Source: Phycisphaerae bacterium (lineage in GTDB: Bacteria > Planctomycetota > Phycisphaerae > Tepidisphaerales > Tepidisphaeraceae). Taken from it: DNA of 46,069 nucleotides. The notes beneath the pieces are model-generated. The model was not told where the DNA came from. It saw nothing but the letters and a program-made list of their open reading frames with translations, and did no database searches. The stretch is taken from contig JAICIO010000040.1 in assembly GCA_025924315.1 (NCBI GenBank), positions 1 to 46,069 on the forward strand, in the 5' to 3' direction. Shown here piece by piece: positions 1-46,069 of this stretch; within the stretch, counting starts at the first letter, position 1, and every line of letters starts with the position of its first letter. Made by a program: the position numbers and the translations under genes.

Positions 1-149
1 CTCGAAGCTGGGCCGCGTAAACGTTGCACGAACCCGATCGACCAGCGGCTCCGCCGCAGTGGGCAACGCAAGCATCGTGGACTCCTTTCCAACTGGCTGA
101 TGCAACTTCCAGAATGGTTAGGAGTCCTTTGCGCGCGTACGTCAAAAGT

Positions 150-390
150 GCAGAAGTCGAGGTTGACGCAGGTTGTCAAAAGTTGACGAAAGTTCACGTT
201 TGTTGACCTGATTGACCCGTCGCGCAAAACGAACCCAAGTAAGTAGGGTGTGCTTCAGCACACCGTTCGGTCGGACGGTGTGCTGAAGCACACCCTACAA
301 ACTCGATCATCGACGACCGACAAAGTGGAACACGATCGAGCCGTTTGGTTGACGCTGGTTGACCGCCATTGACCGCCGTTGACCAGTTCG
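150..390. repeat. TTGAC-rich degenerate repeat tract
   Basis: The non-coding stretch from 1 to 415 holds no convincing gene. Between about 160 and 385 the pentamer TTGAC occurs about eight times, mostly as GTTGACC, GTTGACG or ATTGACC, on both sides of the palindrome at 243-298. A second repeated phrase flanks it: CGCAAAACGAACCCAA near 225 and CGCAAAACGAAGCCAA near 399. The short reading frames here are low-complexity and look spurious. Whether it is a decaying repeat array or a binding-site cluster cannot be decided from the sequence. Confidence 0.5.
243..298. repeat. REP-like inverted hairpin pair, GTAG-headed
   Basis: Two inverted units, each made of GTAG followed by an 18-nt hairpin (GGTGTGCT, TC, AGCACACC), occupy 243-264 and 277-298 with a 12-nt spacer. 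The GTAG head beside a hairpin is the classical layout of REP sequences recognised by REP-associated tyrosine transposases. The family is shared with 12857-12933, 30648-30723, 34926-34997 and 41851-41925, but this copy has a different stem and spacer. Confidence 0.8.
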
Positions 391-415
391 AGCGATTCGC
401 AAAACGAAGCCAAAC

Positions 416-1147
416 TCACTTCAGCATCTGCCACAGGAGCACAGCGCCGCTGGCGATCAGGGTCAGGTTCACGAGCGTGCGGAAGTGTTTCTCATCGACC
501 CGATGGTGCAGCACCTCGCCGAGGATGACGCCGAGGATCATGAAAGGCATGCCGATCAGCGTCACCCGCGCAGTGGTCGGGGCCCACGAGTTTGTCAGCG
601 TCCATCCAACCACCAGGACTGTGCCGAGAATCAGCCACATCACCGCGAGCGTTGAGCGGAAGACGGATTTATGTGGCAGCATGCGCCGGGCGTAGATGAC
701 GATGAGCGGCCCGCCGGTTGTGAGCGCGCCGTGCACGACCCCGCCGAGGAACAGCAGGATGCGACCGAGCCACATCGGCGCTTTGTAATTCGGAGCCACA
801 TCCAGCAGCCCGCGAATTCCCACGCCGATCACGAACAGCGCGAGCAGCACGTTGCTCGCCCGCGGAGGAAGAAACTTGACGACGAGCAGGCCGACAACCG
901 CCCCGATCCCCGCGACGATCGCGATTGTGCGCAGCTCACGCCACGCGATCCGCTCGTGGTGGCGAGTCACCACGTACACATACAGCAGCATCCCGAGCAC
1001 GACCAGCGATTGTTTGCCGGGATCAATTCCGACCACGAGCGCGAGCAGGGGGACGCCGACGACGTTGGCGCCGAACCCCGTGATGGTCGAAAGCAAATGC
1101 GCCGCGAAGAAGACGAGGCCCGCGAAGATGAATTGCTCGATGGTCAA
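416..1147 (-). CDS. TauE/SafE (TSUP) family membrane permease
   Basis: This is a predicted 243-residue inner-membrane protein with seven to eight hydrophobic segments. The N-terminal ITGFGANVVGVPLL and the second-half TTGGPLIVIYARR match the two half-repeats of the TauE/SafE (TSUP) family, which exports sulfite, sulfoacetate or related organosulfur anions. The substrate cannot be told from sequence. An upstream ATG at 1237 would put the REP-like palindrome at 1176-1252 into the protein, so I prefer the TTG at 1147, which has GAG about 9 nt upstream and starts just before the first membrane segment. It lies downstream of the OPT-like gene on the same strand, with the palindrome between them. 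Confidence 0.8.
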   Translation of the reverse strand: MTIEQFIFAGLVFFAAHLLSTITGFGANVVGVPLLALVVGIDPGKQSLVVLGMLLYVYVVTRHHERIAWRELRTIAIVAGIGAVVGLLVVKFLPPRASNVLLALFVIGVGIRGLLDVAPNYKAPMWLGRILLFLGGVVHGALTTGGPLIVIYARRMLPHKSVFRSTLAVMWLILGTVLVVGWTLTNSWAPTTARVTLIGMPFMILGVILGEVLHHRVDEKHFRTLVNLTLIASGAVLLWQMLK

Positions 1148-1175
1148 ACGATCGATCTCGATTGCGCGCGTCTTA

Positions 1176-1252
1176 TTTAGCCGCGGGGCTCGCCCCGCGC
1201 GGGCGCCGCGGATCGGACTGACGCTCGCGCGGGGCAAGCCCGCGCGGCTAAA
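1176..1252. repeat. TTTAGC-headed paired hairpin repeat
   Basis: The outer ends are inverted: TTTAGCCGCG at 1176 and CGCGGCTAAA at 1252. Each half contains its own GC-rich hairpin (GCGGGGCTCGCCCCGC on the left, GCGGGGCAAGCCCGC on the right). The TTTAGC-type end is shared with 4064-4141 and 28858-28905. The element lies between two minus-strand genes and forms an apparent N-terminal extension if the TSUP start is placed too far upstream. Confidence 0.7.
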
Positions 1253-1277
1253 TGGGCGCGTCGGAAGCAGTGCATTG

Positions 1278-3266
1278 TTAATACGGAGACTGAAATACGC
1301 TCTTACTCATGAACACCAGCCCAAGGCTGAGCATCATCGCGAGGCCCACCCCGCAGGAATAGCCCGCGAAGAACACCACGCGGTATTGCGGCCAGTTTTT
1401 CCCGAATCGTTTCGCGAAGTAGTAACGCCCCAAGATTGCGCCGAGGAATTGTGGCAGGATCACATCGGGTGTCGATTGATCCAAGCCTCTGATCACGCCG
1501 TACACCATCAGCACCGGCAGGCCGAGCCAGGACATTCCGCCATAGAGCGCCAGCGCGATTCCAAGACCTGCCGCGATGTACGTCGGCACGAGCGCCTGCT
1601 GAAAGATTCCGCCTTCGTTTCCCGGGAGCGTGCTGCTGTAGATGATGCCTTGGCGATAGGCGGTCAGCTCCCACATCTTCTGCGCATTCGGAAAGGCGCT
1701 GCTCGGCACGGGCGCGATGCGCCAGATGAACTGGCTGAAGACGATCGTCGCGAGGATCACGATCGGCAGGACGAACGCCTCCGCCTTGATCATCGATTTG
1801 ATCTTCGTGCCGGTGAGCTCGGTCGTGCGGAAGTAGAGCGTTTGTGCGCCGTAGTTGTGGAGTGGAAACGGCGCGAACCAGATGGCGGCGCCTTTGTATC
1901 CGCTGAAGAGAAATGTCGCTTCGCGCACGAACGGGATCGAGACGGACATGCCAACGATTCCTTCCATCCGTGCGGAGACATAGCTGATGATCGGCGTATA
2001 GATGAAGCCGTAGAAGATGAACACCCCGATGAGCGTGAGCGTGACGGGGCTGTTGGCGGGGTTGATGAGGTTCGCCTGTTTGAGCAGCAGATACGCGGTG
2101 AGGATGGTGATCGTCGTGACGCCGAAGTAGATGACGATCGCGACCCAGAGTGGGAAATCACCGCGGCCTTCGGGCGGCTTGAAGAGGTTCCGCCATTGGA
2201 TGCGCGGAGCACTTTCGTGTTTCGTGAAGACGCTTCGGCCGACGTGGAAGAAGCCGATGACCGCAATCGCGGCGGCGAGGCCGAGGCCGAAGGAGAAGTA
2301 GAAATCGAGGGTGTTGGCCTGGATGGTGGGGATCGCGCCAATCCCCGGGCTCCACGTGTGCAGGATGCCTATCTTGTACAAAATAGGATTTGCAATCAAA
2401 CAGAGCACTAGGCCCGCGAAGCTGCCGACCATCGCCCAGTAGGGGAGCACCATTCCACTGATGAACAGGCCCAGGTTAAAGCTGAGGATCATCGGGACGG
2501 CGGGGAGGAAGCTCTCGGTGTTGGCGGTCAGATCCTTAAAGGGCAGCGGAAAAATGCTGATCGGCTCCGGCAGAAATGCCCCGGAAATCGCGGGCAACGC
2601 CAGGTAAATCACCGCGAATGCCATCCCGAGCATCGCGCCGAAACTGAAGACGCGCCATCGCCAGGTCTCCTGCCCTTCAGAGGCATCCGCGAGCGCCGTC
2701 ACGCCTTGCGCCGCCACCGGCGCCATCGGAAACGGAAGTTTTTCGACGTCGCTCGTGAGCCGGTACATCACGTAGCCGAGGCCGAAGTTGTCGAAGCGCT
2801 GGAGGATCTGTCCGAGCGCCATCAGGCCGATCGGTGCGAGCCACGCGGCATTGAAAAACGAGCGCGTGCCGAGAACGTCGGGCGAGTTCGGCGCGACCCA
2901 ACTCGGGATTTTGTCGGCGAGTCCAAACTGGCGGAATGCTTCGCTCTGGACGATGAACTGATTCCAGAGCAATCCGCTGCCGCTGATGAGGCTCGCGCCG
3001 GCCATGTAGTAGAGAACGTACACTTCGGGCCGCGTGAGCGAGGTGAACGAGCGGCGCGCGACTTCGATGAAGAGGATGACGGTGACCCACTGCGCCGCGG
3101 TGCCGACGTCCTGGCCGACGACGAGGTTCATGTACATGCTCGCCGGCGTCATGATCATGCCGACGAACAATCCGCCGACCATCGCCTTCAGGCCGAAGCC
3201 GTCTTCCCAATGCGTCGGCGTCGGCATCAGCTCGCGGAATTCTTTGAGCTCGAGATCTTCCTTCAT
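1278..3266 (-). CDS. OPT-like multi-pass membrane transporter
   Basis: A 662-residue polytopic protein with roughly 14 or more hydrophobic segments. The first part reads GLFVGMIMTPASMYMNLVVG followed by a long hydrophobic run, which fits the oligopeptide/metal-siderophore transporter (OPT/YSL) superfamily. Planctomycete members are often annotated with DUF6785/DUF6784-type domains, and the cargo is unknown. The open frame extends upstream to 3611, but the extra residues are antisense to the divergent permease and are low-complexity. I therefore start at the ATG at 3266 (MKEDLELKEF), with an alternative at 3278. The palindrome at 3280-3344 fills almost the whole divergent gap, so the native promoter may have been altered by it. 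Confidence 0.7.
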   Translation of the reverse strand: MKEDLELKEFRELMPTPTHWEDGFGLKAMVGGLFVGMIMTPASMYMNLVVGQDVGTAAQWVTVILFIEVARRSFTSLTRPEVYVLYYMAGASLISGSGLLWNQFIVQSEAFRQFGLADKIPSWVAPNSPDVLGTRSFFNAAWLAPIGLMALGQILQRFDNFGLGYVMYRLTSDVEKLPFPMAPVAAQGVTALADASEGQETWRWRVFSFGAMLGMAFAVIYLALPAISGAFLPEPISIFPLPFKDLTANTESFLPAVPMILSFNLGLFISGMVLPYWAMVGSFAGLVLCLIANPILYKIGILHTWSPGIGAIPTIQANTLDFYFSFGLGLAAAIAVIGFFHVGRSVFTKHESAPRIQWRNLFKPPEGRGDFPLWVAIVIYFGVTTITILTAYLLLKQANLINPANSPVTLTLIGVFIFYGFIYTPIISYVSARMEGIVGMSVSIPFVREATFLFSGYKGAAIWFAPFPLHNYGAQTLYFRTTELTGTKIKSMIKAEAFVLPIVILATIVFSQFIWRIAPVPSSAFPNAQKMWELTAYRQGIIYSSTLPGNEGGIFQQALVPTYIAAGLGIALALYGGMSWLGLPVLMVYGVIRGLDQSTPDVILPQFLGAILGRYYFAKRFGKNWPQYRVVFFAGYSCGVGLAMMLSLGLVFMSKSVFQSPY

Positions 3267-3279
3267 TCCCGCGCGCATC

Positions 3280-3344
3280 GTAGCACGGGCTACCAGCCCG
3301 TGCATCATTTGGTCAAACATGCATGGGCTCATAGCCCATGCTAC
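3280..3344. repeat. GTAG-headed inverted hairpin pair in a divergent gap
   Basis: The left unit is GTAG then CACGGGCTACCAGCCCGTGC. The right unit, read on the minus strand, is GTAG then CATGGGCTATGAGCCCATGC. Each is a hairpin, and C/T against G/A changes preserve pairing (CGGGCT/AGCCCG and TGGGCT/AGCCCA). The element spans nearly all of the 75-87 bp between the divergent OPT-like and FtsX-like genes. Just outside each end lies TACGAT, which could act as a -10 hexamer for both genes. Confidence 0.7.
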
Positions 3345-3353
3345 GATTGCAAT

Positions 3354-4043
3354 GTGCAGACCATCGGCCGGCAGATTCAGCTCCCGACGCGGAAGGCGAT
3401 CGAGATCGCGTACAAAAACATCCGCATGCGCCTGAGCCGCAGCTTGCTCGTGACCAGCGGGATTGTGCTGGCGCTGGCGTTTCTCATGTCGGTGCTCAGC
3501 GGCGACGCGATCCTCCAATCCCTTCGACGATGGGAGATGCAGGCGCTCAGCCAGACCGCGGGGCGCGATCTTCGACCAGGGCAGGAACTTCAGGCTCGGC
3601 TGCAGTTGCACGGGATCGAGATCGAGTCAAACGAGAGCCGCGTGCGCACACGATGGGTCGTGAGTCTCGCGTTGCTGGTCGCGTTCGTGGGCATTCTCAA
3701 CGCGATGCTGATGAGCGTGACCGAGCGCTTCCGCGAGATCGGGACGATGAAGTGTCTCGGCGCGCTCGACGGGTTCATCGTGAAGCTCTTTCTGATTGAG
3801 AGCCTGTTTCAGGGCGTCGCAGGTACGCTCATCGGGACGGTGATCGGGCTGCTGCTGACGTTGTGCGACGCAAGCTGGAAGTTCGGCGCCTACGTCTGGA
3901 AAGCCTTTCCGACCGGCGTGATCGCATTCGACCTGCTGGTCTGCATGACAATCGGTGTGGGGTTGACCGTGATCGCCGCGGTCTATCCCGCACGGCAGGC
4001 GGCGCGGATGCAACCGGTGGAGGCGATGCGGGTGGAGACGTGA
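3354..4043 (+). CDS. Short FtsX-type ABC transporter permease
   Basis: A 229-residue protein with one N-terminal membrane segment (about residues 29-48), a short extracytoplasmic part and a C-terminal three-helix FtsX domain. The segment after helix 2 (SVTERFREIGTMKCLGA) and the C-terminal VYPARQAARMQPVEAMR are hallmarks of MacB/LolC/FtsX-like permeases. The extracytoplasmic domain is much shorter than the roughly 200-residue domain of MacB. No ATPase gene is adjacent, so a partner must be encoded elsewhere. The start is taken as GTG at 3354, preceded by TACGAT and a 6-nt gap. In the same frame the sequence runs open much further upstream without conserved content. Confidence 0.75.
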   Translation: MQTIGRQIQLPTRKAIEIAYKNIRMRLSRSLLVTSGIVLALAFLMSVLSGDAILQSLRRWEMQALSQTAGRDLRPGQELQARLQLHGIEIESNESRVRTRWVVSLALLVAFVGILNAMLMSVTERFREIGTMKCLGALDGFIVKLFLIESLFQGVAGTLIGTVIGLLLTLCDASWKFGAYVWKAFPTGVIAFDLLVCMTIGVGLTVIAAVYPARQAARMQPVEAMRVET

Positions 4044-4063
4044 GGGCATTCGGTGATCGAACG

Positions 4064-4141
4064 CGCGGAGCTACGCTCCGCCGCTAAATAGTGGAGAGCT
4101 CGCGTTCGCGGAATAGTTAGCGGCGGAGCGCAGCTCCGCGG
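4064..4141. repeat. TTAGC-type paired hairpin repeat between convergent genes
   Basis: The left arm contains CGCGGAGCTACGCTCCGC followed by CGCTAAAT. The right arm contains AGTTAGCGGCGGAGCG followed by CAGCTCCGCGG. Here the TTAGC ends face inward, the reverse of the arrangement at 1176-1252. It sits between the 3' ends of the permease (plus) and the TMTC-like gene (minus), where paired hairpins could also limit read-through. No U-tract terminator is visible. Confidence 0.7.
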
Positions 4142-4148
4142 ATTCGGC

Positions 4149-5897
4149 CTACTCAACGCGCGCCATCATCGCTCGCGCTTCGGCGAGTGTGTGCTGTGTG
4201 GCGCGATCGTCGGGCACATACGCGAGCGTTCGTTGGCAGTACTCCATCGCTTCGGTCGGTCTTCCCAATCGCAAAAGCGCAGTCGCGAGGAGGTGTGGTG
4301 TGGTCGCGTACTCGAGCTTCTGTCGGTCGTCCGTCAATCGTTCCCAAGCAGCAACCGCGTCGCGCAGGTAGGGGAGTGCATCGGCGGGGCGATTGAGGCG
4401 AAGGAGCGCGTCGCCCATTCGCCGGCGCGTGCGGATCGAGTCGGGGCGAACGCGATAAGCTTCCGTTGCCATCGCGAAGTATTCGTGGTTGAGGCGCGCG
4501 ACTTCGGCGCGATGTTTTGCGGTGCCGGACTCATCGAAGACCATGTGAGCCGTTTGCGCCGCGAGTGTCTCCTGCTGCGCCTCGCGATAGGCCAGCGTCG
4601 CGAGATTGGAGTAGCCCGCGTAGCTGTCGGGATTGACGGCGATCGTGTGCGCAAAGAGCGTTCGCGAGTCGCGCCACACGTGCGTCTGCTGCGCGGAGAG
4701 TATCGCACACGCGAGCAGCGCGGCGCTCATGGGCGCGGTAGCGAGAAAGGGTCGCTGCACGCGCGAAACCAGCCACGCGGCGACGAGCGCGGCGCCGAAC
4801 ATCGGCAAGTAAAGGTAATGGTCGGTGGTGGTCGAGTAGGTTTGGAAATCGAACGACGTCAGGCCGAGGACGGGCAGAAGGGCGAGTAACGCGATCGCGA
4901 CGCCGATGAGCAGCGGGGCGTTTCCGCGACGGCGCCACCAGAGAATTGCGACGAGGACCGCGGGTGCGAGCCAGGTCCAATGGGCGGCGCCTGTTGAGAA
5001 GATCGTGACGGGTCGGCGACCGTAGTCGAGTGCGAGCGAGGCGGGCCAGACGAGCTTGTACAGATAAAACGCGAGCGCGTCGGTGGCGATCAACGGGCGC
5101 TGCCACAGTGGGATCGGCGGTAAATAAGAGGCGGGCTGCGCGAGCTTCGTCCAGATCAGGCACGGAATGGTGAGTGCGATCCACGGCGCGACGCCGCGCG
5201 CGATGGATCGCCAATCGCGACGTAAGAGACAGCGATCGATCACGATAACGAGCAGCGGCGCGACGACGGCGACGGGCTTGGCGAGCAGCGCGATCGCGAA
5301 CGCGAGCGTCGCCAGCAGATAATGCATCGTGGGACGTTTGCAGCGGTTGTTCGGATCGAACGCGACTGCGTATTGCCATAGGGCGACGAGCACGAGCAGT
5401 CCGGCGAGCAGATCCTTCGCGCCGCTCGTCCATGCGACCGTTTCGACCTGCACCGGGTGAAGGGCAAAGAGCAGCGCCCCCGCGGCGGCGGGCCAGTCTT
5501 TGCGGAGGAGGCGTCGCAGGAGAGCGAAGACGACGAGCACCGACATCACGTGAAGCGCGAGGCTCGCCGCGTGAAACGGCCGCGGGTCGAGATGTCCGCC
5601 GGTGTCGTCGGCACGCCAGGCGACTTTCGCGACCGTCCACCAGAGCGTATATGCCGCGGGGACGTAGAGGTCCATGTGCGGCTTGCGCCAGTGTGCAGCC
5701 AGTCCCTCGACCGTCGGCGGATTGAAGTTCGGATTCGCAGCGATGGTTTGTTCGTCGTCCCACAGCGTGAACTGGTTCGACAGCATTCCGCTGAAGACGA
5801 GCACCGTCGCGACGATCAGGATGAAGGGGATCCATCGAGCCAGTTCTGCGCAGCCCGGTTGCGATGCGGGCAGCGAGGTTGTGCAGTTATCGGACAT
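4149..5897 (-). CDS. TMTC-like TPR membrane glycosyltransferase
   Basis: A 582-residue protein with about ten membrane segments followed by a soluble TPR region (about 430-580). The first extracytoplasmic loop carries LWDDEQ (about 45-50), in the place of the acidic catalytic motif of GT-C transferases. LFALHPVQVETVAWTSGAKD near residue 145 is the signature of the TMTC/PMT-like group, which uses polyprenyl-phosphate sugars to O-glycosylate exported proteins. The C-terminal helices (ALLRLNRPADALPYLRDAV, ATALLRLGRPTEAMEYCQR) are TPR units. I start at ATG 5897 rather than the TTG directly before it. It ends convergently with the FtsX-like permease. The acceptor is unknown. Confidence 0.75.
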   Translation of the reverse strand: MSDNCTTSLPASQPGCAELARWIPFILIVATVLVFSGMLSNQFTLWDDEQTIAANPNFNPPTVEGLAAHWRKPHMDLYVPAAYTLWWTVAKVAWRADDTGGHLDPRPFHAASLALHVMSVLVVFALLRRLLRKDWPAAAGALLFALHPVQVETVAWTSGAKDLLAGLLVLVALWQYAVAFDPNNRCKRPTMHYLLATLAFAIALLAKPVAVVAPLLVIVIDRCLLRRDWRSIARGVAPWIALTIPCLIWTKLAQPASYLPPIPLWQRPLIATDALAFYLYKLVWPASLALDYGRRPVTIFSTGAAHWTWLAPAVLVAILWWRRRGNAPLLIGVAIALLALLPVLGLTSFDFQTYSTTTDHYLYLPMFGAALVAAWLVSRVQRPFLATAPMSAALLACAILSAQQTHVWRDSRTLFAHTIAVNPDSYAGYSNLATLAYREAQQETLAAQTAHMVFDESGTAKHRAEVARLNHEYFAMATEAYRVRPDSIRTRRRMGDALLRLNRPADALPYLRDAVAAWERLTDDRQKLEYATTPHLLATALLRLGRPTEAMEYCQRTLAYVPDDRATQHTLAEARAMMARVE

Positions 5898-5973
5898 CAA
5901 TGCCGAAATCCGCGCGATTCGGCATCTCTGTTATCGGCATGGAGGGTGGGCAGAATGATGTGCCGGCGAGAAG

Positions 5974-6049
<76 letters not shown>

Positions 6050-6083
6050 TGACGTTTGCCCGTACACAGTAGCATAGACCCGC

Positions 6084-6165
6084 TGGGAGGGCGAGGCTCC
6101 CGCCAAGTCGATTCCCTCTGCGAAATCCCGGCGCGCCGGGACTCGGCATGAGCCTCGCCCTCCCA
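6084..6165. repeat. GGGAGGGCGAGGCTC-type inverted repeat
   Basis: A perfect 16-bp inverted repeat (TGGGAGGGCGAGGCTC at 6084-6099, its complement at 6150-6165) encloses a central palindrome TCCCGGCGCGCCGGGA. The outer arm recurs at 36231-36306. The inner core recurs in the 36-nt palindrome at 32704-32739, so the two palindromes share sequence. It lies between the tRNA and the FAH-family gene. Confidence 0.75.
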
Positions 6166-6177
6166 ATCGATCTCCCA

Positions 6178-6183
6178 TAAGCT
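6178..6183 (+). promoter_or_regulatory. Putative -10 hexamer (TAAGCT) of a leaderless transcript
   Basis: TAAGCT fits TANNNT and ends 6 nt before the ATG at 6190, with no Shine-Dalgarno sequence between. A transcript starting about 7 nt downstream would begin at or next to the start codon. The same arrangement recurs at several other genes in this window. Confidence 0.4.
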
Positions 6184-6189
6184 TACATC

Positions 6190-6987
6190 ATGCGATTTAT
6201 CCGATTCGTTTCCGGCGGGCAGGTGCATCATGGGGAGCAGATTGACGACACGACGGCGCGACGCGTGGAGGGTGGGTTTGCGTCTTGGCGGGTGACGAAG
6301 GACACGCTCAAGATCGAGAAGCTGCTCGCGCCGCTCGTGCCGACGGACATTCTCTGCATCGGACTGAACTATCGCGATCATGCCGCCGAGAGCGGGTCGG
6401 CCATTCCGGTCAATCCGATGTTGTTCATCAAGGCGAGCAACACGCTGAACAATCCCGGCGATCCGATCCTGATCCCGAAGCGCAGCGACAAGATCGATTA
6501 CGAAGGCGAGCTGGCGGTGGTGATCGGCAAGAGCTGTAAGAATGTTTCGAAGGATCGCGCGCTGGATTACGTCTTCGGTTACACGATTGCCAACGACGTC
6601 TCGGCGCGCGATTGGCAGCGGGAGAAGTCATTAGGTGGCGGCCAGTTCGCGCGCGGGAAATCATTCGATGGCTTTTGCCCGCTGGGGCCGTGCATCGTGA
6701 CGAAGGATGAGATTCCACATCCGAACAACCTCAAGCTCCGCACGCTCCTCAACGGCGAGGTCATGCAGGACCACACGACCGCGGACATGATCTTCGACGT
6801 GCCGACCTTGATCGAATCGCTGAGCAGCACGATGACGCTGCGGCCGGGGAGCATCATTCTCACCGGCACGCCGCATGGCGTCGGCTTCGCCCGCACGCCA
6901 CCGGTGTGGATGAAGACGGGGGATCGGGTGGCAGTCGAGATCGAGAAGATTGGGAGGCTTGAGAATCCAGTGGCGGCTGAGACATAA
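6190..6987 (+). CDS. Fumarylacetoacetate hydrolase (FAH) family protein
   Basis: A 265-residue cytoplasmic enzyme of the FAH fold. Members cleave or isomerise 2-oxo-acids such as acylpyruvates, fumarylacetoacetate or homoprotocatechuate intermediates. Visible family features are CIGLNYRDHAAE (about 56-67), the metal-binding DYEGELAVVIGK with E105 and E107, NDVSARDWQ with D136, GKSFDGFCPLGP, and the C-terminal GSIILTGTPHGVG. The length matches the short bacterial acylpyruvase-like form, and the substrate is undetermined. It stands alone between the tRNA/repeat region and the toxin-antitoxin pair, starting at ATG 6190 with no Shine-Dalgarno. Confidence 0.88.
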   Translation: MRFIRFVSGGQVHHGEQIDDTTARRVEGGFASWRVTKDTLKIEKLLAPLVPTDILCIGLNYRDHAAESGSAIPVNPMLFIKASNTLNNPGDPILIPKRSDKIDYEGELAVVIGKSCKNVSKDRALDYVFGYTIANDVSARDWQREKSLGGGQFARGKSFDGFCPLGPCIVTKDEIPHPNNLKLRTLLNGEVMQDHTTADMIFDVPTLIESLSSTMTLRPGSIILTGTPHGVGFARTPPVWMKTGDRVAVEIEKIGRLENPVAAET

Positions 6988-7013
6988 CGTTCGTGCGCGG
7001 TCGGCGCTCGTGC

Positions 7014-7019
7014 TATAAT
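7014..7019 (+). promoter_or_regulatory. Consensus -10 (TATAAT) directly before the antitoxin start
   Basis: A perfect TATAAT ends 6 nt before the ATG at 7026. Transcription would start almost exactly at the start codon, giving a leaderless mRNA. No good -35 is visible at 16-18 nt upstream, and no Shine-Dalgarno lies between the hexamer and the ATG. Confidence 0.5.
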
Positions 7020-7025
7020 CTTGAT

Positions 7026-7283
7026 ATGACGATCAAGCTCGATATTCCTGCTGAAACTGAGGCGAGACTTCGTGAGCAGTCGCAGCGAAGTGGAAAGCCG
7101 ATTGAGAATTTCGTTCGCGAGGCAATCGAAGAGAAACTCGCTGGGGAGACGAAGTCTGCGCGTGACCTCACGTCGGAAGAGCGTATCGAACTGTTACGTC
7201 AATGGGTCGCGGGCCATCCGAAGCGAGAGGGCATTCATTTGGATGATAGCCGCGAAAGCATCTATGCTGGTCGCGGCGAATGA
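7026..7283 (+). CDS. VapB-type antitoxin
   Basis: An 85-residue acidic protein starting MTIKLDIPAETEARLREQ. A short beta strand followed by two helices (about residues 2-40) resembles ribbon-helix-helix DNA-binding antitoxins, and the C-terminal part would wrap the toxin. Its stop overlaps the start of the PIN-domain toxin by 4 nt (ATGA at 7280-7283), the usual order in vapBC operons. Such antitoxins repress their own promoter, and the TATAAT at 7014-7019 is the likely site. An upstream in-frame ATG at 6993 would add 11 residues across that promoter and is not preferred. Confidence 0.75.
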   Translation: MTIKLDIPAETEARLREQSQRSGKPIENFVREAIEEKLAGETKSARDLTSEERIELLRQWVAGHPKREGIHLDDSRESIYAGRGE

Positions 7284-7738
7284 CGATCCTGGTTGACACA
7301 AACATCCTGCTCCGCATGGCGGAGCCTGCACATTCCCAACAAAAAATCGCGCATCAATCGACCCAGGCGCTTTTGGCACGTGCCGAGAAGCTCATCATTG
7401 TTCCTCAAATCCTCTACGAGTTCTGGGTCGCTGCGACGCGACCCATTGCTCAAAATGGGCTCGGTTGGACAAGCATCGTCGCCGACGCGGAACTCGCGAA
7501 AGCTCAGAACATCTTTGAGTTGATCGATGAGACGCCGAGTGTTCTCACGCAATGGCGAGGCCTCGTCACGCAGCAGAACGTTCTGGGAAAGAGCGCTCAC
7601 GATGCTCATGTCGTCGCTGCGATGATCGTGCATGGAATATCGACGATCCTCACGTTCAATAAGGCTGATTTCCTTCGCTACTCGACGGTCAACGCGATCA
7701 CGCCTGACGAAGTCCTGGCCTCGACCCATCACCCGTAG
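7280..7738 (+). CDS. VapC-type PIN-domain toxin
   Basis: A 152-residue PIN-domain ribonuclease. The acidic catalytic set is visible as D6 (TILVDTNILL), E47 (ILYEFW), D108 (SAHDAHVVAAM) and D130 (FNKADF), all expected for an Mg2+-dependent VapC RNase. The family usually cleaves tRNA or rRNA, but the target here is unknown. It is translationally coupled to the antitoxin by a 4-nt overlap. The length is a little above the usual 130-140 residues and all key residues are present, so the toxin looks intact. Confidence 0.85.
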   Translation: MTILVDTNILLRMAEPAHSQQKIAHQSTQALLARAEKLIIVPQILYEFWVAATRPIAQNGLGWTSIVADAELAKAQNIFELIDETPSVLTQWRGLVTQQNVLGKSAHDAHVVAAMIVHGISTILTFNKADFLRYSTVNAITPDEVLASTHHP

Positions 7739-7748
7739 CCATGGTCGC

Positions 7749-8099
7749 TCACATTCGAGTCAGTGACGCGAAGCAGATTCCTTCGACGAGCAGCCCCACC
7801 CCGATGCCGAGCCAGATTCCGATGACCCACCCTTTCTTGTCGGGATCGTTGCGATTGCAGATGGCGTAATCTACAACGATTCCGATCCAATAGAGGGCGA
7901 TCGCGAGCACCGGAAAACCCACGATTGCATGTGCCGCGAACGCTAAACAAACGAGCAGCACCGATACAACGATCTGCAGACCGACCAGGATGCAGCCGCC
8001 GATCGACTGCCCGACGATCTGGCGGGACTTCACTTCATCGCGCGACGAGCGATAGTCGAGCGACGTCGGCGGCGATTCATCGTCTTTCTCCTCGTTCAC
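7749..8099 (-). CDS. Small membrane protein of unknown function
   Basis: A 116-residue protein with a charged N-terminus (about 30 residues, likely cytoplasmic) and three predicted membrane segments, ending GIWLGIGVGLLVEGICFASL. I do not recognise a family. The C-terminal segment resembles that of the next upstream protein (GIWTGLALGVLLAGACFFG), suggesting the two are related. The start is GTG at 8099 with CGGGAGC as Shine-Dalgarno. It is the last gene of the long minus-strand run and ends convergently 10 bp from the VapC-like toxin. Confidence 0.6.
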   Translation of the reverse strand: MNEEKDDESPPTSLDYRSSRDEVKSRQIVGQSIGGCILVGLQIVVSVLLVCLAFAAHAIVGFPVLAIALYWIGIVVDYAICNRNDPDKKGWVIGIWLGIGVGLLVEGICFASLTRM

Positions 8100-8144
8100 G
8101 TTGCTCCCGACGGTTACGACTCGGCCCGAACCGATTACGATGCC

Positions 8145-8456
8145 TCACGTACCGAAAAAGCATGCGCCTGCGAGCAACACGCCGAGGGCCAAGCCGGTCC
8201 AGATTCCCGCGGAGGTCGAGGGGTTTCGCCGCCCCGTCATCCAGGCGCCGATTGCAACGGGAATCGCAACGAGTGCCACAAGTGGCATGCCCCACCAGAC
8301 CGGATTCTGCTCGAATGATGCCGCACCGCCGATGAAGGTGGGAACAAACATGACCACGAAGCCGAATAAAAGTCCGGCGATGTATTTCAAGATTCCGCCG
8401 ATCACATCGGAATGCTTGTCGTAATCGCGAGGATCCGGTTCGTTCGGGTTCGTCAT
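8145..8456 (-). CDS. Small membrane protein of unknown function
   Basis: A 103-residue protein with three membrane segments (IAGLLFGFVVMFVPTFIGG, GMPLVALVAIPVAIGAWM, GIWTGLALGVLLAGACFF) after a hydrophilic N-terminus rich in Asp, Asn and Pro. The ATG overlaps the stop of the upstream radical SAM gene by 4 nt and has a strong AGGAGGG Shine-Dalgarno, so the two are very likely co-translated. No family is recognised. Coupling to the radical SAM gene makes a membrane-associated partner role plausible, but that is inference. Confidence 0.65.
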   Translation of the reverse strand: MTNPNEPDPRDYDKHSDVIGGILKYIAGLLFGFVVMFVPTFIGGAASFEQNPVWWGMPLVALVAIPVAIGAWMTGRRNPSTSAGIWTGLALGVLLAGACFFGT

Positions 8457-9877
8457 TTCCCTCCTACACTCAGCGGCACGAGTTGCGGCTCGCGGATTGA
8501 GTGAAGCGTCTTCTCCTTATCATCGCGATAGAAGAGGTTGTACGTGTCGAACGGGATGATCCGGCCATCGGGATGTGCGATGTGCACGCAGGACTTTTTC
8601 ACACTGCGCACGTCGAAGTTATGTCGATCGAGGAACTGCATGATGATGATGCGGAAGATGTTGTCGTAGGTGATGAAGTTCGGGACCTGCACCAGCGGCA
8701 GGCAGCAGAGGAGTTGCTTGAGCGATTGGGCGCTGCTGCTGGGAGAGGCAGCGGTGGAGAAAAGTTTGAACAGCTCGCGGCGAAGGTTCGGGTCGCGCTC
8801 GTAGACGATCGTGTTGCCTTCGCCGTGCAGGAGCAACTGCGGATCGATCATGCCGGTGAGGGGAGTGACCTCGCCGTTGAGTTTCAGTGCGTAGGCCATC
8901 GCGAGACAGTCGGGATGGCAGGGGACGGGGATGACGTCGGTGGGTTTGAAGACGGGTGATTGTCTCAGGATCTGCTGGCGGATTTCGCCGAGCGTGAGGC
9001 GGTCGGTGGCGGGATCGAAGTCGTCCAAGCGGCCCGCCGATTGAATCGGTTGAAACGTGACGCCGCGGACGCAGCGCTGGTTCAGCGCGTAATCGATGAT
9101 CTCGCCGATCTCGTCGTCGTTCAGGCCTTTTTTCAGCGTGACCACGAGCGTGGTGGAGATCTTGTGCTCGTTCAGGCGATCGATCGCCTTCTTGCGCACT
9201 TCGGAAAGATCTTCACCGCGAAGTTCGCGTAGCGCATCCGGCTTGAACGAGTCGAATTGCAGGTACAGCTCAAAGCCCGGCATGTAATCTTTGAGGCGGT
9301 GGGCGAAGGCGGGGTCGTTCGCGATCTTCACGCCGTTCGTGTTCACCATCAGGTGCTTGATCGGCCGCGATTTGGCCATGTCGAGCACCTCGAAAAACTG
9401 CGGATGAATTGTCGGCTCGCCGCCGCTGATCTGCACGACGTCCGGCTCGCCCTCGTTGCGAACGACCGCGTCCAGCATGCGCTCGATCAGTTCGAGTGAT
9501 CGATGCTGCGTCGCGCGATGCGTCCCGCTCTCGCTGTAGCAGACAGGGCAGTTGAGGTTGCATGCGTCGGTGATCTCGACCAGCGTGAGACATGAATGCT
9601 GCTCGTGATCCGGGCACAGCCCGCAGTCGAATGGGCAGCCGTATTTGATCGGCGTGTTGAACTTCAGCGGCATCTGGCCGGGCTTGATCGTTTGTCGCGA
9701 AAGTTTGTAGTACTCGGCGTCAGTCGAGATGAGCACGCGTTGAAAGCGATGCTCAGGGCACCACTTGTGGAAGTAGACGTGATCGCCTTCGATGACCACC
9801 TTCGCTTCGATCTTGCGAAGACACTTGCCGCAGAGAGAGTTGGTCAACTCATAGAAGAGGTAGGGACGGTCGGGCAT
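8453..9877 (-). CDS. Radical SAM protein resembling tetraether lipid synthase (Tes/MJ0619)
   Basis: A 474-residue radical SAM enzyme. In order it shows an N-terminal metal-binding knuckle (C16, C19, then C40 in WCPEH), a cysteine cluster GCPFDCGLCPDHEQHSC (C81, C85, C88, C96), the radical SAM motif CNLNCPVC (C106, C110, C113), SGGEPT near 151-156, CHPDC (C320, C324), and a C-terminal CVHIAHPDGRIIPF. From memory, this arrangement is that of the MJ0619 group, which includes archaeal tetraether synthase Tes, an enzyme joining lipid tails through sp3 C-C bonds. Bacterial relatives have been linked to membrane-spanning lipids. The substrate here is not shown by the sequence. It starts at ATG 9877 with GGAG, 12 bp after an upstream lipoprotein gene. 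Confidence 0.8.
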   Translation of the reverse strand: MPDRPYLFYELTNSLCGKCLRKIEAKVVIEGDHVYFHKWCPEHRFQRVLISTDAEYYKLSRQTIKPGQMPLKFNTPIKYGCPFDCGLCPDHEQHSCLTLVEITDACNLNCPVCYSESGTHRATQHRSLELIERMLDAVVRNEGEPDVVQISGGEPTIHPQFFEVLDMAKSRPIKHLMVNTNGVKIANDPAFAHRLKDYMPGFELYLQFDSFKPDALRELRGEDLSEVRKKAIDRLNEHKISTTLVVTLKKGLNDDEIGEIIDYALNQRCVRGVTFQPIQSAGRLDDFDPATDRLTLGEIRQQILRQSPVFKPTDVIPVPCHPDCLAMAYALKLNGEVTPLTGMIDPQLLLHGEGNTIVYERDPNLRRELFKLFSTAASPSSSAQSLKQLLCCLPLVQVPNFITYDNIFRIIIMQFLDRHNFDVRSVKKSCVHIAHPDGRIIPFDTYNLFYRDDKEKTLHSIREPQLVPLSVGGK

Positions 9878-9889
9878 GAAGTCTCCGGC

Positions 9890-10579
9890 TCAGGGCGATG
9901 CGGGATGCCAATGCACGTCGTGATGCTGCAGTTCGGATGGCGCCGGCTGGCTACTCGGCGGACGCGGAGCCCAGCGCGCCCGGTTTTGCTCGAGCTGTAA
10001 TTGCGCGTGCCGAAGTTCTGCATCAGAAGGAAACACGCCGGCATCATAAAGCTTTCGGCGCGTTTCGCTGTCGAATATCTCGATCCATTGTGCCGGGCTC
10101 TGCACTTTTCCCACGATCGGATGATCGGTCGTCGTGGAGTTCGTGATGACACCATTCTGGTCGACATCGAAGGTGATCCACCGCTGTGCGGTCTCCGCCC
10201 ACGCGGTGAAGCACAGCGGGGCGATCCACGTCGCGGTGCGGACGGAGTAGGACATGGAGAACCGCCTGCGATCGGATGAAACGCTCCAATGCTGCAAGAC
10301 CCATTGCGGACTATACGAGTGGGTCGCTCTCACCGTGAAAAAGTCCGGCCCACCGTTGTACGGCTTCACGTGGTGGCTGAGGAAAATGAATGCGTCGTCG
10401 ATGTGGGTATGGCCGACCCAGATTGGGTCATCCTTTCGTTTGCCGACGTAATGTTCCGGCCGCGGCGTGAGATCCGGCTGAAGTTGGCGAGTCGCCGGAA
10501 TGGGAATGCACCCGATCAACAGATAGATTCCGATCGACACGAACAGGATGGGCAGAACGATGCGCTTGCGGCGGCTCAA
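9890..10579 (-). CDS. Putative lipoprotein of unknown function
   Basis: A 229-residue protein with an N-terminal basic stretch, a hydrophobic segment and a lipobox-like LLIGC (Cys about 24), so it is probably exported and lipidated. The rest is a globular domain rich in aromatic residues with a Pro/Gln-rich tail. I do not recognise the fold. The open frame runs upstream to 10876 over the neighbouring gene, but a TTG at 10579 with a strong GGGGAGGT Shine-Dalgarno is the credible start. It sits between the zinc-ribbon membrane protein and the radical SAM gene. Confidence 0.6.
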   Translation of the reverse strand: MSRRKRIVLPILFVSIGIYLLIGCIPIPATRQLQPDLTPRPEHYVGKRKDDPIWVGHTHIDDAFIFLSHHVKPYNGGPDFFTVRATHSYSPQWVLQHWSVSSDRRRFSMSYSVRTATWIAPLCFTAWAETAQRWITFDVDQNGVITNSTTTDHPIVGKVQSPAQWIEIFDSETRRKLYDAGVFPSDAELRHAQLQLEQNRARWAPRPPSSQPAPSELQHHDVHWHPASP

Positions 10580-10641
10580 CCGACCTCCCCTGAAGGGTTC
10601 GCTAAAAAGAATAGCGTCTGCTAACAAAGTCGCAAGGGAAA

Positions 10642-11370
10642 TCAGCCGAGCGTCATCAGATAACAGAATCCGCAAGGCCCGAGCGCCATCATGCCGAGCA
10701 CCAGGCCGACGGTGACACCGGGCCCGAAGCCGCGCCAACTCGGATTCTGTCGAACCGATGTTGCGAGCGCGCTCAAGCCGATCACGGCGGCGAGCACGAT
10801 ACAGAGAAAGAGCACATGAGCAGACTTGGGCTCGATGCCCACCGTGGCGGCGAGCAGGATAAAGCAGCCGGCGCACACACCGATCGCGGTGAAGAACCCG
10901 CCCGCAAAACGCAGGCCGGTGCGCCCGTCGTCTTCGTCGGGCGTGGGGCGATATGGCAGGGCGCCGGGAATGGATGGCGGGCCTGCGATCGATCGGTTCC
11001 CCCGGGCCGTTGCGTCCGACTCGCGTTTGCTCCGCACGCCGATTATCACGAGGCCCGCGACCGCCGCGATCAGCAGGACGACGATAAGAATCCTGCCGAC
11101 GGCGCCGAGATCCATTCCCGCGAGCATGATCATCCCGCCGATCGCCAGCAGGCCGATGATTGCGCTCAGTGCGCCTTGACTAAGATTCTGATCGCGCGAA
11201 ACCTGCTGCTCGAGCGGCATGACCCGCCGTGGCGCGGTTTGGTTTGACGGATCAACGCCATACGGGTTGAGCAATTGCGCCAGGCAGCGCGGACAAGTCA
11301 GCTGCCCTTGCGCCGCGTCGCTCACGGTCAGCCACGTCTGACATTTCGGGCAGATCAGCTGGATGGACAT
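10642..11370 (-). CDS. Zinc-ribbon membrane protein of unknown function
   Basis: A 242-residue protein with an N-terminal zinc ribbon (C7-x2-C10 and C26-x2-C29) followed by two membrane segments (about 67-115), a Pro/Asp-rich loop and three more membrane segments. The C-terminus (VGLVLGMMALGPCGFCYLM) resembles the ends of the small membrane proteins at 8145-8456 and 7749-8099. It begins 1 nt after the stop of its upstream neighbour, so the genes are tightly packed. Function unknown. Confidence 0.65.
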   Translation of the reverse strand: MSIQLICPKCQTWLTVSDAAQGQLTCPRCLAQLLNPYGVDPSNQTAPRRVMPLEQQVSRDQNLSQGALSAIIGLLAIGGMIMLAGMDLGAVGRILIVVLLIAAVAGLVIIGVRSKRESDATARGNRSIAGPPSIPGALPYRPTPDEDDGRTGLRFAGGFFTAIGVCAGCFILLAATVGIEPKSAHVLFLCIVLAAVIGLSALATSVRQNPSWRGFGPGVTVGLVLGMMALGPCGFCYLMTLG

Positions 11371-11371
11371 G

Positions 11372-12013
11372 TCACACCGCCTCGCTGGTCGCTGGTGCGA
11401 TCGTCACGTTGGCCCGCTGCGCGAGCCGCTTCATCTGCCGTACCGTTTGTCCCGCGAAAAGGCCGGTGACGAGAAGCGTCAGCAGCACGATCGCCTCATC
11501 GCGACGCGGAATGCGAAGCTCGGGCGTCGCATAATACTTTTGCCGACCGATCACATACCACACGTACATGCCAAGCAGGATGAGATACGCCGCCATCCCG
11601 CACGCGGTCGCGAAATACACGAGCTTGAGCGAGAGCCGAAGCGCTGCCGACGCGACGATCGGGAAGAGCAGCAGCACCAGGGACGTGCGCGGTCCGCCAG
11701 CGATCGCGCAGAGTGCCACGACCATCGCGCAATCCCATCCGACGGCGAGGTATTTCGTCCAGTCGTGGTAATGCCGCCGCGACAGTCGCAGGTGCATGAT
11801 GATCGCCATCACCGCCCAGGCGATTACCACCCATGTGACGCGTACGTGATAAATCCCGCGATAGGGTGAACTCGCCCCGCCCATCCAGTATTCGATCAGA
11901 TGTCGCGCGTAGAAGATCACTAGCGCGATCATGCGCACGAGATTCACGCGTAATTCGCCCGCCCAGGCTTCGATACGGCTTGCATCCTCCCAGTTCATTT
12001 CGCTATCGCTCAT
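11372..12013 (-). CDS. Polytopic membrane protein of unknown function
   Basis: A 213-residue protein with five to six membrane segments and an N-terminal acidic stretch (MSDSEMNWEDASRIEAW). The pattern, short loops with a conserved-looking RHLIEYWMGG after helix 1, resembles unlinked membrane-sensor modules, but no signalling domain follows. The start is ATG 12013 with GAGG about 6 nt upstream, in preference to the upstream M at 12037. It lies 24 bp downstream of the previous gene in the same run. Confidence 0.6.
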   Translation of the reverse strand: MSDSEMNWEDASRIEAWAGELRVNLVRMIALVIFYARHLIEYWMGGASSPYRGIYHVRVTWVVIAWAVMAIIMHLRLSRRHYHDWTKYLAVGWDCAMVVALCAIAGGPRTSLVLLLFPIVASAALRLSLKLVYFATACGMAAYLILLGMYVWYVIGRQKYYATPELRIPRRDEAIVLLTLLVTGLFAGQTVRQMKRLAQRANVTIAPATSEAV

Positions 12014-12037
12014 GTGTCGCCTCGATAGAGGATCCAA

Positions 12038-12625
12038 TCACCTGAAGCCCGCACAAATCGCGAAGACAATCATGAACGCCAGCGCCGGCGACAATACGAG
12101 GCCCGCGGCAAACGTTCGCACGCCCGGAATAAACAGCAGAACCACGCCGATAAGCACCGGCCCGCAGATCGAGATCATCGGATCGCGCGTGAGCGAGGCC
12201 AATCCAAGCATCGCACCAATACCGACAACCCCGCCTACGATGAACAGGCCGAACCCGCCCACGGCGCGAGCGACCTTCCTCGCGGTATGGCGCGCGGGAG
12301 GTCGACCGTACTCGAGGATTCGATCGGTCGCCGAGCGCTGCACGATGGTCGACGGGTTGTCCACGGCAAATGATTCATGCGCTGAGTTGCGCGGGATGCT
12401 CATGATTACCGCGATTGCGACCGCGAGCATAACGACGAAGAATACGATCGCGTTCATGCCTGCGGGCAATCCACCATGCACCACCGCGACGAGCCCCACG
12501 ATGATCAGGATAAACAATCCGAAGATGACAAATCGCCCGACGCGACTGTCACCTTCCGCCTGCGCGAGGGTACCGAGAGGCAGAACCGGCTTCGGTGGTT
12601 CAGGTTGTTGTGGGCTGTCGGTCAT
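12038..12625 (-). CDS. Membrane protein of unknown function
   Basis: A 195-residue protein with a Pro-rich N-terminal tail (about 20 residues) and two pairs of membrane segments separated by a soluble linker (about 80-115). No family is recognised. Its ATG overlaps the lgt stop by 4 nt (12622-12625), so it is probably translated after Lgt from the same mRNA. Confidence 0.6.
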   Translation of the reverse strand: MTDSPQQPEPPKPVLPLGTLAQAEGDSRVGRFVIFGLFILIIVGLVAVVHGGLPAGMNAIVFFVVMLAVAIAVIMSIPRNSAHESFAVDNPSTIVQRSATDRILEYGRPPARHTARKVARAVGGFGLFIVGGVVGIGAMLGLASLTRDPMISICGPVLIGVVLLFIPGVRTFAAGLVLSPALAFMIVFAICAGFR

Positions 12626-13482
12626 GCATTCGCGTCGGCCGATTGAACCGGGAGCATCACGATACGGTCACGATTCATTCCGCGGCCGGTCCAAAGTTGC
12701 GCGAAGCAGACGATCGCACCGACGAGCGACGCGACCTGAATCGCGCTGAGTCCAAGATATGGATTGAACCGCGGTTTGATGAATTCAATAAGGAATCGCC
12801 AAGTGAGATATCCGCCGAGGAATGAGCGGAAGAGAACACCGGAAGGATGGGCTCTTGTAGGGTCCGTTTCAGCGGACCGGTTACTCGCCTTTTCGCGGGC
12901 CGGAAATAACCTATCCGCTGAAGCGGACCCTACAAGGATACGAAGCGCGATCGCAAAAAGAGCGAGGAAAGCTGCTTCATACAACTGCGTCGGATGCCGC
13001 GGGCCGTCGCCGAAATCGACTGCCCAGGGCAGGCTGCTGTGAATGCCGTAGGTGTGGTCGGGAAGACCGGTGAGAAAACAGCCGATGCGCCCGATCGCCA
13101 TGCCGAGACAGAGTGGATAGACGAAGAGATCACCGGTTGATCGACGAATGCCGAGGCGGCGCTTTGCGATCTCCACGCCGATCCATCCGCCGAGCAGTCC
13201 GCCGACGATCGTCTTTCCGCCCATGAACGCCCGCGGATCCGCGCGCAGGTTCCAGTAATCGATCGGCGATTCGACGAGCGCGAGAATCTTAGAACCAACC
13301 AGCGCGCCGAAGACGCAACCCACGATCACCCACATGTTCTGCTCGATCGGCACGCGCTGGGCGGGCGAGCGACGACGTAGCCAGAGATAGAACTGAAACC
13401 CCAGCGTGTATCCCGCTAACTCAAACACCGCGTGCGCGGGCACCGGAATCCCGAAAGGATGGAAGACGACGGGAAAGGTCAT
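12622..13482 (-). CDS. lgt: Prolipoprotein diacylglyceryl transferase with repeat-derived insert
   Basis: A 286-residue Lgt, the membrane enzyme that moves diacylglycerol from phosphatidylglycerol to the lipobox Cys of prolipoproteins. Family features are FHPFGIPVPAHAVFELAGYT near the N-terminus, GGKTIVGGLLGGWIGVE, the signature GMAIGRIGCFLTGLPDHTYG and the final WRFLIEF. Residues about 184-208 (GSASADRLFPAREKASNR onward) match nothing in the family and are encoded by the REP-like palindrome at 12857-12933. The insert keeps the frame and falls in the loop before the last helix, where PSGVLF corresponds to the usual RPGE-F region. Starts at ATG 13482 after GGCGG. It follows pilO by 49 bp. Confidence 0.85.
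   Translation of the reverse strand: MTFPVVFHPFGIPVPAHAVFELAGYTLGFQFYLWLRRRSPAQRVPIEQNMWVIVGCVFGALVGSKILALVESPIDYWNLRADPRAFMGGKTIVGGLLGGWIGVEIAKRRLGIRRSTGDLFVYPLCLGMAIGRIGCFLTGLPDHTYGIHSSLPWAVDFGDGPRHPTQLYEAAFLALFAIALRILVGSASADRLFPAREKASNRSAETDPTRAHPSGVLFRSFLGGYLTWRFLIEFIKPRFNPYLGLSAIQVASLVGAIVCFAQLWTGRGMNRDRIVMLPVQSADANA
12857..12933. repeat. GTAG-headed hairpin pair inside the lgt coding sequence
   Basis: The left unit is GTAG then GGTCCGTTTCAGCGGACC (one G-U pair). The right unit on the minus strand is GTAG then GGTCCGCTTCAGCGGATA. Each is followed by a GGTTAYT-like stretch. This is the same family as 30648-30723, 34926-34997 and 41851-41925. The whole element is translated as part of Lgt without a stop codon, which is unusual because its siblings here are intergenic. 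Confidence 0.85.
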
Positions 13483-13531
13483 ACCGCCGTGCGACGGTAT
13501 CAAAACAAGTTAGTCGATGCAAAACAAATGA

Positions 13532-14080
13532 TCAGTCCGGCTCGACGAACCAGACGATCTCGAAGCTGAATGTGGCGGGAGCGTTGGGGGCGTTGCCGTT
13601 GCGCAGATCGAACGTCGCGATCGCCATATCGCCGAAACGCTGGTGAAGATCGTGGAAAAAGGCTGTGCAGTTTGGGTACGTGCCGTTGCCGGAGACGTGA
13701 ATGGGCATCTGCGAATAGCGGGCGGCGCGGATGAGCGTTCCCGGACGGACGTCCTGCATGTCGAGGCCGGCTTTCTGCGAGAAATCCGCGAGCTCAGACA
13801 ATCGCTGATTCAGCTGTCGGACGGACTGAAGCTGCAGATGGCTGGTGGAAAGCTGCGCTTGGGCCGTCGCGAGCTTCGCCCGGAGAACCCGCGCGGTTCC
13901 CTGCAGACGCTCGGTTTTTTCCTGCTGCTGTTCCAGGTCGTCGCGCTGCGCGTTGATCGCCTCTCGCTGCGAAAGAAGCGGCATAAAGCCGAGCAGGTAC
14001 ACGAGCGCTGTCGCAACGATGCAGGCGCCGACTGCCGAAGCGTCGATCGTCAGCCATTTCATGTTCGACGGAAGCTTCAC
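13532..14080 (-). CDS. pilO: PilO-like type IV pilus/T2SS inner-membrane protein
   Basis: A 182-residue bitopic protein: a short cytoplasmic tail, one membrane segment (about 14-35), a coiled coil (about 40-95, rich in Gln, Glu and Leu) and a small C-terminal ferredoxin-like domain. Size and layout fit PilO/GspM, which pairs with PilN in the inner-membrane alignment complex linking the ATPase platform to the secretin. The identification rests mostly on position, since it follows PilM and PilN and overlaps pilN by 4 nt (14077-14080). Confidence 0.75.
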   Translation of the reverse strand: MKLPSNMKWLTIDASAVGACIVATALVYLLGFMPLLSQREAINAQRDDLEQQQEKTERLQGTARVLRAKLATAQAQLSTSHLQLQSVRQLNQRLSELADFSQKAGLDMQDVRPGTLIRAARYSQMPIHVSGNGTYPNCTAFFHDLHQRFGDMAIATFDLRNGNAPNAPATFSFEIVWFVEPD

Positions 14081-14688
14081 GATCCACCTCCGTTATTGAG
14101 CGAGCATTCGATGCGGAACGCAAACGCTTCGCCGGACGCGAACGGCTCGCGGCTGGTCTTGATGAGCGTCACTTGATCGAACAACTTTGCCTCTTCGAGT
14201 CGAAGAACAAAGTGCGAGACCGCCGCCTGGGAGCGACCGTAGCCGGTGATGGTGACCAGATGCGACGCGGCCGACTGGGTCGTCGGTGCTTTGCCCACAA
14301 CAGCCTTTGGCCCATCGCTTCGATCGAGCCGGCACTGCGTCAGTACAATTTGATCGGTGGAGGCCTTGGCGAGAAGCTTCAGCAGAATGCTCCAATCGGG
14401 CTGCTCGTCGATCGCGGTGATCATGTCGAGTTTGCCCTGCGCTTCGGCCAGCTCCGGCTGAAGCTTCGCGATCATGCGTTGGCTTTCTTCGAGCTGGCGG
14501 CTCGCACGTTCCGATTGCGCCGCGACCGCGGCCTGATCACCACCCCAGATTGCATAGCTCAGTCCGCACGCGACGATGAGCAGCAGGGCATATGTGCCAC
14601 CGCCAACCGCCCAGGCGCGCAGCCGAAACGATCGCGCATGCGCGTCGCGCCGGTGCATCGGAACGAGGTTAATGCATTTCGTCTTCAT
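14077..14688 (-). CDS. pilN: PilN-like type IV pilus/T2SS inner-membrane protein
   Basis: A 203-residue bitopic protein starting MKTKCINLVPMHRRDA. The INLVP motif just before the membrane segment (about 29-48) is the short peptide by which PilN binds PilM. A coiled coil (about 52-90) and a small periplasmic alpha/beta domain follow, as in PilN. Four-nucleotide overlaps join it to pilM upstream and pilO downstream, indicating translational coupling in the order needed to assemble the PilMNO complex. Confidence 0.85.
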   Translation of the reverse strand: MKTKCINLVPMHRRDAHARSFRLRAWAVGGGTYALLLIVACGLSYAIWGGDQAAVAAQSERASRQLEESQRMIAKLQPELAEAQGKLDMITAIDEQPDWSILLKLLAKASTDQIVLTQCRLDRSDGPKAVVGKAPTTQSAASHLVTITGYGRSQAAVSHFVLRLEEAKLFDQVTLIKTSREPFASGEAFAFRIECSLNNGGGS

Positions 14689-15740
14689 TCGTCACGAAAC
14701 TGTGCAAGGCCCAGCGCCATCGTTAATGCCGGCGACGCGGTCAATTCAATGAGTGCCGGCGAGGTATTCAAAAGATCCCGTGGCCCGAGCGCCAGGCATT
14801 CCGTTCCAATCAGCTGCGTGAAGTGCGCCGCCACGCCGGCGATTCCAGCGCCTCCGCCGACGATCACCATTTGCTGCAAGTTGGCGTCCGGGTACTGCTG
14901 CGTTGCGTAGGAGAACGAGATATTCAGTTCCTGCAGCATCGATTGAAAGTGCGCACCGACGGCATGCCGCGCATCCGCGATTGGATCCTCTGCTTCACTG
15001 CTCGGCGGCGTCACGCCAAACTTTTGCAGCACGTGATCGGCCATCGCGGTGTCAACGTCGAGATGCTTTTCGAGCGACTTGAAGAGGGAGGAGAGACCAC
15101 TGTCGCTCAGCACGCGCGAGAAAACGATCGCTTCGCGATAAATCACCGCGAGGCGGCAGCAGTGCCAGCCGAAATCGAGCAACCCGACGAGGCCGTTCTG
15201 GTTGGAAAAGCGCTCAGCACATGCGCGGGTGAGCGCGCAGGCTTCGGCATCCATTCCCACGACGCGTAATCCTTCCGATTCAAACGTCTCGATGAACGGC
15301 TCGATGTCGCGATGCAGGCATCCGACCGCCATCACGCGATTCGCCTGATGCGAGCGCGGCCCGGCAGGCAGCGGCCAATAGCCGAGCTCAAACGCGCCCG
15401 GCTCGCACTTTTGCAGCCGCGCGAATTCCATTCGTGCAATCTGATCCAGCCCCGACGCATCGGGGCCGGCTTTCGGCAGTTCCAGCGTTCCGTCCAGCAT
15501 CCGCAGCGGCGGAACGGAGAGCACGACCTCGCGGCCATGAAAGTTGTGGCGATAGAGAACATCGATCAGCCGGCGCACTTCGTTCGAAGTGACCGGCGAA
15601 TCCGGCAGCGCGCGAGGAAATGTCGTCGCGGCGCTGATTCGGCACTGCTTGCCGCGACCGCTCAGCTGCACGGCTTTCACCGTGCGGCTGCCGATGTCCA
15701 GACCGATCGGGCTGTGCGATTTGAGTAGCATGATGTTCAT
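14685..15740 (-). CDS. pilM: PilM-like cytoplasmic ATP-binding pilus assembly protein
   Basis: A 351-residue actin-fold protein. GLDIGSRTVKAVQLSG (about 13-28) is the phosphate-1 loop, LLDFGWHCCRLAVI the phosphate-2 region, and VIVGGGAGIAGVAAHF the adenosine motif, as in PilM/FtsA. It binds the N-terminal tail of PilN and ties it to the cytoplasmic ATPase and platform. Length is typical for PilM. Its start overlaps the end of the PilC/GspF gene by 4 nt. Confidence 0.85.
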   Translation of the reverse strand: MNIMLLKSHSPIGLDIGSRTVKAVQLSGRGKQCRISAATTFPRALPDSPVTSNEVRRLIDVLYRHNFHGREVVLSVPPLRMLDGTLELPKAGPDASGLDQIARMEFARLQKCEPGAFELGYWPLPAGPRSHQANRVMAVGCLHRDIEPFIETFESEGLRVVGMDAEACALTRACAERFSNQNGLVGLLDFGWHCCRLAVIYREAIVFSRVLSDSGLSSLFKSLEKHLDVDTAMADHVLQKFGVTPPSSEAEDPIADARHAVGAHFQSMLQELNISFSYATQQYPDANLQQMVIVGGGAGIAGVAAHFTQLIGTECLALGPRDLLNTSPALIELTASPALTMALGLAQFRDE

Positions 15741-16966
15741 CCGCCACCTCCCTGCACCGCGCTGGTCAGGTCAAAGAGCGGCAGGAACATGCTGATCGCC
15801 AAAAAGCCGACTATCACGCCGAGGATAATGAGGATGATCGGCTCGATGATGCTGGTGAGCGATCGCACCGTCGTGTCGTTCTCTTCGTCCAGAAAATCCG
15901 CAATGTTCAAAAGGAGCGAGGCGACCTGGCCGGTCTGCTCACCGCTGCGCAACGCCTCGGCAACCGACGTGTTGATCAGCGGGCTGTCAGCGAAGGCAAC
16001 GCTGATCGGCTGCCCGCGCGTCGCCGCGTCTTCGGCATTGGCAATGAGCTGCGCGTAGAGTGAGTTTTGCGTGGCGCTCTTCGTCAGAGCGAGTGCTTCC
16101 AGCAGCGGCACGTGGCTATCGATCTGCACGCCGATCAGGCGCGCAATGCGGGCCGTTGCGAAGCTGCGAACGATTGAGCCGAAAATCGGCGCTTTGACTG
16201 AGAATTGATCGAACGCGATCTTACCCGCGGGCGAAGCGAGCCAGAACTTCAGCGCCGCGCCTGCCGCGCCGAGGCCAAGCAGAATCGCCCACCAGTACCC
16301 GCGGGCGGTGTCGCTCATCCACATGACGATCTTCGTCGTCGGCGGAAGGGGCGTGTCGAGCGTCTGAAACAGTCCCGCAAATCGCGGAAGAACGAACGTC
16401 AGCATGACCACCATCACGCCGATCGCGATGAAGATCAGCAGTATGGGATAGACCATCGCGCCGCTGATTGCGGTGCGGATCTGCAATTGCTTGCGAACGA
16501 GCTTCGCGAGGCGATCGAGCATCGGCTCGAGCTGGCCGCTCGATTCGCCGGCGGACACCAGGCTTCGGCAGATCGGATCGAAATACTGCGGAAACTGCTC
16601 CATCGCCGCCGAAAGCGAAGCGCCTTCTTCGACGAGTGTGCGAATGCGCTCGAGCACACCGCGCCACTGCTTGTCCATCGCCTGTCGTTCGAGCGCAGTC
16701 AGCGCTTGCACGAGCGGCGTGCCGGATGAGACGAGCACAGCAATCTGCCGCGTGAAGTTGACCAGATGCTTGAGCCGTTTCCCGCCGGAGACTTTGCCTT
16801 TCGTCGGATCCGAGGCTTTCACCGCCGCTTCCGATGCCTGCGCGATTTCCGAGACGAAGATGCCCTGGCGGCGGAGGTTGTCCATTGCCTCGGTCGCGTC
16901 GGCAGCGTCGATCGTCGCGCTGATGTTCGCTCCGTCGCGTCCGACCGCTTTGTAGCTGAACTTCAT
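15737..16966 (-). CDS. pilC: PilC/GspF platform protein
   Basis: A 409-residue inner-membrane platform protein with two T2SSF domains (about 70-195 and 275-400), each followed by hydrophobic segments. The N-terminal MKFSYKAVGRDG and the repeats FTRQIAVLVSSGTPLVQAL and ARLIGVQIDSHVPLLEAL are classical for GspF/PilC. It transmits motion from the PilB/GspE hexamer to growing pilin. It overlaps pilB and pilM by 4 nt on either side. Sequence alone cannot say whether the machine is a pilus or a secretion pseudopilus. Confidence 0.92.
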   Translation of the reverse strand: MKFSYKAVGRDGANISATIDAADATEAMDNLRRQGIFVSEIAQASEAAVKASDPTKGKVSGGKRLKHLVNFTRQIAVLVSSGTPLVQALTALERQAMDKQWRGVLERIRTLVEEGASLSAAMEQFPQYFDPICRSLVSAGESSGQLEPMLDRLAKLVRKQLQIRTAISGAMVYPILLIFIAIGVMVVMLTFVLPRFAGLFQTLDTPLPPTTKIVMWMSDTARGYWWAILLGLGAAGAALKFWLASPAGKIAFDQFSVKAPIFGSIVRSFATARIARLIGVQIDSHVPLLEALALTKSATQNSLYAQLIANAEDAATRGQPISVAFADSPLINTSVAEALRSGEQTGQVASLLLNIADFLDEENDTTVRSLTSIIEPIILIILGVIVGFLAISMFLPLFDLTSAVQGGGG

Positions 16967-18729
16967 GCGACCTCCCGCTTGGGTTCGGGGGCGCTTGCGG
17001 CTTCGCCTTCGTCGTGCGTGACGCTCAGCACTTCTTCCAGCGTGCTGCGGCCGTCAAGGCCGATGAGAATGCCTTCTTCGCGGAGGGTCATCCCGCCGGA
17101 TTGCTTAAACTTGTCGCGCAGATCATGCGCCGGCGCCCCGCGGTGAATGAGGCGACGGAGATCGCTGTTCACTTCCATCACCTCGTAAACACCGACGCGT
17201 CCGCGGTAGCCGGTGTCATGGCATTGCTGGCATCCGCTGCCTTTGCGGAAGGGCTTCCCGACCTTGTCGAGTAGTCCCGCGTCGCGAAGAACGGATTCTT
17301 CCGGGTAATACTTCGTCGCGCAGCTCGGGCAGACTTTTCGCGCCAGCCGCTGCGCGACCACGCCGTTGAGCGAGCTGCTGAGCAAGTACGGCTCGATGTT
17401 CATGTCGAGCAGTCGCGTGACGGCGCCCGGCGCGTCGTTCGTGTGCAGCGTCGCAAGCACGAGGTGGCCCGTCAGCGCCGCCTGCACCGCGACGCGCGCC
17501 GTCTCTTCGTCGCGAATTTCGCCGACCATGATGATGTCGGGGTCCTGACGCAGAATGCTGCGCAGCGCGCGGGCGAAGCTCATGCCGATCGAATCCTGCA
17601 CCTGGATCTGGTTGATCAGGTCGAGCTGGTATTCGACCGGATCTTCGATCGTCACGATGTTCAGCTCGGGGTTGCGAATCAGATCGAGCGCCGAATAGAG
17701 CGTCGTCGTCTTTCCGCTGCCGGTGGGGCCAGTGACGAGCACCAGTCCGTGCGGCTGATGCAGCGAGCGTTTGAAGGAGTCCAGCGCCTGCGTCCGGAAG
17801 CCGAGATCTTCCATGCGCACCTGCAGGTTAGCCTTGTCGAGAATACGGATCACCAGCTTTTCGCCGAGAAGGGTCGGCATTGAGCTGACGCGCAGATCGA
17901 TGTCTCGACCTTCGGCGACGAGGCGCACGCGGCCTTCCTGCGGCAGGCGTTTCTCCGCAATATCCATCTTCCCGATGACCTTCACGCGCGACACCAGGGC
18001 CGCGTGAATCCCCGGCGGCGGCTTGAGCAGATCGCGCAGGCAGCCGTCGATGCGGTAGCGGATACGCGAGCCTTTCTTGTCCGGTTCGATGTGGATGTCG
18101 CTCGCCTTGTCCTTGATCGCCGTCAGCAGGGCGACGTTGACCAGATTGATGATCGGGCTGCCCGCGACCATCTTGTCCAGGTCCGTGGCGGGGCCTTCGT
18201 CGACCGTTTCGCGCTCGACGACTTTCACGTCGCTCTCGGCCAGCGAGGCGAGGAACGCGTTCACGTCGACGTTGCCCGACGCGTATTTCTTGACGAACTC
18301 TTGAATGTTCGATTCAAGCGCGAGCACTGCACGCACTTTGCATCGCGTGAGTTGGCGCAGGCGGTCGATCGCAGGAAGCGATTGTGGTTCGGCCATCGCG
18401 ACGGTGATCGTGTCGCGAACCTTGAACATCGGGATGCACTTGAGCCGCTCGCATTCTTCCTGGCCGACCAACTTGAAGAGAGAAGGGTCGATCAGGCCGT
18501 GGCGAAGCTGGCAGCCCGGGACCTTCAATCGCTTCGCGAGCGCACCGACGAGCGTTGCGCCGGAGATAACGCCTTGCTCGACAAGCATTTCGCCGAGCAG
18601 ACGATTGCTGCTGCGTTGTTCTGCGAGCGCGCGCGACAGTTGCTCGGCGGAGAGGATTCCCTCTTCGACGAGCACTTCGCCAATGCGAATCTTTTGCTGC
18701 GGCCCATTGCCGGGGACGGCGCCGTTCAC
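16963..18729 (-). CDS. pilB: PilB/GspE assembly ATPase
   Basis: A 588-residue AAA-like ATPase that powers pilus or pseudopilus extension. Visible in order: an N-terminal MshEN-like region with two related helical repeats (about 15-70), a second N-terminal domain (about 75-150), Walker A GPTGSGKTT (about 334-342), the Asp box IEDPVEY (361-367), Walker B with DPDIIMVGEIRD (396-407), the His box TGHLVLATLHTND, and a four-Cys zinc site (C467, C470, C500, C503) typical of extension rather than retraction ATPases. Its start overlaps the STAS gene stop by 4 nt. No PilT-like retraction ATPase is in the window. Confidence 0.95.
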   Translation of the reverse strand: MNGAVPGNGPQQKIRIGEVLVEEGILSAEQLSRALAEQRSSNRLLGEMLVEQGVISGATLVGALAKRLKVPGCQLRHGLIDPSLFKLVGQEECERLKCIPMFKVRDTITVAMAEPQSLPAIDRLRQLTRCKVRAVLALESNIQEFVKKYASGNVDVNAFLASLAESDVKVVERETVDEGPATDLDKMVAGSPIINLVNVALLTAIKDKASDIHIEPDKKGSRIRYRIDGCLRDLLKPPPGIHAALVSRVKVIGKMDIAEKRLPQEGRVRLVAEGRDIDLRVSSMPTLLGEKLVIRILDKANLQVRMEDLGFRTQALDSFKRSLHQPHGLVLVTGPTGSGKTTTLYSALDLIRNPELNIVTIEDPVEYQLDLINQIQVQDSIGMSFARALRSILRQDPDIIMVGEIRDEETARVAVQAALTGHLVLATLHTNDAPGAVTRLLDMNIEPYLLSSSLNGVVAQRLARKVCPSCATKYYPEESVLRDAGLLDKVGKPFRKGSGCQQCHDTGYRGRVGVYEVMEVNSDLRRLIHRGAPAHDLRDKFKQSGGMTLREEGILIGLDGRSTLEEVLSVTHDEGEAASAPEPKREVA

Positions 18730-19061
18730 AGAAAGCTCCTCACCGCGGTCGTCAAGTCTTCAAAATGCTCAAATTGCTGATCCAGGTCCGTGAGTTGCAA
18801 CACCTCGCGGATCGTTTTGTTCTCGTGGCACAGGTGCAGCGACTGGCCGGTCTTTCCGAGCTTTTCGGTGATGTCGAGCAGCAGCTCGAGCCCGCCGCTG
18901 TCAATGAACGCGACATCGCTCATGTCAATCACCAGGCGGCCCAGGCTGCCGGCGACGGCGCGGTTCGCATGCGCCGCGAACTCCTGCACATCGGCGGCGA
19001 GCAGCGCGCCCTCCGGCTTGAGGATGGTGACAGCGCCTTGGCGCTGTTCGCTGACTTTCAT
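18726..19061 (-). CDS. STAS-domain anti-anti-sigma-like protein
   Basis: A 111-residue single STAS domain (RsbV/SpoIIAA type). VTILKPEGALLAADVQEF is the N-terminal strand-loop, and LVIDMSDVAFIDSGGLELL carries the conserved serine (S in IDSGG) that anti-sigma-type kinases phosphorylate. It lies 3 bp after the histidine kinase and overlaps the PilB gene by 4 nt, so it is made with the secretion machinery. No RsbW-like HATPase is adjacent, so the kinase partner is unknown. The REC-PP2C protein at 29066-30418 is a candidate phosphatase. Confidence 0.88.
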   Translation of the reverse strand: MKVSEQRQGAVTILKPEGALLAADVQEFAAHANRAVAGSLGRLVIDMSDVAFIDSGGLELLLDITEKLGKTGQSLHLCHENKTIREVLQLTDLDQQFEHFEDLTTAVRSFL

Positions 19062-19064
19062 CGG

Positions 19065-20909
19065 TTATGCCGCCTCCGCAACGCCCGGCAGCGAAATCGT
19101 GAACGTGCTGCCTTTGTTCAGTTCGGATTTCACGTCGATGTCGCCGCCGTGCAGGCGTGCGATCTCGCGCGCCAACGTTAAGCCGAGGCCCGTGCCGGTG
19201 ATTTGTTCGACGCGCGGGTCGCTGGCGCGATAGAAGCGTTCGAAGATCTTCGCGGCGTCTTCTTCGCTGATGCCGATCCCGGTGTCGGCCACGCTGATCG
19301 CAAGTTGCTTTTCATCGTATTGAAGCGAAACAGTGACCTCGCCGCCTTCGGGCGTGTACTTGATCGCGTTGCCGATGAGGTTGTGAATGCAAAGCGTGAC
19401 TTTGTCGCGATCGCCCTGGATGACCGGCATCTTCGGCGGAAGGTTGAACGTGAGCTTCTGCTTTTTCGCCTCGGCTTGCGCCGCGTAATCGGTCGCGAGA
19501 TCCTTGAATAGCTGGTCGAGCCGAATGTCGTCGCGACGCAACTTGAATTGTCCGGCTTCCATTTCTGAAACCGAAAGCATTTCGCCGACGATGCGCTCGA
19601 GCCGGCGCGCTTCCTGGTTGATGACGTTAAGGCATTTGCCGCGAACCAGCGGATCATTGTCACCATCTTCGATCGCGGTTTCGACGTACAAGCGAATGTT
19701 CGTGAGCGGCGTGCGCAGCTCATGGGTCGCGTGCGCGACGAAGTGATTTCGAGATTCTTCGGCCACCTTTTGCTGCGTGATATCTTCAATGATGATCATC
19801 GCGGCCGCGGAGTCCTCGCGACGGACTGGACGCACGCCGAAGCGTAAAACGACGTTGCCGTTGTCGCTCTGTCGTTCGACTTCCACCGTCGACCGACGCC
19901 GCGTCGATCCGGTGGTGACGGCGCGAATGGATTCGAGCACTTCTTCCTGGTTGAGCAGCGTGGTGATGTCGGCGTTGATGGCCGTTTCGCGCTGCGCCTG
20001 GAGAAATGCCGCCGCGGCGCCGTTGAGCTGCCGCACCTTCATCTGCTGATCGACGAGGATGAGGCCCTGCGAGAGCGCGTCGAAGGCGGCATCGAGATCG
20101 CCGCGGGGCGAGCGGCGCGAAGTGAGCGAGTATTGCGTCTTCTCCGCGAGGGCTTCCTTGCGAAGTGTTTCCTGCCGGGCGAGCAGCGCGTTCCACGCGG
20201 CCGCTTCGGCGCCCAGCTCGCTGCTGACCGAAAGGATGGTCTGATCGGTCTCGCCCGCGGCGGAGGCGAGGAGCGCTTCTCCGATCGCGCCGATCGCGCG
20301 GAATCGCCGGCGGATGTGGCGGTAGCCAAAGAGCATTCCGCACAGCGCCATCGCGCCCACCATGCCGATGCCGGTTTCGGTCTCGAGATAGATGCCGGTC
20401 GGATTCTTGATCTGCGCCGAATATTCGAGCATTGCGCTTCCGCGGCCGCTGATCGTCAGAGGACAGAGGCAGTGGATTTTCATGCCGCTGCGCGTGAAGG
20501 ATTCCTGCATCACGGCGGCGGCCCAAGTTTGCGGAAGTTTATGCGCCGTGATCTTGTCCGGCTCTCCATCTGCGACCACAGAACCATCCGGCAGCACGAC
20601 GCGACATTGCGCCAAGTCCTGGTTGCGTGCTGCATCGGCGATGAGGCGACGCGCGGCCGACAATTCGTTCTGCTGCAGCATCACCTCGATGCTCTGCGCG
20701 AGCAGCACGCCGGCGGATCGCACCTGCTCTTCGCGCGTTGATTCCGCGTACTCGTTCTGAATGCGCGTGGTCCACCACGCAAGCGTCGCCATGGAGCAAA
20801 GCAACAGCGCCGCTGCGGTGATGCCGATCGACGCGACGCCCGACTCTCCGCGCAGGAGGAACGAGCGGCGGGATTTCTTTGAGTCAGTTTCTTGCGCAGC
20901 AGTGGCCAT
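19065..20909 (-). CDS. Membrane histidine kinase with PAS domain
   Basis: A 614-residue sensor kinase: TM1 (about 27-46), an extracytoplasmic sensor of about 135 residues, TM2 (about 181-197), a linker, a PAS domain (about 274-380), a HisKA H-box HATHELRTPL with phosphoacceptor H396, and a HATPase domain with N-box NLIGNAIKYTPEGG, G1 DTGIGISEED and G2 GTGLGLTLAREIA. No response regulator gene is adjacent; the next genes are the STAS protein and PilB. I start at ATG 20909 with GGAG upstream rather than the in-frame M at 20966. It is first in the operon, and no strong sigma70 promoter is obvious in the 131-bp upstream gap. Confidence 0.9.
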   Translation of the reverse strand: MATAAQETDSKKSRRSFLLRGESGVASIGITAAALLLCSMATLAWWTTRIQNEYAESTREEQVRSAGVLLAQSIEVMLQQNELSAARRLIADAARNQDLAQCRVVLPDGSVVADGEPDKITAHKLPQTWAAAVMQESFTRSGMKIHCLCPLTISGRGSAMLEYSAQIKNPTGIYLETETGIGMVGAMALCGMLFGYRHIRRRFRAIGAIGEALLASAAGETDQTILSVSSELGAEAAAWNALLARQETLRKEALAEKTQYSLTSRRSPRGDLDAAFDALSQGLILVDQQMKVRQLNGAAAAFLQAQRETAINADITTLLNQEEVLESIRAVTTGSTRRRSTVEVERQSDNGNVVLRFGVRPVRREDSAAAMIIIEDITQQKVAEESRNHFVAHATHELRTPLTNIRLYVETAIEDGDNDPLVRGKCLNVINQEARRLERIVGEMLSVSEMEAGQFKLRRDDIRLDQLFKDLATDYAAQAEAKKQKLTFNLPPKMPVIQGDRDKVTLCIHNLIGNAIKYTPEGGEVTVSLQYDEKQLAISVADTGIGISEEDAAKIFERFYRASDPRVEQITGTGLGLTLAREIARLHGGDIDVKSELNKGSTFTISLPGVAEAA

Positions 20910-21040
20910 AGAACTCCATGCCGGATCGAGAGCTATAAAGGGCTTATCGGTTCTGTGCAGACGCACTTAAGGTAGGGACATCGACCAAGTTGGATGAATG
21001 TCAGATTGGCGCGAGGGTCCGAGAAAACGGAGCGGGACAA

Positions 21041-22129
21041 TCAGCTGACGAGGCCGCGCGCGTCGACCGGCATCGATGTCAGAGTGCCCTTTTCGTCGCG
21101 GAGCCAGAAGCGGTTGTGCAGGTTAATGCAGGGGCAGATGTGGTTGGGAATAACGTGAACTTGTTCGCCGAGCTTCGGTTTTTCGCCACCGTTGAGCTCG
21201 ACCTCGCCGTGCTCTTCGGTCAGTTTTGAGATGCGAGCACGCGGATATTCGACGATGCGGCCATGCCCAGCGGTGTCCGGGTTGACACTGCAGCGATCGC
21301 TCGTGAGCGTCTTGCTGCCGGCGTCGATTACGAATTTATCGGGCACCGCATCGCTGATCACGGTGCACACCACCATCGCGGCGCATTCGTCCTGCGAGCA
21401 GAATCCGCCGGCGAGTGTGTTCACGTCGTTGTAGATGTATGTGCCAGGACGGACTTCGGTCAGCGCGGTGACGTGATGCGATTGATAGAGCGCAGGTGTT
21501 GATCCACCGGAGACAATCTTGGCGTCAAGTCCGCTCTTGCGCCACAGGTCGATGGTTTCATGCAGCAGCGCATCGATGCGCTTGAGATCTTCGATCTGCT
21601 CATCGACAGGGCATTTCAGATGGCCGGGATAGCACATGATGCCATCGAGGCGAAGGCCGGACGTTATGCTGATGGCTTGTGCGAGCTCGAGCGCCTGCTG
21701 AGGTGTCTGCAGTCCCGTGCGATGCAGGCCCACATCCAGATCGACGAGGATGCCAACCGTCGAGCCGGCGCGGCGCGCTGCGTCGGCGATGCAGTTCGCG
21801 GCGAATGCAGAATCCACGCCGATGCGAATCGTGTGATCGTGCGCGAGCTTCGCAATGCGATCGCATCGGCCGCGATCGAACGCGGGATACGCGATGAGAA
21901 TGTCGCGCGAAGCATTCGCCATCACTTCCGCTTCGCCGGCTTTCGCGACGGCCAGACCGATCGCGCCGGATTCCATCTGCAGCTTTCCCATCGCGATCGA
22001 CTTGTGCGTCTTGGTGTGCGGACGCACCGCGAGGTCGTGCTTCTGCGAATAGGCGCGCACCTTCGCGATGTTCCGTTTCACGGTTGGAAGGTCGATCAGA
22101 ACCGCAGGCGTTTCGGTGATGTCTGTCAT
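21041..22129 (-). CDS. D-serine dehydratase/D-threonine aldolase-like PLP enzyme
   Basis: A 362-residue fold-type III PLP enzyme. RPHTKTHKS (K40 the likely PLP lysine) is the motif of the D-threonine aldolase/eukaryotic-type D-serine dehydratase group. VDLDVGLHRTG and SGGSTPALY are further barrel motifs, and the C-terminal NHICPCINL supplies the His and Cys that bind catalytic zinc in that group. The reaction is either retro-aldol cleavage of D-threonine or deamination of D-serine. The start is ATG 22129, 11 bp after the upstream amidohydrolase stop on the same strand. Confidence 0.85.
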   Translation of the reverse strand: MTDITETPAVLIDLPTVKRNIAKVRAYSQKHDLAVRPHTKTHKSIAMGKLQMESGAIGLAVAKAGEAEVMANASRDILIAYPAFDRGRCDRIAKLAHDHTIRIGVDSAFAANCIADAARRAGSTVGILVDLDVGLHRTGLQTPQQALELAQAISITSGLRLDGIMCYPGHLKCPVDEQIEDLKRIDALLHETIDLWRKSGLDAKIVSGGSTPALYQSHHVTALTEVRPGTYIYNDVNTLAGGFCSQDECAAMVVCTVISDAVPDKFVIDAGSKTLTSDRCSVNPDTAGHGRIVEYPRARISKLTEEHGEVELNGGEKPKLGEQVHVIPNHICPCINLHNRFWLRDEKGTLTSMPVDARGLVS

Positions 22130-22140
22130 GAGATGAAAAA

Positions 22141-23070
22141 CTATTTCGATCCGAAGAGCCAAGCCTCAGGCGCGGTCTCGCACATGCTCTTCTGCACGTC
22201 CGCAGGAAGATTCAGGAACGCTTGCGATTCCTCCTCATAGCTGAAGATCATCCGGAGGTTGTTGGCGCACCAGCTCATGTACGGCGCGTCCGATCCCCAC
22301 ATATAGCGATCGCCGATCAGATCATAGATCGTGCGAAGGACTTCAGTCGGCTTTGTGAAATCCGCCTTCACGCGACGATCGGGCGGGGCGACGATCTTCG
22401 CGCCCTTCGCGGCGAGCGCGCAGTGGGCGAGGTGCGCCGAACAATCCACCCACACATTCGGCAGCTCGGTAATTCGCTCCAGAAACACCGCGTCCATCCG
22501 CAGATTGTGGGCCAGGTTGAACCGCACCTTCGGATACTTCTCCGCCACGGCGATGCAGTCAGCAACCTGCGCCCAGCGATCCCCTTCTGAGATCGCCGTA
22601 TGAAAGAGCACCGGCAGATTGTGCTGCTCCGCGAAGTGCATGAGGTCGCGGCTTTCATCGAGCAGCGCTCGAACGGTGGACTGAAGAACGGTCGATTGCG
22701 TCTTGAGGCCTTTGATCCTGCCAATGAGCTTCTCGATGTTCTTGAGCTGCTCCGGCACTTGGCGCTCTGGATCAAACATCGCGAATTGCAGCAACTCCCC
22801 ATTGGGCGCCACCTGCGAAACTTCCCACGCGAGCAATTCGTTCTCGCGATCGAACGGCACGCGGCCGGGAAGCAGCTTCATCTCATCGCGCTCGTAGCAG
22901 TAGGGATCGAACGCAGACGGCAAGGTGAAGGGAAAGCAGACCGCGCGGTCGAAGCCGAATCGCTTCATATTCGTGAGCAGGTCCTGCGCGGTCAGCGCGT
23001 ACGGCCACCAGCCGTGCAGGTAGAAACCGAGGTCGAGGCCGACATGCGTGTGAACGTCGTATCGAGGCAT
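22141..23070 (-). CDS. Amidohydrolase-2 family metal-dependent hydrolase
   Basis: A 309-residue TIM-barrel hydrolase. The metal motif YDVHTHVG lies at the N-terminus. VLFHTAISEGD, FNLAHNLRMD and WGSDAPYM (the barrel-end Asp) complete the family's usual set, shared with decarboxylases and lactonases such as the ACMSD-like group. The exact substrate is unknown. I start at MPRYDVHTH (ATG 23070). Upstream ATGs at 23094 and 23175 would run into the divergent RidA gene. It is probably co-transcribed with the PLP enzyme. Confidence 0.78.
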   Translation of the reverse strand: MPRYDVHTHVGLDLGFYLHGWWPYALTAQDLLTNMKRFGFDRAVCFPFTLPSAFDPYCYERDEMKLLPGRVPFDRENELLAWEVSQVAPNGELLQFAMFDPERQVPEQLKNIEKLIGRIKGLKTQSTVLQSTVRALLDESRDLMHFAEQHNLPVLFHTAISEGDRWAQVADCIAVAEKYPKVRFNLAHNLRMDAVFLERITELPNVWVDCSAHLAHCALAAKGAKIVAPPDRRVKADFTKPTEVLRTIYDLIGDRYMWGSDAPYMSWCANNLRMIFSYEEESQAFLNLPADVQKSMCETAPEAWLFGSK

Positions 23071-23079
23071 TGGTTCTGC

Positions 23080-23085
23080 TATTCT
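23080..23085 (+). promoter_or_regulatory. Putative -10 (TATTCT) before the RidA-like gene
   Basis: TATTCT ends 7 nt before the ATG at 23093, with no Shine-Dalgarno between, consistent with a leaderless start. The whole divergent gap with the amidohydrolase is only 22 bp, so the opposing promoter must overlap it or lie within the RidA coding region. Confidence 0.4.
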
Positions 23086-23092
23086 GCCCGAC

Positions 23093-23470
23093 ATGCCGAT
23101 CGAAGTCATCACCAACGAGTCGCTTCCGAAATCGAAAAATCCGTTCTCCCCCGCAATTAAGGCGGGTGGATTCATATTCGTATCCGGTCAGGCGTCGGTG
23201 GACGACGATGGCACGATCCATCCCGACACGTTCGAGAACGAGTTTCGGCGAACGATGAGCGGCGTGGAGCGAATTCTTGCCGCCGCGGGCGCGACGTTGT
23301 CGCAAGTCGTGCAGGTTCGCGGCTATCTCCGCGATCATGACAAGTGGGCGGATTACAACGCGCTCTATCGCGAGTATTTCAAGGAGCCCTATCCCGCCCG
23401 CACGACGATCACGAAATGCCTCGGTCAGGTGCAGGTGGAGATCGACGTCGTGGCGTATGTGGGACCGTAA
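23093..23470 (+). CDS. RidA family enamine/imine deaminase
   Basis: A 125-residue single-domain YjgF/YER057c/UK114 protein. These trimeric proteins hydrolyse reactive 2-aminoacrylate and related imines to 2-oxo acids and ammonia. FIFVSGQASVD, the catalytic-arginine region YPARTTI and VQVEIDVVAYV are visible, in the places expected for Rid proteins. It is divergent from the amidohydrolase and the PLP enzyme. A D-serine dehydratase would release 2-aminoacrylate, which RidA removes, so the neighbourhood is consistent. Confidence 0.9.
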   Translation: MPIEVITNESLPKSKNPFSPAIKAGGFIFVSGQASVDDDGTIHPDTFENEFRRTMSGVERILAAAGATLSQVVQVRGYLRDHDKWADYNALYREYFKEPYPARTTITKCLGQVQVEIDVVAYVGP

Positions 23471-23473
23471 CGA

Positions 23474-23827
23474 TTACCGCATCCACGCGACGAGCCACGC
23501 GAGGACAAGAATCACCTCTGCGACGGCATCGAGCAGGTAGATCTTCGCGATCACCTTCTTCGCGACATAGATCACGTCGATCGCGGCGAGGCCAAGCGAG
23601 CTGCCGATCGCCAGCAGCATGATGTCGATCGTCACATTGTGATGGACCACCGAGGTGAAAAGCGGAATCGCGATTGCGACAATCACCACGCCCACCGTCT
23701 TCACCAGCCAGATGTCAATCTTGGGCCCGGTGACGGCCATGAAGCTTCGGATGTGGAGGATCGGCCAGATGCCGGTGAGGCCAAAGTAGATCGCTTGAAC
23801 GAGCGAGATGATCTCGATGAGCTTCAC
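23474..23827 (-). CDS. Small four-helix membrane protein
   Basis: A 117-residue protein with four membrane segments, beginning MKLIEIISLVQAIYFGLTG and with WPILHIRSFMAVTGPKIDIW between helices 1 and 2. From memory this SF-x2-VTGPK pattern belongs to a conserved family of unassigned bacterial membrane proteins. The start is GTG 23827 with a GGCGGGA ribosome site, and its start overlaps the stop of the oxidoreductase gene upstream (23824-23827, GTGA). Confidence 0.65.
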   Translation of the reverse strand: MKLIEIISLVQAIYFGLTGIWPILHIRSFMAVTGPKIDIWLVKTVGVVIVAIAIPLFTSVVHHNVTIDIMLLAIGSSLGLAAIDVIYVAKKVIAKIYLLDAVAEVILVLAWLVAWMR

Positions 23828-24894
23828 GTTCCCGCCGGTTGAGAATCCTTTCGGGGTTTGCCTGTAAACGCCGTGCCTTTGCGAATCATCGCCAGCACAC
23901 GCATGGTCTCGCGCACCGACTGCGGCGTGATGTGCTGCGGTTTGCCCTCGCGCACGACGGCGTAAACGTTGTCGAAGAACGTGCCGATATCCGGGCCGAG
24001 CGCGGGAACGGTTTGCTCCTGCCACGGAAGTTTGTCGTTGTTGCCGTACTTGCGGTCGGGGGCCGCGCCCTCGATCACTTCGAGCGGGACGACGACCTTT
24101 GGATCGAACCAGCGGATGGTCGATGTCTTCCCGTCGCTCGTCAGCGTGCCGTGCGTGCCGCAGAGGATCCATCTCGGCAGCGGCGGGTTGATGTTCTCGG
24201 CGTTGCTGATCTCGAGGTCCGCGGTCACACCGTTGTCGGAGCGCAGCAATGCCTTCACGTGATCTTCAACATCGCCCGCAGAGGCGATTTGCTTCAGGTC
24301 GCCCATCGCTTGCGTGACCGTTCCGCCGATGAGCTGCACGACCATGTCGAGGAAGTGAACCGAGTTGTTGTTGAGCAGCCCGCCGCCATTTTTGGCGAGC
24401 GTCTGCCAGTCGTTGCGCCGCGCAAAGTTGGCGACGTAGTTCCGCACATGAAAGAGCCGGCCGATCTGCCCGCTTTCGGCGACGGCCTTGAGATGCGTGA
24501 ACTCGCGGTTGAAGCGGTAGTTCTGGTGGACGAAGTACTTTTTGTTTGCAGCTTCAGACGCCTTAATGACGCTGTCGGCCTCCGCGACGCTCAGCGCCAT
24601 CGGCTTCTCGACGACGACATGCTTGCCGGCGCGAAACGCTTTCTTCGCCTCCGGTCCATGCAGCATGGAGGGCGACGCGATCACGACGACTTCGACCTCT
24701 TCCTGCTTGAGCAGCTTGTTGACGTTCGGATAGGCCTTGCAGCCGAACTCGGAAACCGCCTGCTCGCGCCGCTCCTCAACCGGATCCGCGACCGCGACGA
24801 TCTTCGCGTCCGCGCGTCCGCGAAGTTGTGCAATGTGAATATCCCAGCCCGCGCGGCCAAGTCCGACGATGCCGTAACGAATCGGTTCTGCCAT
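23824..24894 (-). CDS. Gfo/Idh/MocA family NAD(P)-dependent oxidoreductase
   Basis: A 356-residue two-domain oxidoreductase. The Rossmann motif GIVGLGRAGWDIH lies at the start, and HVVVEKPMALSVAEAD (about 92-107) carries the conserved EKP with catalytic Lys. The C-terminal domain has QNYRFN and HFLDMVVQLIGG as in family members acting on sugars, inositols or other polyols. The substrate is undetermined. The length is typical. It is followed by a translationally coupled membrane protein. Confidence 0.88.
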   Translation of the reverse strand: MAEPIRYGIVGLGRAGWDIHIAQLRGRADAKIVAVADPVEERREQAVSEFGCKAYPNVNKLLKQEEVEVVVIASPSMLHGPEAKKAFRAGKHVVVEKPMALSVAEADSVIKASEAANKKYFVHQNYRFNREFTHLKAVAESGQIGRLFHVRNYVANFARRNDWQTLAKNGGGLLNNNSVHFLDMVVQLIGGTVTQAMGDLKQIASAGDVEDHVKALLRSDNGVTADLEISNAENINPPLPRWILCGTHGTLTSDGKTSTIRWFDPKVVVPLEVIEGAAPDRKYGNNDKLPWQEQTVPALGPDIGTFFDNVYAVVREGKPQHITPQSVRETMRVLAMIRKGTAFTGKPRKDSQPAGT

Positions 24895-24942
24895 GGGCGC
24901 GATGATCTAGGAGGGAAGACGCTTCGTCCAGTGGCGACGAAG

Positions 24943-25021
24943 ATGCCGCCCGGCGCTGCGCTCTGGGACGGCCCTGAGTGCTACATACCCGGCCGTCCAT
25001 GTGCGCAGCGCCGGGCGGCAT
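24943..25021. repeat. 19-bp perfect inverted repeat element
   Basis: ATGCCGCCCGGCGCTGCGC at 24943-24961 is repeated in perfect inverted form at 25003-25021. A partial second copy of the left arm and its flank is found at 30815-30853, including CTCTGGGACGGCC. It lies between the oxidoreductase start and the BNR lipoprotein stop. Confidence 0.75.
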
Positions 25022-25032
25022 TTCGCACAGAC

Positions 25033-26352
25033 TCACTTGCTCGTCCACAGCTTCACGCTCGTGTGATAGCCACCATTCACGCGCGAATCCCAGCTGTGAT
25101 ATTCTCCGCTGAGCCACAGCACCATCTCAGTATCCTTCGGACGATTGAGCGGGACGTACGGCCGCAGGATCTTGTCGGTTTTCTCGATCGCGATGCGCTT
25201 CGTCGTCCACGTCGCGCCGCCGTCGCTCGTCTTCCATTGCTCCAGCGCATACTCCCCGTCCATCGGTCGAGAGAGATACACGATCGAAGGATCAGTGTGA
25301 TCGAGCACGAGCCCGCCGGAGTAATTGTCGCCCAGGCCTTTGCCTTCGATGCTACCGCCGGTGTCGAAGTCGAAGCGGTGATCGATCCACTTTTCGCCGT
25401 CGAAGCGCGTGTAGTGGTAGATGTGCTTGAGACCGACGAACGAAACGTACGTCGCGATCGGATCCTGCGTCACGGGATCGTGCGAAAGATCCCACACCCA
25501 CGAGCTGTCGCCGGCGGGGGAGTTGTTCGCGAGGCGATCAAAGACCTTCTTCGCATTGCCGGGAACGATCGGCGCATCGGCGAGCTTGCGGATGATCGAG
25601 CCGTCGGCGTCGTACAGCGCGCCGTTCTGCAGGTACATGTAGTAGACGTTGTTCTTCACCGATCCGGGATTGCCGTCCGTGTAAAGGAACGAGATACGAT
25701 CGACGCCGTTGGAGTCGTACTTCAGGTACGGCCGATTGGGCGCGTTGAGAATGAAATTCTTCGCCGCGCTCCACGCGTTGGGATCAGCGCCGTCTTCGTG
25801 AATGCGATAGACCGGATTGAAGTTCGCCCCGCGGGAGAAGAGATACGTGCGGTGTTCCTTGGAGAGGTGGAACGGATTGCAGTACGTGTTCTTCTTTTCA
25901 CCCTGCACATCATCGTCGCGCATGATGCGCTGCTCGGGACCGAGCGAATACGTTCCGTCGTCCTTCGGCGTCATGGTTCGCCACAGCACCGCGCGCTCCG
26001 GATACTCCGTGCGATGGGCGGTGTAGAACGCGGTGATCGTGCCGTCGTCATGCAGGAGAAACGCGGGATTGTTGTGATCGTCCGCCTCGAACCCTGTCTT
26101 CAGATCGAGCACCGTCGTCTTCCCGGACTTGAGCTCATGCGCCGCGAACTGAATCGTGCCGGTGTTTGAAATCCAGCCGGTGTAGACGCGGTTCGTGCGC
26201 GCATCGTAAATCGCACGGGGATCGTTGAACCAGGTCCACGCGCCGTTGGTGGTGAGGGTGACCGTGTGAGCACGCTTGGAAGCGCACCCCATGCACATCA
26301 ACAAACAAGCCACCGCCAGTGACAGGCGGTGGCTTGGAAAGGTTCGATGCAT
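25033..26352 (-). CDS. BNR_4-type secreted lipoprotein
   Basis: A 439-residue exported protein with a signal peptide and lipobox CMGC (Cys about 23). The mature domain shows a beta-propeller pattern: WTWFNDPRAIYDARTNRVYT near the start, SGGLVLDHTDPSIVYLS, and TSDGGATWTTKRI, a BNR/Asp-box. It resembles the BNR_4 family, which includes polysaccharide lyases such as the PL24/PL25 group, but I cannot assign lyase activity. The ATG at 26352 fits the signal peptide. Residues about 6-16 of the signal peptide are encoded by the palindrome at 26306-26336. Confidence 0.75.
   Translation of the reverse strand: MHRTFPSHRLSLAVACLLMCMGCASKRAHTVTLTTNGAWTWFNDPRAIYDARTNRVYTGWISNTGTIQFAAHELKSGKTTVLDLKTGFEADDHNNPAFLLHDDGTITAFYTAHRTEYPERAVLWRTMTPKDDGTYSLGPEQRIMRDDDVQGEKKNTYCNPFHLSKEHRTYLFSRGANFNPVYRIHEDGADPNAWSAAKNFILNAPNRPYLKYDSNGVDRISFLYTDGNPGSVKNNVYYMYLQNGALYDADGSIIRKLADAPIVPGNAKKVFDRLANNSPAGDSSWVWDLSHDPVTQDPIATYVSFVGLKHIYHYTRFDGEKWIDHRFDFDTGGSIEGKGLGDNYSGGLVLDHTDPSIVYLSRPMDGEYALEQWKTSDGGATWTTKRIAIEKTDKILRPYVPLNRPKDTEMVLWLSGEYHSWDSRVNGGYHTSVKLWTSK
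26306..26336. repeat. Perfect hairpin inside a signal-peptide coding region
   Basis: CAAGCCACCGCC at 26306-26317 and GGCGGTGGCTTG at 26325-26336 form a perfect 12-bp stem with a 7-nt loop. It lies entirely within the signal-peptide codons of the BNR lipoprotein. I cannot tell whether it is a repeat-family unit or a structure acting on translation. Confidence 0.6.
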
Positions 26353-26392
26353 GTACTTCTCGTACACCAACGCGCGGGTTGGTGCAACGCGA

Positions 26393-27451
26393 TTATTGCT
26401 GATCGATCGCGAACCAGACTTTACGCAGAGAGTCGTTGGATGCCGGTTCCGGTCCTTGATTGTTGATGAGAGTGAGATCCCACTGGGCGGGCGTGGCGCC
26501 GTTGGACGGATTGTAGATGTTCGCGAGGGGCACCGACTTGGCGGCGCCATTTGCGTAGAGCACATTAATCACGCCTTGCGGCTGTGTGCCGATCGGCGTG
26601 CTCACCGCAGCTCCGGTAACATTCACTGCGATCTTTCCGTGCGCGCCATTGATGCGGTCGTACGCGTAGAAGAGGTCGGACACGATCGCCTGATTCTTCA
26701 TCTTTGCGAACGTTGGGAAATCGGCTGCACGCGGGGTTCCGCTCATCGCGGTCGGAAGCGACGAGCCCGCTGTGCCGAGATCCCACGGGAGTAACACCTT
26801 AGTCGGATCCGCTGCGTACGGGGGTGGCGCAACCGTATTCGTGCTTCCCCACACCATTTGCTGGCCAGGTCGGCCGAGGTCGACGGCTCGGCACCAGTAA
26901 CTTGAGCGCGTGCCGCTCGAGTTGGTCGGCGGCCACGGGTTCAGCGGCACGCTGTACGCGTGGAAGTTGCTATTCTGTGACGGGCAGTAGAACACCTTTC
27001 CAGAATCGGTCGAGCCGGTGGACTGACCGGGCAGTTCGATCGGACCAAGGAGGCGGGCCGGATAAATCAGCCCGAAGGATTGCCAACGAATCCCACTCGG
27101 ATTCTGAGCACTGATGGTGTCCGAATCGCAGGTCGCAGCGGTTGACCGCCGCGAGATTTGATAGCTGAGCAGATAGTTGGTGTTGTACGTCGACCCGGTC
27201 GTGGGATTCGCGATGCAGGTGCCCAGCGGAATCTGGTCTTTGTACTGGACGCCGTACATCCGCAGCAGGTTGCCCAGCTGACGGAGGTTGCTGAGGCACG
27301 CGGCTCGATTCGCGGACTCGCGCGCCTTCTGGATCGCCGGCAACAGGATTGAGATCAGCACCGCGATGATGCCGATCACGACGAGAAGTTCGACGAGCGT
27401 AAACCCGAAACGCCCGCGACGCCTGGATACACCACTGGAACCGCGTGACAT
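26393..27451 (-). CDS. Prepilin-like DUF1559-type protein, paralogue 1
   Basis: A 352-residue protein. A basic leader precedes [17 protein letters not shown], the type IV prepilin/pseudopilin methylation motif, with cleavage expected before F and Glu at mature position 5. The following [19 protein letters not shown] and the late [14 protein letters not shown] fit the large planctomycete prepilin-like class often labelled DUF1559. It is much longer than a typical pilin. The start is ATG 27451 with a clear GGAGG site. It ends VWFAIDQQ, like its neighbour, which ends IWFAIDKQ. Confidence 0.8.
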
Positions 27452-27589
27452 GGTTTCCTCCACGCTCTGCACAAGCAGCGGTGCTAACCCCTAATTCTTA
27501 ACGTTCTGACCCCCGTGAATGTTCCCGTCGCCGATACGAGCCTCGGCGGTAGCGCAAAACAAAATGTCGACGCCAAATCCGTAAACCTC

Positions 27590-28618
27590 CTATTGCTTAT
27601 CAATGGCAAACCAAATTCGGCGCATCGCGTCATTCTTCGCGACATTTCCTCCGTTTGCGACGAGATACAGATCTGTGTTCGAGGGCGGGGCACCACCGGA
27701 CGGGTTGTAGATGTTTGAAAGAGGAATGGATTTGGCTGCGCCATTGGCATAAAGAACATTGAGCACGCCTGTCGGCGGCCGGCTATCACCAGGTAAAATA
27801 TGACCGTGTTCGTCGTTGATTCGATCGTAGCTCCAGAAGAGATCGGACACGATTCCTTTATCCTTGAGATGCGAGAACTTCGCGAAATCCGCCAGTCTTG
27901 GGAATGGGCCACTTTGCTCGCTAGGTAAGGTGGAACCTGCCGTCCCGATGTCCCAAGGTTCAAGAACGCTGTGCCCGCCTGGAGGAATCCCTGTAGGCGG
28001 CTTGGTTGACTGGGACCAGACCATCATTTGGCCCAAGTGGCCCAGATCGCAGGGACGACACCAGTATCCCGCCCGCACTCCGCCGGTGTTCGTTGGGGGC
28101 CAATCGTTCGATGGGTAATTGAACGCGTTAATGCTGTCGGTCTGCGATGGACAATAGAAGATCTTTCCCATGGGGTTGGGCGCCTTCGATTGGCCGGGCA
28201 ATTCAATCGGGCCGAGCAAGCGCGCGGGAAAGAGAAGCCCGAACTGCTGCCATCGGATGCCATTCGGATTGGACGCGCTTTTGGTGTCCGAATCGGCTTC
28301 GCTTCCGCTGCCTGCGGTGCGCGAAATTTGGTAGCTCAACAGCAAGTTCGTTGCGTTGTAGGCAACGCCGGATGGATTACCGATGGACGTGCCCAGGGGA
28401 CAGCAATCTTTGTACTGCACGCCATACATGCGCATGAGGTTTCCAAGCTGGCGCAGGTTGCTCAAGCACGCGGTCCGGTTCGCCGCCTCGCGCGCCTTAC
28501 TGAGCACGGGAAGCAGCATCGATACAAGTACTGCAATAATACCGATAACAACCAGAAGCTCGACCAACGTAAATCCAGATCGCCTTCGGGAACAAGTGGG
28601 TACAAATCCGCGACGCAT
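27590..28618 (-). CDS. Prepilin-like DUF1559-type protein, paralogue 2
   Basis: A 342-residue paralogue of the next gene, with [17 protein letters not shown] near residue 14. It shares blocks such as [29 protein letters not shown] and IFYCPSQ/VFYCPSQ. The start is ATG 28618 with GGAG 10 nt upstream. It is one of a tandem pair, consistent with duplication and divergence. The pair needs a prepilin peptidase, which is not in this window. Confidence 0.8.
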
Positions 28619-29065
28619 TACGACAGCTCCTCAACGAAATGACGGTGTCACTCGCCCCCGGGCGACCTGACGGCTGGCAGAGGGCGCGAGAACCGGAACG
28701 GTAAAATGGGTGTTGCCGCGCTCCGCCAAGTATACAACATACATTTATATCGCTTTGTTCCTGGCTTTCACAGAAGATTTTGTTTTCCCGGCCTGTGACT
28801 TGGAGTTCGTCGACTTCGTGCAATAATGCACGAAGTCGGGGTGCGGGTTACTCGCTCTTAGCCCCGTCGCTTTCGACGGGAGCCGGCCGCGATGGGCCGG
28901 GCTAAACGGTGGACCAAATCGGAGCGGTCGACCCGTCTCACCGCCCCAGCGATTTCCGATTTCCTTGGCCCATTCGTTGCTCCGCTTCACTCCGACGCGG
29001 AACCGGTCCGCGCCGTCGCACGTCTGTTTGCGTCGTTTCGACCGCGGAAAACGGATCGTTCGCCC
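28619..29065. other. Gene-poor stretch with a hairpin and a TTAGC repeat
   Basis: No convincing gene lies here. It holds a perfect hairpin at 28811-28838 (CGACTTCGTGCA, loop ATAA, then the complement) and the repeat at 28858-28905. Near 28730-28755 an AT-rich run contains TATACT on the minus strand, a possible -10 for the prepilin genes, without an obvious -35. Confidence 0.5.
28858..28905. repeat. TTAGC-type paired hairpin repeat
   Basis: TTAGC at 28858 and GCTAA at 28905 enclose two adjacent hairpins, CCCGTCG...CGACGGG and CCGGCC...GGGCCGG. The ends match those of 1176-1252. The element is upstream of the REC-PP2C gene. Confidence 0.6.
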
Positions 29066-30418
29066 ATGGCCAAGGTTCTCCTCCTTGATTCCGACGGCTC
29101 CACGCGCGACAGCTTGGCGGCTGAGCTCTCCGCCCGTGGCCATCGCGTCGTGGTGCAACCGGACGGTCAGTCCGCCGACGATCCGGATCGGAAAGAAATC
29201 GTCCTGATCGTCGACGACAGCGCCGAAAACCGGGACATGGCCGCCCGATGGCTTCGGCATCATGGGGTCCTCGTGGACTGCGCCCTCGACGGCCGCGGGG
29301 CGCTGGAGCTCATGTCGCGCCAGCCCTACGACGCCGTTCTCCTCGACATCATGATGCCGGTGATGGACGGCTTTGAAGTGTTGCGCAGATTGCGCTCGAC
29401 GCATTCGACGACCGACCTGCCGGTGATCATGGGGACGGCGAAGGATGGCTCGCGCGAGATCGTCGAAGCGTTCAAGCTCGGCGCCAACGATTACGTCACC
29501 AAGCCGTTCGATCTGCCCGTGCTGCTGGCACGCCTGCGGACGCAGATCTCGCTCAAGCGCGCGGTCGAGGAAATCCGCCGGCTCGAGCATGGCGTCGCGG
29601 AGCGCAATCGCGAGCTGCAGTTGGCGAACGTGCGGATGCAGAAGCACATCGACGCCGCCGCGCAGGTGCAGCGCGCGCTTCTTCCCGAGAAGGCGCCGAG
29701 CGTCGCCGGTTACCACTTTGCCTGGAACTTCCAGCCGTGCGCGGGTCTCGCGGGCGATATCCTCAACCTCTTCTCGCTCGAAGACGGCCGCGTCGGGCTC
29801 TACGTGCTCGACGTGAGCGGACACGGTGTGGCGGCGGCGCTGCTCTCGGTGACGGTCAGTCGCTTCCTTTCTCCGAACCCCGACGCCAGTTCGCTGCTGT
29901 GGCACGCGAGTGATACATCCGGATCGAATGGAGAAAACGCATTCACGCTCGAATCCCCCGCGGGGGTCGCGGAACGACTCTGCCGGCGGTTCCCGTTCGA
30001 TCATGCGACCGGGCAGTACTTCACGATGATGTACGGCATTCTCGACGCGCATCAGCATCGCCTCTCTTACACATCCGCCGGCCATCCCAACCTCCTGCGG
30101 CTCGCGCGCGACGGCGCGCCGCAGCTTCTCCCCGCCAGCGGATTTCCCATCGGCATCATGCCGGGCCAATACGATCAGCACACGATCGACCTCGAGCCTG
30201 GCGATCGCCTCTACATCCACTCCGACGGCCTCCCCGAAGCGATGAACGCCAGCGGCGAGCTGCTCGGCGTCTCGCGCATGATCGCCATGCTGCAGGAAGT
30301 GCGCGACCGCCCGCTCGATGAGGGTTTGACGGAATTGATGGGGCAAATTGGGGCATGGTCAGGCACCGCCGATCGCAGAGACGACCAAACCATCCTCGCG
30401 ATCGAGCGGACCGAGTGA
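29066..30418 (+). CDS. Response regulator with PP2C-type (RsbU/SpoIIE) phosphatase
   Basis: A 450-residue protein. Residues 1-40 resemble a receiver domain's first strand and helix (MAKVLLLDSDGSTRDSLAAE) but stop there. A complete receiver follows at about 45-160 with D50, D51, the phosphoacceptor D94 (VLLDIMMP), T124 and K146 (KPFD). A helical linker leads to a PP2C-like phosphatase (about 200-450): AGDILN, YVLDVSGHGVAAALL, HSDGLPEAMNA and final DDQTILAIE. Such proteins dephosphorylate STAS proteins in partner switching. The start is ATG 29066. No adjacent histidine kinase. Confidence 0.88.
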   Translation: MAKVLLLDSDGSTRDSLAAELSARGHRVVVQPDGQSADDPDRKEIVLIVDDSAENRDMAARWLRHHGVLVDCALDGRGALELMSRQPYDAVLLDIMMPVMDGFEVLRRLRSTHSTTDLPVIMGTAKDGSREIVEAFKLGANDYVTKPFDLPVLLARLRTQISLKRAVEEIRRLEHGVAERNRELQLANVRMQKHIDAAAQVQRALLPEKAPSVAGYHFAWNFQPCAGLAGDILNLFSLEDGRVGLYVLDVSGHGVAAALLSVTVSRFLSPNPDASSLLWHASDTSGSNGENAFTLESPAGVAERLCRRFPFDHATGQYFTMMYGILDAHQHRLSYTSAGHPNLLRLARDGAPQLLPASGFPIGIMPGQYDQHTIDLEPGDRLYIHSDGLPEAMNASGELLGVSRMIAMLQEVRDRPLDEGLTELMGQIGAWSGTADRRDDQTILAIERTE

Positions 30419-30432
30419 TTCGTTCCGCGGTG

Positions 30433-30603
30433 GGTTCGTTTTGTATTTTCACGCCGCGCGCGAGCGTTTCGGAACATTTCGGAACGTCATTGAGTAGGGC
30501 CGTCTTGAAAACCGTCTCCGCCGATCGAAAACACCATTTGACGAGCGAGTTGGTTCGTTTCGCATTTTTCCCCTTGCGCGAACAGTTTGGAACATTTTGG
30601 AAC
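30433..30603. repeat. Imperfect direct repeat of a GGTTCGTTT...GGAACATT unit
   Basis: Two roughly 52-nt copies start at 30433 and 30552, a 119-bp spacing. Both run GGTTCGTTT, a CATTTT/TATTTT block, a GCGCG block and then GGAACATTT(C/T)GGAAC. The motif GGTTCGTTTTG is the reverse complement of CAAAACGAACC in the TTGAC-rich region at 150-390. The minus-strand translation is low-complexity and cysteine-, lysine- and asparagine-biased, like spurious ORFs seen in planctomycete genomes. I treat it as non-coding. Confidence 0.5.
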
Positions 30604-30647
30604 AATTCCGAACACGGCGGGCGCGATTTGGAATGCCGGCTGAGTTT

Positions 30648-30723
30648 GTACGGTGCGCTTCAGCGCACCGGTCATTTCTCCTGGGCACATCTGCAATAAC
30701 CGGTGCGCTGAAGCGCACCCTAC
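30648..30723. repeat. GTAG-type hairpin pair, REP-like
   Basis: The left unit has GTAC in place of GTAG, then GGTGCGCTTCAGCGCACC. The right unit on the minus strand is GTAG followed by the same 18-nt hairpin. After the left unit comes a GGTCATTT stretch, and on the minus strand GGTTATT. It is intergenic between REC-PP2C and the methyltransferase. Confidence 0.8.
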
Positions 30724-30814
30724 ACAGGCGCGAGCAAGCGGGGTCTCGCGCCAACTTCCTTCATACCATCGTCGATGCAGGATTTCCGCCAAAATCAGGG
30801 AAAGTTTTTCGAAG

Positions 30815-30853
30815 CCCTCAAGGCCGTCCCAGAGCGAAGCGGCGGGCGGCATC
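30815..30853. repeat. Partial copy of the 24943-25021 element
   Basis: On the minus strand this reads ATGCCGCCCGCCGCTTCG then CTCTGGGACGGCCTTGAG, closely matching the left half of the element at 24943. It is a single arm without its partner. Confidence 0.55.
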
Positions 30854-30976
30854 GCACGTTTCCTAACCTCGAACGGGAATGTAATACGTGGCTTGTGCTC
30901 GGGCCATTATAAAGAAATCGATTGCCCCATCGCGCAGGTTGCGTAGCCTCCTGCACTCGCTCTTTCGAGGAAGCCA

Positions 30977-31684
30977 ATGGATCACGATGCCTACGCCGCG
31001 CGGATGCTGCATTACTACTCTCGTCGGCTCGATCCGAACACCGATAAGCCGGGTCGGGAGTACGCAAAGGAATGGGACGAATGCTACGCGACCGAAGGGC
31101 ACCACTTGCGCGAGCTGGCGCAGGAATGCGAGCGCGTCTTTGCGGGTCGTGATGTGCTCGAGGTGGCCGCGGGAATGGGACGATGGACGCGGTTCATCCT
31201 GCGAACCGCAAACTCGATCCTGGCGACCGACGCTTCCCCGCGTGCGCTCGATCGACTTGTTGATGGCGCAACGTCCGGCCTCGATCTCCCGCCGGGGAAA
31301 TTCGGCGCGATGAAGCTCGATGCCTTCCATCCGGAGCTTGCTCCCGGAGAATTCACCAGTGCGCTGGTGGCGAACTGGCTTCAGCACATGCCGCGGCAAA
31401 TCCTGCCGGACTGGCTCGCTCGCTTGCACAGCAAACTTCGCCCGGCCAGCGTGGTGATGATCGCGATCAATCACCTCAGCCCGCAGTCTCGCGCACGGCT
31501 CTTCTCGAAGCCGAACGACCCGAATCTTTACGAACCGCGAACGACCTTCGATGGCGAGCCGGTGGACGTCATCGACAACGTTTTCAGCGAACCCGACCTC
31601 CGCGAATTGCTCTCGCCGTTCGCAAGGACCTTTCGATTCGAGTGCGGCATCGGATACTACTGGGTCGTGTACGAGTTGTCGTGA
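30977..31684 (+). CDS. Class I SAM-dependent methyltransferase
   Basis: A 235-residue methyltransferase. Motif I is VLEVAAGMGRWTRFIL (about 55-70), followed by the acidic strand end ILATDAS and by a late VLALVANWL-like region (FTSALVANWLQHMPRQ). The fold resembles small-molecule methyltransferases, but no substrate can be assigned. The start is ATG 30977 with GAGGAA upstream. The 558 bp before it, 30419-30976, hold only repeats. Confidence 0.8.
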   Translation: MDHDAYAARMLHYYSRRLDPNTDKPGREYAKEWDECYATEGHHLRELAQECERVFAGRDVLEVAAGMGRWTRFILRTANSILATDASPRALDRLVDGATSGLDLPPGKFGAMKLDAFHPELAPGEFTSALVANWLQHMPRQILPDWLARLHSKLRPASVVMIAINHLSPQSRARLFSKPNDPNLYEPRTTFDGEPVDVIDNVFSEPDLRELLSPFARTFRFECGIGYYWVVYELS

Positions 31685-31700
31685 ATCCGAACGGTGCGGT

Positions 31701-31706
31701 TAAACT
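31701..31706 (+). promoter_or_regulatory. Putative -10 (TAAACT) before the HEAT-repeat gene
   Basis: TAAACT fits TANNNT and ends 6 nt before ATG 31713. No Shine-Dalgarno lies between. The hexamer starts 17 nt after the methyltransferase stop, so the gene may have its own leaderless transcript. Confidence 0.4.
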
Positions 31707-31712
31707 ACTTCC

Positions 31713-32693
31713 ATGCCCAAAGCCGAACCGATCGAGGTCCAGCTGATCCAGCTCGGTGGGCTTCGAAAAGCGACCGACCTTAAAGCGAGAGACGCGGAGA
31801 TCGCCAAGGCGATCGGCAGCAAGACGAACCTCATCGCCGCGAAGGGGGCGGAGTTGGCGCGCGAGTTGCGCGTGTGCGATCTCGACACGGTGCTGCATAA
31901 GGCATTTGATCGCTTCATGGAAAAGCCGGGGACGACGGACAAGGGCTGCTACGCCAAAACCGCAATCGCGCAGGCGATGTACGAGCTTGAGATCAACGAC
32001 CTCGACGTTTTCCTTCGCGGGATTCATCATGTGCAGCTCGAACCCGTGTGGGGCGGCAGCCAGGACACCGCCGCGGAGTTGCGTGGGATCTGTGCGCTGG
32101 GGCTGGTTCGCGCGAATTATCACGATGTGATGAACGAGTTGGCGGAGCTCGTGGTTGATCCCGATCCGTCGGCGCGCCTGAATGCGGTGCGCGCGATCGG
32201 CTACAGCGAGAACGATCTGGTCGGCACGCCGATGCTTCGCATGAAACTTCTGTCCGGCGACAAGCAGCCGGAGGTGATTGTTGAAGCGTTCGCGTCGCTG
32301 ATGAAGCTCGCGCCCGCGAAGCAGGTCAGCTTCGTGGCGCGGTTTCTGGATAAGCCGGACGCGGAGATGCGCGAGATGGCGCTGCTCGCGCTGGGACAGA
32401 GCCGACAGACGGCGGCGTTTGATCTGTTGCAATCGATGTACGAGCGCGAGATCCGTGTCGACCAGCGGCGCGCATTCGTGCAGCCGATCGCGCTCACGCG
32501 CTTGCCCGCCGCGCATCAGTTTCTGCTTCACGTGATCATCGACGAGCCCCGCGATCTGGCGATCGCGGCGATTGAAGCGTTTAAACCGTTTCGCAGCGAT
32601 AGCTCGCTGCGGGCGAAGATCCAAAAGGCAGTCAATGATCGCGATGAGCAAACCGTCCGCGAAGCGTTCGATCGGGTGATGAGCGAGCCGTAG
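31713..32693 (+). CDS. HEAT-repeat protein
   Basis: A 326-residue all-helical protein. At least five helical pairs are visible (for example LRGICALGLVRANYHDVMNE, PSARLNAVRAIGYSEND and EMREMALLALGQSRQTAAF), with spacing near 30-37 residues as in HEAT/PBS lyase-type repeats. Such proteins are scaffolds and give no specific reaction. It starts at ATG 31713. It ends convergently with the glycosidase-like gene, separated by a perfect palindrome. Confidence 0.7.
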   Translation: MPKAEPIEVQLIQLGGLRKATDLKARDAEIAKAIGSKTNLIAAKGAELARELRVCDLDTVLHKAFDRFMEKPGTTDKGCYAKTAIAQAMYELEINDLDVFLRGIHHVQLEPVWGGSQDTAAELRGICALGLVRANYHDVMNELAELVVDPDPSARLNAVRAIGYSENDLVGTPMLRMKLLSGDKQPEVIVEAFASLMKLAPAKQVSFVARFLDKPDAEMREMALLALGQSRQTAAFDLLQSMYEREIRVDQRRAFVQPIALTRLPAAHQFLLHVIIDEPRDLAIAAIEAFKPFRSDSSLRAKIQKAVNDRDEQTVREAFDRVMSEP

Positions 32694-32703
32694 CTTAAAC
32701 CCA

Positions 32704-32739
32704 TGTGGCACAGTCCCGGCGCGCCGGGACTGTGCCACA
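32704..32739. repeat. 36-nt perfect palindrome between convergent genes
   Basis: The palindrome runs from TGTGGCACAGTCCCGG through CGCGCCGGGACTGTGCCACA. Its core TCCCGGCGCGCCGGGA recurs inside the repeat at 6084-6165, so it belongs to a repeat family. As a hairpin between the HEAT and glycosidase-like 3' ends it could also act as a bidirectional transcription barrier, but no T-tract follows. Confidence 0.7.
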
Positions 32740-32741
32740 CG

Positions 32742-34919
32742 CTAGTTTGGATTCCACATTGTTGATTCGTTCGTCCGCAGATTTGTCGCCCGCACGCCCA
32801 TTGGTGGGATTGTTGCGCCGTCGATCGTAAATGGCTTGTCACTGAAATTCGCGGTGAGCTGGAGCTCGTCGCCGAGCTGGGTTTGTTGGACCCGTCGATC
32901 GTCTGTCAGCCACGTGAACTTTGTCATGGGTAACAGAGCGCCTTTGCGATGCAACGGCGAGAAGAACGCGTACTGCTTCGTGATGAAATCCTTGTGCTTC
33001 TTCCACTCGGCCAGATTCAGGTGGTACAGCGGTGGGACGTTGTAGAGCAACTCGGTTGCTTCGCGCTCGGCGAGAACATTGCTGAACTTCAAGGTGCCGG
33101 CGGACCACTCGTGCGTCGCGATGATCGAGTCGTGAAGTGCCGCCTGATAAAGCGGCAAGCGAAACCGCGGATCGACGAACAGCTTGATGTACACGTCCTT
33201 CATCGGCACTTGCTTGATCGCGAACGCGGGCCCGTCCGGTGGATAGTATCCGCCGAGATAATAGGGCGAGCTTTTCTCGGTCAGATCCTTATCGCCCCAG
33301 CCGATCACGCCGGTCATCATGCCGTGCGCGAAGTGAATGGTGCTGGCGGAGTACCACACGCCGCCTTCGGAACCGATCACCGCGCCGAAGGTGTCGCGCA
33401 TCCAGGCGAGGCGCGAGAGGCGAGCGGACATGTCATCGAACTGCGTGGCGGGGTGATTGGGCGAATAGTCGTCGAAGATTTCGCCGAAGGCATCGCAGTC
33501 GACGAAGATCGAATTCGCGTGCGTCAACTTCATCTGCTCGATCACGCGCTTCTCAACATACGGACGCGCCGCGAGCGGACTCAGGAGATGACCCTTCTGC
33601 TTGAACCCGCCGCGGAGGCTGCCGTCGGGCTTCATGATTCCGCCGGTGTCGTACAGCTTCTGGTCGAACTGCGCGGTCTCCCATGTGTCGGTCACGCCGG
33701 GAGCGTGGATCGAATGATACGAATCGTAATAGCCGACGAGATAGCCGAGATCTTTGGCGCGATCGGCGAACTCCGGATGTGCTTCGAGTGAGGTGGCGCT
33801 TTCAGCGCCGAGCCAGAGTCGATCGAGCTTGGCAGCGGAGAGCTGATCGAGCATTTTCGTCGAGAGCCCGTCGCCCCAGGTTTTTGGATCGGCTAGAGAA
33901 TCGGGAAACGCGCCGTAGAGGTTCGCGCGGCCGTCGGGAATCTTCGCGAGCGCCGCACTGATTCCACGAGCGGCGGTGCCGGTGGTGTACGCATCGGCGA
34001 ATTCTTGCTTCGGCAAACCTTCGAGCAACTTTTTTGCTTCGTTGTCGAGCGAAGGCCAGATCTGTTTCGCGATGGAATCGTCCGAAGCCTTCGCCTTCGT
34101 GACGAAAGCGGCGGCGAATTTCTTCCAGTCTTTCACGTCGTATCGCGAGGGTGCGTCGGCGCCCCAGACGTAAACATGCGCCGCCCCGAGCAGCTTCGCC
34201 GCGTTCGACGTCTTCTCGATCTTCTTCGTCATCGGGACGAACTGGTGTTGAGCGATGAGATATCGACGGTAGCGCAATGCGGGTTCGATCGGCGAGGCGG
34301 GGCCGAGCGAGATCAGCACTTCGTATTCACGTTTCTTGTTCGCCGGAACGAAGTGGTGAACGACTTTGCTCGCGAGCTTTCCGTCTTCGGAAGAGAACGC
34401 GAGTTCGCTGTTGAACGGCGTGGGAAGCATGTACGTGAGCGTGTGCCCGCCGGCGTCGATACCCCAGAGTGGGAGCGAGAGGCCATACACATCGAATGGG
34501 CCGTCGGTAGTCAGATGCTTGATCCAGTCGGTATCGTCGATCGGGACGTAGCTGCCTTCCCAGATCGGGAGAATGTACGCGCGCGAGGTCTTGGCGGGCG
34601 AAATCACCGGCCAGGTGAAATCACCATTGGAACTTGCGATCACGCGCACGTGGAGCGTGTCGGATTCGAGACGCATCGCGATTGACGTTTGTCTGTCATC
34701 GAGAAACCAGCTCGCTTCCATCGGCTCGTGAGCGAGCTTGGAGATCTTCGCGGGCGATTGCGGTGACGAGATCGGCAGCGTGGAACCATCTTTCAATTGC
34801 GCGGTGACGGCGAGCGTTTGCGGATCGGCCTCGATGCGCCATGTGTTATTGGAAAGCGTGATCGACGCGTGCAAGAGCGGCGCGATCGCGATGAAGGTGG
34901 CGATGATGAAGATCTTCAT
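32742..34919 (-). CDS. Secreted GH101/GH129-like glycosidase
   Basis: A 725-residue exported protein with a signal peptide (about 1-18, IIATFIAIAPLLHASITL). An N-terminal beta domain is followed by a (beta/alpha)8-like region: KLDRLWLGAE, LVGYYDSYHSIH, IFVDCDAFGEIFDDYSP and FGAVIGSEGGVWY. The VDCDAFGE acidic stretch with a later GSEGG resembles the clan of GH101 and GH129 alpha-N-acetylgalactosaminidases. I am moderately sure of the fold and unsure of the substrate. The start is ATG 34919, right after a REP-like element, with no clear Shine-Dalgarno. Confidence 0.65.
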   Translation of the reverse strand: MKIFIIATFIAIAPLLHASITLSNNTWRIEADPQTLAVTAQLKDGSTLPISSPQSPAKISKLAHEPMEASWFLDDRQTSIAMRLESDTLHVRVIASSNGDFTWPVISPAKTSRAYILPIWEGSYVPIDDTDWIKHLTTDGPFDVYGLSLPLWGIDAGGHTLTYMLPTPFNSELAFSSEDGKLASKVVHHFVPANKKREYEVLISLGPASPIEPALRYRRYLIAQHQFVPMTKKIEKTSNAAKLLGAAHVYVWGADAPSRYDVKDWKKFAAAFVTKAKASDDSIAKQIWPSLDNEAKKLLEGLPKQEFADAYTTGTAARGISAALAKIPDGRANLYGAFPDSLADPKTWGDGLSTKMLDQLSAAKLDRLWLGAESATSLEAHPEFADRAKDLGYLVGYYDSYHSIHAPGVTDTWETAQFDQKLYDTGGIMKPDGSLRGGFKQKGHLLSPLAARPYVEKRVIEQMKLTHANSIFVDCDAFGEIFDDYSPNHPATQFDDMSARLSRLAWMRDTFGAVIGSEGGVWYSASTIHFAHGMMTGVIGWGDKDLTEKSSPYYLGGYYPPDGPAFAIKQVPMKDVYIKLFVDPRFRLPLYQAALHDSIIATHEWSAGTLKFSNVLAEREATELLYNVPPLYHLNLAEWKKHKDFITKQYAFFSPLHRKGALLPMTKFTWLTDDRRVQQTQLGDELQLTANFSDKPFTIDGATIPPMGVRATNLRTNESTMWNPN

Positions 34920-34925
34920 GAGTGC

Positions 34926-34997
34926 GTAGGGTGCGCTTCAGCGCACCGGTTATTTTCTTCGAAAGGCAAATAACCGGTCCGCTGAAGCGGACCCTAC
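34926..34997. repeat. GTAG-headed hairpin pair with differing arms
   Basis: The left hairpin is GGTGCGCTTCAGCGCACC, the right (minus strand) GGTCCGCTTCAGCGGACC. Position 4 of the stem differs (G versus C) with a matching change on the other side, so base pairing is kept. It lies 6 bp upstream of the glycosidase start. Confidence 0.85.
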
Positions 34998-35007
34998 GCA
35001 GACCGAG

Positions 35008-35040
35008 AAAAAAAGAAAGCCCGGTCCATCGAGACCGGGC
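35008..35040 (-). terminator. Intrinsic terminator of the ankyrin gene
   Basis: On the minus strand GCCCGGTC, a 6-nt loop and GACCGGGC form an 8-bp GC stem at 35019-35040, followed by TTTCTTTTTTT. It starts about 24 bp after the ankyrin gene stop. Confidence 0.85.
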
Positions 35041-35063
35041 CTTGGTGAAGATCACGAATTCAA

Positions 35064-35726
35064 TTACTCGCCGCCTTTGGCCTTGAGCATGTTTATGCAC
35101 TCGCCGTAGTTGCCTTCGCGGGCGTAGGCGAGCGGGGTTTTGCCTTTCTTGTCGCGGATGTTGGGATTGGCATGGCCGTCGAGCAGGGCTTTGACCGATT
35201 CGTTCTGACCTTCCTGGGCGGCGTGATGAAGCGCGGTCCAGCCATCATGGTCGATGGAATCCGGATTCGCGCCCTTGCTCAACAGATATGCGACGCATTC
35301 GGCGCGGTTGTCGTCGGCGGCGGCGTGAAGCGGGGTGCAGCCGTCGTCGTTGACCTGGTCGATCTTCGCGCCGTGTTCGACAAGCAGCTTCACGGTTTCG
35401 ATCTGGCCATCTTCCGCGGCGGCGTAGAGCGGCGATTCGAGATCGCCATCCGGGAGATTGACGTCCGCGCCCTTCTTGATGAGCTCGGCCGTCGTCTCAC
35501 GATTGCCCGCCTTCGCGGCGGCGTAGAGCGCCGTGTGACCCTTCACCTTTTCATTGATGTTGGATCCATTGGCGAGGGCATTATCGACGTCGGGCGCGCC
35601 GCCGGTGAGTGCAGCCTGTTCGAGCATCTTTCCCTGCGGGCTTCCGCTATTGCACGCGGTCGCGAAAATCGCGAGCGAGAAGAGCGATGCGCCGATGAGC
35701 GAACCACGAACGATTTGACGAACCAT
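35064..35726 (-). CDS. Ankyrin-repeat lipoprotein
   Basis: A 220-residue protein with a signal peptide ending in lipobox ATAC (Cys about 25) and about five 33-residue ankyrin repeats (KGHTALYAAAKAGNRE, LESPLYAAAEDGQIE, DGCTPLHAAADDNRAE, DGWTALHHAAQEGQNE, KGKTPLAYAREGNYGE). It is probably a periplasmic or outer-membrane protein-binding scaffold. The start is ATG 35726 with AGGAGG. A 9-bp inverted repeat lies upstream and a strong terminator follows, so it is monocistronic. Confidence 0.88.
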   Translation of the reverse strand: MVRQIVRGSLIGASLFSLAIFATACNSGSPQGKMLEQAALTGGAPDVDNALANGSNINEKVKGHTALYAAAKAGNRETTAELIKKGADVNLPDGDLESPLYAAAEDGQIETVKLLVEHGAKIDQVNDDGCTPLHAAADDNRAECVAYLLSKGANPDSIDHDGWTALHHAAQEGQNESVKALLDGHANPNIRDKKGKTPLAYAREGNYGECINMLKAKGGE

Positions 35727-35743
35727 GTGGGCCTCCTGTTCCC

Positions 35744-35768
35744 GTAAGATGTTTGCGATACATCTTAC
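35744..35768 (-). promoter_or_regulatory. 9-bp inverted repeat upstream of the ankyrin gene
   Basis: GTAAGATGT, 7 nt, then ACATCTTAC, a perfect 9-bp inverted repeat. On the minus strand its first arm contains TAAGAT, a possible -10 hexamer, and the AGGAGG follows. It could be an operator or a leader hairpin. Confidence 0.4.
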
Positions 35769-35909
35769 ACATCGCGTGCGAATTGAGAAGACGTGGGGAG
35801 ACGGGACGGGCGCGGATGGCCGCTTGACTTCGACGAGCTCAGCCCGGGTGCGGTTTCGCAGATCGAACGGGTGTTGAATCTGCGAAACCGCAAGCGGAAA
35901 GCGGGACCA

Positions 35910-36113
35910 TTAAGCGAGCGACGGCTCGGGCGCCGCTTCACTTTCGTCCGAAAGCAATGCGCGGATCTTGCGGACCATGGCATTGGGCATGGTGACGCAG
36001 AGCGCGATGAACGCGGTCACAATCAGATAGCTCGCGAGTTTCAGGCTCAAGTCGTACAGCGTGACGGTGTTCCCGTCCGCCAGCGAAAACGCGAGCGTCA
36101 GCAAACGACGCAT
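35910..36113 (-). CDS. Small single-helix membrane protein
   Basis: A 67-residue protein: MRRLLTLAFSLADGN, then one membrane segment (LKLASYLIVTAFIALCVTM) and a charged C-terminus. No family is recognised. The start is ATG 36113 with GGAGGG upstream, a good ribosome site, which supports it as a real gene. Longer in-frame upstream extension would run through the repeat at 36231-36306. Confidence 0.6.
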   Translation of the reverse strand: MRRLLTLAFSLADGNTVTLYDLSLKLASYLIVTAFIALCVTMPNAMVRKIRALLSDESEAAPEPSLA

Positions 36114-36230
36114 ATTCAAACCCTCCGATGAGATCCGCCTGGCGAGCGGTCTCTGCAGGTTTGATCGGGCAGGCAGCGGGGGGACTTGGGCCGAGAAAAA
36201 GATTCCTTTCAGTGGTGATAATGTTGTCCC

Positions 36231-36306
36231 GCGAGGGCGAGGCTCAGGCCGAGCCGATCTGTGTGGCATGGCACAGAAACGGCTCGGCGGGAGCCTCGCC
36301 CTCCCG
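36231..36306. repeat. GAGGGCGAGGCTC-type inverted repeat
   Basis: GCGAGGGCGAGGCTC at 36231 and GAGCCTCGCCCTCCCGC ending at 36306 are inverted arms. Inner arms GGCCGAGCCG and CGGCTCGGCGGG form a second stem. The same outer arm occurs at 6084-6165. Confidence 0.65.
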
Positions 36307-36377
36307 CTAACCAACGCAAGCTCAAGGCTTTGCGGAATCGAGTCGATCAAACTCCAATCGCGGGAACATCGACGAAT

Positions 36378-37640
36378 ATGGGGCGTAACAGTGGAATCGT
36401 TTCCGCGGCGCGATATGAAGAGGGCGTGTTGGCCAAGTCAGATAACCAGCGTCCGACGCTCGCGGTGATCTGCAATTCATTGCCGCCATATCGCGTGCAC
36501 GTGCAGCAGCGGATCGCACGGGAGCTGGACGTAAACCTTTACAGTCTGGTCACGCACGAGGGGACCGATCGCCGATGGAAGTTCAGTCCGCCGAGCGAGA
36601 TCAACCCCGTGTCGTTCGGGTTACAGGACGCAGGCTCTGGGCATGCGTTCAACCGCGCGGCTTATCGCAAGGGCGGAGAAGTTATCGAGTGGCTGAAATC
36701 GCACCGCGTCGCTAGCGTGGTGATCTTCGGTTATGCGGATGCGACCCGCCTGCGGGTGATTCGCTGGTGTCGACGGAACGACGTGCCCTGTTTCGTCTGG
36801 GGCGATAGCAACATCCTGGGCGACAGCGCCTCCGGAACGAGCGCGCTGGCGAAGAAGATTTTTGTGTCGACGGTGATGAGCTGGTGCACGGGCGCTCTGG
36901 CGTGCGGAGAGCGCGGCGTCGAATATTTCGAAAAGTACGGCGTCCCGCGGGAGCGGATCTTTCTGTTCCCGAATGAGCCGGATTATGAGCTGATCCGTCA
37001 CGTGCCGGATGAGGCCGTCGAAGCGGCGAGAGAAAAGTACAAACTGCGACCGGGGCGACATCGCTTGATTTACAGCGGGCGCCTGGCGCGCGTGAAACGG
37101 GTCGATCTGCTGGTGGATGCCTTTGCCGCGATTGCATCGCACTGGCCGGATTGGGATCTGGTGATTGCCGGCGACGGGGATTTGCGGAGCGCACTGGAAT
37201 TGCGCGTGCCGCTGAACATGAAAGATCGCGTGATCTGGACCGGATTTCTGGACGATCAGCGGATGCTGAGCGCGTTGTATCGGTTGAGCGACGTGCTGGT
37301 GCTGCCGAGCGACTTTGAGCCGTGGGCGCTGGTGATCAACGAAGCCGCCGCGGCGGGACTGGCGATTGTTTCAAGCTCAGTGGTCGGCGCCGTGCCGGAA
37401 CTGGTGCACGATCGAGTGAACGGCCGCTTGTTTGAGGCGGGCGATCTCGAAGGTTTGAAGCAAGCGCTCGTTGACGTAATGACGCCGCAGAACCTGGAAC
37501 GTTATCGAGCAGCGTCGCCCGTGGTGCTCGAGAACTGGCGCAAGGTGAGCGACCCGATTGACGGATTGCGCAAGGCGCTTCAGTTTGCCGGAGCGGTGAA
37601 ACACACTGCCACTCAAGTGGCACTGCCAGTGGAAGCGTAA
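36378..37640 (+). CDS. GT4-type glycosyltransferase
   Basis: A 420-residue glycosyltransferase with two Rossmann domains. The C-terminal half shows RLIYSGRLARVKRVDLLVDA, LVIAGDGDLRSAL and the E-x7-E motif in EPWALVINEAAAAG, all typical of GT4 (Glycos_transf_1). It probably moves a sugar from a nucleotide-sugar to a polysaccharide or lipid-linked acceptor. I chose ATG 36378. A TTG about 50 nt downstream, preceded by GAGG, is an alternative. It is followed after 9 bp by a Wzy-like polymerase, suggesting surface polysaccharide synthesis. Confidence 0.82.
   Translation: MGRNSGIVSAARYEEGVLAKSDNQRPTLAVICNSLPPYRVHVQQRIARELDVNLYSLVTHEGTDRRWKFSPPSEINPVSFGLQDAGSGHAFNRAAYRKGGEVIEWLKSHRVASVVIFGYADATRLRVIRWCRRNDVPCFVWGDSNILGDSASGTSALAKKIFVSTVMSWCTGALACGERGVEYFEKYGVPRERIFLFPNEPDYELIRHVPDEAVEAAREKYKLRPGRHRLIYSGRLARVKRVDLLVDAFAAIASHWPDWDLVIAGDGDLRSALELRVPLNMKDRVIWTGFLDDQRMLSALYRLSDVLVLPSDFEPWALVINEAAAAGLAIVSSSVVGAVPELVHDRVNGRLFEAGDLEGLKQALVDVMTPQNLERYRAASPVVLENWRKVSDPIDGLRKALQFAGAVKHTATQVALPVEA
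37604..37632. repeat. Small palindromes in the 3' end of the glycosyltransferase gene
   Basis: GCCACT, CA, AGTGGC is followed directly by CACTGCCAGTG, two short palindromes coding the last residues (TATQVALPVEA) of the glycosyltransferase. This may be a repeat unit that supplies the stop region, or chance. Confidence 0.35.
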
Positions 37641-37649
37641 AGACATTCG

Positions 37650-39029
37650 ATGAAAGAGTGGCTTGTCATCTTTGGTTGGCTCTTCGTGGCCGCTTCGGGC
37701 GCGCTGATCCTCGTTCCCTATCTGCGCCGCAAGCAGGATCTGCTGACGAGCTGGACGTTGTTCATGTTCGGAAGCATGAACTTCGTCGGCTTCGCGGCGA
37801 TTCAGTCGGGAAACAGCCTCAATCACCTGTACACAAGCCCCAGCAGCGACGACTACGTCACCTTTATGGTCGGGGCGGTCGCGTTCTACGCGGTTGCGAT
37901 CTTCACCTACTACTTCATCAAGTTCCCGACCAAGCTCAGCCACCGCGTGCTTCGCAAATGGCCGCCGCGAAATCCGTCGGTCATGGTGAAGCTGATGCCG
38001 GTCTGCGTAGCGCTGGTCCTGGGCATGGTGTTCGTGCCGAACGTGCAGTTCCTCGGACAGTTCATGCTGTTCTTCGGCCTGTACGGCGCGATTTACGCGG
38101 TCGTCTTCATGTTCTCGGCGTGGCGACAGCGGCCATTCAACGTGTTTCTTCTCATCGGGTTGGTGGTGGCCATCGCTGTGGCGTTCGTGATCACCAATAC
38201 CGGCTACGGGCGCCGCGACTTCCTCAGCGTGATCGTGACCGTCCCGCTTTGCTGGTACTGGCTCGGTGGGCGTCGTCGCAGCCCGTATCGCGTCTTGGCT
38301 TCGATCGCGATGTGGGGAGCGCTGGCGATGGTGGCGCTGGCGGGCGTTTCGCTCGTGCGCGCCAACACGAACACGGACAATACATTCATTCAGAGCGCGA
38401 TTGCCAAGATCAAGGCAATCCCGCTCTCGTTCTCGATCCGCAGCAATTCAGAAGTGCTGTTCGGCGGCGACGCCGTCGAAGCATCGCTCGCGGCGATTCA
38501 CTATTACGCCGTTCGACCGGTGCATCCGTTCTTTACGGTGATGTACGTCGTTTCGAATCCGGTGCCGCGTGCGTGGTGGCCGGAGAAACCGCAAGCACTC
38601 GGCCAAACGCTGCCGAAAGATATCGGCTACACCTCGTTGCATGGCCCGATCAACTTTGGCCCCGGCATCGTCGGTCACGGCGCTCAAGAGGGCGGCGCGT
38701 GGATCCTTGCGATCTACGGCTTCGTCTTCGCCTGCGTCTGGAAATTCTTCGATTCGCTTCTCGTGGAGGATCCGGACAATCCATACCTCATCGGAATTCT
38801 CGGATCGGTTTCCGGCCAGGTGATCGCATTCGCGCGCGGCGATATCGGTTTGTTCTGGGTGCTGATCCTCGGCGGATTCATCACGGGCATGGTGATCAGC
38901 ATTATCGCGCGGATGCTGTTCGGCACCGAGAAGATCCTGCCGCACACGGTCACTGAAGATCAGCTCATGGAAATGCTCGGCGACGACTATCACTCGCCGG
39001 TTTCGGCTCAATGGGAAAATTCATACTGA
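37650..39029 (+). CDS. Wzy-like O-antigen/polysaccharide polymerase
   Basis: A 459-residue polytopic protein with about ten to eleven membrane segments and a large loop between about 225 and 330 (NTDNTFIQSAIAKIKAIPLS onward to INFGPGIVGHGAQEGG). The NPVPRAWWPEKP stretch is reminiscent of the WzyE/O-antigen polymerase and oligosaccharide-repeat polymerase group. It is most likely a polymerase joining lipid-linked repeat units in the periplasm. The last 9 nt overlap the 3' end of ribD on the opposite strand. Confidence 0.72.
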   Translation: MKEWLVIFGWLFVAASGALILVPYLRRKQDLLTSWTLFMFGSMNFVGFAAIQSGNSLNHLYTSPSSDDYVTFMVGAVAFYAVAIFTYYFIKFPTKLSHRVLRKWPPRNPSVMVKLMPVCVALVLGMVFVPNVQFLGQFMLFFGLYGAIYAVVFMFSAWRQRPFNVFLLIGLVVAIAVAFVITNTGYGRRDFLSVIVTVPLCWYWLGGRRRSPYRVLASIAMWGALAMVALAGVSLVRANTNTDNTFIQSAIAKIKAIPLSFSIRSNSEVLFGGDAVEASLAAIHYYAVRPVHPFFTVMYVVSNPVPRAWWPEKPQALGQTLPKDIGYTSLHGPINFGPGIVGHGAQEGGAWILAIYGFVFACVWKFFDSLLVEDPDNPYLIGILGSVSGQVIAFARGDIGLFWVLILGGFITGMVISIIARMLFGTEKILPHTVTEDQLMEMLGDDYHSPVSAQWENSY

Positions 39030-40169
39030 TTGCATGTCTCGCGCGAGCACGAAATCGGCGCTGGGGGCGCCTGCAAAGAACAAGTCGCTCTCGGTATCGA
39101 GATATTCGCTGAGAACATCGCCGTCGATCTTCAGTTCAGCCGATTTCACGTAACGATTTGGCACACGCGGCGCGTCGATCGCATCGTGCGCGCCGATTTT
39201 GTTCGGTGACTCGATCACCCACACCCGATCGGCGCCGCCGGCGTCGAAAAAACTCTTCGCCAGCGTCGGACCCGGCTCGACGAGGAGATGCGTGAAGTCG
39301 GTGAATAAATCGCGATTCAGCAGCATCGGGATCGAGATTCGGCCGGCGTCATCGGTGTCGGCGACGTGCAAATTGATCCCCTTGGCCATCAGCGATCGCA
39401 TCTTTTCCGATCCGTACTCACTCGCGGCGAAGAAGATGTGCACGTCGCCGTCGTTATTCTGCACGATCTTCGACGTCACCGGCGTGCGAAGGTGGCTGTC
39501 GAGGATGACGCGCGTTTGCAAGCGCGATGCTTCAACATTCCGCGCCGTGAGGAGTGGATCGTCGGCGAGAAGCGTGTTAATTCCAACGAGTATTGCGTCC
39601 GATCGCGCTCGCAGTTTATGAACCAATCGCGACGAAGCAGCGTTGCTGATCTGCGCCCGCGCGCCACCCGCGCCGCTGATTTTGCCATCCGCCGACTGCG
39701 CCCACTTCAGCGTGATGTATGGCCGGTGAAACTTCATGCGTCCGATGAACGGCGCGATCAGCTGCTTCGCCTCCGCCTCCAGCGCTGGCCCCGCCACTTC
39801 AATGCCGGCGGCGCGCAGCATCGCGACGCCTTTGCCATCGACATCCTCGTTGGGATCCAGACACCCAATGACCACGCGCGCAATTCCCGCCTCGATCAAC
39901 CGCGGCGCGCAGGGCGGCGTTTTCTTGTTCGTGTGACAACAGGGCTCGAGTGTGACATACGCCGTTGCGCCGCGCGGCGATTCGGTGCAGCTTGCCAGAG
40001 CCGTGGGCTCGGCGTGCGGGCCGCCGAACGGTTGGGTGTAACCTTCGCCAATGATGCGATCGTCTTTCACGATCACGCACCCAACCGACGGGTTCGGCTC
40101 GGTCGTCCCACGACCATTCATCGAAAGCCGCATTGCTCGGCGAAGAAACTGTTCGTCGCGCTCAGTCAT
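39021..40169 (-). CDS. ribD: Bifunctional riboflavin deaminase/reductase RibD
   Basis: A 382-residue two-domain enzyme that deaminates diamino-hydroxyphosphoribosylaminopyrimidine and then reduces it to the ribitylated product. The N-terminal deaminase has zinc ligands in GGPHAEPTAL and LEPCCHTNKKTPPC. The C-terminal reductase has ITLKWAQSADGKIS and SDAILVGINTLLADDPLLTAR. The start is ATG 40169. An upstream in-frame TTG-ATG would add eight residues across a putative -10. No other riboflavin gene and no FMN-riboswitch signature is visible here. Confidence 0.92.
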   Translation of the reverse strand: MTERDEQFLRRAMRLSMNGRGTTEPNPSVGCVIVKDDRIIGEGYTQPFGGPHAEPTALASCTESPRGATAYVTLEPCCHTNKKTPPCAPRLIEAGIARVVIGCLDPNEDVDGKGVAMLRAAGIEVAGPALEAEAKQLIAPFIGRMKFHRPYITLKWAQSADGKISGAGGARAQISNAASSRLVHKLRARSDAILVGINTLLADDPLLTARNVEASRLQTRVILDSHLRTPVTSKIVQNNDGDVHIFFAASEYGSEKMRSLMAKGINLHVADTDDAGRISIPMLLNRDLFTDFTHLLVEPGPTLAKSFFDAGGADRVWVIESPNKIGAHDAIDAPRVPNRYVKSAELKIDGDVLSEYLDTESDLFFAGAPSADFVLARDMQSV

Positions 40170-40176
40170 CCGCAAG

Positions 40177-40182
40177 ATCGTA
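40177..40182 (-). promoter_or_regulatory. Putative -10 (TACGAT) before ribD
   Basis: On the minus strand TACGAT ends 7 nt before ATG 40169, with no Shine-Dalgarno between, compatible with a leaderless message. Confidence 0.35.
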
Positions 40183-40270
40183 CTCGCCATCAAACGCTTC
40201 CGAAAATCCTGAGGTTCGCGATTCGCGAAGCCTCACTACCTTCGCACCTCTTGGGATCATAGGAGGCACC

Positions 40271-41827
40271 GTGCGCCGTCACACGCTTCGCTCATTCGTC
40301 GCGCTCGTTGGTTCTCTCACAATCGCGCTTCTTGTCGTTCGCTCATTCGCGCAAGACGAAGCGCGTCGAACCGCGCCGGCAAGCGCGCCGTACGATGCGA
40401 TACAGGATTTCCAATCGCCACGCGCGGCTCCCGCGACCCGGCCCGAGCAGCAGAAGAACGAGCACGATCAATCCAACGTCTTTTCCGCAACGCAGGCAGA
40501 GCCTTCATCGACCGCATTTCAACAACAACCGGACGAGGGAAAGGTGAAGGGCTTCGATTTCTATCGCGATCCGCTCAACGCGAAGAAGCCGATGCAGACA
40601 TTTGAAGAGACGATGAAGCAGGATGTCGCGGACAAGCCGAAGGTCATGGCGCAGCAGCAGAAGCTGCTCGAATCGCGCTACAACCTCACGCCGAAACTCG
40701 ATCCGGAAATGAAGATGTCGCGCGGCAAACCGCTGTGCGTCGGGCCGACCGCGCGACTCGCGGAAGGAATGACGTGGGAAAAGCTCACGGACATGCAGCC
40801 CGCGGACATCAAGCAGGCGGGGGCGTTTCCGTATCCGCCGTTGCCGCATCCGAAGCAATCCACCGGCGGGCAGGTTTTCCCGCAGGTGCAGATCACACAG
40901 TTCCCGCGCTTGCAGCGCTTCGACGTGGATTTCGATCTGCCCGACGCATTTCTTCCCGAATTTCCGCCGGCGATTTTCCTGCAGAGTCGGCCGGAACTGG
41001 GCGATGTCTCTCGTGGCGAAGCGGTTTCGATCAACAACTACTATCGCCTCTTCAAAGACATCCTCACGCCGGTGCAGCTCGATGGCTTGCGGCTGCTGCT
41101 GACCCCGCTTCCGCAAGAGGAATTCAATCCGACGGACGATCGCAAATCCGCGCAGCCGTCGCTTGGCGTCGCGTGCCTTGATTGCCACGTGAACGGCCAC
41201 ACGACTGCACAATTTCACCTGAGCCCCGACGAGCGGCCGCAAGAGCGACGCTTCCGCCTCGACACGGTCAGCCTGCGCGGCGTGTTTAATCAGCAGATTC
41301 ACGGATCGAAGCGCTCGCTGCGAAGCGTCGAAGACTTTACTGAGTTCGAAGATCGCACGGCCTACTTCAACGGCGATCAGATTCACGCTTTCAAGAAAGG
41401 CGCGATGATCTTCGACCGGGTTCAGGTCACGCACATGGCCCAGATGCAGAACATGTTCGACTTCCCGCCGGCGCCGAAGCTCGATCCAATGACGATGAAG
41501 CTGAACCCCGCGCTCGCGACCGATGCAGAGCGCCGCGGGCAGGATCTCTTCTTCGGCAAGGCACAATGCTCGAACTGCCACATCGCCACCGAGTCATATA
41601 TGGACATGCAGATGCACGATCTGCACCTGGAGCGCTTCACGAAAGAGCCCGGCGATGGCCCGATCAAGACCTTCACGTTGCGAGGGATCAAAGACAGCCC
41701 GCCGTACCTTCACGACGGCCGTTGCCTGACGCTCGAGGACACGGTTGAGTTTTTCAATCTGGTGTTTTCGCTGAAGCTGAATCAGCAGGACAAGTCAGAC
41801 CTGGTCGCGTTCATGCGGCAGTTGTAG
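40271..41827 (+). CDS. Di-heme cytochrome c peroxidase-like protein
   Basis: A 518-residue exported protein: a signal peptide (about 1-27), a low-complexity Pro/Gln/Ala-rich stretch, then two heme c sites, CLDCH (in ACLDCHVNG) and CSNCH (in AQCSNCHIAT), about 135 residues apart. The C-terminal TFTLRGIKDSPPYLHDGR and final NQQDKSDLVAFMRQL match the C-terminal domain of bacterial di-heme peroxidases and MauG-like proteins. Whether it is a peroxidase or another di-heme oxidoreductase is unclear. GTG 40271 with a strong AGGAGG site. Confidence 0.82.
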   Translation: MRRHTLRSFVALVGSLTIALLVVRSFAQDEARRTAPASAPYDAIQDFQSPRAAPATRPEQQKNEHDQSNVFSATQAEPSSTAFQQQPDEGKVKGFDFYRDPLNAKKPMQTFEETMKQDVADKPKVMAQQQKLLESRYNLTPKLDPEMKMSRGKPLCVGPTARLAEGMTWEKLTDMQPADIKQAGAFPYPPLPHPKQSTGGQVFPQVQITQFPRLQRFDVDFDLPDAFLPEFPPAIFLQSRPELGDVSRGEAVSINNYYRLFKDILTPVQLDGLRLLLTPLPQEEFNPTDDRKSAQPSLGVACLDCHVNGHTTAQFHLSPDERPQERRFRLDTVSLRGVFNQQIHGSKRSLRSVEDFTEFEDRTAYFNGDQIHAFKKGAMIFDRVQVTHMAQMQNMFDFPPAPKLDPMTMKLNPALATDAERRGQDLFFGKAQCSNCHIATESYMDMQMHDLHLERFTKEPGDGPIKTFTLRGIKDSPPYLHDGRCLTLEDTVEFFNLVFSLKLNQQDKSDLVAFMRQL

Positions 41828-41850
41828 TGAACTGCATTCTTGAGGCTCTT

Positions 41851-41925
41851 GTAGGGTCCGCTTCAGCGGACCGGTTACTTGCCTTTCGACGCAGGGAGTA
41901 ACCGGTCCGCTGGAGCGGACCCTAC
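41851..41925. repeat. GTAG-headed hairpin pair between convergent genes
   Basis: The left hairpin is GGTCCGCTTCAGCGGACC then GGTTACTT. The right unit (minus strand) is GTAG then GGTCCGCTCCAGCGGACC then GGTTACT. The only difference between arms is in the loop. It lies between the cytochrome and lspA 3' ends. Confidence 0.85.
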
Positions 41926-41929
41926 ACTT

Positions 41930-42565
41930 TTATGCGCCAGTTGTGACGGGTGAACCGGCTTCGTCTTCCGATGCTCGCGAATCGGGTTTGTGGAAGAAGC
42001 TGTAGCAAAGCATCAGAAACACGCCGACGCAGAGCATTGAGTCGGCGATGTTGAAGATCCACGGAAACAGTTCGCGGTTTGCGATCGATGACGGGGCGAG
42101 CGAATGAAGCACGTCGCCGTATGTCACGCCGGGAAACGCGTAGATCATGTCGCGCACATAGCCGAACGCAATGCGGTCGTACATGTTCCCCAAGACACCC
42201 GCGAGGAGCAGCCCGAGCAGAAACTGATAGAACCGCTGCTTGCCGCTTGCGGCGAACAGATACGTGAGCAAGCCGATCGCCAGAACCGAGACGATCACGA
42301 ACACCCATCGATAGCCTTCGCCGATGCCGAAAACCGCGCCCTGGTTCACCGTGACGTGAAGATTGAGAATGTTCTTGATCAGCGTGTAATCGCGCGACTC
42401 CGCCTTGATCGTTCCGTCGGCGAGCGTGTACTGCGCAATTAGCAGATGCTTGAACGACGCCACCTTCACCCAAAGGTCGAGCCCCAGCCCAAGAACGGTC
42501 ACGAGCGCAAATCGCGCCAGCGCCGCCGGCGAACGAAAGTTGTCAGATGGCGGAATGCGAAGCAT
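41930..42565 (-). CDS. lspA: Lipoprotein signal peptidase LspA
   Basis: A 211-residue integral membrane aspartyl protease that cleaves the signal peptide of diacylglyceryl-modified prolipoproteins. Four membrane segments are visible, with NQGAVFGIGEG, the catalytic region GNMYDRIAFGYVRDM and the second catalytic Asp in WIFNIADSMLCVG. It is longer than the usual 160-170 residues because of a loop around 50-75 and a charged C-terminal tail. The start is ATG 42565. It acts directly after Lgt, which is also in the window. Confidence 0.93.
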   Translation of the reverse strand: MLRIPPSDNFRSPAALARFALVTVLGLGLDLWVKVASFKHLLIAQYTLADGTIKAESRDYTLIKNILNLHVTVNQGAVFGIGEGYRWVFVIVSVLAIGLLTYLFAASGKQRFYQFLLGLLLAGVLGNMYDRIAFGYVRDMIYAFPGVTYGDVLHSLAPSSIANRELFPWIFNIADSMLCVGVFLMLCYSFFHKPDSRASEDEAGSPVTTGA

Positions 42566-42573
42566 CAGCTGGG

Positions 42574-42579
42574 ATTGTA
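42574..42579 (-). promoter_or_regulatory. Putative -10 (TACAAT) before lspA
   Basis: On the minus strand TACAAT ends 8 nt before ATG 42565, placing a transcription start at or next to the start codon. Confidence 0.4.
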
Positions 42580-42682
42580 GGGAAGTCGCAACCGAAGGGA
42601 ACTTGCCAAAGCACCGATGACCAATGAATGACCACGCGATGTGTCATGGGTCAATTCGGATTTTGCCATTGGGATTTCTGGC

Positions 42683-43435
42683 CTACCGCCGGAGCATGCC
42701 TTTTTCCAGCGCACGGGCGTGTTCGATGGAGAACTTCGCCCACGGCTGCGCTTCGAGCCGCGGCTTGCTGATCGGCTTGCCAGTGCCTTCGCAGATCCCG
42801 TAGCTGCCGTCCATGATCTTCGCGAGAGCGGTGTTGATCTCGCGGAGAAGCTGGCGGTCCTTTTCGACGAGGCCGAGCGTAAATTCCTGCTCGTAATTGT
42901 CGGTGCCCTGGTCGGCCATGTGCAGCGGCAGGTTCGAAAGATTCGTGCCGGTTGAACGAAGCGCCTCGCGCTCCATCGAACTCATATCACCCACGAGCTC
43001 GCGGCGCTTGAGCAGCAGTAGTTCGCGGTAGTGTTCGAGTTCTTTGGCATTCATGCCCGCCTGGTTCTTGCGCGGCTTGCCGTTGGTCGGGACGGGCGCC
43101 GCCACGACCGCGGGACGGTGGGGCGGAAGAATCGGTGGTTTTTCTGCTTTTCTCACAACAACTTCAGGCCCTTTGGCCTTGGCTCCTTTTTTGGGAGCCG
43201 ACAACACAGCGGTTGCCGACTTCGATACAGACTTGGTCGGCGCCGGCTTTACAGCAACGGGCGCAGCGACCGGTCGGACTAAACCCTTGGCCTTTTTGCT
43301 ATCGACTAATTTGGACGTGACGATTGGTCTGGACACAGACTTTGCCGGTGCTACGTGCGACTTCGCAGAAGACTTGCTTGCAACGACCGGTTTGGAAGAG
43401 GCTTTGCTCTTCGGCTTTGAAGATGACTTCGCCAC
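42683..43435 (-). CDS. DksA/TraR-like protein with basic tail and degenerate zinc finger
   Basis: A 250-residue protein. Residues 1-125 are Lys/Ala/Ser/Pro/Val-rich and disordered, like histone H1 tails. The C-terminal 120 form a DksA-type coiled coil (ELEHYRELLLLKRRELVGDM onward) and a finger region. Where DksA has four zinc cysteines, this protein keeps only one (YGICEGTGKPI) and shows S and H at the second pair (KFSIEHAR), so zinc binding is probably lost. DksA proteins enter the RNA polymerase secondary channel with ppGpp. The start is GTG 43435 with GAGAGGGG upstream, after a long leader. Confidence 0.8.
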   Translation of the reverse strand: MAKSSSKPKSKASSKPVVASKSSAKSHVAPAKSVSRPIVTSKLVDSKKAKGLVRPVAAPVAVKPAPTKSVSKSATAVLSAPKKGAKAKGPEVVVRKAEKPPILPPHRPAVVAAPVPTNGKPRKNQAGMNAKELEHYRELLLLKRRELVGDMSSMEREALRSTGTNLSNLPLHMADQGTDNYEQEFTLGLVEKDRQLLREINTALAKIMDGSYGICEGTGKPISKPRLEAQPWAKFSIEHARALEKGMLRR

Positions 43436-43493
43436 CAGGAACCCCTCTCGCTTTCGCTGAGATTTAAGTGCGTCTTAAAGAGCCCATTCGCTG

Positions 43494-43518
43494 AAAAACC
43501 GTGTAGCCACCATCACGG
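43494..43518 (-). promoter_or_regulatory. Terminator-like hairpin in the DksA-like leader
   Basis: On the minus strand CCGTG, a 10-nt loop, CACGG and then TTTTT lie between the promoter at 43534 and the coding region. The stem is only 5 bp, so this is a weak candidate for attenuation. Confidence 0.25.
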
Positions 43519-43533
43519 GTTCCGAGCACAGCA

Positions 43534-43563
43534 AGTATAGACTACCAAACGGGTTGGTGTCAA
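43534..43563 (-). promoter_or_regulatory. Sigma70-type promoter of the DksA-like gene
   Basis: On the minus strand a perfect TTGACA (43563-43558) and TATACT (43539-43534) are separated by 18 nt. The start would be near 43527, giving about 90 nt of leader. It is the best -35/-10 pair I found in the window. Confidence 0.75.
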
Positions 43564-43678
43564 GGGTGGGGGATCGCCCGATAAGCCACAAATTGGCGCG
43601 CCGCGGGCCTCTGCGTCCGAGAATATCGGCTCAGCGGAATTCTGACATTCCGCGGTGTTGCAGGGACCGAGCATGAGA

Positions 43679-44155
43679 TCAAAAAAGGCTTGAGCTGGGC
43701 GCGCTCCTCTCCGTGCCGCATTCAGGACATCGATTGGCGCTGGCGCGGAGGTCGTACCCACAGTTCACGCATAGCCCCCGCGTCGCGCGACGTCGTTGCC
43801 GTGATCGTGTCACGAAATGCCAAAACGGGAGGACGGAAAGGAGCAGCATCGGAAGCCAGTGCGGAAGCCAGAGGCACCATGCGTTCGGGTCGTGAATGAA
43901 GCGGACCTCGAGATACTCCATTCGCGCCGGGATTGGGGAATCCCATGTTTTCCACGACGCGGGGAGGGGCGGGAACAATAAATCAGCGCGCTGGATCATC
44001 AAGTGACACGGATGCGAGGTGACGATGACCCCGCCGGCCCCAATCGGCACGCTGATCTGGTCTTTGCGAACCAATCCTCGAATCCAAAGAACGGCGAACA
44101 GCGCAACGCCAGCCGCGCAGAACCAGATCGCGATGTTTCGCAGCCACTTTTTCAC
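43679..44155 (-). CDS. Membrane protein with planctomycete-type C-terminal zinc ribbon
   Basis: A 158-residue protein with an N-terminal membrane segment (WLRNIAIWFCAAGVALFAVL), an extracytoplasmic domain, a second segment (LPHWLPMLLLSVLPFW) and a cytoplasmic zinc ribbon CVNCGYDLRASANRCPECG. This ribbon is a recurrent ending of small membrane proteins in Planctomycetota. Function unknown. The start is uncertain: GTG at 44155 is used, with GTG at 44167 and 44173 as alternatives. Longer upstream reading in this frame is antisense to the next gene and not credible. Confidence 0.65.
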   Translation of the reverse strand: MKKWLRNIAIWFCAAGVALFAVLWIRGLVRKDQISVPIGAGGVIVTSHPCHLMIQRADLLFPPLPASWKTWDSPIPARMEYLEVRFIHDPNAWCLWLPHWLPMLLLSVLPFWHFVTRSRQRRRATRGLCVNCGYDLRASANRCPECGTERSAPSSSLF

Positions 44156-44239
44156 GTCCGTACTCACTCTCACTTCATCGCTGCATTCCAGCGATCCGAG
44201 AGCTTGTCCAATCGCTTCAGCCGCTTGAGAATTGAGACC

Positions 44240-45901
44240 ATGCGATTCGGCATATTTCTTTGCGTCGTCATCCTTCTGGTCACCCAATTGCGCGCCGCCG
44301 AATGGCCCGATGCGGCCACCCGCGCTGCGGCGGCGAAGTCGCTCGACGTCGGCGAGTCCGCGCCCGATTGGCTCGTCCAGTCCGAAACATACGGCTTCTC
44401 GCCGCAGCCGGCGGACTGGCAGGCATTGGCGGAATCGAAAGTAGCGTTCGTCACGCATTGCCCGGTCAATCGCGAGTTCTTTGAACGTTGCCATGCGTTG
44501 GGGATCCGGTGCTTCCCGTATGCCTCCTTTTACCAGGGCTTCGCGACCACCACGTTTCAAGGCGTGAACCTGAAGGACCACCCGGAGTTCATCGAAGTCG
44601 ATGAGAAGGGGAACCTTCGGCGGACGAGCTTCTGGGAATCTGAAGACGCCAAGAACATGTACACCATCTGTCCCGCGTGTCCAGAATATCAGGATGCGAT
44701 GTGCAAGTGGGCGGAAGAGGTGATGAAGCTGGGGGCGGACGGTTTCTTCGTCGATAATCTTTCCTCGCGCTCGCCGTGCTTTGGGGTGAAGTTCGGCAAA
44801 CACAAGCACGTCAGCGATGACCCAAATCACGCGTTTGCGATGTTGCTCGACCGCGTGCGCAAGATCGTGCGGAAGTATAAAGCGGATGGCGCGTTGCTCG
44901 GGAATTCGGCGAATCCGGTTGGTCTGCCGCACGAATATTGGAAGTATCTCGACGCCGACATGCTCGAGTCCTACATCTGCACCTGGGTGTCGAAAGATCG
45001 CTGGTACGATTGGAGTGGGCACTGGCACGAACAGGACGTCAAGTTGCAGCCGCTCATCGCCGCGGGGAAACAGATCCAGGCGCTCAGCTATCTTGGGCAC
45101 ACAGGTTATGGCGTGCGCGAAGATGCGTTTTTCTGTTACGCGTCAGCGCGGTTGGCGGGGTTCGTGTGGAACGGCGGAGTGCCGCTCTCGAATCCGGATA
45201 CTGCGATCCTGTATCAGATTCGTCTTGGTCCGCCGCTTGGAGCCGAGCAGCAGCAGGGCGGTGTCTACTACCGACTGTTCGATCGCGGATTCGTTGTGCT
45301 GAATCCGGACAAACAAAAGCTCGGGACGTTTGAACTGCCCGAGGCCGTGAAGTTTTCATATCTGAATGATCTATTCCCTCGTGCCGGCGATCCGAAGGCC
45401 ATGATTGACCTCAAAACTGCCGGGCGAAAGGTGACGATCCCGCCGTTCGCCGGCCGCGTTTATCTCTACGCGCCGTCAACTCAAAGCGAGCTGCAAACCG
45501 CCGCGGGGCCGACGGTGACCGTCACCACCGCGCCGGCGCTCGGCGAGGTGCGTTTCCGCGTCGATGGTTTCGACTACTGGACCTACAGCGGCCACTGGAC
45601 CACGCAATACGAGCAGGGGCCGAACTTTGGAAAATTCATGGTCACCTTCGATCGCCCGGGAAAGCACAAGATCGAGATCGTCGACACGGTGCCGGCCGAT
45701 ATGAAAACGCCCGCGGGCTACGGCACATCGCAGCGCCTCGGCGAGTTCATGGATCCGTCGCAGCCGACCAAGCCGGCGAACAGGAAGTTCAAGTTCCGCG
45801 AGTGGAAAGGCGTCGTTTCGTCTACACAGCCGAGCGTGGAGGTTGATGTGAAGGATTCGACGACGCTCACGGCGGAGTTTGATGTCCAGGATAAGAAGTG
45901 A
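44240..45901 (+). CDS. Secreted TIM-barrel glycosidase-like protein
   Basis: A 553-residue exported protein with a signal peptide (MRFGIFLCVVILLVTQLRAA). The main domain has barrel-like strands and acidic loops: CFPYASFYQGFATT, MKLGADGFFVDNLSSR, ADGALLGNSANPVGL and AGKQIQALSYLGHTGYG. This pattern is shared by glycoside-hydrolase-like (GHL) families, but I cannot name one. The last about 130 residues are a beta-rich domain with a DWTY-like core (DGFDYWTYSGHW). The start is ATG 44240, divergent from the zinc-ribbon protein. Confidence 0.65.
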   Translation: MRFGIFLCVVILLVTQLRAAEWPDAATRAAAAKSLDVGESAPDWLVQSETYGFSPQPADWQALAESKVAFVTHCPVNREFFERCHALGIRCFPYASFYQGFATTTFQGVNLKDHPEFIEVDEKGNLRRTSFWESEDAKNMYTICPACPEYQDAMCKWAEEVMKLGADGFFVDNLSSRSPCFGVKFGKHKHVSDDPNHAFAMLLDRVRKIVRKYKADGALLGNSANPVGLPHEYWKYLDADMLESYICTWVSKDRWYDWSGHWHEQDVKLQPLIAAGKQIQALSYLGHTGYGVREDAFFCYASARLAGFVWNGGVPLSNPDTAILYQIRLGPPLGAEQQQGGVYYRLFDRGFVVLNPDKQKLGTFELPEAVKFSYLNDLFPRAGDPKAMIDLKTAGRKVTIPPFAGRVYLYAPSTQSELQTAAGPTVTVTTAPALGEVRFRVDGFDYWTYSGHWTTQYEQGPNFGKFMVTFDRPGKHKIEIVDTVPADMKTPAGYGTSQRLGEFMDPSQPTKPANRKFKFREWKGVVSSTQPSVEVDVKDSTTLTAEFDVQDKK

Positions 45902-46069
45902 CTTCCAAACCATTTTCGCGCGCGAACTCCGAGCCGTCCACCAGAGAGGAGCGCAGGATCTACAAATCGAGAAAAGGCGTCAGAAACGAGATACAACGCC
46001 TCGCTAACGAAGAAGGCTTGGCGCAACCAACACCCCCACCCAACCGGTCGGGCGACCGTTGCGTCATTC
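45902..46069. other. Window end, no feature seen
   Basis: The last 168 bp hold no recognisable gene, terminator or repeat of the families above, apart from a short CGGTC...GACCG pair near the end. Confidence 0.4.

Follow-up and report, generated by a model that had tools for sequence, protein, structure and literature searches.

How does a short palindromic repeat come to be read as part of a membrane protein, and what becomes of the gene that receives it? The question is raised by an lgt-like gene in a 46,069-nucleotide stretch of DNA (the window; contig JAICIO010000040.1) from a Phycisphaerae bacterium, whose genome is available as a draft assembly of 262 contigs (GCA_025924315.1). The gene occupies positions 12622-13482 of the minus strand, encodes an Lgt-family protein of 286 aa, and contains a repeat element at residues ~184-209.

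The element and its reading frame

The element at 12857-12933 is 77 nt long and consists of two REP arms, inverted copies of one unit, placed around a short spacer. The first arm (GTAGGGTCCGTTTCAGCGGACCGGTTA, 12857-12883, plus strand) has one change relative to the family consensus, and the second, inverted arm (12907-12933, reading GTAGGGTCCGCTTCAGCGGATAGGTTA on the minus strand) has two. The plus-strand letters, GTAGGGTCCGTTTCAGCGGACCGGTTACTCGCCTTTTCGCGGGCCGGAAATAACCTATCCGCTGAAGCGGACCCTAC, start with GTAGGGTCCGTTTCAGCGGACCGG and finish with CCTATCCGCTGAAGCGGACCCTAC, forming an inverted GTAG...CTAC pair over the full 77 nt. A complete paired-hairpin element, as the preliminary description had it, is thus confirmed at this site; classified by its sequence, it is a REP dimer (REPIN) of the GTAG type. 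The whole copy differs from the family consensus at about four positions, two of them synonymous in the lgt frame. It is flanked by CTT on one side and the complement on the other, the usual flank before GTAG in the family being pyrimidine-T-T. With these symmetric CTT/AAG flanks the unit extends over 12854-12936, and the RNA of these 83 bases, in the sense of the lgt message, folds at -55.1 kcal/mol (z = -9.1), a stability reached by none of 200 shuffled sequences.

In the gene, the element codes for V184-T209 without a stop codon, adding the ~26 residues VGSASADRLFPAREKASNRSAETDPT. The earlier claim of an in-frame segment of about 25 residues (184-208) with no stop or frameshift therefore holds, with 26 codons in the numbering used here. 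Since 77 is not a multiple of three, a net in-frame gain needs either one additional base, giving 78 nt (26 codons), or a minor deletion or other compensating change; the added residues follow from this net multiple of three together with the stop-free frame of the element. A coding-potential model calls one gene straight across the insert. Conserved Lgt sequence extends over 183 residues before the insert and 77 after it, with the blocks HPTQLYE... and SGVLFRSFLGGYLTWRFLIEFIKP on its two flanks, so no alternative start can take the element out of the gene, and a misannotated start is excluded. The gene downstream overlaps lgt by 4 nt, and the two therefore probably share a message. Directly upstream, on the same strand, are genes that match PilO and PilN (window 13532-14688).

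A REPIN family at the ends of genes

Four further dimers of the family were found in the window, at 238-303, 30647-30724, 34923-35000 and 41850-41926, the last with its first 43 nt 95% like the lgt copy; all four are intergenic as previously described, none lying inside a called gene. The window also contains at least three other families of inverted repeats that are like REPs in size but have no sequence relation to the GTAG family (4058-4146, 6084-6165, 24942-25021, 30813-30853 and 36230-36306).

A genome search, proposed as a check on the element, recovered about 400 pairs. The REP arm pattern was matched 407 times in forward and 402 times in reverse orientation over many contigs of the 6.57-Mb genome, and the reversed-pattern control has none in either direction, which excludes chance. 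The family consensus is GTAG, conserved at 97-100% per base, followed by a palindromic stem GGTSCGC..GCGSACC. In an unbiased sample, 1.33 Mb on C1-C11 chosen without regard to repeats, 83 dimers were identified, all in the order GTAG...CTAC, and 83 of 84 close neighbouring arm pairs were ordered plus then minus. Dimer length ranged from 53 to 83 nt with a mode of 75. No consistent target-site duplication was detected, 138 of 154 dimers having none at all.

The copies are concentrated at the 3' ends of genes. Among the 83 unbiased dimers, 58 are intergenic, 24 overlap the end of a gene, and one lies in a weak ORF three codons from its end; 63 lie no more than 20 nt from the 3' end of a gene, and in 22 the TAG of GTAG is the exact stop codon of the neighbouring gene. 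A wider census covered 165 dimers in ~2.3 Mb (~35% of the genome), some of the added contigs having been chosen because they had matches, and of these 165 only the lgt copy lies deep in a gene. Computation shows that the frame would be kept open in 9-15% of random intragenic insertions. With random insertion, harmless in-frame copies and a coding density of 88%, about 13-21 of the 165 dimers would be expected in frame; with one deep in-frame copy observed, in-frame survivors are strongly depleted, through either selection or target choice.

Searching with the translated insert (tblastn) gave more than 80 matches in the genome, some within long open frames. Widespread in-frame insertion was considered and rejected: gene calling placed the examined cases between genes or overlapping gene ends, leaving only a C-terminal tail at C22:14285-14361 and a weak ORF at C6:18051. 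The former is a REPIN of the same family, read in the same frame as in lgt, that forms the tail (VGSASADRLFSVSTKKINRSAEADP...) of a 384-aa protein and finishes ...SSTVGSASADRLFSVSTKKINRSAEADPTQATRI*. By eye, the 384-aa protein resembles a glycosyltransferase.

REPINs are non-autonomous elements that depend for their spread on HUH/Y1 tyrosine transposases (RAYT/IS200 type). RAYT-like Y1 proteins are encoded in the genome, the best at C7:92718 scoring 61 bits against a family cut-off of 80, with several weaker. Except for one arm near C235, no arms of the family bracket the RAYT-like genes within 1.5 kb. Two arms flank the Y1 gene at C56:29371; this gene is IS200-type and apparently nested in a REPIN spacer, and was not accepted as proof of a cognate REPtron. 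At that locus (L155, ~1316-2058), the IS200-family gene has its own subterminal hairpins between the two REPIN arms, as if inserted into the spacer.

The Lgt-like protein and its variable loop

The 286-aa protein matches the Pfam LGT family (PF01790) with E = 4.2e-23 and 82.4 bits against a cut-off of 24.9, but misses the NCBIfam lgt equivalog cut-offs, with 28.3 bits against 118.9 for TIGR00544 and 38 against 334 for NF000778. A family search found two LGT proteins in the genome, one at C115:16031-16903 with 169 bits and the window protein with 80. The C115 protein scores above the window protein on the NCBIfam lgt models, yet it too is under the cut-off. About half of the same-family genomes have a match of the window type, and nearly all have an LGT match of some kind. 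Given the better C115 Lgt, the scores below the NCBIfam cut-offs and the distribution of the type, the window protein is a divergent Lgt paralogue with a putative enzymatic role, and plausibly under relaxed constraint. To call it an essential-type enzyme, as had been done, was an overstatement.

The gene nevertheless looks intact. R132 and R229 (in the GR..G signature and in FR..xEF of TM6) are invariant in the subfamily and align to E. coli Lgt, and all 21 subfamily-invariant columns are kept, in agreement with the earlier statement that the Lgt motifs are intact. In the protein tree the window protein has a branch of 0.42 (median 0.47), an ordinary length that gives no sign of long decay.

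Among the sequences compared, only this protein has the insert. Eleven distantly related same-family orthologues and 24 homologues spanning Planctomycetota, Acidobacteriota, Bacteroidota, Pseudomonadota and others were aligned, three being shared, and it was absent from all 32 distinct sequences; the suggested comparison of relatives was thus made at the level of the family and beyond. At the insert site the loop of the same-family orthologues measures 7-24 residues, is unrelated in sequence and has no repeat. The objection that relatives might carry a non-repeat version of the same stretch does not apply, their sequence there being unrelated or shorter, and the range of loop lengths bears out the expectation that a change of length is tolerated at the site. 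In one orthologue of the Lgt-like protein (L046, G003:C51), a single open frame of 790 aa joins it to a domain that is radical-SAM-like, with a CxxxCxxC motif recognised by eye.

A structure was predicted by AlphaFold2 with a 25-row alignment (mean pLDDT 84.5). Confidence exceeds 90 over most of the core and averages 50-53 in the blocks over residues 191-210. Modelled helices 165-183 and 216-235 bracket the insert, with one more helix after them at 247-265. Of the seven transmembrane helices, the fifth and sixth are thus predicted to be joined by the loop that has the insert; its placement in a loop agrees with the preliminary description, but the loop is not the one before the last helix, since two helices follow in the model. 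The fold resembles E. coli Lgt (5azb/5azc) by Foldseek, 5azb being the only significant match in the PDB (E = 7.8e-6), and a profile match to the E. coli protein gives E = 1.5e-18. The two proteins differ in being only 20% identical and in the signature, GRLGNFING in E. coli and GRIGCFLTG in the window protein; loop 5-6 of the E. coli enzyme is short and without an insert, whereas that of the window protein has the ~26 additional residues. Loop 5-6 of E. coli Lgt is cytoplasmic. By analogy with this topology, the insert loop would be on the cytoplasm side.

Origin of the insert and its significance

The evidence argues with high confidence for a transposed REPIN of the GTAG class, translated in frame and tolerated in loop 5-6 of an Lgt-like paralogue. 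This reading is grounded in the membership of the element in its family by sequence, the open frame, the absence of the insert from relatives, the low-confidence modelled loop and the second Lgt in the genome. One copy, presumably moved by a RAYT, would have inserted into the part of the gene that encodes the loop between helices 5 and 6, on the cytoplasm side. Its survival is proposed to rest on the variable length of this loop in the family and on the second Lgt in the genome; the insert-bearing protein is probably expressed and working, and the insert neutral.

The insertion could instead have inactivated the gene, leaving a decaying Lgt-like pseudogene whose frame is open by accident, permitted by the second Lgt. 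Such a fate would fit the better Lgt at C115, the occurrence of the subfamily in only about half of the same-family genomes, and an 83-base hairpin of -55 kcal/mol inside the message. It is unlikely given the lack of any stop or frameshift, the 21 of 21 invariant residues, the ordinary branch and the single gene called across the insert, although a recent inactivation would be expected to leave no marks of decay in any case, which weakens their absence as an argument. Draft assembly is another possible source of error, since ~400 near-identical repeats in 262 contigs invite misjoins, and collapse of short repeats might have placed a REPIN in lgt. Both halves of lgt flank the repeat with strand and frame matching, however, and the lgt copy differs from the consensus and from every other copy compared; an artefact is thus the least probable of the explanations.

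Recruitment of the element, either as a hairpin that tunes the mRNA of the lgt operon or as an added loop that changes the protein, kept by selection, would make a selfish repeat a working part of a membrane enzyme, and the loop could give the paralogue a lineage-specific property. The strong RNA hairpin and the probably shared message with the overlapping downstream gene are consistent with this, as are the two synonymous changes among about four, but such a proportion is not surprising. Only one genome was found to have the insert, for which AlphaFold2 models no fold, and the other copies of the family, at gene ends, fit tolerance rather than recruitment, which is accordingly rated as very improbable. 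The most likely explanation remains a REPIN that is tolerated by a non-essential paralogue, in a loop of variable length.

Translated REP dimers have precedents. A 2013 study (BMC Genomics, PMC3733652) defined GTAG REPs, recorded them in Planctomycetes, observed that neighbouring ORFs often take their TAG stop codon from GTAG, and described translated dimers of the GTAG type within genes of several species. More than half of the REPs inside ORFs were dimers or groups encoding 20-30 residues, and O. terrae, of the PVC superphylum, had the most intragenic cases among the GTAG genomes (PMC3733652). The lgt case matches that description of intragenic GTAG/CGTC dimers point by point: a GTAG-tagged palindrome, an inverted pair with a short spacer, an otherwise normal protein, an insert of 20-30 residues, and the TAG of GTAG as the stop codon of neighbours. 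The phenomenon is therefore not new, and the earlier view that repeat-derived protein segments are uncommon for small REP-like units is not sustained. Two differences stand out: here one deep insertion is found among 165 pairs, compared with the O. terrae genome, which has the most of the GTAG genomes, and the target is an Lgt-family membrane protein, a type absent from the targets named in the main text of that paper.

REPINs were defined by Bertels and Rainey as two inverted REPs with a variable spacer, associated with RAYT transposases and described as extragenic (PMC8049555). The present family shares with these systems the inverted REPs, the variable spacer, hundreds of copies and, as candidates below the family cut-off, RAYT-like genes in the genome, and differs in that the lgt copy is intragenic and that no RAYT bracketed by the family's REPs was found here within 1.5 kb. 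An older example of a palindromic repeat translated in frame is provided by the Rickettsia palindromic elements (Ogata et al.; reviewed in PMC10969869), which are ~150 bp, lie in genes in nearly half of the cases and are translated in unrelated proteins; the element described here is ~77 nt and almost always between genes.

Translated REPINs are thus a known phenomenon, of which this example is real and locally rare. The specific interest of the lgt case is the genome-wide background against which the copy stands alone. As an example of a small mobile palindrome turned protein it is clean, and its background can be counted: ~400 copies, a strong bias to the 3' ends of genes and one copy that survives in frame deep in a gene provide a gauge of the resistance of genes to inserts, and the lgt copy also shows where in a protein such inserts are tolerated.
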